The position numbers were made by a program, and so were the translations under genes. From Actinomadura graeca (lineage in GTDB: Bacteria > Actinomycetota > Actinomycetes > Streptosporangiales > Streptosporangiaceae): a stretch of 64,000 nt of DNA. Below the pieces are notes generated by a model. It was not told the DNA's origin. It made no database searches and worked only from the letters and a program-made list of their open reading frames with translations. Below, in pieces: positions 1 through 64,000 of this stretch (its first letter is position 1; the number at the start of each line of letters is the position of its first letter). The stretch covers positions 5,146,001-5,210,000 of the forward strand of contig NZ_CP059572.1 in the NCBI RefSeq assembly GCF_019175365.1. The letters run 5' to 3'.

Positions 1-275
1 CGGACGTCTTCGACATCACCCGCGGAGACGGCGGCCATCTGGGCTTCGCGGCCGGCGCCCACTTCTGCCTGGGGTCCGTGCTCGCCCGGCTGGAGGCGAC
101 CATCGCCCTCAGCGCGTTCGCCACCGCCTTCGCGGATCCGGTCCTGGTCCGGGAGAGCCTGCGCTATCGGCCGCACATAGCCGTGCGGGGCCCTGACCGT
201 CTCCAGGTGTCGTTCTCCGGGATCTCTCCGGAGGCGCTCGAAGCGCTCGGCGCGACGGAGCGCGTCCATGGCTGA
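1..275 (+). CDS. Cytochrome P450, C-terminal fragment (runs off the left edge)
   Basis: Only the last 90 or so residues are present, read in the frame that starts at base 3. The heme-binding loop is clear: GFAAGAHFCLGS matches the P450 pattern F-x-G-x-H-x-C-x-G, with Cys as the axial heme thiolate. The following I/L helix region (LARLEATIALSAF) is also typical. The stop at 273-275 overlaps the ATG of the ferredoxin gene at 268, so the two are translationally coupled, which is the usual arrangement of a bacterial class I P450 and its electron donor. By position it is probably a tailoring oxidase of the polyketide cluster to its right; the substrate cannot be told from this fragment. Confidence 0.93.
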   Translation, partial: DVFDITRGDGGHLGFAAGAHFCLGSVLARLEATIALSAFATAFADPVLVRESLRYRPHIAVRGPDRLQVSFSGISPEALEALGATERVHG

Positions 276-498
276 GCCGCGATGGTGGATCTCGGTGGCG
301 GCCGACCGCTGCGCGGGGACCGGTGTCTGCGCGGCGACCCGGCCGGACCACTTCCAGGTCGAGGACGGGCTGTCGCGTCCGCTGGCCGCGGAGGTCGAGG
401 CGGCGCCTTCACTGCTGGCGGCCGCCGAGGGCTGTCCGATGGACGCGATCTTCATTCGGGACGCGCGAACGGGTGAGCGCCTCGTCCCGGAGGAGTGA
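268..498 (+). CDS. [3Fe-4S]-type ferredoxin, P450 redox partner
   Basis: A 76-residue small acidic ferredoxin. The cluster ligands are visible as C-A-G-T-G-V-C near residues 15-21 and C-P-M-D-A near 56-60. The motif is C-x5-C...C-P rather than a full four-cysteine set, as in the single [3Fe-4S] ferredoxins that serve actinomycete P450s. It begins inside the 3' end of the P450 gene (ATG 268), so it is almost certainly made with it and passes electrons to it. A ferredoxin reductase is not seen in the window and is probably supplied elsewhere. Confidence 0.92.
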   Translation: MAEPRWWISVAADRCAGTGVCAATRPDHFQVEDGLSRPLAAEVEAAPSLLAAAEGCPMDAIFIRDARTGERLVPEE

Positions 499-593
499 GA
501 AGCGAGAAGACCGGCTGGAGCCACGCAGGTGCGCCTCCACGGTGGGCGGCATGTCCCGAGTTCCCCCGTAGAAATCACTTCTGGAGTGAAGCC

Positions 594-1412
594 ATGCCGA
601 TCGACGGTTCCACCATCAACATCGAAGCGCGGATGCTCGGGCCACTGCAGGTGAAGACCCGTCAGCGATCCGCGGTCCCCAGCGCCGCCAAGCCCCGGAC
701 GCTCCTGGCGCTGCTCGCGCTCAACCTGGACCGGCACCTCTCCGTGGACACATTGATCTACGAGCTGTGGGAGGACGATCCGCCCCGGAGCGCCGCGATC
801 ACACTGCAGACCTATGTGCTCCAGGTGCGCAGGCAACTGGCGGAGGCGTCGGACGTCTGCCCGCGGACCATCTCCGCTTCGGTGCTGCGCACGGTCAAAG
901 CCGGCTACGTGTTCGACCCCGCGCAGGCATGGGTCGATGTCCACGAGTTCCACAGGCTGGCCGATCGAGGTGAGCTGGCCGACCGCGCGGGACGGACCGA
1001 CGAGGCGGCGAGCCTGTACCGGGCCGCGGAGGAGCTGTGCGCCGGGTCACCGCTCGTCGACGTGGAGCACGGGCCGGCGTTGCGCGCCGAGGTGGCCCGG
1101 CTCGAACAGGCCGCGCTGTGCGTCACCGAGAGGCGGATCGCGGCGGAACTGCGGATGGGCTACCACCGGGCGGCTCTCGGGGAGCTGGCGTCGCTGGTCA
1201 TGCGGCACCCGTTCCACGAGGATCTGCATGCCCAGTACATGGTGGCCCTCTACCGTTCGGGCAACCGGGCGGGCGCCTTGGACGTGTTCCAGAAGATCAG
1301 GCGGACGATGACCACGGAGCTGGGGCTGGAGCCCGCCCGCAAGCTGCGGGATCTGCAGGAGGCCATCATCAACGCCGACACGGTGCCGGAGGTGCTGCTG
1401 CGGAGCTCCTGA
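594..1412 (+). CDS. SARP-family pathway activator (AfsR/ActII-ORF4 type)
   Basis: A 272-residue protein with an N-terminal OmpR-like winged helix (residues about 10-105; EARMLGPLQVKT opening and the LLALLALN helix) followed by a bacterial transcriptional activation domain of TPR-like helices (FHRLADRG to LGLEPARKLRDLQ). This is the layout of SARPs such as ActII-ORF4 and RedD, which switch on antibiotic clusters by binding heptameric repeats near the -35 box. I chose ATG 594 because the conserved domain begins a dozen residues later; the frame stays open upstream to 495. It is followed by a strong hairpin and faces the flavin reductase remnant. It is the likely activator of this type II polyketide cluster. 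Confidence 0.92.
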   Translation: MPIDGSTINIEARMLGPLQVKTRQRSAVPSAAKPRTLLALLALNLDRHLSVDTLIYELWEDDPPRSAAITLQTYVLQVRRQLAEASDVCPRTISASVLRTVKAGYVFDPAQAWVDVHEFHRLADRGELADRAGRTDEAASLYRAAEELCAGSPLVDVEHGPALRAEVARLEQAALCVTERRIAAELRMGYHRAALGELASLVMRHPFHEDLHAQYMVALYRSGNRAGALDVFQKIRRTMTTELGLEPARKLRDLQEAIINADTVPEVLLRSS

Positions 1413-1422
1413 ACGGTGGCCC

Positions 1423-1462
1423 CCGGTGGAGCGGACCCGCGGTGCGGGGGCCGCTCCACCGG
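1423..1462. terminator. Strong bidirectional hairpin between SARP gene and flavin reductase remnant
   Basis: A perfect 12-bp stem (1423-1434 pairing with 1451-1462) whose 16-nt loop can itself pair (CCCGC with GCGGG). It begins 11 bases after the SARP stop, between convergent genes. There is no T tract, as is common for actinomycete terminators. Confidence 0.7.
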
Positions 1463-1480
1463 CGCGGGGCCCCGTCCCCG

Positions 1481-1532
1481 CACGCCGGAGCGTCACCGCA
1501 CGCCGGAGCCCACCGCACGCCGGAGCGTCACC
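1481..1532. repeat. Three tandem copies of a 17-18 bp unit (CACGCCGGAGCGTCACCG)
   Basis: Three consecutive copies of a 17-18 bp sequence; the middle one has CC in place of GT and is one base shorter. The array abuts, and slightly enters, the 3' end of the flavin reductase remnant. SARPs bind short direct repeats, but this array lies downstream of genes, so a regulatory role is doubtful. Confidence 0.6.
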
Positions 1533-2013
1533 ACTGCGGGGAGGTCAGCCAGTCGAACACGTGCGGGCCCGGGCCGTCGGCGGAGTCACGCAGGACCCCG
1601 TCCACGTAGAGGAGGGGTTCACCCGGCGAGTGGACGGCGTCGACCACCTCCCCGACGACGATCGCGTGGTCGCCGCCGGGCAGGATGCTGTGCCGGCGGC
1701 ACTCCAGACGTGCCACCGCACCGTGGATGCAGGGCAGCCCGAGCCGTCCCGCGCCAGCCGGGAGCCCGGCGAACCGGGCGGCCGATCGTCCTGCGAAGGC
1801 CAGTGCGATCTCACCCTGCCGGGCCGCGAGCACGTTGACGACGAAACCGTCGGCGGCGGCGAGGTTGTCGTGCATGCGCCGATCTCGTCCGATACAGACC
1901 AGGACGAGCGGCGGGTCCAGGGACAGGGAGCAGAACGCGCTGATCGTGCAGCCGACCGGCGTTCCGTCGGGAGCGCGCGCCCTTCGATCCGAAGCCGGGG
2001 AGCGGGCGGCCAT
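1528..2013 (-). pseudogene. Flavin reductase (FMN-binding split barrel), N-terminally truncated
   Basis: The reading frame matches the flavin reductase-like domain from the segment DGTPVGCTISAF through SLDPPLVLVC to the end (ADGFVVNVLA, HGAVARLEC, LPGGDHAIVVGEV). Family members normally have 20-25 further residues before this point, including the F-x-x-A-M-x-x-F-A-T-G-V-T-V-V-T segment. Those are missing here. The 15 or so residues preceding DGTPVG (bases about 1968-2013) are antisense to a chain-length-factor coding sequence and do not look like flavin reductase. In type II polyketide clusters such proteins supply reduced flavin to oxygenases (ActVB-like). The gene appears cut by the same event that cut the adjacent chain-length factor and is probably non-functional. 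Confidence 0.8.
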
Positions 2014-2417
2014 CGACGATGCGCGTCGCGATCGAGCGCGCCCTGGCCGACGCCGGCCTCGCCCCCGGCGACATCGACGTCGTGTTCGCCGACGGCGCGG
2101 GGGTTCCGGCCCTCGACGGCGCGGAGGCCGCCGCCCTGCGCGAGGTCTTCGGGCCCTTCGGCGTCCCGGTCACCGTCCCCAAGGCGGCCTACGGCAGGGC
2201 CGGCGCCGCCGGCGGGCCGCTGGACGTGGCGGCGGCGCTGCTGGCGTTCCGGGACTCCTTCATTCCACCGACCGTCAACACGACCGACGTGCCCGGCGCG
2301 TACGGTCTCGACCTCGCCCGCGAAGGACGGCGCGCGGCGCTGCGGGCGGCTCTCGTGCTGGCCCGCGGCCACGGGGGATTCAACTCCGCGCTCGTACTGA
2401 CCCACCCGAACCGCTGA
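1980..2417 (+). pseudogene. Ketosynthase chain-length factor (KS-beta), C-terminal third only
   Basis: From about 1980 the frame reads FDPKPGSGR, then a helix (IERALADAGL), DIDVVFADGAG, VPVTVPK, the glycine-rich GAAGGPLDVA, IPPTVN, and ends with ALVLARGHGGFNSALVL. This is the C-terminal part of the thiolase-fold chain-length factor of type II polyketide synthases (compare ActI-ORF2). A full protein has about 400 residues; roughly 145 remain. The upstream two thirds and the whole KS-alpha partner are absent, replaced at about 1975 by the beheaded flavin reductase on the other strand. Some ORF callers would start it at ATG 2019, but homology continues upstream of that codon. The ACP gene follows 21 bases later, as in intact clusters. 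Confidence 0.85.
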
Positions 2418-2438
2418 AACCCTGGAGAGCAGGAGATC

Positions 2439-2696
2439 ATGTCTTCGCCCCTCATCACCCAGGAGACCCTGTTCCGGATCCTGGTCGCCACCGCCGGTGA
2501 GAGCGACGCACTGCACGGCGACGCGCTGAACACCCCGTTCGAAGAGCTCGACTACGACTCGCTGGCACTGATGGAGGCCGCCGCCCGCATCAAGCAGGAG
2601 ATGGGGGTCAGCATCCCCGAAGAGGAGCTCGTCGAGGTCAAGACGCCGAGGGAGATGCTCGACCTCGTCAACGAGCTCATCGGAGAGGCGCGATGA
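2439..2696 (+). CDS. Type II polyketide acyl carrier protein
   Basis: An 85-residue acidic carrier protein. The phosphopantetheine attachment motif is LDYDSLALME, with Ser in D-S-L near residue 41, flanked by the helices expected of the ACP four-helix bundle (ITQETLFRILVA before, PREMLDLVNELIG after). It carries the growing poly-beta-keto chain on its pantetheine arm. A ribosome binding site (GGAGAGCAGGAG) sits just upstream of ATG 2439, and the stop overlaps the ATG of the aromatase gene at 2693. The order chain-length factor, ACP, aromatase, cyclase follows the act-type minimal cluster. Confidence 0.95.
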   Translation: MSSPLITQETLFRILVATAGESDALHGDALNTPFEELDYDSLALMEAAARIKQEMGVSIPEEELVEVKTPREMLDLVNELIGEAR

Positions 2697-3664
2697 CCGG
2701 GCCGGCGACCGTCCCGCAGACCAGGACCGCCACCCACACGATCGAGGTGCGGGCGACCGCGGGGGCCGTCTACCAGCTGGTCGCCGACGTGACCAGATGG
2801 CCGGTCATCTTCGGCCCGACCGTCCACGTCGAGCGGACCCATGAGGAACCGGGCGCCGAGCACTTCCGGATCTGGGCCACCGTGAACGGGCAGGTGAAGA
2901 ACTGGGAGTCGCGGCGCCGGTTCGATCCCCGGGCGCTGCGGATCTCCTTCCGGCAGGTGCGGAGCGCCGCGCCGCTGGCGTCGATGGGCGGTGAATGGAC
3001 CTTCCGCCCTCTCGGCCCCGCGCGTTGCGAGGTGGTGTTGCAGCACCACTACGCGGTGATCGACGACGATCCGGCCGCGGTGGCCGCCATCGCCCGGGCC
3101 CTGGACGACAACAGCGAGGCGGAACTGGGCGCGTTGCGCCGTGTCGCGGAACTCGGCTGCTCCGCCGGTGAGGCCGCCTTCGCCTTCGACGACGTCGTCT
3201 ACACCACGGGGCGCGCCCGGGACGTCATGGACTTCCTGGCCCGCGGCGATCTCTGGGCGGAGCGCATACCGCACGTCAAGGCGGCCCAGATGTCCGAGTC
3301 CGACGGGGTCCAGCGGCTCACCATGGACACCGAGACCCCCGACGGCTCGACGCACCGGACCTCGTCGACCCGCCTGCTCATCGGCGACACGCTCGTCTAC
3401 AAGCAGCATCTGCCGCCGAAGCTCCTGATCGGTCACGCGGGACAGTGGGCCGTGCGCGCGACGCAGGGCGACGGCGCGGTGGTCACCGCGCGTCACATGG
3501 TCCTGGTGGATCCGGAATCGGTCCAGGACGTGCTCGGCGCGGAGGCCACGCTCGCGGACGCCCGCCGCTTCGTCAGGAGGGCCCTCAGCGACAACAGCAC
3601 CAAGACCCTTGAGCTCGCCGGCGCCTACGCCGAGTCCTCCGCCTCCCCCGCGGAACGCGAATGA
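2693..3664 (+). CDS. Di-domain aromatase/cyclase (ActVII-like, SRPBCC fold)
   Basis: A 323-residue protein with two helix-grip (START/SRPBCC) domains in tandem: residues about 12-155 (THTIEVRATAGAVYQLVADVTRWP, then NWESRRRFDP, GGEWTFRPL) and about 160-310 (DDVVYTTGRARDVMDFLARGDLWAERIPHV). Two-domain proteins of this kind close and aromatise the first ring of reduced type II polyketides, as ActVII does. The N-terminal segment W-P-V-I-F-G-P-T with downstream W-x-x-R is the usual pocket lining. It is coupled by ATGA overlaps to the ACP upstream and to the MBL cyclase downstream. Confidence 0.93.
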   Translation: MTGPATVPQTRTATHTIEVRATAGAVYQLVADVTRWPVIFGPTVHVERTHEEPGAEHFRIWATVNGQVKNWESRRRFDPRALRISFRQVRSAAPLASMGGEWTFRPLGPARCEVVLQHHYAVIDDDPAAVAAIARALDDNSEAELGALRRVAELGCSAGEAAFAFDDVVYTTGRARDVMDFLARGDLWAERIPHVKAAQMSESDGVQRLTMDTETPDGSTHRTSSTRLLIGDTLVYKQHLPPKLLIGHAGQWAVRATQGDGAVVTARHMVLVDPESVQDVLGAEATLADARRFVRRALSDNSTKTLELAGAYAESSASPAERE

Positions 3665-4623
3665 CCGCGACGCCGACGACCGCGGCGTCGACGACCAGGG
3701 CATCGACGACCACGACGCCGACGACCACGGCTCAGGTGATCGAGCTCGCCGGGCGGGTCCACGTGTACGAGCAGGCCCCCGGGGGCTGGTGCGTCAACAA
3801 CGCCGGGATCGTCGTCGACGGCCGCGGGGCGCTGGTGATCGACACCGCGGCCACCGAGACCCGCGCGAAACGGCTGCGCGACGCGGTCGACGGCCTCGCG
3901 TCCGGACCGCGCAGGGTGGTGGTGAACACCCATGCGCACGGCGATCACACGTTCGGCAACCACGTGTTCGGGCCCGCCACGACGGTGATCGCACACGAGG
4001 ACTGCCGGACGGACATGGACCGGCACGGCCTGGCGCTGACCGGGCTCTGGCCAGGGACGGACTGGGGGGAGATCGAGCTCGTCCTGCCGGACATCACGGT
4101 GACGGACGGGCTGACCTTGCGCTACGGATCCGAGGCCGCGGAGGTCGTCCATGTCGGTCCCGCCCACACCGAGGGCGACCTCGTGGTCTGGCTGCCCGGG
4201 CCGCGGATCCTGTTCGCGGGGGACGTGCTGTTCTCCCAGGTCACCCCATTCCATCTCTTCGGTTCCGTCCGGGGGACCCTGGCCGCCATCGAGCGGCTGC
4301 GGGACCTCGGCCCCCGGACCGTCGTCTGCGGGCACGGCCCGGTGGCGGGCCCGGACGTGCTTGAGGAGAACGCCTCCTACCTGCGATGGATCCTGCGGCT
4401 GGCCGAATCCGGGACGGCTGCCGGTGAGACGCCTTTGGAAGTGGCGGGCGGTGCCGACCTCGGCCGGTACGGGCAATGGATCGACACGGAGCGAATCGTC
4501 GGGAACCTGCACCGGGCCTATCTGGAAATGGACGATGCCACACCGGGCGGGCCGATCGACTACGCGGACGTTCTCGCCGACATGGTCGCCTACAACGACG
4601 GTGAACCGGCCTGCCTCGCATGA
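3661..4623 (+). CDS. Metallo-beta-lactamase-fold cyclase (ActIV-like second-ring cyclase)
   Basis: A 320-residue MBL-fold protein. The metal motif is NTHAHGDHTFGN (H-x-H-x-D-H), with further candidate ligands in VGPAHTEGDLV, FAGDVLF and CGHGPV. In benzoisochromanequinone-type clusters, ActIV is an MBL-fold enzyme that closes the second ring and releases the chain; the position directly after a di-domain aromatase supports the same job here (inference). The first 25 residues are a Thr/Ser/Ala-rich tract encoded by GACGACC-type repeats at about 3668-3732, so the true start may lie further in, but ATG 3661 overlaps the previous stop as ATGA. Its stop overlaps an alternative ATG of the SDR gene. 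Confidence 0.85.
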   Translation: MTATPTTAASTTRASTTTTPTTTAQVIELAGRVHVYEQAPGGWCVNNAGIVVDGRGALVIDTAATETRAKRLRDAVDGLASGPRRVVVNTHAHGDHTFGNHVFGPATTVIAHEDCRTDMDRHGLALTGLWPGTDWGEIELVLPDITVTDGLTLRYGSEAAEVVHVGPAHTEGDLVVWLPGPRILFAGDVLFSQVTPFHLFGSVRGTLAAIERLRDLGPRTVVCGHGPVAGPDVLEENASYLRWILRLAESGTAAGETPLEVAGGADLGRYGQWIDTERIVGNLHRAYLEMDDATPGGPIDYADVLADMVAYNDGEPACLA

Positions 4624-4667
4624 ACGGAACGCCGGACCGACCGAAGACCGCAAAGGAGATGATCGAT

Positions 4668-5399
4668 ATGCCGGATTCGAGACCGGTGGCCCTGGTCACC
4701 GGCTCCACCTCGGGAATCGGCGAGGCCGTCGCCCGCCGATTCGCCGCCGGCGGCTTCGGCGTCGTGCTGAACTCGGCACGCTCGGTCGACGCCGGGAAGA
4801 CGCTCTCCGCCTCCCTTCCCCATTCGATGTACCGGCAGGCCGACATCGCAGACCACGACCAGGTCCGGGACCTGGTCGACGAGACGATCGCCACCTTCGG
4901 CCGCCTGGACGTCCTCGTCAACAACGCCGGACGCACCCGCCCGATACCCCACGGCGATCTGGACTCGGTCACGCAGGAGGACTGGCAGCGGATCCTCGGG
5001 CTCAACGTCGTCGGCACGTGGAACCTGAGCGTCGCGGCGATGCCCGCGCTGCGGCGATCGGCCGGCGGGGCGATCGTCAACATCTCGTCGATAGCCGGCA
5101 GCCGCCCGGCGGGAAGCTCGATCCCGTACGCCGTCAGCAAGGCGGCCGTCGAGCACATGACGCGGTTGCTGGCCGCCGTCGTGGGGCCCGAGGTGCGGGT
5201 GAACGCGGTCGCCCCCGGCCTGATCGACACACCGTGGACGGCCGGCTTCACCGAGATCAAGGAGCGGGTGGCGACGACGACCGCGCTGCGCCGGGTCGGC
5301 CTTCCCGGGGACGTCGCCGACGCGGTCTTCGCGCTGTCCCGGGCCGAGTACACGACGGGCACGGTCCTGTACGTCGACGGCGGTGCACATCTCGCTTGA
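4668..5399 (+). CDS. Short-chain dehydrogenase/reductase (polyketide ketoreductase-like)
   Basis: A 243-residue classical SDR: cofactor motif TGSTSGIGEAVA, NNAG, catalytic Ser in NISSIAGS, Tyr-x-x-x-Lys in YAVSKAA, and the C-terminal LYVDGG typical of FabG-like enzymes. I chose ATG 4668 because AAAGGAG lies 9 bases upstream; an in-frame ATG at 4620 overlaps the previous stop and would add 16 unlikely residues. The PGG motif of ActIII-type C9 ketoreductases is absent (the segment reads NNAGRTRPIP), so it may reduce another position or act later. The SnoaL-like gene follows after 29 bases. Confidence 0.9.
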   Translation: MPDSRPVALVTGSTSGIGEAVARRFAAGGFGVVLNSARSVDAGKTLSASLPHSMYRQADIADHDQVRDLVDETIATFGRLDVLVNNAGRTRPIPHGDLDSVTQEDWQRILGLNVVGTWNLSVAAMPALRRSAGGAIVNISSIAGSRPAGSSIPYAVSKAAVEHMTRLLAAVVGPEVRVNAVAPGLIDTPWTAGFTEIKERVATTTALRRVGLPGDVADAVFALSRAEYTTGTVLYVDGGAHLA

Positions 5400-5428
5400 C
5401 GAACAGGAGTGTTCGTCCGGAGGTTTTC

Positions 5429-5851
5429 ATGTCAGCGGTGAGCAACGACACCTATGTGGCGGTACAGAGATTCTACGCGGAGGTGATGCAGACCCTGGAC
5501 GACGGGAAACTCGACGAGTTCGTCCAATGGTTCACCCCGGACGGAGAGTTCGAGCATTCCCAGGGGAGCCCACCGGCTCGGACACGTGCCGGCATTCTCG
5601 CGGAAATGCTGGACCATCCCTCGAATTCCCAGAACCCGGACGTGCGGCGCCGGCACTGGTTCGGGCACATGAAGGTCGATCGCATCGACGAGCACACGCT
5701 GGACTGCTTCACCTATGCGATCGTGCTGAACTCGAAACCGGGGGAGGCCCCCTACGTCTCCTTCAGTGGCGCCGTGCAGGACGTCCTCGTCGAAGCGGGC
5801 GGCGAATTCCTGATCCGGCGCCGCACGCTGGTCAACGACCGGCTTCGTTGA
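5429..5851 (+). CDS. SnoaL/NTF2-fold protein
   Basis: A 140-residue protein with the cone-shaped alpha+beta barrel pattern of the NTF2/SnoaL superfamily: a first helix (VAVQRFYAEVMQTLDDGKLDEF), the W-F-T-P-D-G-E-F-E strand, and a C-terminal strand FLIRRRTLVNDR that resembles aromatic-ring-dioxygenase beta subunits. In polyketide clusters such proteins are cyclases, hydroxylases or accessory folds; none can be assigned here. A clear GGAGG (5419-5423) precedes ATG 5429. It lies between the SDR and the acyl-CoA carboxylase genes, all on the plus strand. Confidence 0.8.
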   Translation: MSAVSNDTYVAVQRFYAEVMQTLDDGKLDEFVQWFTPDGEFEHSQGSPPARTRAGILAEMLDHPSNSQNPDVRRRHWFGHMKVDRIDEHTLDCFTYAIVLNSKPGEAPYVSFSGAVQDVLVEAGGEFLIRRRTLVNDRLR

Positions 5852-5897
5852 TCCTGCAGATCGTCCGGACCGCACGGATATTGACGAAGGGACACGA

Positions 5898-7508
5898 ATG
5901 AGCATCGCGGACGAGCGCGTTCTCGCGACTCCGCCCTCCCCGGCCCCGCCCCCCGCTCCGCCTCCGCTCCGCGAACGCGTGACGGAGCTGGCGGCGCTGC
6001 GGGAACGCATCCGGCGGGGCGACCCCAAGGCGACCATGGCGCAGCACTCCCGGGGCAAGCTGTCCGCGCGCGAGCGGCTCGGGCTGCTCTTCGACGAGGG
6101 GACGTTCACCGAGATCGAGGCCCTGCGCCGGCACCGCGCCACCGGTTTCGGCCTGGAGGCGCGGCGTCCGCACACCGACGGGGTCGTCGTCGGCTGGGGC
6201 CTGGTCCACGGCCGGACCGTCTTCGCGTACGCCCACGACTTCCGGATCTTCGGCGGCGCGCTGGGGGAGGCCCACGCGGAGAAGATCCACAAGGTGATGG
6301 ACCTGGCCGAGAGCACCGGGGCCCCGATCGTCGGGCTGTGCGACGGCGCGGGCGCGCGGATCCAGGAGGGCGTCACGGCCCTGGCCGGGTACGGCGGGAT
6401 CTTCCAGCGCAACGTCCGCAGCTCCGGGGTGATCCCCCAGATCAGCGTGATCCTCGGGCCCTGCGCGGGCGGTGCGGCGTACTCCCCGGCGCTCACCGAC
6501 TTCACCTTCATGGTGCGCGACATCGCCCAGCTCTTCGTCACCGGCCCGGACGTGATCCGGGCCGTCACCGGGGAGGTGATCGGCCATGACGAGCTCGGTG
6601 GCGCGGACGCCCACGCCTCGCTCTCCGGAGTGACCGCGTTCGCCTACGACGACGAGGAGAGCTGCCTCACCGACGTGCGGTACCTGCTGTCGCTGCTGCC
6701 GTCGAACAACCGGGAACCGCCCCCGGCCGCGCCGTCCGGCGACCCCGCCGACCGGCGCGCCGACCGGCTGCTCGACCTGGTGCCGGCGGACCCCGGCCGG
6801 TCCTACGACATGCGCGCGGTCATGGCCGAGATCGTGGACGACGGCGAGTTCTTCGAGGTGCACGAGCGATGGGCGGCCAACGTCGTCTGCGCGCTGGCCC
6901 GGCTGGACGGGCATGTCACCGGGATCGTCGCCAATCAGCCCGCGCACCTGGCCGGTGTGCTGGACGTCCACGCCTCCGAGAAGGCGGCCCGCTTCGTCCG
7001 GATGTGCGACGCGTTCAACATCCCGCTGGTGACCCTGGTCGACGTGCCGGGCTTCATGCCGGGGGCCGACCAGGAACACGGCGGCATCGTCCGGCACGGG
7101 GCCAAGCTGCTCTACGCCTACTGCGATGCCACGGTTCCGCGGATCCAGGTCATCCTGCGCAAGGCTTATGGCGGTGCCTACATCGTGATGGACTCGCGTT
7201 CGATCGGCGCGGACCTCTCCCTGGTCTGGCCCACCAACGAGATCGCGGTGATGGGCGCCGAGGGCGCCGCCAGCGTCATCTTCCGCAAGGAGATCCAGGC
7301 GGCGGCGGATCCGGACGAGGCGCTGCGGCGGCGCGTGGCGCAGTACAGGGACGAGCTCATGCACCCCCACTACGCCGTCGAACGGGGCTTGGCGGACGAC
7401 ATGATCGACCCGGCCGAGACCAGGTCCGTGCTCGTCCGGTCGCTGGCGATGCTCCGGGCGAAGCACCGTGCGCTGCCTTTCCGCAAGCACGGGAACCAGC
7501 CGCAATGA
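5898..7508 (+). CDS. Acyl-CoA carboxylase carboxyltransferase (beta) subunit
   Basis: A 536-residue carboxyltransferase of the PccB/AccD type, with two crotonase-like halves: an N-terminal CoA-binding half (ERLGLLFDEGTFTE, FSVYAHDF-like segment FAYAHDFRIFGGALGEAHAEKI, GGAAYSPAL) and a C-terminal carboxybiotin half (VDVPGFMPGADQEHGGIVRHGAKLLYAY, KAYGGAYIVMDS). It transfers the carboxyl group from carboxybiotin to acetyl- or propionyl-CoA. With the epsilon and biotin-carboxylase genes just downstream it forms a complete carboxylase that would supply malonyl-CoA extender units to the polyketide pathway (inference from context). The proline-rich N-terminus (PPSPAPPPAPPP) is unusual but not disabling. 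Confidence 0.95.
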   Translation: MSIADERVLATPPSPAPPPAPPPLRERVTELAALRERIRRGDPKATMAQHSRGKLSARERLGLLFDEGTFTEIEALRRHRATGFGLEARRPHTDGVVVGWGLVHGRTVFAYAHDFRIFGGALGEAHAEKIHKVMDLAESTGAPIVGLCDGAGARIQEGVTALAGYGGIFQRNVRSSGVIPQISVILGPCAGGAAYSPALTDFTFMVRDIAQLFVTGPDVIRAVTGEVIGHDELGGADAHASLSGVTAFAYDDEESCLTDVRYLLSLLPSNNREPPPAAPSGDPADRRADRLLDLVPADPGRSYDMRAVMAEIVDDGEFFEVHERWAANVVCALARLDGHVTGIVANQPAHLAGVLDVHASEKAARFVRMCDAFNIPLVTLVDVPGFMPGADQEHGGIVRHGAKLLYAYCDATVPRIQVILRKAYGGAYIVMDSRSIGADLSLVWPTNEIAVMGAEGAASVIFRKEIQAAADPDEALRRRVAQYRDELMHPHYAVERGLADDMIDPAETRSVLVRSLAMLRAKHRALPFRKHGNQPQ

Positions 7509-7696
7509 GGCTGGTGAAGGGCCACCTTGACGACGAGGAGCTGTTCGCGCTGGCCGTGGTGCTCCTGGCGGCCGTCCGCCGGGCGCCGGAACCGGCCGGG
7601 TTCCGGGGGGCCGGCCCGGTCCGGTGGGTCCGTCACGCCGTTCATCTTCCGAATCCGTGGGAGCGGCCGTGGGGGACGCCATGCGCAAGATACTGA
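7505..7696 (+). CDS. Acyl-CoA carboxylase epsilon subunit
   Basis: A 63-residue small protein starting as ATGA on the stop of the carboxyltransferase gene and overlapping the start of the biotin carboxylase gene (ATG 7681) by 16 bases. The N-terminal segment [20 protein letters not shown] matches the short helical part of actinobacterial AccE/PccE subunits, and the C-terminus has the Trp/Pro/Arg-rich tail usual for them ([10 protein letters not shown]). Epsilon subunits strengthen the alpha-beta carboxylase complex in actinomycetes. Its small size and overlap on both sides make it easy to miss. Confidence 0.85.
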
Positions 7697-9420
7697 TCGC
7701 CAATCGCGGAGAGATCGCGGTGCGGGTGGCCCGCGCCTGCCGGGACGGGGGCCTCGCCTCGGTCGCGGTCTACGCCGACCCTGACCGGAACGCCCCGCAT
7801 GCCCGGCTGGCCGACGAGGCGTTCGCGCTGCGCGGGGACACCCCGGCCGAGACGTACCTGGACCAGGAGAAACTCCTGCGGATCGCCGCGGAATCGGGCG
7901 CCGACGCGGTGCACCCCGGGTACGGGTTCCTCTCGGAGAACGCCGGGTTCGCGCAGGCCGTGCTCGACGCGGGCCTGGTCTGGATCGGGCCTCCGCCGGA
8001 GGCCATCCGGGTGCTCGGCGACAAGGTGTCCGCACGCCGGATCGCGGCGCGCGTCGGCGCGCCGCTGGCGCCCGGCACCACCGGCGCCGTCGGCGGTGCC
8101 GCGGAGGTGCTGGAGTTCGCCGACCGGCACGGCCTGCCGATCGTCGTCAAGGCCGCGTTCGGCGGCGGCGGACGCGGGCTCAGGATCGCGCACACCCGCG
8201 AGGAGATCCCGGAGCTGTACGAGTCCGCCGTCCGGGAGTCCGCCGCCGCCTTCGGCCGCGGAGAGTGCTTCGTGGAGCGGTACCTGGAACGCCCCCGGCA
8301 CGTGGAGACCCAATGCCTGGCCGACGTGCACGGCGACGTCGTGGTCGTGTCGACCCGCGACTGCTCACTCCAGCGGCGCAACCAGAAGCTGGTCGAGGAG
8401 GCCCCCGCGCCGTTCCTCTCCGACGGGCAGGAGGCCGAGCTGCGGGACGCGTCCAAGGCGATCCTCCGGGAGGCCGGCTACGTCGGGGCCGGCACGTGCG
8501 AGTTCCTGATCGCGGCCGACGGCACGGTCTCGTTCCTGGAGGTCAACACCCGCCTCCAGGTCGAGCATCCGGTGACCGAGGAGGTCACCGGCCTGGACCT
8601 GGTCGCGGAGCAGTTCCGGCTGGCCCGCGGCCTTCCGCTCGGATACGGCGACCCGGAGCCGCGCGGCCATGCGATCGAGTTCCGGATCAACGCCGAGGAT
8701 CCGGGACGCGGCTTCCTCCCCGCCCCGGGCCGTGTCGTCCGCTGGGAGCCGCCGTCCGGCCCCGGGGTCCGGCTGGACGCGGGCGCCGAAGCCGGCACCG
8801 TGGTCGGCCCGGCATGGGACTCGATGCTGGCCAAGCTGATCGTGACCGGCGCGGACCGGGAGCAGGCCCTCGCCCGCGCCCGCCGCGCCCTGGCCGAGTT
8901 CCGGGTGGAGGGACCGGCCACCACGCTGGCGTTCCACCGCCACGTCGTCGACGACCCCGCCTTCGTCGCGGCTCCGTTCGCCGTGGACACCCGCTGGATC
9001 GAGACCGAGCTGGCCGGCCGCCTCCCCCCGTCCGGCCCGCCGGCGGCGGTATCGGACGAACCCGCCGACGAGTGGACGACCCTCGTCGGGGAGGTGCAGG
9101 GACGCCGGGTGGAGATCTCCCTTCCCGCCTCGTTCGGCCGGTCCGCCGCGCCACCGCCCCGTCCCCGTCGCGCCGGCTCATCCGCCGCGCGCCCGGTCAC
9201 CTCACGCGAGGACCTCGTCGCGCCGATGCAGGGCACGATCGTCAAGATCGCCGTCCAGGAGGGCGACCGGGTGAACACCGGGGACCTGATCGCCATGCTC
9301 GAAGCGATGAAGATGGAGCAGCCGGTGCACGCCCACAGGCCGGGGATCGTCACCGGCCTGTCGGTCACCGCGGGCACCACCGTCACCACCGGCACCGTCA
9401 TCTGCCGCATCACCGGCTGA
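7681..9420 (+). CDS. Acyl-CoA carboxylase alpha subunit (biotin carboxylase + BCCP)
   Basis: A 579-residue two-function subunit. The biotin carboxylase part begins [15 protein letters not shown] and shows the [14 protein letters not shown] segment, the ATP-grasp glycine loop [12 protein letters not shown], and [18 protein letters not shown] with the catalytic Arg. The C-terminal 75 residues are a biotinyl domain with the biotin-Lys motif EAMKME. ATG 7681 is chosen because the family starts exactly here, although the frame is open to 7624. Together with the two genes before it this makes a self-contained carboxylase within the polyketide cluster, the last gene that looks cluster-related. Confidence 0.96.
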
Positions 9421-9437
9421 ACGGCCGCCGGATGCCG

Positions 9438-9630
9438 TCAGTGGTCGATGAGAGGGGGTGAAGGCGTTCCTGATGTCGTCCTGGGACGGCTTCACGTACC
9501 TCTTGGGGTCGGGGCCGAGGTCGGTGCCCAGGAAGGAGCCGTACGTGATGACGGAGGGGCAGCTGCGCCCGCCGATCTGCACCTTGCGGTCGGCCACCAG
9601 CCTTCCCGTCCGCAGCTCGTACACACCTTG
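9438..9630 (-). pseudogene. C-terminal fragment of an unidentified protein, with frameshift
   Basis: On the minus strand, about 55 residues read like a real protein end: VYELRTGRLVADRKVQIGG, SCPSVITYGSF, LGPDPKRYVKPS, DIRNAFTP. The segment resembles, from memory, the tail of a group of actinobacterial exported proteins of unknown function. Upstream of about 9630 the similarity stops, so the 5' part is missing. In the annotated frame the end runs into antisense carboxylase sequence; removing one T after ACCCCC gives TPLIDH and a stop at 9438, which suggests a single-base frameshift. I treat it as a gene relic. The stretch 9649-9910 beyond it shows nothing I can identify. Confidence 0.4.
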
Positions 9631-9910
9631 ACCGGGACAACGCCTCACAGGATCAAAGGAATTCGTGGGAACCGGGACGCGCTATTACCAGTAAATCCCC
9701 GCCCAGCGCTGATCGCCACCGCAGGCCGGCCCTTGATGCGTTAATCGGCCCAATGATCTGCCGTGGTGCCAGGCCAGTCAATTCACTTCTCGCAAGGGCG
9801 TTTCCGCCTCAGGAGCGCGCGTCGTTTCACGTGGCCGGGCCCGCCGTCGCGATCGTGGGTCCGGATCGGGTGACGTGCGAGGACGTGTCCGGAAGCGGCG
9901 TATGTGATCG

Positions 9911-12427
9911 ATGACCCTCGGGGGCCGTCCGGGCGGGGCGATGATGGCGGTCATGCCGGGCAGTGAGGGGACGGAGCGACCGCCGTCCTCCGCGCCCTCG
10001 CCGGTGACCGGGGCGGGGGAGCGGTCGATCGGGGCGGGGCGGATCTCGGGCATCGCTTCGACCGGTGACAACACGACCAACATCCAGGCGGTGCTGCCGC
10101 CTCACGCGCTGCGGCCGGCGGCGGAGGTGGAGGCCCCGGCGGGGCTGGCGAACGTGCCCGGACGTCATCACCTCTTCGTCGGCCGCCGCGCCGAGCTGGA
10201 CGAGCTGGACGCGGTGCTGGAGGCGGCGAGCGGGGTGGTCGTCGCGGCGGTGCACGGACTGGGCGGCATCGGCAAGTCGACCCTGGCCGCCCGCTACGCC
10301 GCCGACCGCGCCGGCCGGTGGGGCCCGGTGTGGTGGATCACCGCTGACACCCCGCAAGGGGTGCAGGCGGGTCTGGCGGCGCTGGCCGCGGCGCTGCAAC
10401 CGGCGTTGCAGACGGTGCTGTCCCTGCGGGAACTGGCCGGGTGGGCGCTGGACTGGCTGGCCTGCCACCGGGACTGGCTGCTGGTGCTGGACAACGTCAA
10501 CGATCCCGCCGACGTCGCCCCGGTGATGGACCGCGCGGCGCGTGGCCGGGTGCTGATCACCAGCCGCCTGGCCGAGGGCTGGCACCGCCTCGGCGCGCAG
10601 GTCGTCCGGCTGGAGGTCCTCACCCAGGAGCAGGCGGTGGAACTGCTCACCCGGATCATTTCCGGGACCACTGCGTCCGGTGACGCTGGAGGCGCGGGCC
10701 CGTTCCGGGGGGTGCGGGGGGTCGTCCCCTCACAGGAGACGGGCCCGGTGCCGTCCGGTGCCGCCGAGCTGGTGGCCGAGCTGGGGTGCCTGCCGCTGGC
10801 CGTGGAGCAGGCCGCCGCGTTCCTGCACCAGACCCGCCTCTCCCCGGCCCGGTACCTGGAGCTGCTGCGCGAGAACCCGGCCGTGATGTACGACCGGACC
10901 GCCCGCGGCGCCGACGGTGAACGCACCGTCGCCGGGATCTGGCGCATCACCCTGGACGCTCTGGCCGGCACGCCGCTGGCAGGGAGGCTGCTGCGGGTGG
11001 TGGCGTGGTGGGCGCCGGAGGCCATACCCCGCGGTCTGCTGGACCCGCTGGGCGATGCGGTGGAGGTCGCCGCCGCGCTCGGGGAACTGGCCGCCTACAA
11101 CATGGTCTCCCTGGACGCCGGGACGGTCACGGTGCACCGGCTGGTCCAGGCCGTCGCGCGCACTCCGGACGCCACCGACCCGCACCGGCGTCCCGACGAC
11201 ATCGCCGCCGCCCGCGACCAGGCGGCGCAGCTGCTGAACCGGGCCCGTCCCTCCGATTTCCGGGATCCGGCGCTGTGGCCGTTGTGGCGGACGCTGCTGC
11301 CGCATATCGACGCGCTCGCCGTCCACACCGACCCAGACGCCGACACCCTGGACATCCTGCCCCTGCTCAACTGGACGGCGGCGTTCCTGAACGGCCAGGG
11401 AGCCGTCCAGCGCGCCATCGCCTACTACACCCGCGGCCTGGCCGGTGACCAGCGCCTCCGCGGCGACCTCGACCCCGAGACCCTGCGCTCGCGCAACAAC
11501 CTCGCCAGCGCCTACCAGTCGGCGGGGGATCTGCGCCGGGCGATCCCGCTCTACGAGCGGACCCTCGCCGAGTGGGAACAGGTGCTCGGCAGCGATCATC
11601 CCGACACCCTGAACTGCCGCAACAACCTCGCCAACGCCCTCCAGGCGACGGGGGCCCTCGGCCGGGCGATCCAGCTTTATGAGCGGACCCTCGCCGACCG
11701 GGAGCGGGTGCTGGGCGATGACCATCCCGACACCCTGCTCTCCCGCAACAATCTCGCTCACGCCTACCAGTCGGCGGGGGACCTCGACCGGTCACTTCCG
11801 CTGTACGAGCGGACCCTCGCCGATCGGGAGCGGGTGCTGGGCGGCGACCATCCCGACACCCTGCTCTCCCGCAACAACCTCGCCAGCGCCTACCAGACCG
11901 CGGGGGATCTGGATCGCGCGATCACCCTGCATGAGCAGACCTTCGCCGATCGGGAGCGGGTGCTGGGCGGCGACCATCCCGCCACCCTGCAATCCCGCAA
12001 CAACCTCGCCCACGTCTACCAGTCGGCAGGGAGTCTCGACCTGGCGATCCCCTTGTACGAGCAGACACTCGCCGACCGGGAGCGGGTGCTGGGCAACGAT
12101 CACCCCGACACCCTGAACTCCCGGAACAACCTCGCTCACGCCTACCAGTCGGCGGGTGATCTCCAACGGGCGATCCCCTTGTACGAGCGGACGCTCGCCG
12201 ACCGGGAGCGGGTGCTGGGCGACGATCACCCCGACACCCTGATCTCCCGCAACAATTTCGCCTACGTCCGTCAGGCGGCGGGAGATCTCGGCCAGGCGAT
12301 CCGGCTGTACCGGCAGGCCCTCGCCGACTGCGAGCGGGTGCTGGGCGCCGACCACCCGACGACCAAGGTCGTGCGCGGCAATGTGGAACGGGCCGAGCAG
12401 GCCCAGGCCGAGCAGCCGCCCGCCTGA
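9911..12427 (+). CDS. STAND/NB-ARC NTPase with seven TPR repeats
   Basis: An 838-residue NLR-like protein. N-terminal residues 1-60 are low-complexity and end in an Asn/Gly/Thr segment (ISGIASTGDNTTNIQ, residues 46-60). The NTPase follows: VPGRHHLFVGR (83-91), Walker A GLGGIGKST (116-124), Walker B-like LLVLDN (190-195), LITSR. A helical linker leads to seven kinesin-light-chain-type TPRs of exactly 42 residues and a short tail. Such proteins are ligand-sensing switches in regulation or defence; no effector domain is fused here. The start is uncertain: ATG 9911 gives the longest form, with others at 9941, 9944 and 9953. It lies beside defence genes (Wadjet) but is not in an operon with them. 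Confidence 0.88.
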   Translation: MTLGGRPGGAMMAVMPGSEGTERPPSSAPSPVTGAGERSIGAGRISGIASTGDNTTNIQAVLPPHALRPAAEVEAPAGLANVPGRHHLFVGRRAELDELDAVLEAASGVVVAAVHGLGGIGKSTLAARYAADRAGRWGPVWWITADTPQGVQAGLAALAAALQPALQTVLSLRELAGWALDWLACHRDWLLVLDNVNDPADVAPVMDRAARGRVLITSRLAEGWHRLGAQVVRLEVLTQEQAVELLTRIISGTTASGDAGGAGPFRGVRGVVPSQETGPVPSGAAELVAELGCLPLAVEQAAAFLHQTRLSPARYLELLRENPAVMYDRTARGADGERTVAGIWRITLDALAGTPLAGRLLRVVAWWAPEAIPRGLLDPLGDAVEVAAALGELAAYNMVSLDAGTVTVHRLVQAVARTPDATDPHRRPDDIAAARDQAAQLLNRARPSDFRDPALWPLWRTLLPHIDALAVHTDPDADTLDILPLLNWTAAFLNGQGAVQRAIAYYTRGLAGDQRLRGDLDPETLRSRNNLASAYQSAGDLRRAIPLYERTLAEWEQVLGSDHPDTLNCRNNLANALQATGALGRAIQLYERTLADRERVLGDDHPDTLLSRNNLAHAYQSAGDLDRSLPLYERTLADRERVLGGDHPDTLLSRNNLASAYQTAGDLDRAITLHEQTFADRERVLGGDHPATLQSRNNLAHVYQSAGSLDLAIPLYEQTLADRERVLGNDHPDTLNSRNNLAHAYQSAGDLQRAIPLYERTLADRERVLGDDHPDTLISRNNFAYVRQAAGDLGQAIRLYRQALADCERVLGADHPTTKVVRGNVERAEQAQAEQPPA
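11474..12355 (+). repeat. Seven tandem 126-bp TPR-encoding repeats
   Basis: Exact 126-bp periodicity, one unit per 42-residue TPR (each P-D-T-L-x-S-R-N-N-L-A ... L-A-D-R-E-R-V-L-G-x-D-H). Units 3, 4 and 6 are nearly identical in DNA as well as protein, including the block encoding LADRERVLG. This points to recent duplication or gene conversion inside the STAND gene. Confidence 0.93.
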
Positions 12428-12623
12428 TCCCGACGAGACGCCCTCGACGAGCTGATGGCCATCGCCGAAGCCATGTCTGCCCGCGCGCATCTTGGCGCCA
12501 AGGGCGACAATGACCTGTCCTAACTGAAGGTGTTCACTCAACCACGCTCCGCACATCATGGGTCGAGGGCCGTCCGGCGGCCTGCCCGCCTGCCTGCAGC
12601 ATGCCGATCCAAAGGGAGCTCCC

Positions 12624-12980
12624 ATGCAGACCCCCTCCCGTATCGCCTTCGCCGTGGCCGCCATCACCACAGGGGCCCTGATGGGCACGGTCGTCCCCGC
12701 CTCGGCGGACGACAGTTGCCCTGCGGGCGCCCTATGCGTCTGGGAACACGCGAACTTCCAGGGGCACAAAGGAGTGTTCTATGAGCCTCAGCCGGACCTG
12801 ACCCGCCAAGGACTCGATAAGAACATCAGCAGCCTCAAGAACCACGACAACGAAGACTGGTGCCTGTACGCAGGCAAGTACTACGGCGGCGCGGACGGAC
12901 GCGCCCTCTCCGGAAGGGACCTTCCCACGCTGGGCGTCTTCGACGACCTGACCAGATCGCTCCAGCCCTGCCCCTACTGA
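12624..12980 (+). CDS. Secreted peptidase inhibitor family I36-like (beta/gamma-crystallin) protein
   Basis: A 118-residue exported protein. Residues 1-28 are a Sec signal peptide ending in ASA, followed by DDSCPAGALCVWEHANFQG, the opening of the I36/beta-gamma-crystallin-like domain found in many actinomycete secreted proteins such as the SMPI-type metalloprotease inhibitors. The mature part is about 90 residues with four cysteines (two early, one in DWCLYAG, one in QPCPY), consistent with two disulfides. AAAGGGAG at 12611-12618 sets ATG 12624. Whether it inhibits a protease is unproven. The 196 bases before it hold only a short open stretch (RRDALDELMAIAEAMSA ... stop near 12524) that may be a gene relic. 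Confidence 0.82.
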   Translation: MQTPSRIAFAVAAITTGALMGTVVPASADDSCPAGALCVWEHANFQGHKGVFYEPQPDLTRQGLDKNISSLKNHDNEDWCLYAGKYYGGADGRALSGRDLPTLGVFDDLTRSLQPCPY

Positions 12981-13134
12981 CCGGCAGACGACATCGCGCC
13001 CGCCGATCGCGTGGGACCGACCGCCCTGAGCGCGATCATGAGCGCGGGTGAAGAAGGACATCGAGTACGTCGCGTCCGAGACGTTCGGCTGCTCGCTCGC
13101 CGCGATGCTCCTCGTCGGCGAGACCCCACACGGT

Positions 13135-14379
13135 TCACGCGGCCCCGTGCGTCGTCGCGGTGCCGAGGTCGGTGATGAGATCGGAAAGGACGTGTTCCTC
13201 TTCGACGCGTACTCCCCGTTCGCTCATCGCCGTGGCCAGTGCGGGGTCCCAGGCGGTGGGCGAAGGGCGTCCGGTCAGGGGGGTGTCTGAGGCCGCTTCG
13301 CGGTAGGCGGCGGCGTCGTAGCGCCAAGGACGCCAGCCGATGCGGGTGCGGACGGCGGTGGCGATCGCGACTCCGCCCCAATCGAAGTCGCCGTGGTAGG
13401 CGAACTCGGCGGATCCGTCCGCGAGGAGTTCGAGCAGGCGCCACACCGCGGCCGATGGGCGCCCGTTGCAGCAGACCAGGGGCGGGCAGGACGGGCCGAG
13501 GGCGTCGGCCGCCTCGGTGAGCACCACAGGGTTCTCGCAGATCCGGACCAGCCCGGCGCGCATCGGGGCGGCTCGGCGGCGGAGCTGGCGCAAGGTCAGC
13601 GACACCGGTTCGCCGCGCATGGCGGCGAGCATCCGGCCGGTCGCCGTGGTGGTGTCGCCGGGAAGCCCCAGGCACAGAACGGTCGAGGACAGCTCGTCCA
13701 GATGCACCCCGACCGCGGCCCAGGTGCCGCGGCGGTTCTCAGCGCCGCCGTCCGCGGCGAAGGGCAGCCCGACGAGGGCGCGGGCGCTGGAGAGCGCCAG
13801 CGTGGCGAGGGGCCGGCCGTCGTCCAGGGCATGTGCGTCGCCGCAGGTCTCGGCGGCGAATCGGCTGAGGGGGACGTCGGAGGCCGGCAGAGCCCGCACG
13901 ACCGCGGCCAGCCGCCGCAGCATCGCCGCGGCCTCCCCGGGTCCGGACGTCAGACGCCGGACGAGGCCGGAGGAGCCCAGCCGCTCGTGCCAGTCGGCCA
14001 GCTCGGGACGGCAGGCGACCGCCTCGTCCAGCGGGTCGAAGGCGGACGCCCAGGCGGCGGCCGTCTCGGCCCGCTCCCGGACCAGGTCGGGGACCGGACC
14101 GCCCAAGACCTCGACGGCGGCGGCGAGCCCGCCTGGAGAGGCACCGCTGGCCCGCAGCACACGGTCGACCTCGGCGAGGGAGACCGACAGCGATGCCCCG
14201 GCGGCGGCGCGACGGCCCAGGAGCAGTTCGACCGCCCGCCGCTGGGACGGGGTCGCCCCGGCCAGGGTGACCGTCCCGGAGAGCGCACCGCCGCGCTCCA
14301 GCCGGCGTCGGACCCGCTGGACCAGCCAGGCCGTGTCGGGGCCGCCCAGCAGCCGCCGCAGCCGGCCGGTGTCGGTCAT
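13135..14379 (-). CDS. jetD: Wadjet JetD nuclease subunit (TIGR02679/DUF2399)
   Basis: A 414-residue protein at the 3' end of the jetABCD operon. The C-terminal half carries the toprim-like, topoisomerase VI A-like nuclease features: an acidic residue in RICENPVVLTEAAD and the D-x-D of YHGDFDWGGVAIA. The N-terminal half is the family-specific arm (DUF3323-like) with VTLAGATPSQRRAVE. In Wadjet, JetD cleaves plasmid DNA after the JetABC motor has extruded and recognised a small closed circle. ATG 14379 overlaps the jetC stop as ATGA; the longer frame upstream is jetC sequence. All expected catalytic acids are present, so the subunit looks intact. Confidence 0.93.
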   Translation of the reverse strand: MTDTGRLRRLLGGPDTAWLVQRVRRRLERGGALSGTVTLAGATPSQRRAVELLLGRRAAAGASLSVSLAEVDRVLRASGASPGGLAAAVEVLGGPVPDLVRERAETAAAWASAFDPLDEAVACRPELADWHERLGSSGLVRRLTSGPGEAAAMLRRLAAVVRALPASDVPLSRFAAETCGDAHALDDGRPLATLALSSARALVGLPFAADGGAENRRGTWAAVGVHLDELSSTVLCLGLPGDTTTATGRMLAAMRGEPVSLTLRQLRRRAAPMRAGLVRICENPVVLTEAADALGPSCPPLVCCNGRPSAAVWRLLELLADGSAEFAYHGDFDWGGVAIATAVRTRIGWRPWRYDAAAYREAASDTPLTGRPSPTAWDPALATAMSERGVRVEEEHVLSDLITDLGTATTHGAA

Positions 14380-17300
14380 CCGAACAGCCCCGCCTGCCCG
14401 GTCGCGGGCTCGGACTCCGGCCGGGGCAGGGGCGCGCGGGTGCGGTCCCGGCCGTCCCAGCGCCACGGGGTCACCAGGACGGCGTCGATGCCGTCACGCC
14501 GGGACAGCTGGCAGATCGCCAGGCCGGGTACCTGCGGATAGCAGCCCCACTCGCGCTCGCTGGTCATCACCACGTCCATGTCGAAGGTGGCGAGCAGGCC
14601 GAGGCACTTGGCGCGCGAGTCGTCGTCCACTCCGGCGAACGCCTCGTCGAGCGCGACGAGCCGAGGCGCGTAGGGGTTGCCGGCCGACTTGTAGTGCGCG
14701 GACGCGGCGGCGAACAGCGGCACGGACGCGGCGAGCACCCGTTCGCCACCGGACGCCGGCCCGGTCGCGGGACGCCACTGCCCGTCCTGGAGCCGCTGGA
14801 TCGTGAACGCGTGCCAGGACCGGTAGTCCAGCGCGCGGGTGAGCTGCTCGGTCCACCCGGAGGACGGGTTGTCGGCGTGTTCGCGGGCTATCTGCTCTTG
14901 AAGGAACCGGCCGACCGCGGCGCGGTCGTCCAGCGACCAGGCGTCGATCGTCTGCCGCAGCCTCTCCCGGACACGGTCCAGCCCGTCCGGGGCGCCCTTC
15001 GCCGGCTTCCACACCAGCCGCAGCCGCATACCGGTGGACGTCGGACGGGACGCGAGCTCGGCGTTCATCTCCCGCACCTCGTCCTCGGCGGCGGCGATGA
15101 GCTCCTGGAGGGTGCCGGCGACCTCGTTCAGCAGGTGGTTCTCCAGGATCTCCCGTTCGCGGGCGGACAGCAGCAGCGCCCGATCCCCGATCTCGACGTC
15201 CAGGGCCGCCGCCAGACCGGGGACGTCCCGGGGGCGGCCCTGGAACAGCACGTCCACGACCATGATCCCCTCGCGGAGGGTCAGGCCGACCGAGTGGCCG
15301 TGCCGGGACATCGCGTCCGACAGCAGCTTGTGCTCCTCGGCCACCCTCTTCTGCACGCGGTCCCACGGGCCGTCGCCGTCGTCGACGGTGCTCAGCTCCG
15401 TGTTGACGGCGCGGGCCAGCAGCACGGCGGATTTGGCCGCCCACTCCTGCTCTGGGTCCGGGACGTCCAGGCCGGGCAGCGCGACGGCCAGCAGACCCGT
15501 CGCGGCGAACGCCCGGAAGGTTCCGACCGCCTCGTCGCGGGCGCTGGCGGCTTCGGTGATCTGGGCGCGGAGGCGATCGCGCGTCCCCTGGGCCTTGCCG
15601 CGCGCCTCCAGCGCCGACCGTTCCCGCCCGCGCGCCGCCGATTCGGCGCGGTCCCGTTCGGTGATGGCCTGTTTCACCTGTTCGAGCTGCCGGAACAACT
15701 CCTCGACGGCGGCGCCCGCCGTCTCGACCAGCGTCCGGTGCTGCTCGGCGGCCGTGACGGCCTGCCCGCGCGCCTCCGCGGCCCGCTCCGCCGCCTCCGC
15801 CAGCCGCCCCTGGACATCCGCCAGCTCCTCGGCGGCGTCGCGTGCCAGCTCCCGCGCCGCCAGCAGCCCCCGCGCGGCCGGCCACAGCTCGGCGAGCGCC
15901 AGCCGGTAGTCGCTGACCGCGTCGCGTGCCTCGGAGAGTTCGGCCTCGCCGGTCGGGAGGCCGACGTCCGAGGCGAACTCGGCGGCGTTCACCGTCGCCG
16001 CCGCGGCCTCCTCGCGCCGCCGTACCACGATCTTGTCGACGCGGACGCGCTCGGCGCCCAGGTCCTGCCGCCTGCGATGCTCACCCGCGAGGCGGACGTG
16101 CGCCTCGCGCAGGTCGGTGTCGCGCGGCACCCTCCGATGTTCGGCCGCCAAGATATTCTGCCGGGCCGACAGTGCTTCCAGTTCCCTGTCGAGTGCGTCG
16201 ATCCTGGTGCGGGTCGCGTCGAGGTCGGCGCGGAGCCGGACGAGGCGGGCGCGCCGGCCGGCCTCGCGGGCGCCCTCGCCGATGAAGCGGGCTCCGTCCT
16301 TGCGCCAGGAACCGCCGAGGACGCCGTTCGCCCACCGCCCGTCCACCGCGACCCACGTCCGCGCGCCCGGCCCGAGACCCAGCCCGGCGAGGACGGCCCG
16401 CACGGCATCGTCACCGATGGCGGCGGCCCCCGGGTCGGCGCGGTCGATGGCGGGACGCAGCACCAGCGCGCACGACGGACCCTGGACGGCCTCGCCGGTC
16501 AGCACGAACATGTCGTCCTCCCCGACGAGGGCGCCGTCCGGTGTCACCCAGGCGTCCAGGACGCCGGACGCCTCCAGCGCGGCCTCCAAGCCGGCCCGGT
16601 GATCGTCCGGCACGGTGTCGGTGAAATCGACGACCCTCCACAGTGGCGCGCCCGGACGGCCCTCGCGGGAGGCGGTGCGCGTGTGGGGGACGGGCGGGAC
16701 GTCGTGCTCGCCGGACTCCAGCCGTCCGATCTCGTCGAGGAGCGATTGCGCCGCCGCGTGCTCCGCCCGCCGCCGGGTCTCCGCATCGGCCACCTGGCCG
16801 CCGAGGGACGCGGTCGCCTCGCGGGCCGCGTCGTCCACGGCGCCGGCGGCCGGGTTCCGGCCCTCGGCGGTCACCGCCCACCCCTCCAGCTCCGCCAGGA
16901 CCGCGTCCGGATCGTCCACCCGGATCTCGGTGAGCCCGGCGAAGTAGGCGACGTGGTCGTCCAGCAGCCGCGCGGCCTCCGCCCGCGTCCGCGCCTCGGC
17001 CGCGTCGATGCGTCCGTCCGCGGCTTGGAGTTCGGCGAGCAGCCGCTCCGCCTCGGCGGTGGCGGCATCCAGCCGGGTCCGGGCGGCGGCGACCTCCGCC
17101 AGCAGCCGGTCGAGCTCGGCCAGGGCCTGGGACCGGGCGGCGGCCAGGGCGCCGGTGGCCCGGTGCGCCCCGGCAAGGTCGGCCTCCCAGCCGTCCGTGG
17201 CCGCGGCGTGGGCGGGACCGCATCCGGCGGCCTTCGCCAGGGCGGCCGCCCCGTCCCTCACCGTGGTGAAGGTCGCTTCGGCCTTCTCCTCGCGGGATCG

Positions 17301-18446
17301 TGCCGTCCCGGCCCGGGACTGTTTGCGCTCCACCTCGCGGGCCAGCCCGTCGCGGTCGCGCTCGCGTGCCGCCGCGTAGGAGTTCCGGCGGCCCGCCTCC
17401 TCGCCCATCTGCTTGATGCGCTCGGCATCGCGCATCTCGGGGCTCGCCTCAAGCGCCAGCCGGCGCGCGCCCAGCCGCTTCTCCGCCTCTTCCAGCTCCT
17501 CCAGCAGCCGCGCCGCCTCTGCCAGCTCATCGTTCGCCGCGGTGAACCGTGTTTCCGCGTCGGTGAGGTCGCGGTTCAGATGTTCGTACCGGCTCTGCGT
17601 GAGACGCGGCCCGGCCGCCCTTCGCTTCGCCGCGATCCGCGCGTATCCGGTGTAGTGCCTGAGGAAGCCGGTGGCGGCCTTGTGCGCGTCCTCCAGGGCG
17701 TGCAGGGCGTCCCGTTCCTCGTCCAGGCCGCGGAACGCCTCCGCCACCGTCGTGATCAGCGTCGGGCTGAGCGGCGGCAGCGCCTCCGTCAGCGCGCGGG
17801 ACAGCAGCCGCTCGTCCGGCTTCTTCGACAGCTGCGGTTGCCGGAGCTGGATCAACAGGTTGACCAGTGCCTTGTAACGGTGCTCACCGAGGCCGAACAG
17901 CGCCTCGTCGACGGCACGCCGGTATTCGGTCACACCGTCGTAGAGCATGCCGTGGCCGGCCACCGCCTCCCGCAGCTTCTCCCGCGTCAGCGAGACACCG
18001 CCCTCCGACACCAGCGACAGGTCCACGCCGATGCGGCGGGACGTGACGAAGAACCAGTGCCGGACGATCCCGCGGTCCTTGACCGCCTTCAGCCCGCAGC
18101 CCAGCGTCCGGTACTCCTCGGTGCCGTCCGGGTGGCGGCGCCCGAACTCCAGCCAGGTATAGCCGAGCCGCTCCGGATGCGGATGGCGGCCGCCGAGCAG
18201 CAGGTTCCACTCCATCCGCTTCTGGCGGTCGCCGTCCGGTTCGACCCGGTGTGGGGCCAGCTCCCCGTCCAGCAGGAACGGCAGCGTCAACGCCAGCACC
18301 TTCGACTTGCCGGTGCCGTTGTTGCCGCGCAGCAGCAGCCGCCCGTCGTGGAACCAGAACTCCTCGACGTCGTAGTAGAACATGTCGACGAGTCCGGCGC
18401 GCAGCGGCTTCCAGCGCTCGGACGCCGCGACGGGGACCTCCGTCAC
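14376..18446 (-). CDS. jetC: Wadjet JetC SMC-like ATPase (TIGR02680)
   Basis: A 1356-residue SMC/MukB-like protein. Walker A is GNNGTGKS at residues 41-48; the ABC signature (ASGGERVLAAS) and Walker B (RLVALDEAFAGVD) lie near the C-terminus. Between them are long coiled coils very rich in Ala, Glu and Arg (two arms around a central hinge-like region near residues 600-800). The start overlaps the jetB stop. JetC dimerises and, with JetA (kleisin) and JetB (KITE), extrudes DNA loops to test for small circular DNA. Length and motifs match intact family members. A 1289-codon open frame on the opposite strand is a GC-rich shadow. Confidence 0.95.
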   Translation of the reverse strand: MTEVPVAASERWKPLRAGLVDMFYYDVEEFWFHDGRLLLRGNNGTGKSKVLALTLPFLLDGELAPHRVEPDGDRQKRMEWNLLLGGRHPHPERLGYTWLEFGRRHPDGTEEYRTLGCGLKAVKDRGIVRHWFFVTSRRIGVDLSLVSEGGVSLTREKLREAVAGHGMLYDGVTEYRRAVDEALFGLGEHRYKALVNLLIQLRQPQLSKKPDERLLSRALTEALPPLSPTLITTVAEAFRGLDEERDALHALEDAHKAATGFLRHYTGYARIAAKRRAAGPRLTQSRYEHLNRDLTDAETRFTAANDELAEAARLLEELEEAEKRLGARRLALEASPEMRDAERIKQMGEEAGRRNSYAAARERDRDGLAREVERKQSRAGTARSREEKAEATFTTVRDGAAALAKAAGCGPAHAAATDGWEADLAGAHRATGALAAARSQALAELDRLLAEVAAARTRLDAATAEAERLLAELQAADGRIDAAEARTRAEAARLLDDHVAYFAGLTEIRVDDPDAVLAELEGWAVTAEGRNPAAGAVDDAAREATASLGGQVADAETRRRAEHAAAQSLLDEIGRLESGEHDVPPVPHTRTASREGRPGAPLWRVVDFTDTVPDDHRAGLEAALEASGVLDAWVTPDGALVGEDDMFVLTGEAVQGPSCALVLRPAIDRADPGAAAIGDDAVRAVLAGLGLGPGARTWVAVDGRWANGVLGGSWRKDGARFIGEGAREAGRRARLVRLRADLDATRTRIDALDRELEALSARQNILAAEHRRVPRDTDLREAHVRLAGEHRRRQDLGAERVRVDKIVVRRREEAAAATVNAAEFASDVGLPTGEAELSEARDAVSDYRLALAELWPAARGLLAARELARDAAEELADVQGRLAEAAERAAEARGQAVTAAEQHRTLVETAGAAVEELFRQLEQVKQAITERDRAESAARGRERSALEARGKAQGTRDRLRAQITEAASARDEAVGTFRAFAATGLLAVALPGLDVPDPEQEWAAKSAVLLARAVNTELSTVDDGDGPWDRVQKRVAEEHKLLSDAMSRHGHSVGLTLREGIMVVDVLFQGRPRDVPGLAAALDVEIGDRALLLSAREREILENHLLNEVAGTLQELIAAAEDEVREMNAELASRPTSTGMRLRLVWKPAKGAPDGLDRVRERLRQTIDAWSLDDRAAVGRFLQEQIAREHADNPSSGWTEQLTRALDYRSWHAFTIQRLQDGQWRPATGPASGGERVLAASVPLFAAASAHYKSAGNPYAPRLVALDEAFAGVDDDSRAKCLGLLATFDMDVVMTSEREWGCYPQVPGLAICQLSRRDGIDAVLVTPWRWDGRDRTRAPLPRPESEPATGQAGLFG

Positions 18447-19672
18447 GTGTCGGCCCTCCTCGTGTCGTCGGTGAGGGGACGAGTGTCGTCCGTAACGGGA
18501 CGATCGCCCGTGTCCTTCGGCAACTGCCCTGAGACCCGGACGGTCGGTTCCTCCACCGCGTAACGTGCGATCGCGGGTCGCGCCCTGACCCGGCCGGGCA
18601 GCTGCTCCACCAGCCGCAGCGCCGCCAGCTTCCCGAGCGCGATGCCGAGCAGCTCCTCCGCGGCGCCCGGCTCCGTCACCCCCTTGCGCCAGTACGTCCT
18701 GTGCCGGACGGCCATGTCCCGGACGAAGTCGGTCAGCTCATCCCATCCCGCCTCTTTCCGCCCGGCCAGGTACTCGGCGAGCAGCAGCGTCACATGCCCG
18801 TCCGTGCGCTGCTCGGGCATCCGCACGTCGGTCAGTTCGTCGTCCGGGTCGACCATCGCCACACCCTCGGCGCGCACCTCGGCGACCAGGCCGGTGGCCT
18901 CATCGATCCGGCGGGTGATCGCCGCGCGCTGGGACACCAGGTAGGCGCGTTCGGCGTCATCGAGGTCGTCGTAGTACACCACCGGGTCTTCCAGCAGCCT
19001 GCGGGTCAGCCCGCGCCGCAGTGTCCGGTTGCGCAGCTCGTCGGTGTCGGGGACGGGCTCGTCGGTCAGCTCGGCCAGCCGCTCCTCGAAGCCCGTCGCG
19101 ACGACGGTGGACGGCCCCCGCACGCCGGTGAGCAAACTCGCGAGGACGACCCGGCGCACGTCGTACAGCACGTCCCCGGTCGCCGCCAGGTAGGACTCCT
19201 CGTCCCCGGAGACCCGCCGCAGCACACCCCATCCGAGCAGCAGCCGCACCACCGCGACCAGGTCGGAGCGCTCCGCCCGGCCGTCCAGGCCGAACGGGAA
19301 CGCCAGACCGGGCTCGGCGGCCGCGTTCAGCACCTCTTCCGCGAGCCGGCCGAGCGTCGTCTGGGCGTCGGCGCGCTCCAGCACCGCCAGGGCCAGGCAC
19401 AGCAGCACGTAGCGGCGCCGCCCGAACGGTTCCCCCGCCTTGCCGCGCGCCGGGTGGGTGCCGTCTTCCAGGGTCGGGGCCGTCTTGAAGAGCCGGGCCG
19501 TATCGGCGTCCACCTGGAGCCGCCAGCCCGTCTCCCGGCTCAGCCAGTCGCGTAACTCCGCCTGGTGCCTGCGGACCAGCGCCAAAGCCTCGGGGTCGGA
19601 CTCGGCGGTCAGCAGCGGACGCCGTAACAGCGCCCGCAGCGCCGCCCTCCGGGCCGGGTTCTCCTCACTCAT
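18443..19672 (-). CDS. jetB: Wadjet JetB KITE subunit (TIGR02678/DUF2398)
   Basis: A 409-residue protein matching the DUF2398 family: RAALRALLRRPLLTAESDPEALALVRRHQAELRDWL near the N-terminus and the RRYVLLCLALAVLERADAQTTLGRLAEEV helix pair. KITE subunits are winged-helix proteins that bridge kleisin and SMC heads. It sits between jetA and jetC, overlapping jetA by 8 bases and jetC by 4. The gene order A-B-C-D is that of type I Wadjet loci. The C-terminus is a Thr/Asp-rich tail (TDDTRPLTDDTRRADT) encoded by a small tandem repeat. Confidence 0.92.
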   Translation of the reverse strand: MSEENPARRAALRALLRRPLLTAESDPEALALVRRHQAELRDWLSRETGWRLQVDADTARLFKTAPTLEDGTHPARGKAGEPFGRRRYVLLCLALAVLERADAQTTLGRLAEEVLNAAAEPGLAFPFGLDGRAERSDLVAVVRLLLGWGVLRRVSGDEESYLAATGDVLYDVRRVVLASLLTGVRGPSTVVATGFEERLAELTDEPVPDTDELRNRTLRRGLTRRLLEDPVVYYDDLDDAERAYLVSQRAAITRRIDEATGLVAEVRAEGVAMVDPDDELTDVRMPEQRTDGHVTLLLAEYLAGRKEAGWDELTDFVRDMAVRHRTYWRKGVTEPGAAEELLGIALGKLAALRLVEQLPGRVRARPAIARYAVEEPTVRVSGQLPKDTGDRPVTDDTRPLTDDTRRADT

Positions 19673-21203
19673 GCAGATCCGTGATCTCGATGAGGTGCTC
19701 AGGTCCGCTGAGTACGCCGTCCTCGGTCACGATGTGCACCTGCCCGCCGTGCGGGACGAGGGACAGCCGCACTTCCATGGACCCGTCCCCGGTGACGGCC
19801 TTCACCTCGGTGTCGCCGGGCAGCCGCACCGCGAGGGCGTCCCCCAGCAGGGACAGGAACAGCCGGAACGCCCGGGCGTCCAGCACTCCGAGCTCCGACA
19901 GGCGGACGGGCCCGTCGGTGCGGAGCCGGGTGCGCGCCGCAGCGGTCTCCGCGGCCTCCCGGTCGGCGCGCTCGCGCAGCAGCCGCCGCATCTCCGACCG
20001 GTCCTGGACGCGGTTGGGCTTGCCCCGCCGTTCATACGAACCGGTCCGGCGCAGCTGCGGCGAGATCCGCACCGGCGGCGCGTCCGCCCAGGGCACGCCC
20101 TGCGGTGCGTCCTGCTCCCATGCCGCCACGGTCACCGCGGTGACGGTCAGGTGCCGCGCGGAGGTCAGCCCGAAGGCCGCCCGCCACAGCCGGTGCGTCG
20201 CCGCCTCGTCCGGGGCCTCGGCGAACCAGCGGGCCAGCGCCCGGAAATCGGCCGACCGGTCCGAACGGCCCGAGCGGCGCTCGTTCAGCAGCCCGACCGT
20301 GTCGACCAGCTGCTTGATCGCCGTCACCGCCGACCGCCGCAACAGCCGCGCCTGCGATGGGCGGTCCGTCCCGCCGGAGACGAACCAGTCCCGCAGCCCA
20401 CGCCACCGGTTGCGCCACGACTCGAGTGCCGCGGCCTCGGCGCGGCCGAACGCCTCGGCGGCGTCCGCGCCGGACGGAGCCGCGTCGGCCGCCTCCCGCC
20501 GGGCCACCAGCCCGAGCAGCCGCTCGTGGCCGCGCGCCTCCACCTCGTTCAGCAGCGTCGCGATCGTGGCCCCGGAGTTCGCCAGATCCGCGATGAATCG
20601 GTTGATGTACTCGATGAGCCGTTCCTTGTATTCGATGAACCCCTCGACGTCCCCGTCCGAGAAGTCGATGGCCCGCCGCAGCGACGCCATGAAGGCCTGC
20701 GCGTTGTCGGCCAGCGAGGAGAACCGGTCCGCCAGTGCGAGCAGCAGCAGGTGGAGTTTCGCCGGATCCGGGTCGTCCTCGCCCGCGAGCGCCGACAGGG
20801 CCGCGAGCCGGTCGGCGATGTCGGCCAGCGCCACCGACTGCAGCACTCCGCGCTGGCCGATCGCCTCCTCATAGAACGCGATCGCCTGCTCGGCCGCGTG
20901 ACCGGCCGGGGTGAGCTGGAACAGGAGCCGCTTGCGGTGGAAGTCCTCGACGCTCGTCACCCGGCCGGTGTCGGCGTCGGCCCGCAGGTTCCCCCACTCC
21001 ACGAGCTTCTCCAGTGCCTGCGCGAGCTGCTCGTCACTCTCGCGCCGCGACTCCGCCGCCACGTCCTCGGGACGCAGGTGGACGATGAACCGTTCCTTGG
21101 CCCGTGCGAACGAGCACAGCACGTCCCGGTAGAGCGCCGCGTTGGGAGCGCTGAGATGTGCGAACGGCTGCGGCCACGCCGCCCCCGAGCCCGGATCCGC
21201 CAC
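19665..21203 (-). CDS. jetA: Wadjet JetA kleisin subunit (TIGR02677/DUF2397)
   Basis: A 512-residue protein of the DUF2397 family: FAHLSAPNAALYRDVLCSF at the N-terminus, LVEWGNLRADADTGRVTSVEDF (winged helix) and long helical middle sections. Kleisins link the JetC ATPase heads and hold JetB. I chose GTG 21203 because the conserved region starts about 12 residues later; the open frame continues upstream to 21701 with no family similarity. This is the first gene of the Wadjet operon. The 217 bases between it and the divergent zinc-ribbon gene must hold both promoters; no clear operator was seen. Confidence 0.92.
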   Translation of the reverse strand: MADPGSGAAWPQPFAHLSAPNAALYRDVLCSFARAKERFIVHLRPEDVAAESRRESDEQLAQALEKLVEWGNLRADADTGRVTSVEDFHRKRLLFQLTPAGHAAEQAIAFYEEAIGQRGVLQSVALADIADRLAALSALAGEDDPDPAKLHLLLLALADRFSSLADNAQAFMASLRRAIDFSDGDVEGFIEYKERLIEYINRFIADLANSGATIATLLNEVEARGHERLLGLVARREAADAAPSGADAAEAFGRAEAAALESWRNRWRGLRDWFVSGGTDRPSQARLLRRSAVTAIKQLVDTVGLLNERRSGRSDRSADFRALARWFAEAPDEAATHRLWRAAFGLTSARHLTVTAVTVAAWEQDAPQGVPWADAPPVRISPQLRRTGSYERRGKPNRVQDRSEMRRLLRERADREAAETAAARTRLRTDGPVRLSELGVLDARAFRLFLSLLGDALAVRLPGDTEVKAVTGDGSMEVRLSLVPHGGQVHIVTEDGVLSGPEHLIEITDLHE

Positions 21204-21420
21204 CGATCCATTGTCACCCTGAACCCGCGTGAATGTGCCCACTCCGCCACACCAGGGCCCACGCGTTGCCAGATCGCCCGCCGAGACCGGTGAGCCGCTC
21301 CCGGCGGTCACGTCCTGCTGCCGCACTTCGCCACCTGGTTCCGGGCTGCGGCCGTACGCTTGAAAGCCTGTCGGAGCCGCCGTTACCGGCAATGGCGGCA
21401 TGCGGAGGTGACCGGTTTCG

Positions 21421-22851
21421 ATGACAGGACCGCTGGCGATGGAAGTGCTCTTATCGACGCTGTTGACGCTGGACGAAATCGGCGCGGATCTAGCCGGGCT
21501 CGCCATCAGTGTCCGGGTCGGCGGGGCGGGTGTCACCCATGCGCCGCAATGCCGGCAGGTCGGTAAAAGGGTCGCCGAGGAAGCGACCGTGCCCGTCAGC
21601 GAGCTTCGCGCAGGGGGTGCGATCCGGCCTTGCCGCACATGCGGCGGCGCGGTCGTCGGCGAACTCTCCGCCACCCAGTCCGAGCGGCTCGCGGCGCTCA
21701 TCCCGGTCCTGGAGGAACGACTTCAGGAGGCGGCGGAAGTGGAGCGGGCCAAGCGGGAGGAGCAGGAGCGGATACGCCGCGCCGACGCGATCGACAAACG
21801 CGCCGGATACATCGTGGACGCCTGGGACTGGAAGGTCAAAGAGGAAAGGAGGCTCGCCTCCCGGTACCCACCGGAACGCCGTACCGCGGTCGTTCCCTGT
21901 GTCGACTGCGATGCCAAGGCGACCATCGCCTTCGATCCGCGGACCCTTGAGGTCTCCTACGTCTGCCCGTTCGATTCGGAACACGGGTTCCTCCAGCAGG
22001 ACGGTGACCAGGAGCCGCTGACCACGTGGGTGCACCGAACAGAGAACGGCCTGGTCGCACTCGACCTGGTCGCGCCGGTGCTCGCCGGGGCGGACGACGC
22101 ATGGGCCATGACGTTCGCCTCCCGGGTGGCGGATTACCGGACCACCGTTTCGTCCATGGAGGACTTCGACAAGGCACATCCTCCTCGGATGCGCCTGACA
22201 CCGGACGTCCGATGCGGTGACTGCGGCGATCCCATGCACGTCTGGCCGGGCACGACCGGAAGCGAACCGAGGATCGAGGCGCACTACTCGTGCGACAACC
22301 GGCACCGGGACGGCAAGTTCAGGCACCACGAGAAGAGGCTCGTGGACGAGGAGATCGACTCGCTCCTGCACCGCACGCTCCGCGGGCATCCGTCCTGGGC
22401 CACCGCCAAGGAACTGGAGCCCGGCCAAGGCGAGATCGCCGCCTACGCGGACGACCTCGGGAGGAAGCTGGCGATCTTCGACGCACGTGCCGGAGCGGCG
22501 AGGAGGGTCGGTCGGCTCGTCCGGGCCAGATCGCGGCTGGAGAAGGAACTCGACCTGGTCACCAGGATCCGCGATCACGGCGCCCCTGCCACGGCGGACC
22601 TCACCCGATACGCCGCGGGCGGCTATGCCTCCTACACTCCCACCTGGACGTTCACCGAGCTCGCCCGCGCTCTGCTGACGGAACGCGTCGACGTCACCAA
22701 GCGGACCGTCACCGTTGTCACCCCCTTCGACGACGGCACGTCGCTGCAACGGCTCCTCCGCTCCCGCGAGATCAGGAACGAACTGGCCGAACTGCACGAA
22801 CGCCGAGGAGCACTCGAACGGGAACTCGCCGATCTCGAAAAACGGTTCTGA
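21421..22851 (+). CDS. Zinc-ribbon, coiled-coil protein of unknown function, divergent from Wadjet
   Basis: A 476-residue protein I do not recognise. It has three candidate zinc knuckles: CRTCGG near residue 73, CVDCDAKATIAF with a distal CPF near 160-180, and CGDCGDPMHVW with a distal YSCDNRHRDGKF near 262-295. These are joined by charged coiled coils (ALIPVLEERLQEAAEVERAKREEQERIRR; NELAELHERRGALERELADLEKRF at the end). The third ribbon, followed by helices and a LLTERVDVTKRTVTVVTP strand, is laid out like the C-terminal ribbon and coiled coil of large serine recombinases, but there is no resolvase domain. It starts 217 bases from jetA on the opposite strand. A Wadjet-linked or DNA-binding role is only a guess. 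Confidence 0.6.
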   Translation: MTGPLAMEVLLSTLLTLDEIGADLAGLAISVRVGGAGVTHAPQCRQVGKRVAEEATVPVSELRAGGAIRPCRTCGGAVVGELSATQSERLAALIPVLEERLQEAAEVERAKREEQERIRRADAIDKRAGYIVDAWDWKVKEERRLASRYPPERRTAVVPCVDCDAKATIAFDPRTLEVSYVCPFDSEHGFLQQDGDQEPLTTWVHRTENGLVALDLVAPVLAGADDAWAMTFASRVADYRTTVSSMEDFDKAHPPRMRLTPDVRCGDCGDPMHVWPGTTGSEPRIEAHYSCDNRHRDGKFRHHEKRLVDEEIDSLLHRTLRGHPSWATAKELEPGQGEIAAYADDLGRKLAIFDARAGAARRVGRLVRARSRLEKELDLVTRIRDHGAPATADLTRYAAGGYASYTPTWTFTELARALLTERVDVTKRTVTVVTPFDDGTSLQRLLRSREIRNELAELHERRGALERELADLEKRF

Positions 22852-22884
22852 CCCTCTCCGGCACCGCGGCGGATGGGCGGTTGT

Positions 22885-23538
22885 TCAGCGGAGGGCCGGC
22901 AGGCCGGCGGCGAGGGCCGAGAGCAGGCGTTTGACGGTGGGCTGGAACGGGACACAAGCGGCGGCCAGGTCGGGTTCGCGGGCGTAGAGCTCGGCGAGGG
23001 CCGGCGGCGGATTCGACGCCGGGTACACCAATGCCGCCAATCCCGTGGCCGCCGCGACGAGCTCGCGCGCTTCGCCTTCGGTGAATCCGGGACGGGTCCG
23101 CGCGATGGCTTCCGTCAAGGTGCCGATGACGTCCAGTACGCACACCTTGTACGCGCGGGCCGCGTCGACGGTGACATTGTGCTCAAGGGAGGTCGCGCTG
23201 TGACTGAGCAGATCGCAGAACAGCGGGCGCTCGGCCAGTGTGTCGGTGAGCGCGTCCACGACCGCGTCCGGCGTGGGGGAGGGCGGCAGCCGGGCGAGGA
23301 CGGCGTGCTTCCAGTCCTGCCATTCCCGGGCGGACAGTTCCAGATAGATCTCCTCGCGGGTGGCGAAGTACCGCGCGAGATTGGACTTGGCCATGCCGAC
23401 GGCCGCCGCGACACCGCCGAGACTGACCTCGCGGACGCCCGATCGGAGCGCCAGCTCGCGCGCGGCGGACAGGATCGCCTCGCGCCGCTGCCGCTTGTGC
23501 TCCGGCCGCCTGGCCCGCAGAAACGCGTTCTCGGACAT
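22885..23538 (-). CDS. TetR-family repressor
   Basis: A 217-residue TetR/AcrR regulator. The N-terminal DNA-binding helices read KRQRREAILSAARELALRSGVREVSLGGVAAAVGMAKSNLARYF, with the usual recognition-helix pattern, followed by an all-helical ligand-binding domain. It is divergent from the molybdenum oxidase genes (109 bases between starts), so it probably represses them and itself in response to an aldehyde or purine-like ligand (inference). A 7-bp inverted repeat in the shared intergenic region is a candidate operator. Confidence 0.93.
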   Translation of the reverse strand: MSENAFLRARRPEHKRQRREAILSAARELALRSGVREVSLGGVAAAVGMAKSNLARYFATREEIYLELSAREWQDWKHAVLARLPPSPTPDAVVDALTDTLAERPLFCDLLSHSATSLEHNVTVDAARAYKVCVLDVIGTLTEAIARTRPGFTEGEARELVAAATGLAALVYPASNPPPALAELYAREPDLAAACVPFQPTVKRLLSALAAGLPALR

Positions 23539-23574
23539 CGGCAGACATGATAGTCCCGGCAGGTTTAGAGAACA

Positions 23575-23597
23575 GCGTCCTCTTGTTAGAAGGACGC
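23575..23597. promoter_or_regulatory. Candidate TetR operator between regulator and oxidase genes
   Basis: A perfect 7-bp inverted repeat, GCGTCCT and AGGACGC, with a 9-base spacer, lies 36 bases upstream of the TetR start and 50 bases before the GTG of the oxidase operon. Size and place suit a TetR dimer site. The call rests on symmetry and position only. Confidence 0.45.
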
Positions 23598-23647
23598 CGG
23601 TCTGTTAACTTGTCGATCACGAGCGAGCACAGGGATGAGGGGCAGGG

Positions 23648-24160
23648 GTGGAGATATCGCTGCGGGTCAACGGGGTCGCCAGGGAGTTGGACGTCCGGCC
23701 GCAGGTGAGCCTGCTCGACGCGCTGCGCGAGCACCTCGGCTTGACCGGGACCAAGAAGGGCTGTGACCAGGGCGCGTGCGGGGCGTGCACGGTGCTCGCC
23801 GACGGTGAGCGGATCAATGCGTGCCTGGCGCTGGCCGTGCAGTACGAGGGGCGGGAGATCACGACCATCGAAGGCGTGGAGCATCCGTTACAGGCGGCGT
23901 TCGTCGGCTTCGACGGACTTCAGTGCGGTTACTGCACGCCGGGCCAGATCTGCTCGGCGATCGGCATGCTGGCGGAGGTGAAGCAGGGCGAGCCCAGCGC
24001 GGTGACCGACGATCCGGCCGAGGCCGCCGTCGAGCTGGACGACGAGGACATCCGGGAGCGGATGAGCGGCAACCTGTGCCGCTGCGGCGCCTATAACGGC
24101 ATCGTCTCCGCGATCAAAGAGGCCGCGGGGATCGCCGAGGCCGGGGAGGACGCGGGATGA
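23648..24160 (+). CDS. [2Fe-2S] subunit of a molybdenum aldehyde/xanthine oxidoreductase
   Basis: A 170-residue YagT/CoxS-type subunit with two [2Fe-2S] domains: a plant-type cluster (KKGCDQGACGACTVL, residues about 37-50) and a four-helix C-terminal cluster (GYCTPGQICSAI and GNLCRCGAYNGIV). It carries electrons from the molybdenum centre to FAD. GTG 23648 with GGGGCAGGGG-like purines upstream is the start. Unlike E. coli PaoA it has no twin-arginine leader, so the enzyme is probably cytoplasmic. The stop overlaps the next start. Confidence 0.94.
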   Translation: MEISLRVNGVARELDVRPQVSLLDALREHLGLTGTKKGCDQGACGACTVLADGERINACLALAVQYEGREITTIEGVEHPLQAAFVGFDGLQCGYCTPGQICSAIGMLAEVKQGEPSAVTDDPAEAAVELDDEDIRERMSGNLCRCGAYNGIVSAIKEAAGIAEAGEDAG

Positions 24161-25242
24161 GGTCCTTCTCCTACGGCCGCCCGTCCGACGTGCGGACCGC
24201 GCTGCGCATGATCTCCGACGGCGAGGGCGCGAAGTTCCTCGGCGGCGGGACCAACCTCGTCGACCTGATGCGCGAGGGCATCGAGCGGCCCGCGAAGATC
24301 GTGGACATCGGCCGTCTGGCGCTCGACGGGATCGAGGAGCTGCCGGACGGCGGCGTCCGCGTCGGGGCGCTCGTCCGCAACAGCAGGCTCGCGGCGGATC
24401 CGCTGGTCAGGACGCGCTATCCGGTCCTGTCACAGGCGATCCTGCACGGCGCGTCCGCGCAGCTGAGGAACATGGCGACGGTCGGCGGCAACCTCCTGCA
24501 GCGCACCCGCTGCCTGTACTTCCACGACAAGGCCGCCGCGTGCGGGAAACGCGAGCCCGGCAGCGGCTGCGACGCGATCGGCGGGTTCTCCCGCACCAGC
24601 GCGATCCTCGGCACGAGCGGGCACTGCGTCGCGGCGCACCCGTCGGACATGGCGGTGGCGCTGGCGATGCTGGACGCCGTCGTCGAGGTCGAGAGCCTCC
24701 GCGGCGTGCGGCGCGTCCCGTTCGCCGAGTTCCATCGCCTGCCCGGCGACACGCCCCACCTGGAGACCGTGCTGGCCGCCGACGAGCTGATCACGGCCGT
24801 CGAGGTCCCTCCGGTGCCGGTCGCGGCGAGATCGCGGTACCGCAAGGTGCGCGACCGCGCGTCGTACGCGTTCGCGCTGGTGTCGGTCGCCGCCGCGCTG
24901 GAGGTCCGGGACGGGACGATCGGCGCGGCGCGGCTCGCCCTGGGCGGTGTCGCCACGAAACCCTGGCGGGCGGCCGAAGCCGAGGGCGTCCTGCTCGGCG
25001 CACCGGCGACCGACGAGACCTTCCACCGCGCGGCCGAGGCCGAGCTCGCCGCCGCCACGCCCCGTCCGCACAACGCTTTCAAGATCGAACTGGCACGGCG
25101 CACGATCGTCGCCACGCTGCGGCGGCTGCGCGACGAGGGCGGCCCGGACGCGGACGGCCGGGACCAGGGCGGCCGGGACCAGGGCGGCCCGGACGAGGGC
25201 GGCCCGGACCAGGGCGGCCCGGACGAGGGGAGCGCGGCATGA
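24157..25242 (+). CDS. FAD subunit of the molybdenum oxidoreductase, YagS/PaoB-like
   Basis: A 361-residue FAD-binding subunit (CO dehydrogenase medium-chain family). FAD contacts are in KFLGGGTNLVDLM and ATVGGNLLQRTRC. It has the extra cysteine set of the YagS/PaoB group, which binds a [4Fe-4S] cluster: RCLYFH, AAACGKR, GSGCDAIGG and SGHCVAAHPSD. The last 33 residues are an added Gly-Asp-Gln tail made by a DNA repeat, absent from family members as I know them. The gene is flanked by ATGA overlaps on both sides. Confidence 0.92.
   Translation: MRSFSYGRPSDVRTALRMISDGEGAKFLGGGTNLVDLMREGIERPAKIVDIGRLALDGIEELPDGGVRVGALVRNSRLAADPLVRTRYPVLSQAILHGASAQLRNMATVGGNLLQRTRCLYFHDKAAACGKREPGSGCDAIGGFSRTSAILGTSGHCVAAHPSDMAVALAMLDAVVEVESLRGVRRVPFAEFHRLPGDTPHLETVLAADELITAVEVPPVPVAARSRYRKVRDRASYAFALVSVAAALEVRDGTIGAARLALGGVATKPWRAAEAEGVLLGAPATDETFHRAAEAELAAATPRPHNAFKIELARRTIVATLRRLRDEGGPDADGRDQGGRDQGGPDEGGPDQGGPDEGSAA
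25146..25228 (+). repeat. Tandem 15-bp repeat encoding a G-G-P-D-(Q/E)-G tail
   Basis: Repeats of about 15 bases (GGCGGCCCGGACGAG with CAG/GAG and CCC/CGG variants) give the tail GGRDQGGRDQGGPDEGG and onward at the C-terminus of the FAD subunit. Slippage of a GC-rich repeat near the gene end is the simplest origin. Confidence 0.8.
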
Positions 25243-27419
25243 CCGTGATCGGCAAGCCGCTGGATCGCGTCGACGGCAAGGCGAAGACGACCGGCGCGGC
25301 CACGTTCTCGGCCGAGTACGCCCACCCCGGCCTCGCGCACGCCGCGCTCGTGCACGCGACCATCAGCCGCGGCCGCGTCACCGCCGTCCACACCGGCGAG
25401 GCGGAAGCGGTACCGGGCGTGATCGCCGTCCTCACCCACCACAACGCCCCGCCGCTGAAACCGGCGCCGAAGGTGAGCGCGCTGAACCTCAGCTCGTTCG
25501 TCTCCGGCACCTCGGTCGACTACCTCCAGACCGACGAGGTGCACTGGGACGGACAGCCGATCGCCGTGGTCGTCGCGGAGACCTCCGCCGCCGCGAGAGA
25601 GGCCGCCGCGCTCGTCCGCGCTGAGTACGCCCAGGTGGAGGCCGTGGTGGACTTCGCGGCCGCCGAGGCGGACGCCGTCCCGCAGCCGCGCAGCCTCATC
25701 GCACCCGGCGACGCGAGGAAGGGCGACGCCGAGGCCGCGCTCGCCGCCGCGCCGATCGCGCTGGACCTGCGCTTCACCACCCCGCCGCAGAACCACAACG
25801 CGCTCGAACCGCATGCCACCACGGCGGTCTGGGACGGTGACCGGCTCACCGTCCACGACGCCACGCAGGCGATCGACTGGTTCCGCGCGCACCTCGCCGT
25901 GCGCTTCGGGATCCCCGCGGCGGACGTCCGCGTGCTCGCACCGTTCGTCGGTGGCGGTTTCGGTGGCAAAGGGGCGATCTGGCCCGGCACCATCCTCGCC
26001 GCGCTGGCGGCGCGGGCGACGGGCAGGCCCGTCCGGCTGGCGCTGTCCCGTGAAGGGGTCTACCGGACCGTGGGCGGACGGACGGCCTCGATCCAGCGCG
26101 TCGCGCTCGGGGCGACCCGTGCCGGAAGGCTGACCGCGCTGGTGCACACCAGCGTCAGCCGCACCGGACGGATCGGCGGCCATCCCGAGCCGGTGACCAG
26201 CGCCTCCCGGCACCTCTACGACGCCGAGAACATGCTCATCCAGCAGAAGCTGGTACGGCTCGACCTGCTGTCGAACGCCGCGATGCGGGCACCGGGGGAG
26301 GCGATCGGCACCTTCGCGCTGGAGTCCGCGATCGATGAACTCGCCTCTGCGGTGGACATCGATCCCATCGAGCTGCGCATGCGCAACGAGCCGGCGGCCG
26401 ATCCCCTGGACGGCACGAGGTTCTCGCACCGGATGCTGCGCGAGGCGTACAGGACGGGCGCGGAGAGGTTCGGCTGGGCCGCGCGGACGCCCGAGCCGCG
26501 CTCGATGCGCGACGGCCGGTGGCTGGTCGGGATGGGCGTGGCGTCGGCGTACCACCCCTCGACCTACCTCACCGCCGACCTCACGGTGCGGCTGTCGGCG
26601 GACGGGTCCGTCCTGGTGCGCTGCGGCTTCCAGGAAATGGGCATGGGCGGCGCGACGGCGCAGGCCCAGATAGCGGCCGACGCCCTCGGCGTGCCGTTCG
26701 AGGACGTCCGGGTGGAGTACGGCGATTCCGCGCTGCCGAAGGGACCGATCGCGGGCGGCTCCGTGCAGACCGCGACCATTGCCGGGAGCCTTCTGCTCGC
26801 CTGCGGGAAACTGCGACGATCACTGCGGACCATGGCGAAGCGGACGGGCGGCGAGGGCGTCCGGGAAATCCTGGAACGCGCGGACGTCCCTCATATCGAG
26901 GCCCGGATCGGATCCGACACGCGCTTCGGCAGGTTGTCCGGACAGGCGCGGTTCATGACGCGGTTCATGCGCGATCAGCGGCGCTTGGTGAGGGCCGCGG
27001 CCGGGGCGCATTTCTGCGAGGTGCGCGTCGATCCCGACACCGGCGAGATCCGGGTGACGCGGTGGACCGGGGTCTTCGACATCGGCCGTGTGGTCAATCC
27101 GAAGACGGCGGCCGGGCAACTGCGCGGCGGAATCGTCATGGGCCTGGGCGCGGCGCTGTCGGAGGCGACGCTCATCGACCCCCGCACCGGACGGATCATG
27201 AACCCGGGCCTGGCCGAGTACCACGTTCCCGTCCATGCCGACGTCCCGCCGATCGAGGTGCACTTCCTGGACGATCCGGACCCCACCATGCCGGGCGGCA
27301 TCCTCGGCGCGGGCGAACTGGGCATCACGGGCGTCGCCGGCGCCGTGGCGAACGCCGTCCACCACGCGACCGGCATACGCGTCCGCGACCTCCCGATCAC
27401 CCTCGACAAGCTGCTCTGA
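25239..27419 (+). CDS. Molybdopterin-binding large subunit, aldehyde/xanthine oxidase family (YagR-like)
   Basis: A 726-residue catalytic subunit. Family signatures: GKPLDRVDGKAKTTGAA at the start, FVGGGFGGKG (molybdopterin contact), RAPGEAIGTFALESAID, GSVQTATIAGS, and the C-terminal GAGELGITGVAGAVANA, which holds the catalytic Glu. With the two upstream genes it forms a three-subunit molybdenum hydroxylase that oxidises aldehydes or N-heterocycles with water as oxygen source. The substrate cannot be read from sequence. No cofactor-maturation protein (XdhC-like) is encoded nearby. Confidence 0.94.
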   Translation: MTVIGKPLDRVDGKAKTTGAATFSAEYAHPGLAHAALVHATISRGRVTAVHTGEAEAVPGVIAVLTHHNAPPLKPAPKVSALNLSSFVSGTSVDYLQTDEVHWDGQPIAVVVAETSAAAREAAALVRAEYAQVEAVVDFAAAEADAVPQPRSLIAPGDARKGDAEAALAAAPIALDLRFTTPPQNHNALEPHATTAVWDGDRLTVHDATQAIDWFRAHLAVRFGIPAADVRVLAPFVGGGFGGKGAIWPGTILAALAARATGRPVRLALSREGVYRTVGGRTASIQRVALGATRAGRLTALVHTSVSRTGRIGGHPEPVTSASRHLYDAENMLIQQKLVRLDLLSNAAMRAPGEAIGTFALESAIDELASAVDIDPIELRMRNEPAADPLDGTRFSHRMLREAYRTGAERFGWAARTPEPRSMRDGRWLVGMGVASAYHPSTYLTADLTVRLSADGSVLVRCGFQEMGMGGATAQAQIAADALGVPFEDVRVEYGDSALPKGPIAGGSVQTATIAGSLLLACGKLRRSLRTMAKRTGGEGVREILERADVPHIEARIGSDTRFGRLSGQARFMTRFMRDQRRLVRAAAGAHFCEVRVDPDTGEIRVTRWTGVFDIGRVVNPKTAAGQLRGGIVMGLGAALSEATLIDPRTGRIMNPGLAEYHVPVHADVPPIEVHFLDDPDPTMPGGILGAGELGITGVAGAVANAVHHATGIRVRDLPITLDKLL

Positions 27420-27429
27420 CGCGTCGCGA

Positions 27430-27457
27430 CCCGGGCGGCCACGCGCGGCGGCCCGGG
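27430..27457. terminator. Hairpin between convergent oxidase and methyltransferase genes
   Basis: CCCGGGC (27430-27436) pairs with GCCCGGG (27451-27457) across a 14-base loop. It sits in the 46-base gap between two converging stops. No T tract. Confidence 0.4.
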
Positions 27458-27465
27458 GACGACCG

Positions 27466-28224
27466 TCAACGTCGGCGCGCGACGACCAGCCAGGCGCGGG
27501 AGTCGAACCACACGCCGTCGCCGGTGTCGTGCGCGTCGAGCGTCACACGCAGCCGGTCGAGTGCGCGCTCGGCGGACGCCGCGTCCTGATCGGCGACCAA
27601 TTCCTTCGCCATCCACAGCTGGAGGACGGCCGCCGAGGCGCGGTCGGCGTCCGGGCCGTAGAAAACGGGCTCGCGTACGTCGATGATGTCCGCCGTGGTG
27701 AAGCCGGACGCGTCCAGAACGTCGTCGACAACCTTCGGATCGCTCAAAGCGAAGGCCGCTTCGGGTGATGCGGACGCGTGCCCCGGGGACAGCGCCGCCC
27801 GGATCGCGGTATGCCACTCCTGACGGTCGCCCGCCTGCCACACCAATTGCACGAAGCGCGATCCCGGACGGAGGGCTCGTCCGATATTGGTGAACGCGGC
27901 GACCGGGTCGCGGAAGAACATCGTGCCGAACCGGCTGGCGCCCAAGCTGAAATGCTCCGGCGGGAAAGCATGGGTTTGAGCATCGGCCTGCACGAAACCT
28001 ACATTGCGAAGCCCTTCCGCTGCGGCCTGGTGACGGGCCTGCTCCAGCATCGGGCCGGAGACGTCGACGCCGAGCGCGGTCCCCTGCGACGCGGCGCGGG
28101 CCGCGTCCCGGGTGGTCTGGCCGGTGCCGCAGCCGATGTCGAGGACATGGTCGCCGGGCCGTACGCCGAGGGCATCCCGCAGTCGTTCGCGGTAGCGGGC
28201 GAGCTCCGAGTCGTAGTCGAACAC
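27466..28224 (-). CDS. Class I SAM-dependent methyltransferase
   Basis: A 252-residue Rossmann-fold methyltransferase: SAM loop HVLDIGCGTGQTTRDAA (residues about 27-43), acidic GVDVSGPML, and FVQADAQTHAFPPEHFSLGASRFGTMFF (motif IV region). It resembles small-molecule C/O-methyltransferases of the UbiE/Methyltransf_11 group. The start is GTG 28224, with GAGGAGG 8 bases upstream; the frame is open far upstream but carries no family similarity. It is the third gene of a minus-strand operon with the LLM oxidoreductase (13 bases away) and the hydrolase. Confidence 0.88.
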   Translation of the reverse strand: MFDYDSELARYRERLRDALGVRPGDHVLDIGCGTGQTTRDAARAASQGTALGVDVSGPMLEQARHQAAAEGLRNVGFVQADAQTHAFPPEHFSLGASRFGTMFFRDPVAAFTNIGRALRPGSRFVQLVWQAGDRQEWHTAIRAALSPGHASASPEAAFALSDPKVVDDVLDASGFTTADIIDVREPVFYGPDADRASAAVLQLWMAKELVADQDAASAERALDRLRVTLDAHDTGDGVWFDSRAWLVVARRR

Positions 28225-28237
28225 AGGGAATGCCTCC

Positions 28238-29050
28238 TCATGCCGCCGGGTGGTCGCGGAGCGCGCCGCGCACGTCGTCGAGCCGCGCGCCGGGCTCGAT
28301 CTCGGCCAGCCACCAGGTCGCGCCGGCCTCCGCGTACGGCCCGGGGTCGGCACCGAGCGGCAGGGCGACGGCGACATCGTACGAGGCCATGTCCCCGTGG
28401 CGCAGTTCCGTGAGGGTCGCGACGACCTCGGCGAGCTGGTCGGGATGCTCGATATTGACCGGGAAGAAGCCGTCGAGCCGGGCGGCCCGGCGGATCGGCT
28501 TGACGTTGCCCGGATATCCGGCGGCCCACACCGGCACACCGGGCCGCTGAACCGGCCGCGGCAGGAACGCGATCCCGTCGACGACGTGGTGCTCGCCGCG
28601 ATGGCGCACGGGCTCGCCGGACCAGGCGGCGGCCAGGATGGCCAAGGACTCGTCGAGCATCCGGCCCCGCCGCCGGTCGTCGAGCTGCTCACCGGTCTTC
28701 GACAGCTCACCGGCGAACCGGTCGCTGCCGAGGCCGACGCCGAGCGTGAGACGGCCGTCGCTGAGCCGGTCCAGCGTCGCCGTCTCACGCGCGACCTTGG
28801 CCGGACGGCGGCGGGGGAGCGGCGACACCATCGGGCCGAGCCGCAGCCGCCCGGTCGCGGCCGCGATCGCCGCCAGCGCCACCCACGGGTCGGCGACGTC
28901 CCGGACCGGTGCCCGCCAGCACAGCTGATCCCACACGAAGCAGCCGTCCCACCCGGCCTCCTCCGCGTCGGCGGCGAGGCGCGCGACCGCCCGCGGGTCG
29001 GCGAGGTCGTCGAAGAGCGGCAGCCAGAGCGCCGAACGCAGCCGCTTCAC
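28238..29050 (-). CDS. LLM-class (F420- or flavin-dependent) oxidoreductase
   Basis: A 270-residue TIM-barrel enzyme of the luciferase-like group: LWLPLFDDLADPRAVARLAADAEEAGWDGCFVWDQL at the start, GRLRLGPMVSPLPRRRPAKVARE, LDRLSDGRLTLGVGLGSD, and VPVWAAGYPGNVKPIRRAARLDGFFPV. Proteins of this shape in actinomycetes usually use F420. GTG 29050 overlaps the hydrolase stop as GTGA. The reaction is unknown. Confidence 0.88.
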   Translation of the reverse strand: MKRLRSALWLPLFDDLADPRAVARLAADAEEAGWDGCFVWDQLCWRAPVRDVADPWVALAAIAAATGRLRLGPMVSPLPRRRPAKVARETATLDRLSDGRLTLGVGLGSDRFAGELSKTGEQLDDRRRGRMLDESLAILAAAWSGEPVRHRGEHHVVDGIAFLPRPVQRPGVPVWAAGYPGNVKPIRRAARLDGFFPVNIEHPDQLAEVVATLTELRHGDMASYDVAVALPLGADPGPYAEAGATWWLAEIEPGARLDDVRGALRDHPAA

Positions 29051-29901
29051 GGACGCGCTCCCCGGGTGTGCCGCACCAGGGCCGACACGAAGTCGTCCCA
29101 CACCGGTTCCGGAAGGTCATGCCCGGCCCCCTTGAGGACCAGCAGCTCCGCGCCGGGGATCGCGTCGCGCAACGCCTCGCCGTGCGCCAGGGGCAGGAGC
29201 GGGTCATGGTCGCCGTGGACCACGAGCGTCGGCGCCGCGATGTCGCCGAAACCGCCCCCGACCGGCCCCGCGGACGCGATGGAGTAGTGGTTGACCAGGG
29301 TGGACGCGTAGTTCCTGGCACGCGCCACGTCACGCTCCACCAGCGCCCGGACGGCCGCCTCGTCGAAGTACGGGGAGCCACCGGAGTACGCCCGCGCACC
29401 GGCGACCACGTACTCGACGACCGCGGCCACGTCACCGGTGTCCGGCTCGGGCGGCATCGCCAGGTCGCCCGACGGCGGCGGCAGATCGTCCGCCCCGGTC
29501 GAGGTCGACACGAACGTCAGGGACGCGATCCGCCCGGGATGGTCCACACCGAGGATGAGCCCGCTCCCCCCGAACATCGACTGACAGACCACATGGGCGC
29601 GCTCGATGCCCAAAGCGTCTTGGATGCCGAGTATGTCGAGCGTCAGGTCGGCGAACGAGTACCCCGGCTCGCCCGGCGGGTAGCTGGTCGAGCGTCCGGT
29701 GTCCCTGTGGTCGTAGCGGACGACGTACCGGTCGGCCGCCGCGATCCGTCCGCACAGCACGGCGTCCCACCACAGCATCGAGGCGGACGACCCGGCGACG
29801 AGCAGGATCGCCGGATCCGCCCGGTCCCCGAAGGTCTCGACACACAGCTCGACACCGTTGATGTCGAGCATCTGCTCGCCGTGCGCCGGCGTCCCGGTCA
29901 T
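29047..29901 (-). CDS. Alpha/beta hydrolase (RdmC-like esterase group)
   Basis: A 284-residue alpha/beta hydrolase with the pattern of aclacinomycin methylesterase-like proteins: LLVAGSSASMLWWD (oxyanion region), VRYDHRDTGRST, ADLTLDILGIQDALGIERAHVVCQSMFGG, VVHGDHDPLLPL (acid) and GAGHDLPEPVW (His). The usual nucleophile elbow G-x-S-x-G reads C-Q-S-M-F-G-G here, so Ser is kept but the first Gly is Cys and one residue is inserted. ATG 29901 has AGGAGA upstream. It is the first gene of a three-gene operon divergent from a LysR regulator. Confidence 0.85.
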   Translation of the reverse strand: MTGTPAHGEQMLDINGVELCVETFGDRADPAILLVAGSSASMLWWDAVLCGRIAAADRYVVRYDHRDTGRSTSYPPGEPGYSFADLTLDILGIQDALGIERAHVVCQSMFGGSGLILGVDHPGRIASLTFVSTSTGADDLPPPSGDLAMPPEPDTGDVAAVVEYVVAGARAYSGGSPYFDEAAVRALVERDVARARNYASTLVNHYSIASAGPVGGGFGDIAAPTLVVHGDHDPLLPLAHGEALRDAIPGAELLVLKGAGHDLPEPVWDDFVSALVRHTRGARP

Positions 29902-30024
29902 AGCGGTTCTCCTTCGTCGCGTCTTCGTCTCGTCGTGCCCGGCACCAACCCGCCGGTGCGCTCCATCGGAGCGGCCGACCTCGGCTGGTCCTGTCACGCT
30001 AGGTCCGCCGGATCCATCATGAAA

Positions 30025-30053
30025 AGCGATGAATTACGATCATTTCAATCGCT
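30025..30053. promoter_or_regulatory. Candidate LysR-type operator
   Basis: An inverted repeat AGCGAT ... ATCGCT with a 17-base AT-rich centre lies between the divergent hydrolase and LysR genes, 32 bases before the LysR ATG. LysR sites are interrupted dyads in just this position. Symmetry-based call. Confidence 0.45.
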
Positions 30054-30084
30054 ATCAGCGATGGTCGCGGATACTCTGTGGCCC

Positions 30085-30987
30085 ATGACCGACGTCGAGC
30101 TCCGCCACGTGGCGGCGATGGTCGCCATCGCCGAAGAGGGCTCGTTCGGCCGGGCGGCCCTCCGTCTCGGATACACCCAGTCGACGGTGAGCCAGCAGAT
30201 CGCCGCGCTGGAGAGGACCCTCGGCGGCGAGGTCTTCGACCGCCCGGGCGGTCCCAGGGCGGTACGGCTCACCCCGCTCGGCTCCGTCGTCCTCGCCCGG
30301 GGGCGCGAACTGCTGGCGAAGGCCGATGCCCTGGCCGATGCCGTGGACCGCTTCAAGGCGGGAGACGGACGGATCGACATCGGCACGTTCCAGAGCGTGT
30401 CCAACGTGATCCTGCCCTCGGTCGTCCGCCGCCTGCGCGACGAGCAGCCCGGCTGCGACATCAGGCTGTCCGAGGAGGAGCCGGAACAGCCACGGATCGG
30501 CGACCTCGACCTGCTGTTCTATGACGGCCGCATCGACGGCGACGTCGAGTACCGCAAGCTGCTCGACGATCCGTACCTGCTGGTCACGAGCGCCGGAACC
30601 TTCCCCGACGGCCCGGTCCCGCTGGACCGGCTCGACGGCGCGCCGATGGTGGCCTGGCCGCTCACCTGCGACCAGCCCCTGATGGAACAGGCCCTTGTCC
30701 GCGCCGGCGCCCGCCCGCAGGTCGTGTTCCGCTCCGTGGTCAACGACACCCTTTTCTCGATGGTGCGGGCCGGCATGGGATCGGCCGTCCTGCCATGGCT
30801 CGCCATTCACGGCGCCGACGTCCCGTCCGACGCCAGACTCCGCGTCCACGAGCTGCGTCCCTCCCCGCCACCGCGCGAGATCTACCTGCACTGGCGGCCC
30901 GGCCGCACGCGCTCGCCCTTGGCCGCCCGAGCCATCGACATAGCCGTCGAAGTCGCCAGCGACCTCAACCCACCGAACCCCGCATAA
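30085..30987 (+). CDS. LysR-family transcriptional regulator
   Basis: A 300-residue LTTR. The N-terminal winged helix reads ELRHVAAMVAIAEEGSFGRAALRLGYTQSTVSQQIAALER, followed by the linker helix and a two-lobed effector domain (GRIDIGTFQSVSNVILPSVV onward). I chose ATG 30085; ATG 30061 would add eight residues. It is divergent from the hydrolase/LLM/methyltransferase operon, which it likely controls. After its stop lie three imperfect 10-base repeats (CATAACGCCG-like, about 30983-31013). Confidence 0.92.
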   Translation: MTDVELRHVAAMVAIAEEGSFGRAALRLGYTQSTVSQQIAALERTLGGEVFDRPGGPRAVRLTPLGSVVLARGRELLAKADALADAVDRFKAGDGRIDIGTFQSVSNVILPSVVRRLRDEQPGCDIRLSEEEPEQPRIGDLDLLFYDGRIDGDVEYRKLLDDPYLLVTSAGTFPDGPVPLDRLDGAPMVAWPLTCDQPLMEQALVRAGARPQVVFRSVVNDTLFSMVRAGMGSAVLPWLAIHGADVPSDARLRVHELRPSPPPREIYLHWRPGRTRSPLAARAIDIAVEVASDLNPPNPA

Positions 30988-31137
30988 CGCCGCATAATGC
31001 CGCATAACGCCGCCGGACTCTCACACGCGCCCACGTCCTCCGAGTGATTCCGCCCATCTGTTGACGGTGCCGCCAGGCTCTGCTCATCATGGGGAAATTG
31101 AGTTGCCTTTACGTCATTGGCGCGCTCTGGGGGCAGA

Positions 31138-31791
31138 GTGAACGGTTTCGCCGCCTTTATTTCCGCTGAGCAGTGGACGGGTCTGTGCGCGGCCGGACGG
31201 GCAAGGTCTTTTCGCGGCGGTGAGCGGCTCTTGGCCCAGGGGGATCCCGCCGACCACGTCCTCCTGCTGACGCACGGCCGAGTGAAGATCTGGCGCGACG
31301 AGGATGACGGGAAAAGGATCCTTCTCGCCGTCCGCTGGCCTCTGGATCTGCTGGGGGCGCGGGGGATGCTCGGCGCCGGAGTCCGGACCGCTTCGGTGGA
31401 GGCCCTGGACGCGTGCGAGGCCAGGCAGATCTCCGCGGACCGGTTCCGCGCGCTCGTCGATCGTCTGGGACTGCGCGGTGTCCTCTTCCAGTATCTGGCC
31501 GCCCACCTGCAGGAAAGCGAGGACCTCCGCGCGGATCGCACGGCCGTCCCGGCGAGACGGCAGGTGGCGCGGTTCCTCGTCCGTCTCGCCGAGACGGCGA
31601 GCCTGCACGCCGGACGCGACGCCACCGGCCTCGGCCTCGGCATCAGGCAGAACGATATCGCGGCGGCCCTCGGGCTGGTCCGGCAGACCGTCGGGCAGGA
31701 GCTCAAGGCGCTCCACCATGACGGGATCATCGACTATGACCGGGGAATGATCGTCGTCCGGGACCGGGAGCGGCTGCTCAGTCGAATCTAG
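31138..31791 (+). CDS. Crp/Fnr-family regulator upstream of the cyclase operon
   Basis: A 217-residue CRP-fold protein. The N-terminal beta-roll shows GERLLAQGDPADHVLLLTHGRVKIWRDE and the phosphate-cassette region LLGARGMLGAGVRTASVEAL: the Arg-Thr pair that holds cyclic-nucleotide phosphate is present, but the usual Gly-Glu is Gly-Ala. The long dimer helix and C-terminal helix-turn-helix (IRQNDIAAALGLVRQTVGQELKAL) are complete. GTG 31138 is preferred; a TTG at 31117 is also in frame. It is co-directional with and 88 bases before a putative nucleotide cyclase, an arrangement in which the regulator could sense the cyclase product (inference). Confidence 0.88.
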   Translation: MNGFAAFISAEQWTGLCAAGRARSFRGGERLLAQGDPADHVLLLTHGRVKIWRDEDDGKRILLAVRWPLDLLGARGMLGAGVRTASVEALDACEARQISADRFRALVDRLGLRGVLFQYLAAHLQESEDLRADRTAVPARRQVARFLVRLAETASLHAGRDATGLGLGIRQNDIAAALGLVRQTVGQELKALHHDGIIDYDRGMIVVRDRERLLSRI

Positions 31792-31802
31792 CTCACACCC
31801 TT

Positions 31803-31813
31803 ATATGTCATAT
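31803..31813. promoter_or_regulatory. AT-rich palindrome upstream of the cyclase operon
   Basis: ATATG-T-CATAT, a perfect 5-bp dyad in an AT-rich patch, lies 67 bases before the cyclase TTG and just after the Crp/Fnr stop. It could be part of a promoter or operator for the operon. The match to CRP sites is poor. Confidence 0.3.
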
Positions 31814-31879
31814 TTCTGACCGTACCCCCTTTTTCGATCTTGCAAGCTGGTACTTCTCATCACGACCAAGGGGGCTGGT

Positions 31880-32707
31880 TTGACTGCGGCGATCAAGCTG
31901 ATCAATCGATTCATCTTCACGGTCGATGTCCGGCGCTACACCACCCGGGACGCGCGGCGCCAGATCGATATCCAGGCCGCGGTCGGCCTTCTTTCCGATC
32001 AGGCCGCGGTCCAGGCCGGGCTCGACCCCGGACTCTGGTTCAAGCAGACGACCGGAGACGGGTTCATCGCGGTGACCGAGGGGGACGTCGACTCCGTCCG
32101 GCTCGTCGGACGGTACCCCGATGAGCTCAACCGGGCCCTCACCCTCTACAACCTCGACCGTGTCGCCGAGGCCCGCATCGACCTGCGCCTCGCCATCCAC
32201 CACGGGACGATCGTGAGGCAGGACGGCAAGGACGACACCGGGGAGGCGTTCAACGAGGTCAGCCGCCTGCTGAACGCGACGTCGCTCCGCACCGCCCTGG
32301 AGCGGGCGGCCCCCGCCCATCTGGCCGCGATCGTGTCCGAGCCGGTGCACTCGTCCATCGTCCGCAGCACCTTCGACGGTCTGTCCGCGGCGTCCTTCGC
32401 CGAGGTGCAGGCGGAGGTGGCGGACAAGGACTACCGAAGAACGGCCTACCTGTACGTGCCGGGCCTGTCGGGCGTGGCCCTCGGCGCGCTGCTTGGCGGC
32501 GGCGACGGACCTGGGCCGGGCGCCGCCGGGCGACCGTCCGCCGCGCCGTCCGGGCCGTCCGCGCCGTCCGCGCCGTCCGGGCCGTCGTCCGACGCGTCCG
32601 GGCCGAGCGTCGATATGCCCGGGCCGAGGGTCAGGAACTCGACGCGCATCAAAGGCAACGGTAACCGCGTCGTCAACGCCGGAGGCGACGCGACGGGGAG
32701 TGCCTGA
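31880..32707 (+). CDS. Class III nucleotide cyclase-like protein with C-terminal Asn/Gly signalling motif
   Basis: A 275-residue soluble protein starting at TTG 31880, with AAGGGGG just upstream. Residues 1-195 read as a single cyclase homology domain. Candidate metal-binding Asp residues are D16 (FTVDVRRYT) and D60 (TTGDGFIAV), 44 apart as in canonical class III cyclases. N125 and R129 (GEAFNEVSRLLNA) match the Asn-x3-Arg transition-state pair, and D118 lies where the base-selecting Asp sits. Gln56 replaces the usual base-selecting Lys. A Pro/Ser/Gly linker (about 205-250) leads to NSTRIKGNGNRVVNAGGD near the C-terminus. The product could be a purine or pyrimidine cyclic nucleotide, or the domain could be a sensor. 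The stop overlaps the next ATG (TGATG). Confidence 0.7.
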   Translation: MTAAIKLINRFIFTVDVRRYTTRDARRQIDIQAAVGLLSDQAAVQAGLDPGLWFKQTTGDGFIAVTEGDVDSVRLVGRYPDELNRALTLYNLDRVAEARIDLRLAIHHGTIVRQDGKDDTGEAFNEVSRLLNATSLRTALERAAPAHLAAIVSEPVHSSIVRSTFDGLSAASFAEVQAEVADKDYRRTAYLYVPGLSGVALGALLGGGDGPGPGAAGRPSAAPSGPSAPSAPSGPSSDASGPSVDMPGPRVRNSTRIKGNGNRVVNAGGDATGSA

Positions 32708-34953
32708 TGGGGGACTCCGCCGAGCCTCGCGCGGACGAGCCGGACGTCCCCGAGCCCGAACGCGCATCGGAGCCGGAACCGGAGCCGAAGCCGGAACCCC
32801 GGCAGGACGATCAGCCGGAGAGGCCACGTCCCGCCGCGAGCGAGGAGGCCCTTTCCGACGACACCGACTCGTCCGGCTCGTTCCGCGACCGGATGGCCGC
32901 CGACGATCGCGAGCGCGAGCTGCGCAGCCGGAGCCTGCGCGGCCTCACCAGCAACAGGACCCGGATCGACGGGCGTTTCAACTCGGTCCTGAACGCCGGT
33001 GGGGACATCAACGTCCGCTCCGACCAGAAGGGCCGGGCGCAGAGCCCCCGGGTCAGCATGGGCGAAGCGCACGCGCTGCTGAACTGCGCGACCGGTGTCG
33101 ACGCGGTCGTGGAACGGGTCGTGGAGGTGCTGAGACGCCATCGGATCGCCCTGGTGAGAGGCCCCTCCGGAAGCGGGAGGACGGCCACGGCCACGCTCGC
33201 GCTCCTGCACGCCGACGCCGGGGAACGCGCCCGGGTCGAAGCCGCGAAGGAGTACCGGGACCAGCCGGCGAATGTCGCGAGGCTGCTGTTGCGCGACGAT
33301 CCACTCGAATTGTCGTGCGAGGACCTGGACGGCGGGATCGGCTACGTCCTGGACGCGACGGACGAGTCATGGCCGCGCCGCAGTGCCGCGAGCGCGAGCG
33401 TGGTCGCGCATCTCGCCGATCTCGCCGTCCGGACGGATGGCCGCATCGTCGTGGTCGTCGGTGAGAGCTGCCAGCCCGACGACCGGACGATCGACCAGGC
33501 GATGCCGGACGCGGAGGAGGTGTTCGCCAGGCGCCTGGAGTACCTGCTGCACGCGGTGCGCGACCCTCGCGCCTGGGTGGACAAGATCCGGACGTCGCCG
33601 GAGCTGAAGGCGGCCCTTGGCGAGAGCCCGACCCCCCGGATCGCGGTCGACACCGCGTACGAGGTCTTCCAGGTCCACGAGCAGCACGGGCCCGAGAAGG
33701 GCATCGACGCCTACCTGTCGGGCCTTCCCGCGCTCGTGCTCACCGAGATGCACGGCAAGCTCCACGACGACGATCCGGCCACACTGCGCAAGCGCTGCTT
33801 CGCGATCGCCGCCGCGGTCCTCAACACACTGCCGGCCGTCACGGTGTCGCGGGCGGCGCTCGCGCTGGCCGCCCTCGTGGAGAAGACGGACCAGGAGGAG
33901 ATCCCGGCGGCGGTGCTGGCGTGGGAGCAGCTCACCGAATGGCTGACCTTCGCCGGTGCGACGGCTTCGCCGTCCACGCGGGGGGAGGGGCGGATCGTCC
34001 GGCTGAAGCGGCCGACCCAGGCGCACGCCACGCTGGAGGCGGTGTGGGAGGAGCACCCGACCGTCCGCGAGCCGCTGATCGTCTGGCTCAGGTGGCTGTC
34101 CGAGCACACCGACCAGGCCGTGCGGATCAGGACGGCGCACGCGGTGGGCACGCTCGCGACCTTCGACTTCGATGTGATCGAGCGTGACTTCCTGCTGCCG
34201 TGGGCGAGGGCGAGGTCCATCCGGAAGCACCAGCTCGCCGCCTGGGTGCTGGAGGCGGCGGCCACCCAGGACGGCATCGCCGACCGCGTCCGCGTGCTGC
34301 TGCGCCGCTGGGCGGGCGGGTCCCGCACGCAGCAGTCGGTGGCGGCCCGCGCGTACGGCTCGGAGATCGGGATGCTCTGGGTCGACGACACGCTGAACGC
34401 CTTCGAGACGATCAGCAAGGTGATCCGGCTGCCGCCGCTCCAGGACGCGGTGGCCCGGTCGATCGCGGACCTGTTCGGCGAGGGCCGCGAGACGGAGATC
34501 CTGCACAAGCTCCACGCATGGAGTGACGACGACTTCCCCAGCCAGCGGCGCACGGCCGCGCTCGCCTTCAACCGGCTGATCAACCGGCTCCGGTCCCAGG
34601 ACGGCAGGACCGGGATGGTCGAGCTTCTCGACGGGTGTGACCCGTCCCTCCACCGGCTCCTGATCGGGCTGTGGTGGAACGCGCTGAGCGGCGGGGTGAC
34701 GCTGACGCACCGGCGGTCCCTGCGCGGCGCCGCCGACAACGCCGCGTGGGACATCATCGCCGACTGGCTGCGCAGCGAGGCCGTGTACCCGGTGCTCGGC
34801 CCCGTGATCGACGGGGTGTTCCGGCTCGACGAGGAGCACTCCGACCTCAGGGGCCCGCTGTCCCTGCACCTCCGACTCTGGTTCCACCGCAATCCCAAGA
34901 TCATCGGAAGCGAGCGCGCCGAGCGTCTCGCCCGCATTCTGGAGCAGAACTGA
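32707..34953 (+). CDS. P-loop protein with shared Asn/Gly motif and helical-repeat C-terminus
   Basis: A 748-residue protein. Residues 1-75 are acidic and proline-rich (PEPERASEPEPEPKPEP). Residues 83-100 read NRTRIDGRFNSVLNAGGD, matching the cyclase C-terminus at 12 of 18 positions. A P-loop follows, GPSGSGRT at 152-159, with a Walker B-like strand GRIVVVVGES. The C-terminal 400 residues are helix pairs with the look of HEAT/ARM repeats (VRIRTAHAVGTLATFDFDVI; RRTAALAFNRLINRL). This is the layout of a STAND-like signalling NTPase, though the NTPase core is short and not classical. It is coupled to the cyclase gene (one-base overlap) and 2 bases from the next gene. Confidence 0.65.
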   Translation: MGDSAEPRADEPDVPEPERASEPEPEPKPEPRQDDQPERPRPAASEEALSDDTDSSGSFRDRMAADDRERELRSRSLRGLTSNRTRIDGRFNSVLNAGGDINVRSDQKGRAQSPRVSMGEAHALLNCATGVDAVVERVVEVLRRHRIALVRGPSGSGRTATATLALLHADAGERARVEAAKEYRDQPANVARLLLRDDPLELSCEDLDGGIGYVLDATDESWPRRSAASASVVAHLADLAVRTDGRIVVVVGESCQPDDRTIDQAMPDAEEVFARRLEYLLHAVRDPRAWVDKIRTSPELKAALGESPTPRIAVDTAYEVFQVHEQHGPEKGIDAYLSGLPALVLTEMHGKLHDDDPATLRKRCFAIAAAVLNTLPAVTVSRAALALAALVEKTDQEEIPAAVLAWEQLTEWLTFAGATASPSTRGEGRIVRLKRPTQAHATLEAVWEEHPTVREPLIVWLRWLSEHTDQAVRIRTAHAVGTLATFDFDVIERDFLLPWARARSIRKHQLAAWVLEAAATQDGIADRVRVLLRRWAGGSRTQQSVAARAYGSEIGMLWVDDTLNAFETISKVIRLPPLQDAVARSIADLFGEGRETEILHKLHAWSDDDFPSQRRTAALAFNRLINRLRSQDGRTGMVELLDGCDPSLHRLLIGLWWNALSGGVTLTHRRSLRGAADNAAWDIIADWLRSEAVYPVLGPVIDGVFRLDEEHSDLRGPLSLHLRLWFHRNPKIIGSERAERLARILEQN

Positions 34954-34955
34954 CC

Positions 34956-35831
34956 ATGCCCCTCTTCCGACGCAAGCCGAAGACCTCCCCGCCGCCCGCC
35001 GCGGCGCACAAGGAACGTGAGACCGGCCGTACATCGCCGATCACCATGGTCAAGCGGATCTTCCAGCCGCCGCCCGCGCCGGAGAACCTGGAGAACACCC
35101 ACCACGAGACCGACTACACGCATCAGTTCCAGACGCCCGCCCGCGACGACGTCTTCGAGTTCATCGTCACCGTTCAGCTGGAATGGTGCGCCAAGGGCGA
35201 GCGTTCGCTCTCCGAGCTGAGCGCGGACATCGCGGCGGAACGGGACGGGACGCACAACCGGGTCCGCGCGATCGCCCGTGACGCGAGCCGCAAGCACTCG
35301 CCGTTCAACGCCTCGGAGGCCGAACGGGAGATCAACGAGGCCCTCCAGCGGGAATTCGAGACCATCGTCCACAGCTGTGAGGACGTCGAGGTCACCTGCA
35401 CTCCCTCCGTCCACGTGGTGATGAGCGAGGAGGTCAGGGCCAGCCGCCAGGAGCTGGGCCACAGCCTGCTCAAGATCGAGGCGAACGCCGAGGCGCACAA
35501 GCTCCAGCTCAAGAAATGGGCCGAGCTGCGCGACCTGTGGCTGGTGTTCCTGAAGGAGAAGTCCGACGACCACGCGGTCCGCTTCGCGGTGGAACTCGCG
35601 GAGAAGCCGGCCAACATCGCCGGCGTCATGGACCTGATGCGAACCGAGCGCCGGGAGGACGCGGAGCGCCTGCTGCGGATCGTCGACTCCGTCATCAACG
35701 CCCAGCAGACCGCCAATGTCTACGACCTGGTCGTGAGCAGCGAAACGGTCCTGCGCAAGACGCTGGAGATGATGGGCCTGGACGTCCCGGCCGAGACCGT
35801 GTTCGAGTCGCTCGCGGACGGATTCAACTGA
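34956..35831 (+). CDS. Unknown protein, possibly SPFH/band-7-like, in the cyclase operon
   Basis: A 291-residue protein with no recognised family. After a basic, proline-containing N-terminus (FRRKPKTSPPP; IFQPPPAPENLENTHHETDY) comes a strand-rich region (DVFEFIVTVQLEWCAKGER), helices (SEAEREINEALQREFETIVHSC), another strand pair (VEVTCTPSVHVVMSEEV), then a long charged helix (RQELGHSLLKIEANAEAHKLQLKKW). That order is reminiscent of SPFH/band-7 domains with their trailing coiled coil, but there is no membrane anchor. The C-terminal 100 residues are helical. Its stop overlaps the following ATG. Confidence 0.55.
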   Translation: MPLFRRKPKTSPPPAAAHKERETGRTSPITMVKRIFQPPPAPENLENTHHETDYTHQFQTPARDDVFEFIVTVQLEWCAKGERSLSELSADIAAERDGTHNRVRAIARDASRKHSPFNASEAEREINEALQREFETIVHSCEDVEVTCTPSVHVVMSEEVRASRQELGHSLLKIEANAEAHKLQLKKWAELRDLWLVFLKEKSDDHAVRFAVELAEKPANIAGVMDLMRTERREDAERLLRIVDSVINAQQTANVYDLVVSSETVLRKTLEMMGLDVPAETVFESLADGFN

Positions 35832-37105
35832 TGGCGTCACGTCGTGCCGTCGCGATCGTCGCGGCGCTCTGCCTGGCGACCGCGGGCTGTTCGTCGGTCG
35901 GCAAGGTCATGGGAATCGAGGGCGAGGACGTCGACGCGTGCGACTGGCTGTCGCAGCAGCACGGGAAGAAGAACCCGGCCGCCCTCGACCTGGTCGCGGT
36001 CTTCGACAGGAGCGCCTCGATGAGCGGGCGCGAGGACCGGAAGGCGCGCGACTGGTACAGCCAGATCTTCGGCAGCGCACAGGACCCGGAGAAGTCGACG
36101 CTCGTCTTCGACAACGGCGAGATGCCGACACCCGCGTCCATCAGGATCGGCGGTTTCGACGGGGCGGGCAAGGTGGACTGGCAGCCGCCCATCAGCCTTC
36201 CCGCGCTCGGTGGAAGGGGAAAGTACGGAAGCGAATTCGCGCGGAACACCGAAACCTGCCTGCGGAGCCGGGTCACCAAGGCGGTCACCGGCGCCAGCGA
36301 GGCCCCCGGCAGCGATGTCCTGGGAGCCATGGCCTCCGCCGGACGCGAGGGAAGGGCCGACGCCAGGCGGCGGAAGCTGATCGTCGTCTCGGACGGCCTG
36401 CAGACCGTCGGCTGCGCGGACCTGGGCAAGCTCACCCCTGGAAGCCAGGGACAGGCCGGCCGGGTCTCGGCGAACTGCGTCGCCCAAGGTGCCGTGCCCG
36501 ACCTCAACGGCTGGAACGTCGTCCTGTACGGCGTGGGGAACCCCGGCAAGGGCTGGCCGGCCCCGCGGAACGGCGCCCAGACCTGGCTGACGTCGCTGTG
36601 GTCCCAGCTCTGCCACGCGGCGGTCGGCGGATCCGGGAGATGCGCCCTCGACACGCACGACCCGGACGACCTCGGCAAGAAGGCGGCCGAGGGTGTCAGC
36701 GACCCTGTGGTGCCGTTCAAGACCGTGGAGAAGCCGCCGCCGGAACGGACGGTCACGCTTTCGTCGAGCCTGCTCTTCGACACGGACAAATGGGAGCTGA
36801 AACCCGAGGGGCGGCGGGCCATCGACAAGGCCATGGACGGAGTCGACGCGGACAGGATCGAGTGGGTCCAGGTCAAGGGCTACACCGACAGCCGCGGCAG
36901 CGACGTCTACAACAAGGGTCTTTCGCGGAAGAGGGCGGGCGCCGTCGGCGCCGTCCTCGGGGATCTGCGCCTGAAAGGCATCAACGTCGCAGGCTACGGC
37001 GAAGCGGATCAGGCGTGCTCCGAGAAGGGACTGTCCGGACGCGCGCTCGCCGCGGCCCAGGAATGCAACCGCAGAGTGGAAATCAAGTACAAGGTGCGAA
37101 CGTGA
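35831..37105 (+). CDS. Lipoprotein with vWA-like and OmpA C-terminal domains
   Basis: A 424-residue exported lipoprotein. The leader ends in the lipobox LATAGC (Cys20). A von Willebrand A-like domain follows, with the MIDAS-type D-R-S-A-S in DLVAVFDRSASMSG and the strands RKLIVVSDGLQ and GWNVVLYGVGN. The last 110 residues are an OmpA/MotB-type peptidoglycan-binding domain: SSSLLFDTDKWELKPEGRRAID, VKGYTDSRGSDVYNKGLSRKRAGAV, GYGEADQA and RRVEIKYKV. It would sit on the outer face of the membrane and hold peptidoglycan. In an operon with a cyclase and an NTPase it is an odd partner, suggesting envelope sensing. Confidence 0.85.
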   Translation: MASRRAVAIVAALCLATAGCSSVGKVMGIEGEDVDACDWLSQQHGKKNPAALDLVAVFDRSASMSGREDRKARDWYSQIFGSAQDPEKSTLVFDNGEMPTPASIRIGGFDGAGKVDWQPPISLPALGGRGKYGSEFARNTETCLRSRVTKAVTGASEAPGSDVLGAMASAGREGRADARRRKLIVVSDGLQTVGCADLGKLTPGSQGQAGRVSANCVAQGAVPDLNGWNVVLYGVGNPGKGWPAPRNGAQTWLTSLWSQLCHAAVGGSGRCALDTHDPDDLGKKAAEGVSDPVVPFKTVEKPPPERTVTLSSSLLFDTDKWELKPEGRRAIDKAMDGVDADRIEWVQVKGYTDSRGSDVYNKGLSRKRAGAVGAVLGDLRLKGINVAGYGEADQACSEKGLSGRALAAAQECNRRVEIKYKVRT

Positions 37106-37106
37106 G

Positions 37107-38609
37107 ATGAGACATTTCGAAGAGCCGCACGGCCATGGGCATGGCCACGGCCAGGGTCAAGGCGATGGGCGCGTGCGCAGCCACCGGCATGAGCACCGGC
37201 AGCCCGACGGAAACCCGACGGTTCCACCGTCAGAGCCCCCCGCGCCTCCGGAGCCTCCGGAGCCCCCGGAATCGGCGGGACCGCCGGAGCCGCCGTTGCC
37301 GCCGGAATCGGCGAAACAGCCGCGCGACCGCCACGAAGAGCCGATCAGCGGCCGGATCGTCCCGTCCTCGTCGCACCACACGTGCACGCACGGATGCGAT
37401 TGCTGGAAGAAGGGTTTCCAGGACTACATCGACCGGAGTCCCGAACGCGAACCCCACGAAACCGACAACCAGGAGGCGCACGCGCTCCTGGTGGCGCGCA
37501 ACCGGGCCATCCGCGACGTCCGGCGCCGCAGAGGCGAGCTCGCCGCGGCCCGCCACAGCGTGATCTCCGGTCACGGCGCGCTCCAGGAGCGGATGAACCG
37601 GATGCGCTCGCTCACCGGGCGGCGCGTCCTGCCCGGCCTCGCCGAGCGCCACAGCGCCGAGGGCTCGCGTGAGGAGCCGAGGCCGCCGTTCTGGCTGCGG
37701 GTCGTCCACTGGCCGGTGGTGATCTCGGCCGGGCTGTTCGACCTCTGGTACTTCATGCAGATCTTCCAGCTGATCAGCCTCGGCAACCGGTCGGCGAGCC
37801 TGCTGGACATCATCGTCACCGCGCTTCCGGGACTCGTCCTCGCGGTCGGGCTCGTCGTCTCCGGGCACCTCGTCGGCGCGCCCCTCTACCGGGCGATGCG
37901 GCGGCACGAGGCACTGCAGGAGCAGCGCCGGGGGCTGAAGCGGTGGATCTGCGGGCTGTGGCCCTGGCCCATGCGGCTCGCCCTGCCGATGACGCTCATC
38001 TTCATCACGGGACTGTGGGGCGCGTTCCGGGCGATCGAGGCGAACGGCGGCCAGGCCAAGGTCTCGATGCAGATGGTCGGCCTGCTCGTGATGGCCCTGG
38101 CGGTCACCGCCATCGTGATCAAGGCGGCCGCCTACGACCCGGTCGCGGAGGGCAGGGGCGACGCACGACGCGATCTGCTTCTGGTGCGGGTCCGGCTGGG
38201 GTGGTACCGACGGCAGGCCCATCGCAAGCTCGCCGAGTGCCGCCGGTCATGGAGCGACCTCTGCGCACTGCGGGACGAGGTGGTCGCCCAGGTGCGCGGG
38301 CGCTATGGCGAGGCATACGAGTTCATCACCTACGCGCGCGGCATGCACGGCAAGGCCGGGCAGCTGCCTCCCTCGTTCGCCACGATGGCCGCGTTCGAAC
38401 CCGACCCCGAGTCGCTGGCCGGCCGGGTCGAGAGCGACTTCCAAGCCGTCGACCAGCCGCCACCGGAGTTCGCGGACCTGCGCGAGGTGCAACGGGTGAT
38501 CCTGAAGTACGACCCGGAGTCGATGGCGGAGGAACTCGCACGCCTCACGGGCGAGGCCGACAGTCAGCTGACCGTCACGTCGGCTCTTTCGGGCGAAGCC
38601 GCGAGGTAG
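37107..38609 (+). CDS. Four-helix membrane protein with His/Pro-rich N-terminus
   Basis: A 500-residue protein of unknown family. Residues 1-80 are low-complexity: H-G-H-G-H-G-Q-G-Q-G-D-G, then PPEPPEPPESAGPPEPPLPP. A Cys/His cluster HTCTHGCDCWKKG (about 92-104) could bind metal. A charged helix follows, then four membrane segments: VVISAGLFDLWYFMQIFQL, IIVTALPGLVLAVGLVVSG, LALPMTLIFITGLWGAF and MVGLLVMALAVTAIVIKAA. The last 150 residues are cytoplasmic-looking helices. It is the final gene of the operon, one base after the lipoprotein stop, and is followed by a strong terminator. It may be the membrane effector or anchor of the system. Confidence 0.65.
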   Translation: MRHFEEPHGHGHGHGQGQGDGRVRSHRHEHRQPDGNPTVPPSEPPAPPEPPEPPESAGPPEPPLPPESAKQPRDRHEEPISGRIVPSSSHHTCTHGCDCWKKGFQDYIDRSPEREPHETDNQEAHALLVARNRAIRDVRRRRGELAAARHSVISGHGALQERMNRMRSLTGRRVLPGLAERHSAEGSREEPRPPFWLRVVHWPVVISAGLFDLWYFMQIFQLISLGNRSASLLDIIVTALPGLVLAVGLVVSGHLVGAPLYRAMRRHEALQEQRRGLKRWICGLWPWPMRLALPMTLIFITGLWGAFRAIEANGGQAKVSMQMVGLLVMALAVTAIVIKAAAYDPVAEGRGDARRDLLLVRVRLGWYRRQAHRKLAECRRSWSDLCALRDEVVAQVRGRYGEAYEFITYARGMHGKAGQLPPSFATMAAFEPDPESLAGRVESDFQAVDQPPPEFADLREVQRVILKYDPESMAEELARLTGEADSQLTVTSALSGEAAR

Positions 38610-38662
38610 CCAAGGTCGGCGACCGGCGCCAGGCGAGTCGTGCCGGATCCACAGGAAGCTCG

Positions 38663-38701
38663 GACGGTCCGATCGATTGATCTATAGACGATCGGACCGT
38701 C
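38663..38701 (+). terminator. Strong terminator hairpin after the cyclase operon
   Basis: A perfect 13-bp stem (38663-38675 with 38689-38701; GACGGTCCGATCG) and 13-base loop, followed by TTTGTTG, 54 bases after the last stop. The best-looking rho-independent site in the window. The ends of the stem (GATCG) echo the palindrome at 38788. Confidence 0.8.
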
Positions 38702-38787
38702 TTTGTTGCAGAGGGCTCAGATGTACCTCAGCCAGGAATTTGAGCGCGATCTCGACCAGAGAGGAGGAGGTGCCTCCCGAACCTTGT

Positions 38788-38803
38788 GATCGATCGTTCG
38801 ATC
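38788..38803. promoter_or_regulatory. Candidate operator upstream of the ABC importer operon
   Basis: GATCGA-TCGT-TCGATC, 6-bp arms, lies in the promoter region of the importer genes, just before TAGTAC. TetR- or GntR-type repressors bind dyads like this. No regulator gene is adjacent. Confidence 0.4.
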
Positions 38804-38885
38804 TAGTACGGTGCAGTCACGTTGCCTGACGGCGAGCCGCGGACCAGGGCGCCCCAGCAGGCCCGTCGCGACCGGGAGGTCGATG

Positions 38886-39005
38886 ATGGTTTCCGACACC
38901 CGACTGCGCTGGACCAGGCACCGGTTCGCCGAGCCGTACGGCGATCACGCCGCCAAGGCGCGCGGCCTGCTCGTGGACGCGCACGAGCCCCCACCCCAGC
39001 GCTAA
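38886..39005 (+). CDS. Small 39-residue ORF leading the ABC importer operon
   Basis: ATG 38886 follows GGGAGG by 6-7 bases and the ORF ends 14 bases before the substrate-binding protein gene. The product (MVSDTRLRWTRHRFAEPYG, then DHAAKARGLLVDAHE) is hydrophilic and not recognised. It may be a leader ORF coupling translation, or the remnant of a larger gene. Confidence 0.35.
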   Translation: MVSDTRLRWTRHRFAEPYGDHAAKARGLLVDAHEPPPQR

Positions 39006-39019
39006 AGGAGCACACCATC

Positions 39020-40030
39020 ATGCCGAAGAGACGGAGAGACCCGCTGGGCCGCCTTTCCTCAGCCGTCGTCATGCTCACCGTCCTCGCCACGGCGGCCGGC
39101 TGCGGTTCGGGCGCCTCCGACTCCAGCTCATCGGACGGCACGCCGAAGATCACCGTGCTGCGCTCCACCGGCGCGCTCTTCGAACCGCTCTACATCGCGG
39201 AACAGCAGGGCTACTTCAAGAACGCGGGCCTGGACGTGACCATCAAGGCAGGCGCGCAGGACACCTCGCAGAACGCGCCGTCCGTCCTCAGGGGCGAGGC
39301 CCAGTTCGCGATGACCGACAGTTCCGGCTTCCTCAAGGGCGCCGCGAAGAACATGCCGATCCGTATCGTCACCGGGCTGGCGTCCGCCACCACGAGGACC
39401 GTCCCCACCGATGGCCTCCTGGTCAGGAAGGGCGGCTCCATCACGTCCTTCAAGGACCTGGAGGGCAAGACCGTCGGGCTCGCAGCGCTCGGTGGCACGT
39501 TCCAGTTCATCGTCGAGTACCTGACGGAGAAGGACGGCGGCGACCCCGGCAAGGTCAAGTTCGTCTCCCTGCCGACCCCCTCGCTCACCGACGCCGCCGT
39601 CAGCGGCAAGACCGACGCCGTCTACTCCTTCGGTGCCTTCTACGCGGCCGGAAAGCAGGCCGGGCTCACGTCGATCGGTAACGGCATGAACGACCTGCCC
39701 GGCATCGCCCAGGGCGTCCTCTTCTCCTCACAGAGCTACCTGTCGGCCAATGCCACGGTCGCGAAGAAGTTCACCGACGCCGTCGCCCAGGCCATCACGT
39801 ACGCCAATGCCCATCCCGAGGCAGTAAGGGCGGTCGACAAGCAGTACACCCAACTGCCCCCCGCCTACCTCGACAAAGCGCCGGTCTCTTACTACGACAA
39901 GAGCATCAACACCGCGGTGATGCACACCGTGAGCACGAAGATGCACCAGTACGGCATTCTCAGCAGCGCGCCGAGGGACGACGTCCTCTACTGGGACAAG
40001 ATCTCGGCCGCCGTCGGCGGACGCCAGTAG
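39020..40030 (+). CDS. ABC transporter substrate-binding lipoprotein (SsuA/TauA/NMT1 type)
   Basis: A 336-residue lipoprotein: basic N-terminus, hydrophobic core and lipobox ATAAGC, then a periplasmic-binding-protein type 2 fold (KITVLRSTGALFEPLYIAEQQGYFKNAGLDVTI; LEGKTVGLAALGGTFQF; VSLPTPSLTDAAVSGKTDAVY). This family feeds Ssu/Tau/ThiY-type importers for sulfonates, nitrate, pyrimidine precursors or aromatic acids. AAAGGAG at 39004-39010 sets ATG 39020. It faces the aromatic catabolic operon, so an aromatic acid is a reasonable but unproven substrate. Confidence 0.92.
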   Translation: MPKRRRDPLGRLSSAVVMLTVLATAAGCGSGASDSSSSDGTPKITVLRSTGALFEPLYIAEQQGYFKNAGLDVTIKAGAQDTSQNAPSVLRGEAQFAMTDSSGFLKGAAKNMPIRIVTGLASATTRTVPTDGLLVRKGGSITSFKDLEGKTVGLAALGGTFQFIVEYLTEKDGGDPGKVKFVSLPTPSLTDAAVSGKTDAVYSFGAFYAAGKQAGLTSIGNGMNDLPGIAQGVLFSSQSYLSANATVAKKFTDAVAQAITYANAHPEAVRAVDKQYTQLPPAYLDKAPVSYYDKSINTAVMHTVSTKMHQYGILSSAPRDDVLYWDKISAAVGGRQ

Positions 40031-40039
40031 GGCGATGCC

Positions 40040-40882
40040 ATGGCCATGTCCACAATGCGCGGGCGCAGGGCCGCCGACCGGGTGTCCCTCACCTCACGCG
40101 AGGGACGCAAAGGTCCGGGACGACGCGGACTCTTCCTGCTCCAACTGTCCGCCGTAATGGCCGTCCTCCTCATCTGGGCGGTCATCACGGCGGCCGGTTT
40201 TGTGAGCTCCACGGCGTTGCCCGGCCCGCTATCGGTGTTCGGGCGGTTTCCCGGCCTGCTTGGCAGCGATGCGTACTGGCAGGCGGTGGGGGACACCCTG
40301 GGTGGAGCATTGACGGGCTTTCTTCTGGCCGTCGTGTTCGGAGTCCCGCTGGGGCTGGTGACGGGCACGTACGCGGTGGCCGAACAGTCATCCCGGCTGC
40401 TCGTGGACGTGCTGCGCTCGTTCCCCGTCATCGCGCTGCTGCCGGTCTTCCTGCTCGTGCTGGGATCGACACCGGCGATGAAGAGCACCGTCGTCTTCCT
40501 GGCCTGCGTCTTCCCCCTCTTCTTGCAGGCCCAGTACGGCGCCCGGTCCGTCCCCCCGATGATCGCTGAGACGGTCCACGGCTACCGCGTCCCGAGACTG
40601 CTGCGCTTCCGCAGGGTGGTCCTACCCAGCGCCACGCCCTCGATCATGACCGGTCTGCGGCTCGCGGGGACGACGTCCGTGCTCGTGGCGATCGGCGTCG
40701 AGGTGCTCACCACGCTGCCCGGCATCGGCCACGAGGTCGTCCAGGCGCAGCAGGGCGGCGCATCCGCGTCGGCGTACGCGTACATCCTCACCGCGGGGGC
40801 GATCGGGTACGCGATCAACCTGCTGTCCCAGTTCGCCGAGATGCGGCTGTTGCGCTGGCGCCGGCTGAGGCACACCGATTGA
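40040..40882 (+). CDS. ABC transporter permease (SsuC/TauC type)
   Basis: A 280-residue permease of the BPD_transp_1 family with about six membrane segments. The EAA loop region is ARSVPPMIAETVHGYRVPRLLRFRRVVLPSATPSIMTGLRL. It starts 9 bases after the binding-protein stop. A second, different permease follows, so the importer channel is probably a heterodimer. Confidence 0.92.
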   Translation: MAMSTMRGRRAADRVSLTSREGRKGPGRRGLFLLQLSAVMAVLLIWAVITAAGFVSSTALPGPLSVFGRFPGLLGSDAYWQAVGDTLGGALTGFLLAVVFGVPLGLVTGTYAVAEQSSRLLVDVLRSFPVIALLPVFLLVLGSTPAMKSTVVFLACVFPLFLQAQYGARSVPPMIAETVHGYRVPRLLRFRRVVLPSATPSIMTGLRLAGTTSVLVAIGVEVLTTLPGIGHEVVQAQQGGASASAYAYILTAGAIGYAINLLSQFAEMRLLRWRRLRHTD

Positions 40883-40895
40883 GGAGGGAGGAGCC

Positions 40896-41720
40896 ATGTC
40901 CCTGAGACCATCGGGCGCTTTCTGGCCGTCCGCGCTCAAGCAATTGTGGCTGCCGGTCCTGTGCGTCGCCGGGCTGCTGCTCGGCACCGCCGGAAGCACC
41001 AGTTTCTATTTCCCACCGGCGACGGACGTGCTGGCCACCCTGTGGCGGGAACTCGTGCACGACGGGCTGGCGGCCGACCTCCTGTTCTCACTGCGCAACA
41101 TCATGGTCGGGCTGGCCATCGCCATTGTCGCCGGGGTCGGCGCGGGACTCGTCATCGGCGAGACCGAACTGCTGCGGCAGGCGACCACCCCTCTGCTGGA
41201 TTTCGCCCGAGCGACCCCGACGGTGGCGTTCGTCCCCGTCATCATCCTCACCCTCGGCATCGGCTCCGGCCCCAAGATCTTCTTGATCGCCCTCGGCTCC
41301 GTCTGGCCGATCCTGCTCAACACCGTCAGCGGCGTCCACGGCATCAACCCGGCCGTGCACGAGACAACGCGGAGCTACCGCATTCCGGTGCGGTTGCGGC
41401 TGCTCAAGGTCGTTCTGCCCGGCGCCCTGCCGCAGATCTTCGCGGGGATCCGTGTCGCCCTGTCGATCGCGGTGGTCCTCATGGTCGTCAGCGAGATCTA
41501 CGGCTCCCCGGTGGGCCTGGGGAACTTCATCCTGCAAAGCGGCTCCGGCTTCGCCGTCCCGGAGGTCTGGGCGGGCACGGTGCTCATCGGCATCCTCGGC
41601 TACGGCCTGAGCGTGCTTCTTCTCGCGGCCGAATACGTCCTGCTCGGCTGGTACCACGAGCGGCCGCCCCGCAACCGGCGGGCCAGGTCCCTGCCCCGGA
41701 ACGAGGTCACGACATCATGA
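40896..41720 (+). CDS. ABC transporter permease, second subunit
   Basis: A 274-residue permease of the same family, with signature segments DFARATPTVAFVPVIILTLGIGSGPKIFLIALGSVWPILLNT and the EAA loop (ETTRSYRIPVRLRLLKVVLPGALPQIFAGIRV). A rich GGAGGGAGGAG precedes ATG 40896. The stop overlaps the ATPase start as ATGA. Confidence 0.92.
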   Translation: MSLRPSGAFWPSALKQLWLPVLCVAGLLLGTAGSTSFYFPPATDVLATLWRELVHDGLAADLLFSLRNIMVGLAIAIVAGVGAGLVIGETELLRQATTPLLDFARATPTVAFVPVIILTLGIGSGPKIFLIALGSVWPILLNTVSGVHGINPAVHETTRSYRIPVRLRLLKVVLPGALPQIFAGIRVALSIAVVLMVVSEIYGSPVGLGNFILQSGSGFAVPEVWAGTVLIGILGYGLSVLLLAAEYVLLGWYHERPPRNRRARSLPRNEVTTS

Positions 41721-42532
41721 AACGCGGATCCAGCCTCGTCGTGGAGGACGTCGGCAAGACGTTCGGCCGTGGCGTGGACGAGCACCGGGTGATCGAGGGC
41801 CTGTCACTGCGAGTCGATCCCGGAGAGTTCGTCTGTATCGTCGGCCCGTCCGGCGCGGGCAAGACCACGTTGCTGCGCTGCCTGTCCGGGCTGACCCGTC
41901 CCAGCTCGGGCACCGTGCGCTACGGTGACCGGCCGGTCGTCAAGCCGCTGGCCGACATAGCGGTGGTGTTCCAGGACTACCGCGGCTCACTGCTGCCATG
42001 GATGCGGGTCCGGGACAACGTGGCCTTCCCGCTGGAGGGCATGGGCGTCAAGCGGGCCGAGCGCCGCGCGCGCGCCGACGAGTGTCTGGTCTCCGTGGGC
42101 CTCGCTGGTGTCGGGGACAAGTACCCCTGGCAGCTCTCGGGCGGCATGCAGCAACGGGTCGCCATAGCCCGCGGTCTCGCCTACGAGGCGCCCGTGCTGC
42201 TGATGGACGAGCCTTTCGGCTCCGTGGACGCCCAATCCCGCTTCGACCTGGAGGACCTGACGCTGGCACTGCGCGCGGAGCTCGGCATCACCGTCATCGT
42301 CGTCACCCACGACATCGACGAAGCCGTGTACCTCGGTGACCGCGTCGTCGTCCTGGGCGGCCGTCCGACCACGGTCGTCGACAGTCTCAAGGTCGATCTG
42401 GGCGCGGCCCGCGACCAGATCACCACCCGCGCCGACGCCCGCTTCGCCGACCTGCGCACCCGCGTGCTGACCAGGGTCCGCGGACCTCGAACGGAAAGCG
42501 GACCAAGGCACCGGACGCCGTCCGCGACCTAG
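41717..42532 (+). CDS. ABC transporter ATP-binding protein (SsuB/TauB type)
   Basis: A 271-residue ATPase: Walker [11 protein letters not shown]-loop [13 protein letters not shown], signature [32 protein letters not shown] (signature plus Walker B), and H-loop [19 protein letters not shown]. Complete motifs. ATG 41717 overlaps the permease stop. It ends the importer operon and converges on the benzoylformate decarboxylase gene. Confidence 0.95.
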
Positions 42533-42556
42533 CAGACCCAAGCCCGACACCAAAGG

Positions 42557-42587
42557 GCACCAGCACACAGGGCGGTTTTCCTGGTGC
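42557..42587. terminator. Hairpin between convergent importer and catabolic operons
   Basis: GCACCAG (42557-42563) pairs with CTGGTGC (42581-42587); the loop ends in TTTTC. It lies in the 74-base gap between converging stops. Confidence 0.4.
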
Positions 42588-42606
42588 TGCGCAGACCGGC
42601 TGATGT

Positions 42607-44181
42607 TCAGGAGAGGGCTCGGGCTGCGGGGGTCATCGGCACGTGTACGAGGCGAGGTCCCAAGGTGGGGTCGGCGACCTCCTTGGCCAGCTCGGATGGG
42701 TTTGCGACGGATGTGGCGGGCACGCCGAACGCGGTGGCCAGGTGCGGGAAGTCGATGCCGGGGAGTTCGAGTCCGGGCGCGTCGGTGACGCCGAGCAGGG
42801 TTCCGAACGCCTTCATCGCGGCGTACCCGCCGTTGTCGAGCACCACGAAGGTGACGTCCGTGCCGTGCTGGGCGGCGGTCCAGAGCGCCTGGGGCGAGTA
42901 CAGCGAGGATCCGTCGCCGATGAGGCACACGATCCTGCGGGCGGGCCTGGCCATGGCGATGCCGACCGCGGCGGGCATGGCCCAGCCGAGCCCACCGCTG
43001 GCCGCGACGAAGAAGTCCCTGCCTGCGGTTATCGGCAGGCCCTCGTGCATCGCGTTGCGGTGCGTCGGTGCCTCCTCGACGATGACGGCGTCCGGCGGTG
43101 ATGCCGAGTCGATGATCCTCATTACGTCCTCGGGGGTCAGCGCTCCGGGTCTGGAGGCGGGCGTCTTCGCGGGAGCGGGGAGGGGACGTTCCGTCACCGC
43201 GGGAAGGCGGGAGAGGAGTGCGTCGACGAACGCTCCCGCGGATGCGAGCAGGCTGTCGCCCGAGTGGGCGAGGGCCGCCTGCCGTGGGTCGTCGACCACC
43301 TGGATCAGGCGCGTCACGTCGTCGGCCGGTGGCCCCGATGAGGCGATGTGATAGGTGAAAACGGGGGCTCCGATCACCAGGACGAGGTCGTGGTCCGCCA
43401 GCCGCCGGTGGAGCCGGTCACTGACGGGTGGGAGGAACCCGGCGAACTGCGGATGGTCCTCGGGGAAGGGCGACCTGGACGCCAGGGGTGCGGTGAACAC
43501 CGGGACGCCGAGGCGCTCGGCCAGGACGACGGCCTGGTCGCGGGCCCCGTCGGCGGCCACCTTGGCGCCCAGGACCAGGGCGGCGCCGCCGGCTTGGGCC
43601 ATGGCGTGCGCGACCTTGGCCACGTCGCCGGGGGCCGGGGCCAAGCTCGTGCTCACCTGCCGGTGGGGGACGTGGTCGGCGGGTGCGTCCCAGTCGTCCT
43701 CGGGCACCGAGACGAAGACGGGGCCCGACGGCGGCTGGGCGGCGTACCTGAACGCCTGGGCGACCACCTCCGGGACGTCGCGGGGGCGCGCCGCCTCGGC
43801 GGCGAACTTGACGTAGGGACGCGGGAACTCGGTGGCCCGGCGGGCGTGCAGGTAAGGGTCGCCTGTCAGCAGCGAACGGCTTTGCTGTCCGGCGATGACC
43901 ACCATCGGGGTGCCGTTGCGCTCCGCGGTGAACAGGCTTCCCAGGGCGTGCCCCAGACCGGCCGCCGAGTGGACCATCACCACTCCCACGGTGCCCGACG
44001 CCTGGGCATGGCCGTCGGCCATCGCGAGGGCGGCGGCCTCCTGCGGCACCATGACGTAGTCGAGGCCGTCGGGCCAGTCCCGGAAGAACCGCAGCTCGGT
44101 CGACCCGGGATTGCCGAAGATCCGGGTCACCCCGTGGGCCGCGAGGACGCCGCGCACCGCGTCACGCACCGTCGCGCTCAA
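42607..44181 (-). CDS. Benzoylformate decarboxylase-like ThDP enzyme
   Basis: A 524-residue thiamin-diphosphate enzyme. Benzoylformate decarboxylase landmarks are kept: NPGSTELRFF (active-site Ser), the ThDP-activating Glu in VMVPQEAAALAMADG, the His of VMVHSAAGLGHALGSL, the second His in APVFTYH, and the GDGSS...LDNGGY cofactor motif. It decarboxylates an aryl-glyoxylate to an aryl aldehyde. It starts at TTG 44181, which overlaps the dehydrogenase stop (TTGA); GTG 44169 is an alternative. It is the last gene of a seven-gene operon; its product would feed the aldehyde dehydrogenase of the same operon. Confidence 0.87.
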   Translation of the reverse strand: MSATVRDAVRGVLAAHGVTRIFGNPGSTELRFFRDWPDGLDYVMVPQEAAALAMADGHAQASGTVGVVMVHSAAGLGHALGSLFTAERNGTPMVVIAGQQSRSLLTGDPYLHARRATEFPRPYVKFAAEAARPRDVPEVVAQAFRYAAQPPSGPVFVSVPEDDWDAPADHVPHRQVSTSLAPAPGDVAKVAHAMAQAGGAALVLGAKVAADGARDQAVVLAERLGVPVFTAPLASRSPFPEDHPQFAGFLPPVSDRLHRRLADHDLVLVIGAPVFTYHIASSGPPADDVTRLIQVVDDPRQAALAHSGDSLLASAGAFVDALLSRLPAVTERPLPAPAKTPASRPGALTPEDVMRIIDSASPPDAVIVEEAPTHRNAMHEGLPITAGRDFFVAASGGLGWAMPAAVGIAMARPARRIVCLIGDGSSLYSPQALWTAAQHGTDVTFVVLDNGGYAAMKAFGTLLGVTDAPGLELPGIDFPHLATAFGVPATSVANPSELAKEVADPTLGPRLVHVPMTPAARALS

Positions 44182-45383
44182 GCGTCCTCCAAGGTCGCGC
44201 GGGCCGGACGGAGCCGTCCCCGGTCCAGGTCCGCCACGTCGGCGCAGCCGATCAGGGTCATGGTGCGGCGGATCTCGGTGGTGAGGATGTGCAGCACACG
44301 GTCCACCCCGGCCTCGCCCGCGGCGGCGAGCCCGTACATCCACGGGCGGCCGATCAGGCACGCCTTGGCGCCGAGGGCCAGGGCGACGAGTACGTCGCTT
44401 CCCCGCCGCACCCCGCCGTCGACCAGCACCTCGCACCGGTCCGCGACGGCGCCGGCTATGGCGGGGAGCGCGTCGAGGGAGGCCGGTACGCCGTCCGCCT
44501 GCCGCCCCCCGTGGTTGGAAACGATCACGCCGTCCGCCCCGGTCTCGACGGCCCTGCGCGCGTCGTCCGGGTCGAGGATCCCTTTCACGAACAGGGGCCC
44601 CGGCCACTCACGCCGTAGCCGGGCCAGGTCGTGCCAGTCGTAGGACGGGTTGAGCAGGTCGAGGTTGAGCCGGGCCAAGGACGAGGCCGACCCGTTCCGC
44701 CGGTGGGACAGCCCGGTCAGGTTGGCCATGGTGATGCGGGGCCCGGTGGCCAGGCCGAGCATCCAGCGTGGACGGCGCAGGACGTCGAGCGCGGTCCTGA
44801 CCGTGGGACGGGGCGGGATGGTGAGGCCGTTCCTCAGGTCACGCTCCCGCGATCCGGTGACGGGGACGTCGACCGTGACCACCAGGGTCGTGCATCGTGC
44901 CCGGCGGGCCCGTTCCAGCAGCTCCATGGTCAGGCTCCAATCGCCCCAGGGGTAGAGCTGGAACCACTGCGGCGTCGAGGCCGCCGCGGCGACCTTCTCG
45001 ACGGGGACGCTTGAGGCGCTGCTCACCACGGACACCGTCCCGGCCCGCTCGGCGGCACGGGCGGCGGCCGTCTCGCCGCTCCTGCCGGCCAGCCTCGACA
45101 GCCCCGTGGGCGCCAGCATGACCGGTATGTCCAGGTGCTGGCCGGCGACCCGTACTCCCGTCGAGGGGGCCGACGCGCCGGACAGCACCTTCGGATTGAG
45201 CACGTGCCGCTCGAACGCCAGCCGGTTGAGCCCGAGGGTGCGCTCGCCTTCGGCGCCGCCGTCGATGAAGTCGTACACCATGCGCGGCACCCGCCTGCGG
45301 GCGAGACGGCGTACGTCGTCGAGGCAGACCATGCTCCGGGCCAGGCGGCGGGACGCTCCCGCGCTTCCTCCCAGGCCCTTCAT
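44178..45383 (-). CDS. FMN-dependent alpha-hydroxy acid dehydrogenase (mandelate dehydrogenase-like)
   Basis: A 401-residue TIM-barrel flavoenzyme of the lactate/mandelate/glycolate family: RVPRMVYDFIDGGAEGERTLGLNR at the start, MLAPTGLSRLAG, WFQLYP, TVDVPVTGSRERDLRNG, and the active site VSNHGGRQADG (His base, Arg). It would oxidise an aryl 2-hydroxyacid to the 2-oxoacid used by the decarboxylase. ATG 45383 overlaps the transporter stop as ATGA. Confidence 0.9.
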   Translation of the reverse strand: MKGLGGSAGASRRLARSMVCLDDVRRLARRRVPRMVYDFIDGGAEGERTLGLNRLAFERHVLNPKVLSGASAPSTGVRVAGQHLDIPVMLAPTGLSRLAGRSGETAAARAAERAGTVSVVSSASSVPVEKVAAAASTPQWFQLYPWGDWSLTMELLERARRARCTTLVVTVDVPVTGSRERDLRNGLTIPPRPTVRTALDVLRRPRWMLGLATGPRITMANLTGLSHRRNGSASSLARLNLDLLNPSYDWHDLARLRREWPGPLFVKGILDPDDARRAVETGADGVIVSNHGGRQADGVPASLDALPAIAGAVADRCEVLVDGGVRRGSDVLVALALGAKACLIGRPWMYGLAAAGEAGVDRVLHILTTEIRRTMTLIGCADVADLDRGRLRPARATLEDA

Positions 45384-46768
45384 GACGTGGTGTCGAAGGC
45401 GGGGGTACGGGGGACGGCGGCGAGCAGCAGCGCGGCCAGCAGTGCGACGGCGGCGAAGGTGGGGAATCCCATGAGCGGGTCACGCCCGCCGACGATCCAT
45501 CCGATGACGACCGGGCCGACGATCGTCCCCGACCGGCCCGCGCCCAGGCTCCACCCGAGGGCCCGGGCCCGCATGTGCGCCGGGTAGCTGCGGCTGACGT
45601 AGGCGTTGATGAGGATCTGCCCGCCGTGACCGCCGACCCCCGCGATCGCGATCGCGGCGAGGAGCGGGGGCTGCGGAAGCTTGACCACCATGACCATCAG
45701 CGCGGCCGTCATCGTGAGGTAGGTGGCGATGGCGACCCCGCGGTTGCCCCAGCGGTCCGTCGCGGAGGCCACGAACAGCGAGCCGATCACCGCGCCGAGG
45801 TTCAGCACCAGCAGGAAGACCAGCGACGAGCCGAGCGGGTACCCCGACTTGCGCATGATGCCGGGCAGCCAGGTCGCGAGGCCGAACCAGGTGAACAGGC
45901 CGCAGAACGTCGCGAGGGCGAAGACGATCGAGGCGGTGACGTAACGGGGGGCGAAGACGCCGGTGCCCGCGACGCCGGAGCGGTCCTCGGCGTGGCCGGG
46001 ACGATCCTCGGCGTGGCCGGGACGATCCTCGGCGTGGACGTGTCGATCCTGGGCGGCGGGACGGTCTTCGGCGCCGGGACGGGCCGGTGCGGGCAGCCGG
46101 AACCGGCGCCGGGTCCGCTCCGCCTCGTCGTGCCGTCCGGCCGCGTCCAGGAACTCCGCGGACTCCGGCAGCTTCGCGAGCACCAGGGGCAGGAGCGCCA
46201 CGCCCGGGCCGAGCGCGACGAAGAACATCCAGTGCCAGCTCAGGTGTTCGAGCACCGGGATGCCGACCAGCGCGGCGAGCACCCCGCCGAACGGAACGCC
46301 GGAGAGCATGATCGTGTAGATGAGCGTGCGGCGGGCCGGCACCGCGAACTCGAGCGTCAGGGCGGACGCCGCCGGGACGATGCCCCCGATGCCGATCCCG
46401 GCGAGGAACCGCAGCGCGCCGAGCGAGACCGGCCCGGTGGCGAATCCGCACAGGAACGTGAAGAGGGTGAAGCAGGTCAGCGAGGCGATCGCGAGCGGCC
46501 GGCGGCCGTAGCGGTCGGACGCCCAGCCGGAGCCGAGCGCGCCCACGAGCGCGCCGCCGAAGGCCGCGGCCGCGACCCAGCCGATGTTGCCCTTGGTGAA
46601 GCCGTGCCCTCCGTCGAGGAGGACGGGGACCACGGTGCCGAAGGAGATGAGGTCGTAGCCCTCGATGACCACCATCACCCAGCAGATGAGGGTGACCTGG
46701 ACACAGGCTCGGACGGCCTCACGGGCCGGGTCGGCCGAGGGGGCCGTGCTGAGAACGCGGTTCGTCAT
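45380..46768 (-). CDS. MFS aromatic acid transporter (AAHS-like)
   Basis: A 462-residue 12-helix transporter: VVIEGYDLISFGTVVPVLL in helix 1, the GSGWASDRYGRRPLAI loop 2-3 motif, and PARRTLIYTIMLSG. It resembles the benzoate/4-hydroxybenzoate:H+ symporters. The cytoplasmic loop between helices 6 and 7 carries an insert made of H-A-E-D-R-P-G repeats. The operon context suggests uptake of an aromatic hydroxyacid. Confidence 0.88.
   Translation of the reverse strand: MTNRVLSTAPSADPAREAVRACVQVTLICWVMVVIEGYDLISFGTVVPVLLDGGHGFTKGNIGWVAAAAFGGALVGALGSGWASDRYGRRPLAIASLTCFTLFTFLCGFATGPVSLGALRFLAGIGIGGIVPAASALTLEFAVPARRTLIYTIMLSGVPFGGVLAALVGIPVLEHLSWHWMFFVALGPGVALLPLVLAKLPESAEFLDAAGRHDEAERTRRRFRLPAPARPGAEDRPAAQDRHVHAEDRPGHAEDRPGHAEDRSGVAGTGVFAPRYVTASIVFALATFCGLFTWFGLATWLPGIMRKSGYPLGSSLVFLLVLNLGAVIGSLFVASATDRWGNRGVAIATYLTMTAALMVMVVKLPQPPLLAAIAIAGVGGHGGQILINAYVSRSYPAHMRARALGWSLGAGRSGTIVGPVVIGWIVGGRDPLMGFPTFAAVALLAALLLAAVPRTPAFDTTS
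45982..46040. repeat. Three tandem copies of a 21-bp unit in the transporter loop
   Basis: Near-identical 21-base copies (GATCCTCGGCGTGGCCGGGAC) encode the repeated H-A-E-D-R-P-G in the central loop of the MFS protein, with a decayed fourth copy beyond. An in-frame slippage expansion. Confidence 0.85.
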
Positions 46769-46802
46769 GGCGACGGGTCCTTGTCAAGCGGGGTGGGTCG
46801 AA

Positions 46803-48245
46803 TCAGGAGACGACGTGGACGTAGGTCTTGTGCTCCTGGAACTCGGCGAGCCCGCCGGGCCCGTTGAGCCTGCCGAGGCCGGACTGGCCGAAGCCGCCCT
46901 CCTCGAACTGGTCCTCCACGACCGCCCAGGTGTTGGTCCAGACGGTGCCGGCGGCGAGTCTCCGCCCGACCCGCACCGGCCGGTCGACGTCCCGGGTCCA
47001 CACCGAGGCGGCGAGTCCGTACTCGGTCGCGTTGGCCAGGTCGATCGCCTGGCCTTCGGTGTCGAAGGTCTCGAAGGTCGCCACGGGGCCGAAGACCTCC
47101 TGCCGCACGATCGGATCGTGCGCGTCGGCGACCTCCAGCAGGGTGGGACGGTAGTAGCCGTTGCGGGCCGCGGGCTCGGGCCGTCCTCCCCTCACCAGCG
47201 CCCTGGCGCCGCGTCCGATCGCGGCGTCGACCTCGGCGTCGACACGGGCGGCGTTCGCGGCGTCGATCATCGGCCCCATCTGGCTCCGGGGGTCGGTGCC
47301 GGGTCCGACCCGCACGCCGCCGAGGGCCTCGGCGAGCCGCTCGCGCAGGCGGGCGGCGATGCCGGACTGGGCGAGGATCCGGCTGCCGGTCATGCAGAAC
47401 TGCCCCGCGAAGGTGGTCACCGCGGCCGTCAGCACGGGCACGGCCGCGTCGAGGTTGGCGTCGTCGAAGACGACCATCGGGGTCTTGCCGCCCAGTTCCA
47501 GCGACAGCCGCTTCAGCGTCGGGGCCGCCTCGGCCATGATGAGCCGTCCCACCCGGGTGCTGCCGGTGTAGCTGAGCGCCGCGACGTCGGGACTCGTCAC
47601 CAGCAGCCGCGCGACGTCGTCCTTGGACTCGGTGACCGAGTTGATCACCCCCGTGGGTAGATCGGCGGCCTGGGCGAGGATCTCGTGGAGCCGCCCGTTG
47701 ACCAGCCCGGTCTGTCCCGCGAGCTTCATCACGACGGTGCACCCGGCCGCGAGTGCCGGGGCGAACGAGCGCACCGACAGCACGACGGGCGAGTTCCACG
47801 GGACGATGACGCCGGCCACTCCGACCGGCTCGGCCGCGCTCCGCAGGTGCACCCCAGGACGCACCTCCGCGGCGCGGCCGCCGTCGGTGAGCGCCAGGGC
47901 GGCGTAGTAGCGCAGCTTGCCCGGCGTCAGCGACAGCTCGAAACCCGCCTCACCGAGCGTCTTCCCGTTCTCCTCCGCGAGCAGGTGCACGAGCTCGTCG
48001 GTGTGCGCCTCGACGAGATCCGCGAGCTGCTGGAGGACGCGGTGCCGCAGCCGCCGGTCCCGCCTCCAGTCGGTGGAGTCGTACGCGGTTTTCGCGGCGT
48101 CGATCGCCTGCTCGCCCAGGCGCCGGTCGGCGTCGGCGAACCGGCCGAGGGGCTCCCCGGTCGCCGGGCTGTAGGAGGTGGAGTGCTGTCCGGAGCCGAT
48201 GAGGACGCCGTTGATCAGGTGTGGCGCAACACGGTCTGTTGCCAT
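46803..48245 (-). CDS. Aldehyde dehydrogenase (benzaldehyde dehydrogenase-like)
   Basis: A 480-residue NAD(P)-dependent ALDH: VIVPWNSPVVLSVRSFAPAL, KLAGQTGLV, SYTGSTRVG, the catalytic Glu in LELGGKTP and the catalytic Cys in GQFCMTGSR. The usual K-P-S-E motif reads K-L-A-G-Q. It would oxidise the aryl aldehyde made by the decarboxylase to an acid. ATG 48245 with GAAAGG upstream; the frame is open beyond but without similarity. It lies 34 bases before the transporter start. Confidence 0.92.
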   Translation of the reverse strand: MATDRVAPHLINGVLIGSGQHSTSYSPATGEPLGRFADADRRLGEQAIDAAKTAYDSTDWRRDRRLRHRVLQQLADLVEAHTDELVHLLAEENGKTLGEAGFELSLTPGKLRYYAALALTDGGRAAEVRPGVHLRSAAEPVGVAGVIVPWNSPVVLSVRSFAPALAAGCTVVMKLAGQTGLVNGRLHEILAQAADLPTGVINSVTESKDDVARLLVTSPDVAALSYTGSTRVGRLIMAEAAPTLKRLSLELGGKTPMVVFDDANLDAAVPVLTAAVTTFAGQFCMTGSRILAQSGIAARLRERLAEALGGVRVGPGTDPRSQMGPMIDAANAARVDAEVDAAIGRGARALVRGGRPEPAARNGYYRPTLLEVADAHDPIVRQEVFGPVATFETFDTEGQAIDLANATEYGLAASVWTRDVDRPVRVGRRLAAGTVWTNTWAVVEDQFEEGGFGQSGLGRLNGPGGLAEFQEHKTYVHVVS

Positions 48246-48322
48246 GGCCGGCCTTTCAGGAGTGGTGCCCTGCCGCTGCGCGGGATCGCTCAGCCGAGCA
48301 GGCGCCGGTGGATTCCGGGCGT

Positions 48323-48916
48323 TCAGAGCCAGGGGGGAAGGGGCACGTCGCCTGTGGCGCGGCCGGTCAGCAGCAGCGCCAGGACGGGTCCCTCCCCGCG
48401 GGTCAGGCGGTTGCGGACGGCGCTGGAGACGAGCGCCTCCACGAGGGGCTCGGGGAAGACATCGAAGGTGTGCCGTTCGTCCAGGTCGACGGTGTGCACG
48501 ACCACCTCGCGGACGCGCAGCCACGGGATCTCGGTGGCCGGCACGGTCCGCCCCTGCGCGGTGACGACCTCGGCCCGCCAGTTCTCGTCGCTGAGCGAGG
48601 CGAGGGCGGCTTCCAGCTCGACGGCGCTGCTCCTCACCAGCTCGCGCAGCGTCCGCGCGGGCAGCCGGGCGCCGGTTTCGATCTCGGCGGCACGCTGCCG
48701 CGGGGAGTCGTACATGCGGGACTCGACACCGGTCGCGGCCCACCGGGCGAGGCGGGTGAGGGCCTGTGCGTTGTAGTGGACGTGGGCCACCACGTGGGCG
48801 ACGCTCCACCCCGGCAGCCGGCTCGGGGCACCGAAGTCCCGGTCGTCGACGGCCTCCAGGAAGCGTTCCGTGCCCTCCTCCATCCAGGCACACCACCGCG
48901 CGGGCCTGCCGGTCAC
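48323..48916 (-). CDS. Mycothiol-dependent maleylpyruvate isomerase
   Basis: A 197-residue DinB-fold protein: LPGWSVAHVVAHVHYNAQALTRLARW (metal His), the motif RVREVVVHTVDLD (Glu and His ligands), and a C-terminal small domain. In actinobacteria this family isomerises maleylpyruvate to fumarylpyruvate with mycothiol. Its place between gentisate dioxygenase/FAH-family genes and the ALDH gene supports that job. GTG 48916 overlaps the hydrolase stop as GTGA. Confidence 0.88.
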   Translation of the reverse strand: MTGRPARWCAWMEEGTERFLEAVDDRDFGAPSRLPGWSVAHVVAHVHYNAQALTRLARWAATGVESRMYDSPRQRAAEIETGARLPARTLRELVRSSAVELEAALASLSDENWRAEVVTAQGRTVPATEIPWLRVREVVVHTVDLDERHTFDVFPEPLVEALVSSAVRNRLTRGEGPVLALLLTGRATGDVPLPPWL

Positions 48917-49749
48917 CGCGCGCTCACGATCTGGTTGTCCAGCCGTCCGATCCGGTCGATCCGGGTGACGACGCGCTGGCCCGGCGCGAGGTAGACCGGA
49001 GGCGTGCGGGCGTGCCCGACACCGCCGGGGGTGCCCGTCGCGATGATGTCGCCAGGACGCAGCGTCACGATCGCCGAGACGTACCGCACGAGCCATACAG
49101 GATCGAAGACCAGGTCAGCGGTGTCGGCCTTCTGCATCGTCCGGCCGTCCACCGTCGTCGAGATGGTCAGGGACGGCCGGGTCCCGCCCGGGAGGTCGTC
49201 CGGTGTGACGAGCTGCGGGCCCAGTGGCGTGGTCGCCTCAAAGGTCTTGCCCTGGAGCCACTCCCGGGTGCGGAACTGCCAGTCCCGCAGGGTGATGTCG
49301 TTCATCACCGTGAAGCCCGCGATGGCCTGCTCGGCCATGGCGGGGGTCGCGCGGCGGACGGTGCCGCCGATCACGACGGCCAGCTCGGCCTCCCAGTCCA
49401 TCGCCTCGGATTCGGGGGGCAGCTCGACCGGGTCCGCGGGCCCGACCAGCGCGTCCGCGAACTTCGCGAACAGCGTCGGATGCTCGGGCAGCGGCCGGCC
49501 CATCTCCAGGATGTGGGAACGGTAGTTCAACCCGACGCAGACGATCTTGCCGGGACGGGGCACCACCGGAGCCGGATCGGCGTCCACCAGCGTCCCCCGG
49601 GGGCCGGCCGAGCGCCGCGCGTGCTCCCGCCAGTCCTCCCGGGCGAGCAGGGAACCGACGTCCGGGTCGTCGAGCAGGACGTACTCGTCCCCGTCCAGCC
49701 GTGCCGCGGCCGTGGTCCCGTCGGCGCGCCGAAGCGTCATCAGCCTCAT
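48913..49749 (-). CDS. Fumarylpyruvate hydrolase (FAH family)
   Basis: A 278-residue fumarylacetoacetase-fold enzyme: VCVGLNYRSHILEMG, the metal-binding acids in MDWEAELAVVIGG, FTVMNDITLRDWQ, and the C-terminal LRPGDIIATGTPGGVGHAR. It would split fumarylpyruvate into fumarate and pyruvate, the last step of the gentisate route. ATGA overlap with the dioxygenase gene upstream. Confidence 0.9.
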   Translation of the reverse strand: MRLMTLRRADGTTAAARLDGDEYVLLDDPDVGSLLAREDWREHARRSAGPRGTLVDADPAPVVPRPGKIVCVGLNYRSHILEMGRPLPEHPTLFAKFADALVGPADPVELPPESEAMDWEAELAVVIGGTVRRATPAMAEQAIAGFTVMNDITLRDWQFRTREWLQGKTFEATTPLGPQLVTPDDLPGGTRPSLTISTTVDGRTMQKADTADLVFDPVWLVRYVSAIVTLRPGDIIATGTPGGVGHARTPPVYLAPGQRVVTRIDRIGRLDNQIVSAR

Positions 49750-50876
49750 CGCTCCGCACCCCCCGCCGTCTCGCTGCGGAACCGTCCGAGCCGCTCGAAG
49801 ATCGGGGCGTCCGAATAGGTGAAGAGGTCGACGCCCTCACCGGTCGTGACGGTCAGCGCCTGCCACGAGGGCACCACGAACAGGTCACCGCGCTCGACGT
49901 CCCACCTGGCATCGCCCACGGTGACCGACGCGGTCCCCTCGAACACCTGATAGACCGACGACCCGACCGCGCGCCGCGCCGGCGTCGCCGTATCCGGGCG
50001 CAGCCGGTGGAACTCGGCGCGGACCGTCGACAGCACGTCACCCCCCGTGGACGGGTCGACGTAGCGGACCGCGGCATGCCCCGGCGCGAGAGTGACCGGA
50101 TGGCCCTCGTCCTCAAGCCGGAGCTGCTCGTCCAGGGCACGGTCGGTCACCTCCCACCGGTAGGCCAGCAACGGCGACGACGCCGTGGGCGCCACCTGGG
50201 TCACCGGCTGCAGGCCCGGGTGCCCCCAGAGCCGCTCCGAGCGGGAGCGATCGGGCGTCTCCTGGGCGTCCACCGAATCCGGGCCGTATTCGAAGAAAGT
50301 CGACTCGATCTGGTAGGAGAACGGGATGTCCAGACCGTCGATCCACGCCATCGGCGCTTCGCTCAGGTTGAGATGCCCATGCCAGTTCCAGCCCGCCTGA
50401 GGCAAAAAGTCGCCCCGGCGCATCGCCACCGGATCCCCGTTGACGACCGTCCACACCCCTTCCCCCTCGACGACGAAGCGGAACGCGTTCTGGGTGTGCC
50501 GGTGCACCGGCGCGTGCTCACCGGCGTTGAGGTATTGCACGGCCGCCCAGAGCGTCGGCGTCGCGAACGGCCGCCCCCCGAGCCCCGGATTCGCCAACGC
50601 CAGCGCCCGCCGCTCACCGCCGCGGCCGACAGGGACGAGCCTGCCCGCCTGGCGCGCCATCGCCATCAGCGCCGTCCATGACCACCTGTGCGGGCGAGCC
50701 GCGGAGACCGGGCTGACGGGCATCAGATCACCGATCTCGGTCCACAGCGGGACGAGCAGCCCGCGCTCCATCCCGTCGTACAGGCGATGGAGCTCGGCGG
50801 TCAGCGGCGGTTGACCCGCCGTCTCCCGCCGCGTGATCGAGATGGGCGACTCCATCGATTCCATTGAGGCCGTCAT
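49746..50876 (-). CDS. Gentisate 1,2-dioxygenase (double cupin)
   Basis: A 376-residue bicupin. The N-terminal cupin has the Fe(II) His pair in HAPVHRHTQNAFRFVVEGEG and a later His in NWHGHLN; the second cupin is SVYQVFEGTASVTVGD with FVVPSWQALTV. PLWTEIGDLMP and YDGMERGLLVPLW are typical of the family N-terminus. It cleaves gentisate between C1 and C2 to maleylpyruvate. It is the first gene of the seven-gene operon, 48 bases from the divergent IclR gene. Confidence 0.9.
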   Translation of the reverse strand: MTASMESMESPISITRRETAGQPPLTAELHRLYDGMERGLLVPLWTEIGDLMPVSPVSAARPHRWSWTALMAMARQAGRLVPVGRGGERRALALANPGLGGRPFATPTLWAAVQYLNAGEHAPVHRHTQNAFRFVVEGEGVWTVVNGDPVAMRRGDFLPQAGWNWHGHLNLSEAPMAWIDGLDIPFSYQIESTFFEYGPDSVDAQETPDRSRSERLWGHPGLQPVTQVAPTASSPLLAYRWEVTDRALDEQLRLEDEGHPVTLAPGHAAVRYVDPSTGGDVLSTVRAEFHRLRPDTATPARRAVGSSVYQVFEGTASVTVGDARWDVERGDLFVVPSWQALTVTTGEGVDLFTYSDAPIFERLGRFRSETAGGAER

Positions 50877-50884
50877 GGCCCGAG

Positions 50885-50902
50885 AATGATGGACCGTTCA
50901 TT
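50885..50902. promoter_or_regulatory. Candidate IclR operator in the divergent promoter
   Basis: AATGA-N8-TCATT dyad in the 48-base space between the gentisate dioxygenase and IclR genes. Any regulator of both promoters must bind here. Symmetry-based call. Confidence 0.4.
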
Positions 50903-50924
50903 ATCTGGGATAGCCTTTTCCACT

Positions 50925-51668
50925 ATGAAGAACAAGCCGCCGTACAGCCTCGGTTCGGTGGACCGCGCGCTGCATCTGGCGTCCCTGCTCCAGCAGGAGG
51001 GCGTCCTCCGGGTGACCGACGCCGCCGAGCGGCTCACGATCTCCCCATCGACGGCGCATCGCCTCCTGGCCATGCTCGTCTACCGGGACTTCGCCATCCA
51101 GGCACCCGACCGCTCCTACCTGCCGGGCCCCCGCCTGCGCCCGGCCGAACAGACCACCGCGCCGACCGTCCTGCTGCGCCGCCGGGCACTGCCGCACCTG
51201 CGCTGGCTGGTCGAGACGGCCGGTGAGACGGCCCAGCTGTTCGTCCCCTCCCACACCGAGGTGCAGATCATCGCCACCGTCGAGTGCGACCGGGCCCTGC
51301 GCGTCGGCGACCGTGCCGGCCAGAGCCTGCCCATTCACCTGGCGTCAGGCGGGAAGGCGATCCTGGCCGAACGGGCCGACGCCGACCTGGAGCCCGTGTA
51401 CGAATCACTGGACCGTGATCAGCGAAACCGGCTCCAACGCGAACTCAACGGCGTCCGCGCCAACGGTTTCGCGGTCAACGACCAGCACACCGAAACCGGC
51501 CTCACGGCCCTAGGAGTGGCACTGCACAACGAGCAAGGCACCGCCGTGGCCGCGATAGCCGTCGCCCTGCCAAGCGTCCGCTTCCGCCCCACCCTCGTCC
51601 ACGACTGGGTACGCCCCCTCAAAACAGCGGCCGCCCGCATCGAGTCCACCTTCTCGCCCTCACCCTGA
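50925..51668 (+). CDS. IclR-family regulator
   Basis: A 247-residue IclR protein: winged helix SVDRALHLASLLQQEGVLRVTDAAERLTISPSTAHRLLAMLVY and the effector domain ETAQLFVPSHTEVQIIATVECDRALRVGDRAGQSLPIHLASGGKAILA. IclR members near gentisate genes sense the aromatic substrate. ATG 50925 starts just before the conserved N-terminus; no clear Shine-Dalgarno sequence is seen, so it may be leaderless. Confidence 0.92.
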   Translation: MKNKPPYSLGSVDRALHLASLLQQEGVLRVTDAAERLTISPSTAHRLLAMLVYRDFAIQAPDRSYLPGPRLRPAEQTTAPTVLLRRRALPHLRWLVETAGETAQLFVPSHTEVQIIATVECDRALRVGDRAGQSLPIHLASGGKAILAERADADLEPVYESLDRDQRNRLQRELNGVRANGFAVNDQHTETGLTALGVALHNEQGTAVAAIAVALPSVRFRPTLVHDWVRPLKTAAARIESTFSPSP

Positions 51669-52190
51669 ACCCCCGAGACCAACACAGACCGGATGCACGT
51701 GCCCGAACGCGAGACCGGCAGAACGTCCACCGTCAGCCGACCGACGGCTCGCCCACCACCCGGGAAAAAAAATTCCGAGCCGACCCTGCGGGAGCGACGC
51801 GGACGGTCACGTGCAAGCCGAGGCCGACCGACTTCGACCGGATGTGCTTCTTCAACGGAGCACCGATGGCCGATGAACTGGACGTCGAGCCGTTCGGGCC
51901 GCTGGACGCGCTGTACGCCGCCGTCCGCCGCCGCGCCCCGCGGGTCTCGGCGACCTGCGCCCGGCCGACCGGAATCTTCTACCGCTCGACACCAGCCCGC
52001 CGCGCAGCCACCGAGGACGCCTTGCACCTGCGCGTCTCCTGCCGCGAGGAACCCGAGCGGATGGCCGGACGCGGGCGAGGACCCTTCCGGCCGACACCGA
52101 ATAGACCGCAGCCCGGATCGCCGAGGCGCTCGGTGCGTTGGCCGACCCACCGGGCGAGTAGAGCGGGGCCGGCGCCGCCGGTATCAGGCC
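51669..52190. other. About 520 bp without a supportable gene
   Basis: Contains a run of eight A (51765-51772), rare in this DNA, and an open frame from ATG 51866 (MADELDVEPFGPLDALYAAVRRR) that looks briefly protein-like and then dissolves into an Arg/Pro-rich shadow. I read it as degraded DNA at the left edge of the integrative-element graveyard. Confidence 0.5.
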
Positions 52191-52194
52191 GCTG

Positions 52195-52450
52195 CGGATG
52201 CTGGCAGGCCGGGTGCCACTACCCGCCGACATCGGAAACCGCGGCGAACTGCTCGGGCTCCGCTGGCGCGACGTCGGCCTTGACGCCGGAATCGTCGCGT
52301 TCGACGCTCGGTCGGTGTCGTCCGCGTCAAAGGGAAGAGGACGCAGGTCCAGGAAGGCGACACGAGGACGGCCAAGCCCCGCACCGTCGACCAGCGCGAC
52401 GGCGTGCCCGCTGCCGGTCATCGTGGGGCTCTCCGCCGGTCCGGCTGAGC
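52195..52450 (+). pseudogene. Tyrosine integrase, middle fragment with frameshift
   Basis: GELLGLRWRDVGLDAGIVAF is the conserved segment around the first catalytic Arg of phage/AICE integrases (E-x-L-G-L-R-W-x-D-V-D-L). After FDARSVS the match jumps frame to VVRVKGKRTQVQEGDTRTAKPRTVD, which is the next expected stretch of such integrases (K-T-x-x-S-R-R-T-V). Both ends are lost. The C-terminal piece of an integrase on the same strand is found at 56.7 kb. Confidence 0.75.
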
Positions 52451-52885
52451 GGTGGCGTTCTCGGTGCCGCGCACGTCGGCCAGCAGTTCCTGCACGGTGT
52501 TGTGCCGCAGCGCGGCGAGGATCGCGGCGGCGACCTCTCGGTCAAGTGCGATCAGCGATTGCTGCACGCTCCGTCCTGTCGTGCAGGTGGGATCGGGTCC
52601 GTGCAGGCCCAGCACCGGGTCTTCTCCCTGCAGCAAGCTCCACACCTGGTCCAGGGTGATGTCCGAGGGGTCGAGCGCCATTTCCCAGCCGCCGTGACGG
52701 CCGGGGTGGGACCGAACGAGCCCGGCGCTGCGCAAGGGCCCCAGCACCTGGCGGATGTAGACGGCGTTGACGTTCGCACTCTGGGACAGCTGTGCGGAGG
52801 TGGCCGGTCGTCCGTCTTTGAGACCCGCAAGGTAGGTCAGGACGTGGACGGCGACCGCGAACCGGGTGTTGGTCGATCGGGTCAT
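52418..52885 (-). CDS. Rrf2-family transcriptional regulator
   Basis: A 155-residue Rrf2 protein: STNTRFAVAVHVLTYLAGL, SAQLSQSANVNAVYIRQVLGPLRSAGLVRSHPGRHGGWEMA (wing helix), SDITLDQVWSLLQGEDP. Only one cysteine is present in the region where NsrR/IscR have three, so it is unlikely to hold an Fe-S cluster. ATG 52885 is preferred over 52912. A perfect dyad lies 20 bases upstream. Divergent from the next two genes. Confidence 0.9.
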   Translation of the reverse strand: MTRSTNTRFAVAVHVLTYLAGLKDGRPATSAQLSQSANVNAVYIRQVLGPLRSAGLVRSHPGRHGGWEMALDPSDITLDQVWSLLQGEDPVLGLHGPDPTCTTGRSVQQSLIALDREVAAAILAALRHNTVQELLADVRGTENATAQPDRRRAPR

Positions 52886-52904
52886 GGAAGCATCTTGCCA
52901 TTCC

Positions 52905-52921
52905 GTAGCCATCGTGGCTAC
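52905..52921. promoter_or_regulatory. Candidate Rrf2 operator, GTAGCC-ATCGT-GGCTAC
   Basis: A perfect 6-bp dyad with a 5-base spacer between the divergent Rrf2 gene and the small ORF; a related TCCGTAG occurs again at about 52930. A good autoregulatory site candidate. Confidence 0.55.
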
Positions 52922-52938
52922 GATTTGTATCCGTAGTC

Positions 52939-53178
52939 ATGACGACAACAGATTGGATGTCCGTGATCGGGAACACCGGTGCCACCAGCCCCTTAGGGCG
53001 TGCCACCGCGCAAGCAGTGTTGCGCAACGTCGACCCGCGGCACGTCGAGTTGGCCACCTCGTTCGGTGCGGCCACGCGCGGCGGATTCCTCGGACGCGTC
53101 AGGACCGCAGTACGGGATCTGACCGACCCCGAACCGGTCCGGCTTGCCACGGTGGTACGCGCGGCGGTCGCGGCATGA
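52939..53178 (+). CDS. Small 79-residue protein of unknown function
   Basis: MTTTDWMSVIGNTGATSPLG opens with a phrase reminiscent of an NAD-binding loop (GNTGATSPLGRAT), but the rest (RHVELATSFGAATRGGFLG, RVRTAVRDLTDPEPVRLATVV) matches nothing I know. It directly follows the Rrf2 dyad and its stop overlaps an in-frame ATG (53175) of the UlaG-like gene. It may be a real Rrf2-controlled gene or a truncated reductase. Confidence 0.5.
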   Translation: MTTTDWMSVIGNTGATSPLGRATAQAVLRNVDPRHVELATSFGAATRGGFLGRVRTAVRDLTDPEPVRLATVVRAAVAA

Positions 53179-53234
53179 ACACCCGCCCGGGGCTGGACGG
53201 AACCGGCGCGCTGCGCGCGAGGAGAGGTGGGTTC

Positions 53235-54017
53235 ATGAGTGTGGAAGATGTCATCGAGAGTCTGCAGTTGCGGCGGCTCGGGTGGGCCGGTGTCGAGGTC
53301 CGACTGGGTGAAACCACAGTGCTGATCGACGCCTTGCAGAACGTGGAGCCGCTGGAACCGGTGCTGGGCAAGCCGAAAAGGCCGCTTCCTTCCGTGGACG
53401 TGCGGCCCGGCACGCACGCTCTGATCACGCATCTGCATCCCGACCACTACGACCGCGAGCTGCTGCTGCGGCTGGCGCGTTCCGGCACCGTCGGATGCCA
53501 TACCCCGATCGCTGATGACCTGGTCAGCGACGGTGTTCCGGCGATCGCGCAGGAGTTGGGCCGGCCGCGCCAGATCGGCGGGTTGACGGTGACCCCGGTT
53601 GCTTCGCTGGACTGGCGGGGCACCGACGCCGACCAGGTCGCGTGGGTCGTCGAGGGATCCGGGCGCAGAATCATCCACTGTGGCGACACCATGTGGCACG
53701 GCAACTGGTGGCAGATCGCCCGCGATCACGGTCCCTTCGACATTGCGTTCGTCCCTGTCAACGGTGTCATCGCCAAGTTCGAGGGATACGAGGCCAACGT
53801 GCCGGTGACGCTGACGCCCGAGCAGGCCGTCGAAGCCGGTGCCATGTTGCAGGCCACGGCGATCTGCGCCATTCACTACGAACTGTTCAACAACCCGCCC
53901 TTCTACGTCGAACAGCACGACATCACGGACCGGCTTCGTCGTGCCGCGCAAGGCCGTGGGATCGAGCTGCTTCTTACGACCGACGGCCAAGCCGTCCCAT
54001 TGACCGGCCGCCGCTGA
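53235..54017 (+). CDS. UlaG-like metallo-hydrolase (MBL fold)
   Basis: A 260-residue MBL-superfamily protein: LGWAGVEVRLGETTVLIDAL, the metal motif THLHPDHYD (H-x-H-x-D-H), IHCGDTMWHG, and ICAIHYELF near the end. It resembles the UlaG/YtnP-like metal-dependent hydrolases. ATG 53235 has AGGAG upstream and begins close to the domain; ATG 53175, coupled to the previous gene, is the alternative. Probably regulated by the divergent Rrf2 protein. Confidence 0.82.
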   Translation: MSVEDVIESLQLRRLGWAGVEVRLGETTVLIDALQNVEPLEPVLGKPKRPLPSVDVRPGTHALITHLHPDHYDRELLLRLARSGTVGCHTPIADDLVSDGVPAIAQELGRPRQIGGLTVTPVASLDWRGTDADQVAWVVEGSGRRIIHCGDTMWHGNWWQIARDHGPFDIAFVPVNGVIAKFEGYEANVPVTLTPEQAVEAGAMLQATAICAIHYELFNNPPFYVEQHDITDRLRRAAQGRGIELLLTTDGQAVPLTGRR

Positions 54018-54127
54018 CGCACCGGGGAAGATGCATAAGTGCAGCACGCCGGGGATGTCGGCAGCCGTCGTCACAGCCAGTCGCGACGGGGTGGCCGTGC
54101 ACCGGCGGACAGAGCCCGGCCGCCACG

Positions 54128-54577
54128 CGGCTGCGCAAACAGCTCACCGACTGCGACCAGCGCCTCAGCCAGTACCGCGCCGCTCTCAACGCAGGCGCCG
54201 ATGCAGGCCAGGCAACGAAATGGATCAACGAGACCGAGCAGGAACATGCGCGCCTCGAAAGCGAGCTACGCGTGATTCCCGCCGACCAGGCGGTCTCCGC
54301 TGATGGGCTGGCGGAACTGCTTCACCAGACTGGAAAGCTGGCCCATGCCGTCGTCAGCGCCGATCCTGACGAGAAGGCGGAGCTCTAGGCGCAGCTCGGG
54401 CTGAAGATGACCTACTACCCGCAGAAACAGCTGGTGGAAGCCAAGATCGTCTCGGCTTCCACATGTGCAAAGGTGTGTGTCCGAGGGGGGACACGCACCA
54501 AATTCCCATATATCACTCTACCCCTGGGCGAAGTCCCACTAAACACCGCAGCCCTGGTCGACAAGGCGGAGGACTGA
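54128..54577 (+). pseudogene. Large serine recombinase, C-terminal remnant with in-frame stop
   Basis: RLRKQLTDCDQRLSQYRAAL, NAGADAGQATKWINETEQE and KLAHAVVSADPDEKAEL are the coiled-coil end of large serine recombinases; a TAG at 54386 interrupts it, after which AQLGLKMTYYPQKQLVEAK continues the family tail. The resolvase and zinc-ribbon parts are gone. An att-like copy of tRNA sequence lies inside its last codons. Confidence 0.8.
54474..54492. other. Attachment-site copy (19 bp of tRNA-Leu 3' end)
   Basis: TGTGTGTCCGAGGGGGGAC is identical to 56914-56932, which is the 3' end of tRNA-Leu plus four flanking bases. It marks the far junction of an element that integrated into the tRNA gene. The element between the copies would be about 2.4 kb. 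Confidence 0.7.
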
Positions 54578-54626
54578 GCCGCCATGGCGAACGCCAAGCC
54601 TTCACTCCCGACCAGGTGATCCGGTG

Positions 54627-55464
54627 GGCCTCCACGGTCAGCGTCATCGTGCTGGTCGCATCGCCGCAGTGATCAGCTACAAACACATGTATCAACTGGT
54701 GCTGCGATACGGAGAAACGTCCTGGACGGCGGCGCTGCTGCCCGTCAGCGTGGACGGGATGATCGCGGTGGCCTCGATGTTCCTGCTGGTCGACTCCCGG
54801 CAGGGCCGCCGCAGCGGGCTTTTGCCTTGGACGCCGCTGGTGCTGGGCAGCGCCGCCAGTCTGGCCGCCAGCGTCGCCGTCGCCGAACCATCGGTGGTCG
54901 GCCGCCTCACCGCCGTCTGGCCCAGTTGCGCCCTCATCGGGGCCTATGAGCCGCTAATGCGGCAGATCAGACGCACCGCCGTGATGAAAACGGGGCGTGA
55001 CAACGCTGTCCTGGTGTGACATTGGATGCGGCACATAGGACTCCTGAGGCCGCTCATAGGATCTCTGCGGCGGCTCATCGGGGCTCTGAGGATTCTCATA
55101 AGGGTCCCCGCTTGGCCGCAGCGCCCTCAGAGGAGTCTCTGAGAGGCCAACCGCCCGACGAAAGACCTCAGAGAAGTCTCATAGCGGCCGCGCCTTTGAC
55201 CTCATACGTTCCGCGGAATCGTCCCAGGAACGTGGCACAGCCGATGGCGCGGCGGTACAGCGCTCACCCTCATCTCGTGCAGAGGGGACAGGCGATGTGG
55301 ATATCCAGCGACGTGCGTGGCGGTGGGCGGTAGCCAGCCGCACGCCGGAGGGGGATCTGCCGCCGGGGAAGGCGATCGGCAGCCGGTTCGGGCGCAGCGA
55401 GCGCTGGGGACGCTTGGTCAAGCAGGCTGGCCGCACCGGACGCCTCGATACGGTTGCCTCTTGA
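54627..55464 (+). pseudogene. DUF2637 (SpdB-like) gene of an AICE, broken by frameshifts
   Basis: MYQLVLRYGETSWTAALLPVSVDGMIAVASMFLL and LVLGSAASLAASVAVAEPSVVGRLTAVWPS are the membrane part of DUF2637 proteins found on actinomycete integrative conjugative elements and plasmids. That frame ends at 55019. The family C-terminus, GKAIGSRFGRSERWGRLVKQAG, appears in another frame and ends at 55464. The N-terminus is also missing. Between the halves is a 21-bp tandem repeat. The 190 bases after it show nothing clear. Confidence 0.75.
55031..55114 (+). repeat. Four tandem 21-bp units (A-H-R-x-x-E-A codons)
   Basis: Units start at 55031, 55052, 55073 and 55094, each opening GC(A/T)CAT(A/C)GG or TCTCATAAG. 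They lie inside the broken DUF2637 gene and could be a linker repeat or an element-specific site. Confidence 0.6.
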
Positions 55465-55655
55465 CTATCCAAAAGTAGGACCTGCGACGACGCCGACCTA
55501 CCACGTCGCCTTGGACATGGTCACCCACGGCCCGGGGTGGTGGAACGGTAAGTGGGTCGTCGGCGCCCATTGAATCTGTCTAAACTAGAGTGAGGCGACG
55601 ACCGATTGGCTGTAGCAAGGTGCAGCCTAGTTACCCCACTCAAGGACACGAAGCC

Positions 55656-56573
55656 ATGGCTGAGCCTGATTCTCAACACATGACCACGTTCTGTCGTGAG
55701 GTAGGGCCTGAATTTCTTCAGGAGGTGTGTCAGGTTCAGACGGCTGAAGCACAGGCCATTTGTGATGACATTCTTGGTCGCGCCGAGGCGTTCGCTGCCT
55801 TGGATCAGAGCAGTCAGCAGGATGTGCTGATCACGCCGTTCATCGAAGAGGTCTTTGATCACAAGCCACTGGACGCTCCGCTCGAACTGAAGGCCGCCGT
55901 CACTGTTGTCGTGCGCAACAGCAAGCTGGAGGAGGCGCATGTCCAGCATCTCGTTAACGCTGACGGGCTGAGGGCGCTCACTCGCATGGCCACTGGCCCA
56001 CTGTCCCATCTGCTGGCAGCCCGGCGTCGACATCCTCTGCCCGTACCAGGCGACAGTCCCTTCACTGGCCTCGATACCAAGTACCCACGAGCGTGGACGT
56101 GTCTCTCGACCGTAGCCGAAACCTTCGCCAGTGGAGGCCGTAATGGCTACCGGGCACCCGAAGCTCCAGTGCCAGATCTACCCTCATCCGACGAGCATGC
56201 TGCGGCCAGGCAAACGGAAGAGCGCATCCCAAAAACCGTATTCAGTGCCATTGATCCCCGCTTCGACCTTCATCTTATTAAGGTGCTCCAGCAAGTCACG
56301 ACCGAGAATATACCGATCTTCGTTCCGGCGCTGAGCCGCTTCTCTCGCAACAGCGACAAGCTTATGCGCGTCGTGGAGTTGTTGCTGGCTCATGGCGTTA
56401 CCATCCTGACCACCAACTACATGCTGCGTCCACAGGACGTTTGGGTGCGCCGACGGCAACTCGTCAAGCCGGACAGTTATGATCCCTACAAGGGTCTGCG
56501 GGATATCGCTGGTCTGAGCGGTGCTCATCGGGCCGCAGCATTGCAGGTCTTGGTGGGGGTGGAGGAGGAGTAG
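55656..56573 (+). CDS. Resolvase-like protein with novel N-terminus, lower GC than surroundings
   Basis: A 305-residue protein with an AAGGA ribosome site before ATG 55656. Residues about 205-275 (LIKVLQQVTTENIPIFVPALSRFSRNSDKLMRVVELLLAHGVTILTTNYMLRP) resemble the central part of serine-recombinase catalytic domains, including the S-R-x-S-R-N arginines, but no strand carrying the nucleophilic Ser is visible. Residues 1-160 match nothing I know. Codon use and base content differ plainly from the neighbours (more A/T), a sign of transfer. It lies inside the tRNA-flanked element. Function unknown; a recombinase relative or a derived regulator are both possible. Confidence 0.6.
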   Translation: MAEPDSQHMTTFCREVGPEFLQEVCQVQTAEAQAICDDILGRAEAFAALDQSSQQDVLITPFIEEVFDHKPLDAPLELKAAVTVVVRNSKLEEAHVQHLVNADGLRALTRMATGPLSHLLAARRRHPLPVPGDSPFTGLDTKYPRAWTCLSTVAETFASGGRNGYRAPEAPVPDLPSSDEHAAARQTEERIPKTVFSAIDPRFDLHLIKVLQQVTTENIPIFVPALSRFSRNSDKLMRVVELLLAHGVTILTTNYMLRPQDVWVRRRQLVKPDSYDPYKGLRDIAGLSGAHRAAALQVLVGVEEE

Positions 56574-56639
56574 GAGGCTGAGGTAGGCCAGAGACTGTGA
56601 GGCATGCGGTGACTGCTCCAGCGGAGGCGGCTCCGACCG

Positions 56640-56817
56640 CTTTTCCCGCGACCTCGACGACACCGCACTTCTCATCAAGGGCTCGCCGGTCAAGGTGGTA
56701 TCCGAGCGGCTCGGCCACGCGAGCGCAGTCATCACGATGAACACGTACGCGTACGTCCTGCCGGGCAACCAGAAGGCGGCGGCCGACTCGTTCGCCGCGC
56801 TGGTCGCCGAGGCGTAG
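56640..56817 (+). pseudogene. Tyrosine integrase, C-terminal fragment
   Basis: GSPVKVVSERLGHASAVITMNTYAYVLPG is the last catalytic block (L-G-H-x-S...T-x-x-x-Y-x-H/Y) of AICE integrases, with Tyr retained, followed by NQKAAADSFAALVAEA and a stop. The conserved H-x-L-R-H-T block that should precede it is replaced by unrelated sequence. Its place about 100 bases from the tRNA is where AICE integrase genes sit. Confidence 0.82.
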
Positions 56818-56913
56818 AACCATGATCCGCAGGCCGGAAGTATCAGCGGCCTCTGCGTGCTCAGATACGACAACGCCCCGGACCTGTGACCTGCACATCT
56901 CCGAGGCTGATCT

Positions 56914-56932
56914 TGTGTGTCCGAGGGGGGAC
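56914..56932. other. Attachment-site copy at tRNA-Leu
   Basis: Second copy of the 19-bp TGTGTGTCCGAGGGGGGAC; it covers the 3' end of tRNA-Leu. The intact tRNA lies on this side, next to the integrase fragment. Confidence 0.7.
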
Positions 56933-57003
56933 TTGAACCCCCATGCCCCGTAAAGGGCACTAGCACCTCAAGCTAGCGCGTCTGCCTATTCCGCCACCCG
57001 GAC
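56918..57003 (-). tRNA. tRNA-Leu (anticodon GAG)
   Basis: A complete 86-nt class II tRNA. Acceptor stem GTCCGGG/CTCGGAC (one G-U), anticodon stem CTAGC/GCTAG with loop TTGAGGT giving GAG, a long variable arm (TGCCC TTTAC GGGCA-like), T arm GGGGG-TTCAAGT-CCCCC. Discriminator A; CCA is not encoded. It reads CTC/CTT leucine codons and served as an integration site. Confidence 0.95.
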
Positions 57004-57128
57004 CGGTCGCAGGCCGCGGGCTGGGCCGCGGCGGGCTTCACCATACCAAAGGTCCCGAGTCGCGGCGAAGTCGATCGTCGGTGCACCATGGGACGGTACC
57101 GAGGACGCCTAGCGCGAAGGTGATCACT

Positions 57129-58439
57129 GTGGCCCACCAGCCGACCGCTGAGGACGAGGTCGTCCCGCTCTGCCAGGAGCTGATCCGGATCGACACCAGC
57201 AACCCGGGAGATCATTCGGGGCCCGGGGAGAGGGCGGCGGCGGAGTACGTCGCCGAGAAGCTCGCAGAGGTGGGGCTGGAGGGGCGGATCTTCGAGTCGC
57301 ATCCGGGGCGGGCGAGTCTTGTGGCGCGGATCGAGGGGGAGGATCCGGGGCGGGACGCGTTGCTGCTGCATGGGCACCTGGACGTGGTGCCGGCGCGGCA
57401 GGAGGACTGGACACGGGATCCGTTCGGGGGAGAGATCGCGGACGGGTGCGTCTGGGGGCGCGGGGCCGTGGACATGAAGGACATGGACGCGATGATCCTG
57501 GCGGTGGTGCGGCAGCGGATGCGGGAGGGGCGCAGGCCGCCGCGGGACGTGGTGCTGGCGTTCCTCGCGGACGAGGAGGCCGGGGGGACGTGGGGTGCGC
57601 AGTGGCTCGTGGACCGGCATCCGGAGCTCTTCGAGGGGTGCACGGAGGCCGTGGGGGAGGTCGGGGGGTTCAGCCTGTCCGTGCCCGGGGACCGGCGGAT
57701 GTACCTCATCGAGACGGCGGAGAAGGGCATCGGATGGATGAATTTGACCGCGAAGGGGACCGCGGGGCACGGGTCCATGGTGCATCCGGACAATGCGGTC
57801 ACCGCTGTGGCGGCGGCGGTCGCCCGGCTGGGGGCGCATGAGTTCCCGGTGCAGTTGACGAAGTCGGTGCGGGCCTTCCTGGAGCGGGCGTGCATGGCGT
57901 ACGGGGTGGAGTTCGACCCAGAGCGGCCGGAGGAGTGCCTGGCGGAGATCGGGCCGCTGGCGCGGATGATCGGCGCGACGCTGCGGCACACGCTGAATCC
58001 GACGCGGCTGGACGCGGGTTATAAGACGAATGTCATCCCGCAGAGTGCGACGGCTCAGGTGGATGGGCGATTTTTGCCCGGATATGAGACGGATTTCTTC
58101 GCGACTGTGGACGAACTTCTCGGTCCGGATGTCGAGCGTGATTTCGTCCATCATGGCCAGGCGGTCGAGACCGACTACGAGGGGGCGCTGGTCGCGGCGA
58201 TGGAGGCGGCGCTGACCTCGGAGGATCCCGGCGCGCTCCCGGTCCCGTACTGCCTGAGCGGGGGGACGGACGCCAAGTCGTTCGCGCAACTGGGAATGCG
58301 GTGCTTCGGTTTCGCACCGCTCCGGCTTCCCCCAGAGTTGGACTTTTCCGGAATGTTCCATGGAATCGACGAACGGGTCCCGGTGGACGGGCTGCGGTTC
58401 GGCGTACGGGTCCTCGACCGGTTTATCGATCGGTCCTGA
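57129..58439 (+). CDS. M20-family metallopeptidase/amidohydrolase
   Basis: A 436-residue M20 enzyme: LLLHGHLDVVPARQEDWTRDPFGG (first metal His), GRGAVDMKDMDA (bridging Asp), ADEEAGGTWGAQWL (catalytic and metal Glu), GWMNLTAKGTAGHGSM (dimerisation lid) and SGMFHGIDERVP (last His). It resembles the M20 dipeptidase/DapE-like group called YgeY- or PepV-like in actinomycetes. GTG 57129 has GAAGG 8 bases upstream; GTG 57120 is in frame too. It begins the core-like region right of the tRNA. Confidence 0.92.
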   Translation: MAHQPTAEDEVVPLCQELIRIDTSNPGDHSGPGERAAAEYVAEKLAEVGLEGRIFESHPGRASLVARIEGEDPGRDALLLHGHLDVVPARQEDWTRDPFGGEIADGCVWGRGAVDMKDMDAMILAVVRQRMREGRRPPRDVVLAFLADEEAGGTWGAQWLVDRHPELFEGCTEAVGEVGGFSLSVPGDRRMYLIETAEKGIGWMNLTAKGTAGHGSMVHPDNAVTAVAAAVARLGAHEFPVQLTKSVRAFLERACMAYGVEFDPERPEECLAEIGPLARMIGATLRHTLNPTRLDAGYKTNVIPQSATAQVDGRFLPGYETDFFATVDELLGPDVERDFVHHGQAVETDYEGALVAAMEAALTSEDPGALPVPYCLSGGTDAKSFAQLGMRCFGFAPLRLPPELDFSGMFHGIDERVPVDGLRFGVRVLDRFIDRS

Positions 58440-58523
58440 TTTTCTCGCGCATTACCGCCACCGGTGCGGCCCGTGGTGCTACGGTTACCGTCTGTAGGGA
58501 CAGGACCGTGGGAGGGGCGACCG

Positions 58524-59156
58524 GTGGCGGACGATCAGGCGCGGGCGGGCCGGGTCCCGCTGCGCCGTGTCCTCCGGGGGTTGCTCGTCCTCGCGGGCCT
58601 GCTGTTCGCGGGCTGGCTGCTCGGCGGCCTCGCGCAATCGGCGCACGCCGACGAGCTGCCCCCGGCGACCAAGATCGTCAGGCCGACCGTGGACCATGTG
58701 GTCAACGAGGTGATGACGCCTCCCGCCACCGTGGTCCCGCCCGTGGAGGAGAAGAAGGCGCCGGTGGCGGCGCCGCCTCGGGCGGCGGTCGCCCCGCCGC
58801 CCAAGGCCGCGTCCCCGACGGTGGACGCCGTGCGGGCTCCACGGCCGCCTGAGAAGCGGCAGCATGTGGTGCCCGAGCGTCCCGTGGTGCGGAAGTACAA
58901 GGTCGTGCGGCACCGGTCCGCGACCGTGGCCGAGGTCCGCGTTCCGGCCCCCGATGTGCGGCCGGCGCCGATCCCGGCACCCGTCCAGGACGAGTCGACC
59001 GCGGCGGGTGCGCCCGTTTTCGCCGGTGCGGCCGGGCTCTCGGACGTCCGCGTCCGGATCCCCGCACGGCCACGCGCGTCGGCCGCGCGTCCCCTGGGTC
59101 CGGTGCCCCCGGTCGTCCGCACCGCCGCGGACGAGCCGTCCTTCGCGCCTGACTAG
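58524..59156 (+). CDS. Exported proline/valine-rich protein upstream of the chaplin-like gene
   Basis: A 210-residue protein starting at GTG 58524 after GGAGGGG. A signal-anchor (VLRGLLVLAGLLFAGWLLGGLAQSAHA) is followed by an extended Pro/Ala/Val/Arg-rich chain (PPPKAASPTVDAVRAPRPPEKRQHVVPERPVVRKYKVV) with no cysteines. It looks like a disordered wall-spanning or surface protein. It is 148 bases before the chaplin-like gene and may be part of the same surface layer. Confidence 0.7.
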   Translation: MADDQARAGRVPLRRVLRGLLVLAGLLFAGWLLGGLAQSAHADELPPATKIVRPTVDHVVNEVMTPPATVVPPVEEKKAPVAAPPRAAVAPPPKAASPTVDAVRAPRPPEKRQHVVPERPVVRKYKVVRHRSATVAEVRVPAPDVRPAPIPAPVQDESTAAGAPVFAGAAGLSDVRVRIPARPRASAARPLGPVPPVVRTAADEPSFAPD

Positions 59157-59304
59157 TCCCTAGATCCCAGGCTCCGGACCTCCCGCGTGGCTCGGGCGGT
59201 TCCGGGACGTGCCGTCGCGCACGTCATCTCCCACGAGATCCGGTGCGTCCGTCGGACGCGCACGTCTCGTTCCCTTTCATCGAACACTCCCCGAACGGAG
59301 CATC

Positions 59305-61785
59305 ATGCGAACGTGGGCAAAAAGCACCTCGCGTGCCGCGGTGCTCACCGCGAGCTTTGTCGCTCTCGGTGCCACCGCCATCCCCACCAGCGCTTTCGCC
59401 GACATCACCAACGGCGACAGCAGCGTCCTCGGCGGCAACCAGGTGAACCTGCCGATCTCCGCGCCGGTCGACGCCAGCGGCAACGCCGCGGCCGTCGGCG
59501 GCTCGGCGCACGGCGTCTCCAAGGGCGGCGCGTCCGCCACGGGAGGCGGGGGCGGCGGCCACAAGACGGCCGGTACGAGCGGTGTGGCGTCCGGCAACCA
59601 GGTGAACGCCCCGATCTCCGCGCCCGTCAACGCCTGCGGCAACGCCGTCGGCATCCTCGGTGACGCGGAGGCCGCCTGCGAGGGCGGCGCCACCGTGAAC
59701 AACGGCGCCGGAGGCGGGCAGATCACCGACGGCACGAGCGGCGCCGTCGCCGGGAACCAGGTGAACGCGCCGATCTCCGCGCCGGTCAACGCGTGCGGCA
59801 ACGGCGTGGGCCTGCTCGGCACCTCGGTGGCCGGGTGCGAGGGCGGCGCCAAGGTCAAGAACGGCGGCCACACCGGCGCGGGGCAGGCCACCTCCGGTGT
59901 CTCCAGCGTCCTCGGCGGCAACCAGGCGAACGTCCCGATCAGCATCCCGGTGGACGCCTGCGGCAACGCGGTCGGCAACGCGCACGCGGCCTGCGACGGC
60001 GGGGCGTCCGTCCGCAACGGCGGCCACGGGTCCGGCAGGCAGACGACCTCGGGCATTTCCAGCGTCCTGGGTGGCAACCAGGGCAATGTGCCCATCAGCA
60101 TCCCGGTCACCGCGTGCGGGAACGCCGCGGGCGTGGTCGGGGACGCGGCGGCCCTGTGCGAGGGCGGTGCGCACGCGCGCAGCAGCTCCGGCGGAGACCA
60201 GAGGACCTCGGGCATCTCCAGCGTCCTGGGTGGCAACCAGGGCAATGCGCCCATCAGCATCCCGGTCACCGCGTGCGGGAACGCCGCGGGCGTGGTCGGG
60301 GACGCGGGTGCGAAGTGCAACGGCCAGACGCTGGTCACGGGCCCGCACGGGTCCGGCGGGCAGACGTCCGGGAACTCGTCGGTCGGCGGCGGGAACCAGG
60401 CGAACGCGCCGGTCAACGCCCCCGCCATCGTCTGCGGCAATGGCGCCGCGGTCGTCGGCCGCGTGCTCACGGAGTGCCAGGGCGGCACGGGCGGCTACGA
60501 GCCCTACGGGCGGGCGATGGGCGCGAGCGCGCCCGCGCCGGTCGTCGAGTCGCTGCCGCTGAACCCGGGGTCGGCCCTGCCCATCCTGCCGAGGCTCGCC
60601 CCCGCCGCGTCCCACGTCCAGGGGACGGAGCTGCCCGTCGCGCGCGACCTCTTCGGCGCGCGTTTCCCGTCCGTGCCGGACGCCCTGCGCGCGGCCGACC
60701 CCCGTCCCCAGACCGACGAGGTCACCGGGCCCGCCGGGCCGCCCGACTCCGGCAGCGGTGCCGAGTCGGAGGAAGCCCCCGAATCGGGCGACCCGACGGG
60801 TGCGGACCTTCCGGACGACGGCGGTTCCGTCCCGGAGGCGCGCTCCGGCGCGAAGACCGGTACGAAGACCGGCACGCCGCTGCCCGGCTCGGGAGTCCTG
60901 CCCAAGGGAAAGGGACCGCTGGGAAGTAAGGGACTGCCGGGGGTCAAGGGGCTGCCCGGGGCCAAGGGGCTGCCGAAGCTTCCGAAGGCGCCGAAGCTGC
61001 CGAAGGCCGGGTCGCTGCCGGCGGCGCGGTCGGGCATGGGGACGCCGCTCGGTGCCGGAAGGCCGCCCTTCCCCGGGCCCATCTCGGACCTTCCGGGCCT
61101 GCTGTCCCACGGCCCGGCGGCCGGGATGCGCTCCGCCGGCGCGAACCCGCCCGTCACGTCGCTGCCGATCGACACGTCCGCGCTGCTCGGCGGGACCGGG
61201 GTTCCGCGCCTGATCAAGGGCGTGAAGCTGCCCGGGACGCCGGTCGCGCCGGCGCCCTCGTCGTCGCGGACGTCCGACGCGCCGGTCCCGGGCGTCCAGG
61301 CGCCGAGCCTGGACGGTGTCACGCTGCCGCAGGTGAACGGCGTTAAGCCGCTGAACCCGAACGCCCTGAAGCTGCCCGGCGCGAGCGGCGTCAACACGGG
61401 CGGCGTCAACACGGGCGGCATCGTGCTGCCCGGCACGGACGACCCGCGGCCGTCGGCCGCCGCGGGCGCGCAGTCGCCGAAGGCGGACACGCCGCGGCTT
61501 CCGCTGCTGGACGGCACGAAGCTGCTGGACGCGGGCACCGCGAAGACCCCGGCCGCGAGCGGCGCCCAGGCGCCGGGAGCGTCCGGCCTGCCGGTGACCA
61601 CCGGCGTCAAGGCGCCGCAGACGGACCCGGAGATCGGCCCGCTGAAGCCGGTCGCCGCCCAGGGGTCGATCACCACGGACACCAAGTCGGGGTCGATGTG
61701 GGTGCTGGGCCTCGCGGCGGTGGTCGCCGCCGTTTCCGGGGCGCTGGCGCTGACGCGGCGCGTCAAGCTGGGCGGACGCCGCTGA
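59305..61785 (+). CDS. Large chaplin-like repeat protein with C-terminal membrane anchor
   Basis: An 826-residue secreted protein. A signal peptide ends at SAFA (residue 32). Seven chaplin-like repeats of about 50 residues follow (59401-60495): GNQVNAPISAPVNACGNAVG ... C-E-G-G; all but the first and last keep the standard two cysteines, and repeats 5 and 6 are almost identical in DNA. Chaplins are about 40-residue amyloid-forming units that coat aerial hyphae; long ones usually have two. A 370-residue Pro/Gly-rich stalk follows, partly collagen-like (GPLGSKGLPGVKGLPGAKG). The end is a membrane helix MWVLGLAAVVAAVSGALAL plus RRVKLGGRR; no LPxTG-like sortase motif is evident. GGAG at 59297-59300 sets ATG 59305. 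Confidence 0.85.
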   Translation: MRTWAKSTSRAAVLTASFVALGATAIPTSAFADITNGDSSVLGGNQVNLPISAPVDASGNAAAVGGSAHGVSKGGASATGGGGGGHKTAGTSGVASGNQVNAPISAPVNACGNAVGILGDAEAACEGGATVNNGAGGGQITDGTSGAVAGNQVNAPISAPVNACGNGVGLLGTSVAGCEGGAKVKNGGHTGAGQATSGVSSVLGGNQANVPISIPVDACGNAVGNAHAACDGGASVRNGGHGSGRQTTSGISSVLGGNQGNVPISIPVTACGNAAGVVGDAAALCEGGAHARSSSGGDQRTSGISSVLGGNQGNAPISIPVTACGNAAGVVGDAGAKCNGQTLVTGPHGSGGQTSGNSSVGGGNQANAPVNAPAIVCGNGAAVVGRVLTECQGGTGGYEPYGRAMGASAPAPVVESLPLNPGSALPILPRLAPAASHVQGTELPVARDLFGARFPSVPDALRAADPRPQTDEVTGPAGPPDSGSGAESEEAPESGDPTGADLPDDGGSVPEARSGAKTGTKTGTPLPGSGVLPKGKGPLGSKGLPGVKGLPGAKGLPKLPKAPKLPKAGSLPAARSGMGTPLGAGRPPFPGPISDLPGLLSHGPAAGMRSAGANPPVTSLPIDTSALLGGTGVPRLIKGVKLPGTPVAPAPSSSRTSDAPVPGVQAPSLDGVTLPQVNGVKPLNPNALKLPGASGVNTGGVNTGGIVLPGTDDPRPSAAAGAQSPKADTPRLPLLDGTKLLDAGTAKTPAASGAQAPGASGLPVTTGVKAPQTDPEIGPLKPVAAQGSITTDTKSGSMWVLGLAAVVAAVSGALALTRRVKLGGRR
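60046..60307 (+). repeat. Two 103-bp near-identical repeats in the chaplin-like gene
   Basis: 60046-60148 and 60205-60307 differ at two bases. They encode the cores of repeats 5 and 6 and must be a recent duplication or conversion. Confidence 0.9.
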
Positions 61786-61802
61786 CAGGACGAGTCCGGC
61801 CG

Positions 61803-61824
61803 GACGGCCGGTGACCCGGCCGTC
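61803..61824 (+). terminator. Hairpin after the chaplin-like gene
   Basis: Perfect 9-bp stem GACGGCCGG/CCGGCCGTC with a 4-base loop, 18 bases after the stop. The remaining bases up to 62108 show no gene; they include tandem GGGCGGGTACGGGCGG-like repeats near 62025-62060. Confidence 0.6.
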
Positions 61825-62108
61825 GCCGGGGCCGGGATGGTGCAGTCCCGGCATCGGCGGACGGCGTAGGGGGTCGAGAACGCTTTGCCCGTCCCGGAAG
61901 CGCGGTCCGGGGCGGGCAAAGCCATGTCCGCAGCGGTTATGATTACGCCATGTCATAGGATTCGTACGTAGTGCTACGCTCCGGACGCGGACGGACGGGT
62001 CGGACGTGATCGGGTCAGACGCCGCGGGCGGGTACGGGCGGGTACGGGCGGACATAGGCGGGCAGCAACGTGCAGGGGACGGGCAGGGACGCGAACCCGC
62101 GTCGGCGG

Positions 62109-62294
62109 TCAGAACGTGCGGACCTGACGGATGACCTTGCGGCGGAGTTGGATACGACGGCTACCGTCGGGGTAGAGGCGCAACCGATCGATCTCCCAGC
62201 CGCCGTGCTCGGCGTGCTCGGTCAAGATCTGCCGGGCGGTATCACGCGTGGTGCCGCGCGGCAGTGACAAGACGAGGTAGGTGTACTCCACCAT
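62109..62294 (-). CDS. DUF5703-family small protein
   Basis: A 61-residue protein, MVEYTYLVLSLPRGTTRDTA ... GGWEIDRLRLYPDGSRRIQL, matching a small conserved actinobacterial family that sits near topA. Function unknown. ATG 62294 is preferred; ATG 62303 adds three residues. It is divergent from topA. The 283 bases between them hold the topA promoter region, but I see no firm box. Confidence 0.85.
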   Translation of the reverse strand: MVEYTYLVLSLPRGTTRDTARQILTEHAEHGGWEIDRLRLYPDGSRRIQLRRKVIRQVRTF

Positions 62295-62577
62295 TGCGAC
62301 CATTATTACTTGGTCAGCCGGGAGCGGGACACCGTACGGTGGCGGCTCGGTCCTCGCGTGTGCCGGTGGCATGTCATCCTGTCGGGGGCGCGGACGGCGC
62401 CGGAGATCGCGCCCGCCTCACCGGGCGGGGCGGCGACCGCGGGACGCGCCGCGGGGACGGCCGCGGGAACCGCGGGGCATGAACGCGCCGTCAGACGACG
62501 TTGTAGGAGCCTGACAAGCAGAGCCGAGCAAGAAGAGCCTAAGCAAGAAGACCAAAGACAGCGAGGTTGGAGCGACT

Positions 62578-64000
62578 GTGCCAGCCAAGAACGGCACCGC
62601 GGGCAGTGGCCGGGACAACGGCGCCGGTACGCGCCTGGTGATCGTCGAGTCGCCGGCGAAGGCGAAGACGATCGCCGGGTACCTGGGCCGTGGCTACATC
62701 GTGGAGTCCAGTATCGGCCATATCCGGGACCTTCCCGGCAGCGCCTCGGAGGTGCCGGCCAAGTACAAGGGCGAGCCGTGGGCCAAGCTCGGCGTGAACG
62801 TCGAGCAGGACTTCGAGCCGCTCTACGTGGTCAACACCGACAAGCGGCAGCAGGTGGCCAAGCTCAAGAAACTGCTCGCCGAGGCCGACGAGCTGTTCCT
62901 CGCGACGGACGAGGACCGGGAGGGCGAGGCGATCGCCTGGCACCTTCAGGACGTCCTCAAGCCGAAGGTGCCCGTGCACCGGATGGTCTTCAACGAGATC
63001 ACCAAGGACGCGATCCAGCGCGCCGCCGCCAACCCGCGCCAGCTGAACATGCGCCTGGTGGACGCGCAGGAGACGCGCCGCATCCTGGACCGCCTGTACG
63101 GGTACGAGGTCAGTCCCGTCCTGTGGAAGAAGGTCATGCCGAGGCTGTCGGCGGGCCGGGTGCAGTCGGTGGCGACGCGGCTGGTCGTGGAGCGCGAGCG
63201 GGAGCGGATCGCGTTCGTCCCGGCGCACTATTGGGACATCGCCGCGCAGTTCGACACCGGGAAGGACGAGGAGCCCACGGCGTTCAAGGCCGGGCTCATC
63301 TCCGTGGATGGCAAGCGCGTCGCGCAGGGACGCGACTTCTCGTCCGACGGCAGGCTCAAGACCAAGGACGCCTTGCATCTGGACGAGGAGGCGGCGCGCG
63401 CGCTGGCCGAGCGTCTGCGTGAGCGTCCGTACTCCGTCAAGTCCGTCGAGCGGAAGCCGTACACCCGCAAGCCGTACCCGCCGTTCCGGACGACGACGTT
63501 GCAGCAGGAGGCCAGCCGCAAGCTGAGCTACTCCGCGAAGTACACGATGTCGGTCGCGCAGAAGCTGTACGAGAACGGCTTCATCACCTACATGCGCACC
63601 GACTCGATCACCCTCTCGGAGACGGCGATCACGGCGGCGCGGCGGCAGGCGGCGACGCTGTTCGGCGGCGAGTACGTCCCGGACAAGCCGCGCGTCTACG
63701 CGTCCAAGGTGAAGAACGCGCAGGAGGCGCACGAGGCGATCCGCCCGGCGGGCGACACGTTCCGCACCCCGGCGGAGACGGGCCTGTCCGGCGACCAGTT
63801 CCGGCTGTACGAGCTGATCTGGAAGCGGACGATCGCGTCCCAGATGAAGGACGCGGCGGGCCAGTCGGTGTCGATCCGCGTCACGGGCGTCTCGACCCGG
63901 GACGAGACGGCGGAGTTCGGCGCGACCGGCAAGACCATCACGTTCTACGGCTTCCTCAAGGCGTACGTGGAGAGCGCGGACGACCCGTCCACCGACCGGG
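62578..64000 (+). CDS. topA: DNA topoisomerase I, N-terminal part (runs off the right edge)
   Basis: At least 474 residues of type IA topoisomerase. The toprim domain reads LVIVESPAKAKTIAGYLG and ATDEDREGEAIAWH (acidic metal ligands); SAGRVQSVATRLVVERE follows; the active-site Tyr is in FITYMRTDS at about 63584-63610. It relaxes negative supercoils and is essential. GTG 62578 is the start, 10 residues before the family consensus picks up, with GGAG a few bases upstream. The gene has no in-window stop. Confidence 0.97.
   Translation, partial: MPAKNGTAGSGRDNGAGTRLVIVESPAKAKTIAGYLGRGYIVESSIGHIRDLPGSASEVPAKYKGEPWAKLGVNVEQDFEPLYVVNTDKRQQVAKLKKLLAEADELFLATDEDREGEAIAWHLQDVLKPKVPVHRMVFNEITKDAIQRAAANPRQLNMRLVDAQETRRILDRLYGYEVSPVLWKKVMPRLSAGRVQSVATRLVVERERERIAFVPAHYWDIAAQFDTGKDEEPTAFKAGLISVDGKRVAQGRDFSSDGRLKTKDALHLDEEAARALAERLRERPYSVKSVERKPYTRKPYPPFRTTTLQQEASRKLSYSAKYTMSVAQKLYENGFITYMRTDSITLSETAITAARRQAATLFGGEYVPDKPRVYASKVKNAQEAHEAIRPAGDTFRTPAETGLSGDQFRLYELIWKRTIASQMKDAAGQSVSIRVTGVSTRDETAEFGATGKTITFYGFLKAYVESADDPSTDR

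Follow-up and report, generated by a model that had tools for sequence, protein, structure and literature searches.

The six-gene operon of Actinomadura graeca described here is, with a probability that we put at about one half, one build of a modular signalling kit of actinomycetes, in which a tagged input protein would act on a scaffold (C), the scaffold on an SPFH-type protein (D), and the latter on an output at the membrane. Across related loci, the core of this kit is C, usually followed by D, with an exchangeable input directly upstream of C and an exchangeable output downstream. Two kinds of input occur: a cyclase, which a Crp regulator mostly accompanies, and a SARP regulator that comes with an XRE/DUF397 pair.

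All six genes lie on the forward strand of the analysed DNA, a stretch of 64,000 nt that we call the window, and they form an operon: A, a Crp/Fnr-type regulator (31138–31791, GTG start, 217 aa); B, a class III nucleotide-cyclase-fold protein (31880–32707, TTG start, 275 aa); C, a scaffold with a degenerate P-loop and HEAT-like character (32707–34953, 748 aa); D, an SPFH/Band-7-fold protein with long helices (34956–35831, 291 aa); E, a predicted lipoprotein with a vWA-like (MIDAS) segment and a C-terminal OmpA domain (35831–37105, 424 aa); and F, a membrane protein with an N-terminal Cys/His cluster (37107–38609, 500 aa). The spacing given in an earlier note on this DNA was borne out by the coordinates: 88 bases separate A from B, and B to F are tightly packed, with 1-base overlaps between B and C and between D and E, a 2-base gap between C and D, and a 1-base gap between E and F. 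The perfect 13-bp arms that it had reported are also present 3′ of F (38663–38675 and 38689–38701), constituting a putative terminator (38663–38701, + strand) followed by TTTGTTG, a weak T run. The six reading frames are backed by codon composition and conservation in relatives; a simple gene caller places the starts of A and F inside the annotated ones, at 31231 and 37296, so these two starts are unsure. The operon is single-copy in the genome.

For comparison, 82 neighbourhoods of C, the window included, were read with the simple gene caller and family profiles. Genes B to F, with the cyclase and in the same order, stand together in 12 of them, which is more than chance and agrees with the co-occurrence that had been claimed for the five genes. 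Upstream of C lies a Crp regulator with a cyclase (48 neighbourhoods), a cyclase without a Crp call (13), a SARP regulator (12) or something else (9), and D follows C directly in 60 neighbourhoods. Further on, E and F come after D in 15 of the 82, a phosphatase/kinase/vWA-type set in fixed order is found downstream in 15 (10 of a first kind and 5 of a second), and PycTM, detected with our own profile, occurs in the downstream run of 18. The E–F pair is one of several exchangeable outputs, and the cyclase is swappable for the SARP regulator; the earlier note had noticed neither this, nor PycTM in related operons, nor the motif pair described below. In Pfam, the first output set matched PP2C_2 (1/1) and VWA (1/1), with a kinase-like member called by eye (0/4 above the cut-off); the second matched Pkinase (2/2) and VWA_4 (1/1), with a phosphatase-like member called by eye (0/1); and SARP-type input genes matched BTAD, DUF5753 and DUF397 (1/1 each). 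Six F-bearing loci belong to Streptosporangium (two), Sinosporangium, Herbidospora and Nonomuraea (one each) and one metagenome-assembled genome. In a quick maximum-likelihood tree built from 72 C proteins, the input switches between cyclase and SARP at least four times and the output state changes at least nine times (scored as E–F, first set, second set or none, with PycTM left unscored), these counts being raw, without a shuffled-label baseline, and read from a tree in which 19 of the 69 inner branches have support below 80.

A second, different build is present elsewhere in the genome of A. graeca (L072, G000:C1:3649000-3666000, near 3.657 Mb), where an XRE/DUF397/SARP input is followed by C, D and then phosphatase-like, kinase and vWA genes; L076 has the same layout, and in both a cyclase-like gene lies just upstream, facing away. 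Six loci of family f18 (L095, L096, L097, L099, L103 and L104), whose genomes we infer to be Streptomyces-like, carry an A–B–C–D operon, with PycTM in four of the six. This operon adjoins what we take to be rpsL-, rpsG- and fusA-like genes, named from the protein starts of L095, and is bounded on the other side, in four of the six, by a gene of rpoC length. In L094, L100 and L101, the operons continue into a large protein that appears by eye to be vWA-like and one that appears tubulin-like, parts known from GAP1-N2 systems.

A homologue of C was found in 36 of the family's 150 genomes, spread over 23 of 68 genera, and in 65 of the 394 in the class, where 21 of 137 genera are represented (families f1, f4, f17, f18 and f46), the genome of A. 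graeca being included in both counts; phage records contained no match to C. At the site itself, the right flank, from window position 38781 on, is about 92% identical to one congener (G532), and the left flank matches another (G543) up to a LysR gene, minus one gene. Neither congener shows the operon at the matching flank, which places it at a variable junction; no clean empty site was seen. The distribution is patchy and the site variable, in line with the recurrence in variable islands that the earlier note would have counted as support. About 19 kb upstream (9911–12427, + strand) lies the gene for an NLR-like receptor, an 838-aa NB-ARC + TPR protein whose N-terminal stretch resembles a glycine/asparagine-rich short motif, and a protein 55% identical to it adjoins the left-flank genes in a congener (L127).

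The link between input and scaffold is suggested by a pair of matching motifs. The tail motif of B comprises 18 residues (32636–32689, + strand), and its partner lies in the head of C (32953–33006, + strand). A DNA pattern for the motif core has exactly two sites in the 9-Mb genome, the C head and the B tail, and none in the control. SARP inputs bear the same kind of tail motif as cyclase inputs, and it could be shown statistically that input tails and the heads of their own C proteins have in common what reads, from sequence, as a cognate short motif. According to the available text of three papers on BASS (PMC8086366, PMC7889193, PMC12261475), a short motif there recurs, similar within the locus, C-terminally in one protein and N-terminally in the protein encoded beside it. 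The same arrangement was found here, and filamentous actinobacteria are among the carriers of NLR-BASS in the same text. By analogy, the matching short tags on input and scaffold resemble some immune signalling complexes. As judged against that text, however, the tail is borne here by a cyclase or a SARP regulator rather than by one of the Bell, CHAT or TIR proteins, a degenerate P-loop/HEAT protein takes the place of a clear NLR as receiver, and an SPFH protein and variable outputs mostly come after this receiver. A tail bearer of the Bell, CHAT or TIR kind was ruled out, the bearer having either a cyclase fold or SARP-type (BTAD) architecture.

The scaffold C had been described as a P-loop NTPase, of which the P-loop-like stretch stands and the enzymatic part is not supported. 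The only match is to nSTAND3 (E 0.0095), below the Pfam cut-off, and the Walker-A-like stretch (33160–33183, + strand) has Arg at the Lys position; over the 37 family rows compared, this position is Arg 26 times, Lys 5 times and another residue 6 times; NTPase activity of C is therefore doubtful. Among the same 37 rows, HEAT_2 was found in 12, HEAT in 9, nSTAND3, which bears on an NLR-type (NB-ARC/NACHT) receptor, in 4 (E ≤ 0.01), and AAA_22 in 2.

The cyclase reading of B is upheld by both fold and profile. Its AlphaFold model (pLDDT 82, with a low-confidence tail from about residue 205) matches cyclases best in Foldseek (E 1.1e-8), and its alignment profile matches the PDB cyclase chains 5d0g (E 9.3e-5) and Ma1120 4wp8 (1.7e-4), in line with a class III cyclase. 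No Pfam, NCBIfam or PADLOC family was found for B (Pfam, 0 of 30 family rows). By the residue roles of class III cyclases, the metal-binding Asp residues D16 and D60 (29/30 rows each) and the Arg R129 (28/30) are conserved, and the Asn N125 is present in only 6 of 30 rows, including the window copy. Four residues ahead of the second metal Asp sits Gln56 (26/30), where adenylate cyclases have Lys, so the base choice of B may be unusual. Two PycC proteins in the available text of PMC11224242 carry an aromatic residue two before the metal Asp (F100/D102 and F60/D62), from which we infer a PycC rule; the corresponding column of B, two before the first metal Asp, holds A, S, V, T, N or G in 30 rows and never an aromatic. 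With three B proteins scanned and matching no PADLOC model, PycC included, B as a PycC-type cyclase was rejected.

The Crp/Fnr regulator A was confirmed as such by a cNMP-binding domain and an HTH_Crp_2 domain (Pfam E 1.6e-18 and 1.4e-13). Of the cNMP cassette, Glu is kept in 44 and Arg in 48 of the 52 family members; the window copy retains Arg83, whereas the Glu is replaced by Ala74, and it may therefore bind its ligand differently. Residues 20–151, the cNMP-binding part, give the sole match to the PADLOC PycC model in the operon (1.4e-7) and match PycTIR/TIR-effector models weakly (8e-5 to 0.009).

These features bear on whether the operon is an elaborated Pycsar-type defence, which we consider unlikely and in which a cyclic nucleotide would directly open an effector in the membrane, namely F here or PycTM in relatives, with C and D only regulating and the motif tethering the cyclase. 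Such a reading would account for the cyclase fold of B, for the cyclase-like gene facing away in the two SARP-type loci mentioned above, and for PycTM itself, which is above the Pfam cut-off in 16 of 16 cases tested, matches PADLOC in 4 of 4 and overlaps D by 4 bases in all six adjacent cases; the intergenic gaps, this overlap included, suggest translational coupling. The class III cyclase fold and the PycTM effectors are also what the loci share with Pycsar as presented in the available text of PMC11224242, and the Crp regulator, C, D and the motif pair lie outside the cyclase-plus-receptor Pycsar of that text. Against it, neither PycTM nor TIR is found above the Pfam cut-off among A to F, no PycTM was found in the genome of the window, and B behaves unlike PycC in both tests described above. 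Moreover, a circuit that runs on a nucleotide alone leaves unexplained why SARP inputs bear a motif of this kind too.

On the membrane side, the SPFH assignment of D held in structure comparison with moderate scores, with sequence identities of about 7–17% to SPFH proteins among the alignments listed and weak, sub-threshold matches in Pfam. D shares the SPFH/stomatin-prohibitin-HflKC superfamily fold but differs in that hydropathy reveals no transmembrane segment or N-terminal membrane anchor; its family occurs in 8 of the 65 genomes of the genus. The OmpA domain of E is clear (Pfam 2.4e-11, residues 315–403). For the vWA part, no Pfam match was obtained, but the 11 rows compared show hardly any variation at a DxSxS motif and at an Asp further on, the residues of a MIDAS-type site. 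E also has an N-terminal hydrophobic segment (residues 6–24), with a lipobox seen by eye. F reads as a membrane protein, as claimed, with two strong hydrophobic segments (residues 233–251 and 323–341); it is conserved in 11 rows and has no Pfam, NCBIfam or PADLOC family. Zorya, which pairs a MotA-like ZorA with a MotB-like ZorB, was rejected, as matches to ZorB models are confined to the OmpA domain of E (2.9e-11, PADLOC) and F matches nothing.

SPFH proteins are membrane-associated, and together with the OmpA domain, the signal-like segment of E, the membrane protein F and the cNMP-binding signature of the A family, this would suit an outside-in envelope stress sensor, in which damage to peptidoglycan or membrane, sensed by E and F, would be relayed by way of D and C to the cyclase, and the cyclase product would activate A. 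We regard this reading as improbable: with E and F found after D in so few neighbourhoods, and with phosphatase/kinase/vWA-type sets or PycTM closing other builds, the pair looks like an optional output, and the A of the window has lost the Glu of its cNMP site. That B is a pseudo-enzyme adaptor, its fold only binding a nucleotide or partner and its tail serving as an ordinary, non-amyloid docking peptide for C, would fit the loss of Asn in 24 of 30 rows, the low-confidence tail and the replacement of B by SARP, yet is very unlikely given the retained metal Asp and Arg residues, the Asn kept in the window, and the cNMP site kept in most A family members.

The modular kit was also set against known systems. 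Papers on related conflict systems, Pycsar and amyloid signalling were found, none of which describes this gene set, in a search that covered subscription journals thinly and had the original BASS and Pycsar papers outside the comparison; the set, for which the earlier note had known of no precedent, is apparently undescribed. With the MoxR-vWA, EAD and GAP1-N2 systems, as far as the available text of Kaur 2020 (PMC7159879) and PMC8195603 presents them, it shares a core that stays constant while effectors are exchanged, homotypic coupling domains common to adjacent genes, cyclase, Band-7 and vWA parts, kinase/PP2C/vWA sets, CRP and DUF397 links, and occurrence in multicellular actinobacteria. 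By the same text, it differs in being coupled by motifs of about 20 residues instead of EAD domains (PMC7159879), in a scaffold of another family, and in a vWA-like segment on a predicted lipoprotein (PMC7159879; PMC8195603). Neither a MoxR AAA+ partner (AAA/MoxR families) nor a DO-GTPase partner as in GAP1-N2 (GTPase families) was matched in A to F at Pfam E ≤ 1. Because Pycsar, BASS-NLR, MoxR-vWA and GAP1 each fail in at least one tested feature, the operon was assigned to none of them and is filed as a modular, homotypically coupled conflict-type system.

How the kit may work can be outlined only conditionally beyond the motif pairing. A trigger such as infection or stress would cause the input protein to engage C via the shared motif, the contact being homotypic and probably of the cross-beta stacking kind proposed for BASS pairs. 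Assembled C would then act through D, perhaps as a ring of the kind that relatives of D form, and D would act on the output at the membrane, here the lipoprotein E and the membrane protein F. Where B is catalytically active, its cyclic nucleotide would be read by A, raising expression of the operon, and in relatives by PycTM. The outcome might resemble an abortive response, with the envelope remodelled or growth arrested; the case for infection or envelope sensing is circumstantial. More tentatively, and possible rather than probable, the loci may represent an undescribed signalosome class, in which an amyloid-type tag, specific to each locus, connects a cyclase or SARP regulator with a pseudo-STAND/HEAT scaffold that nucleates an SPFH ring driving swappable membrane, kinase/phosphatase or pore-forming outputs. 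If true, second-messenger immunity and prion-like templating would meet within a single operon.

If the kit reading is right, actinobacteria possess a common plug-and-play signalling kit that standard annotation has missed, since B and F are blank in Pfam and the matches in C and D are weak and sub-threshold. Cyclic-nucleotide signalling, homotypic motif templating and SPFH assemblies would thereby be brought together in one kit. Thanks to the motif pairs, the wiring of input to scaffold is directly testable, and the loci offer a guide to further PycTM- and vWA-type outputs.
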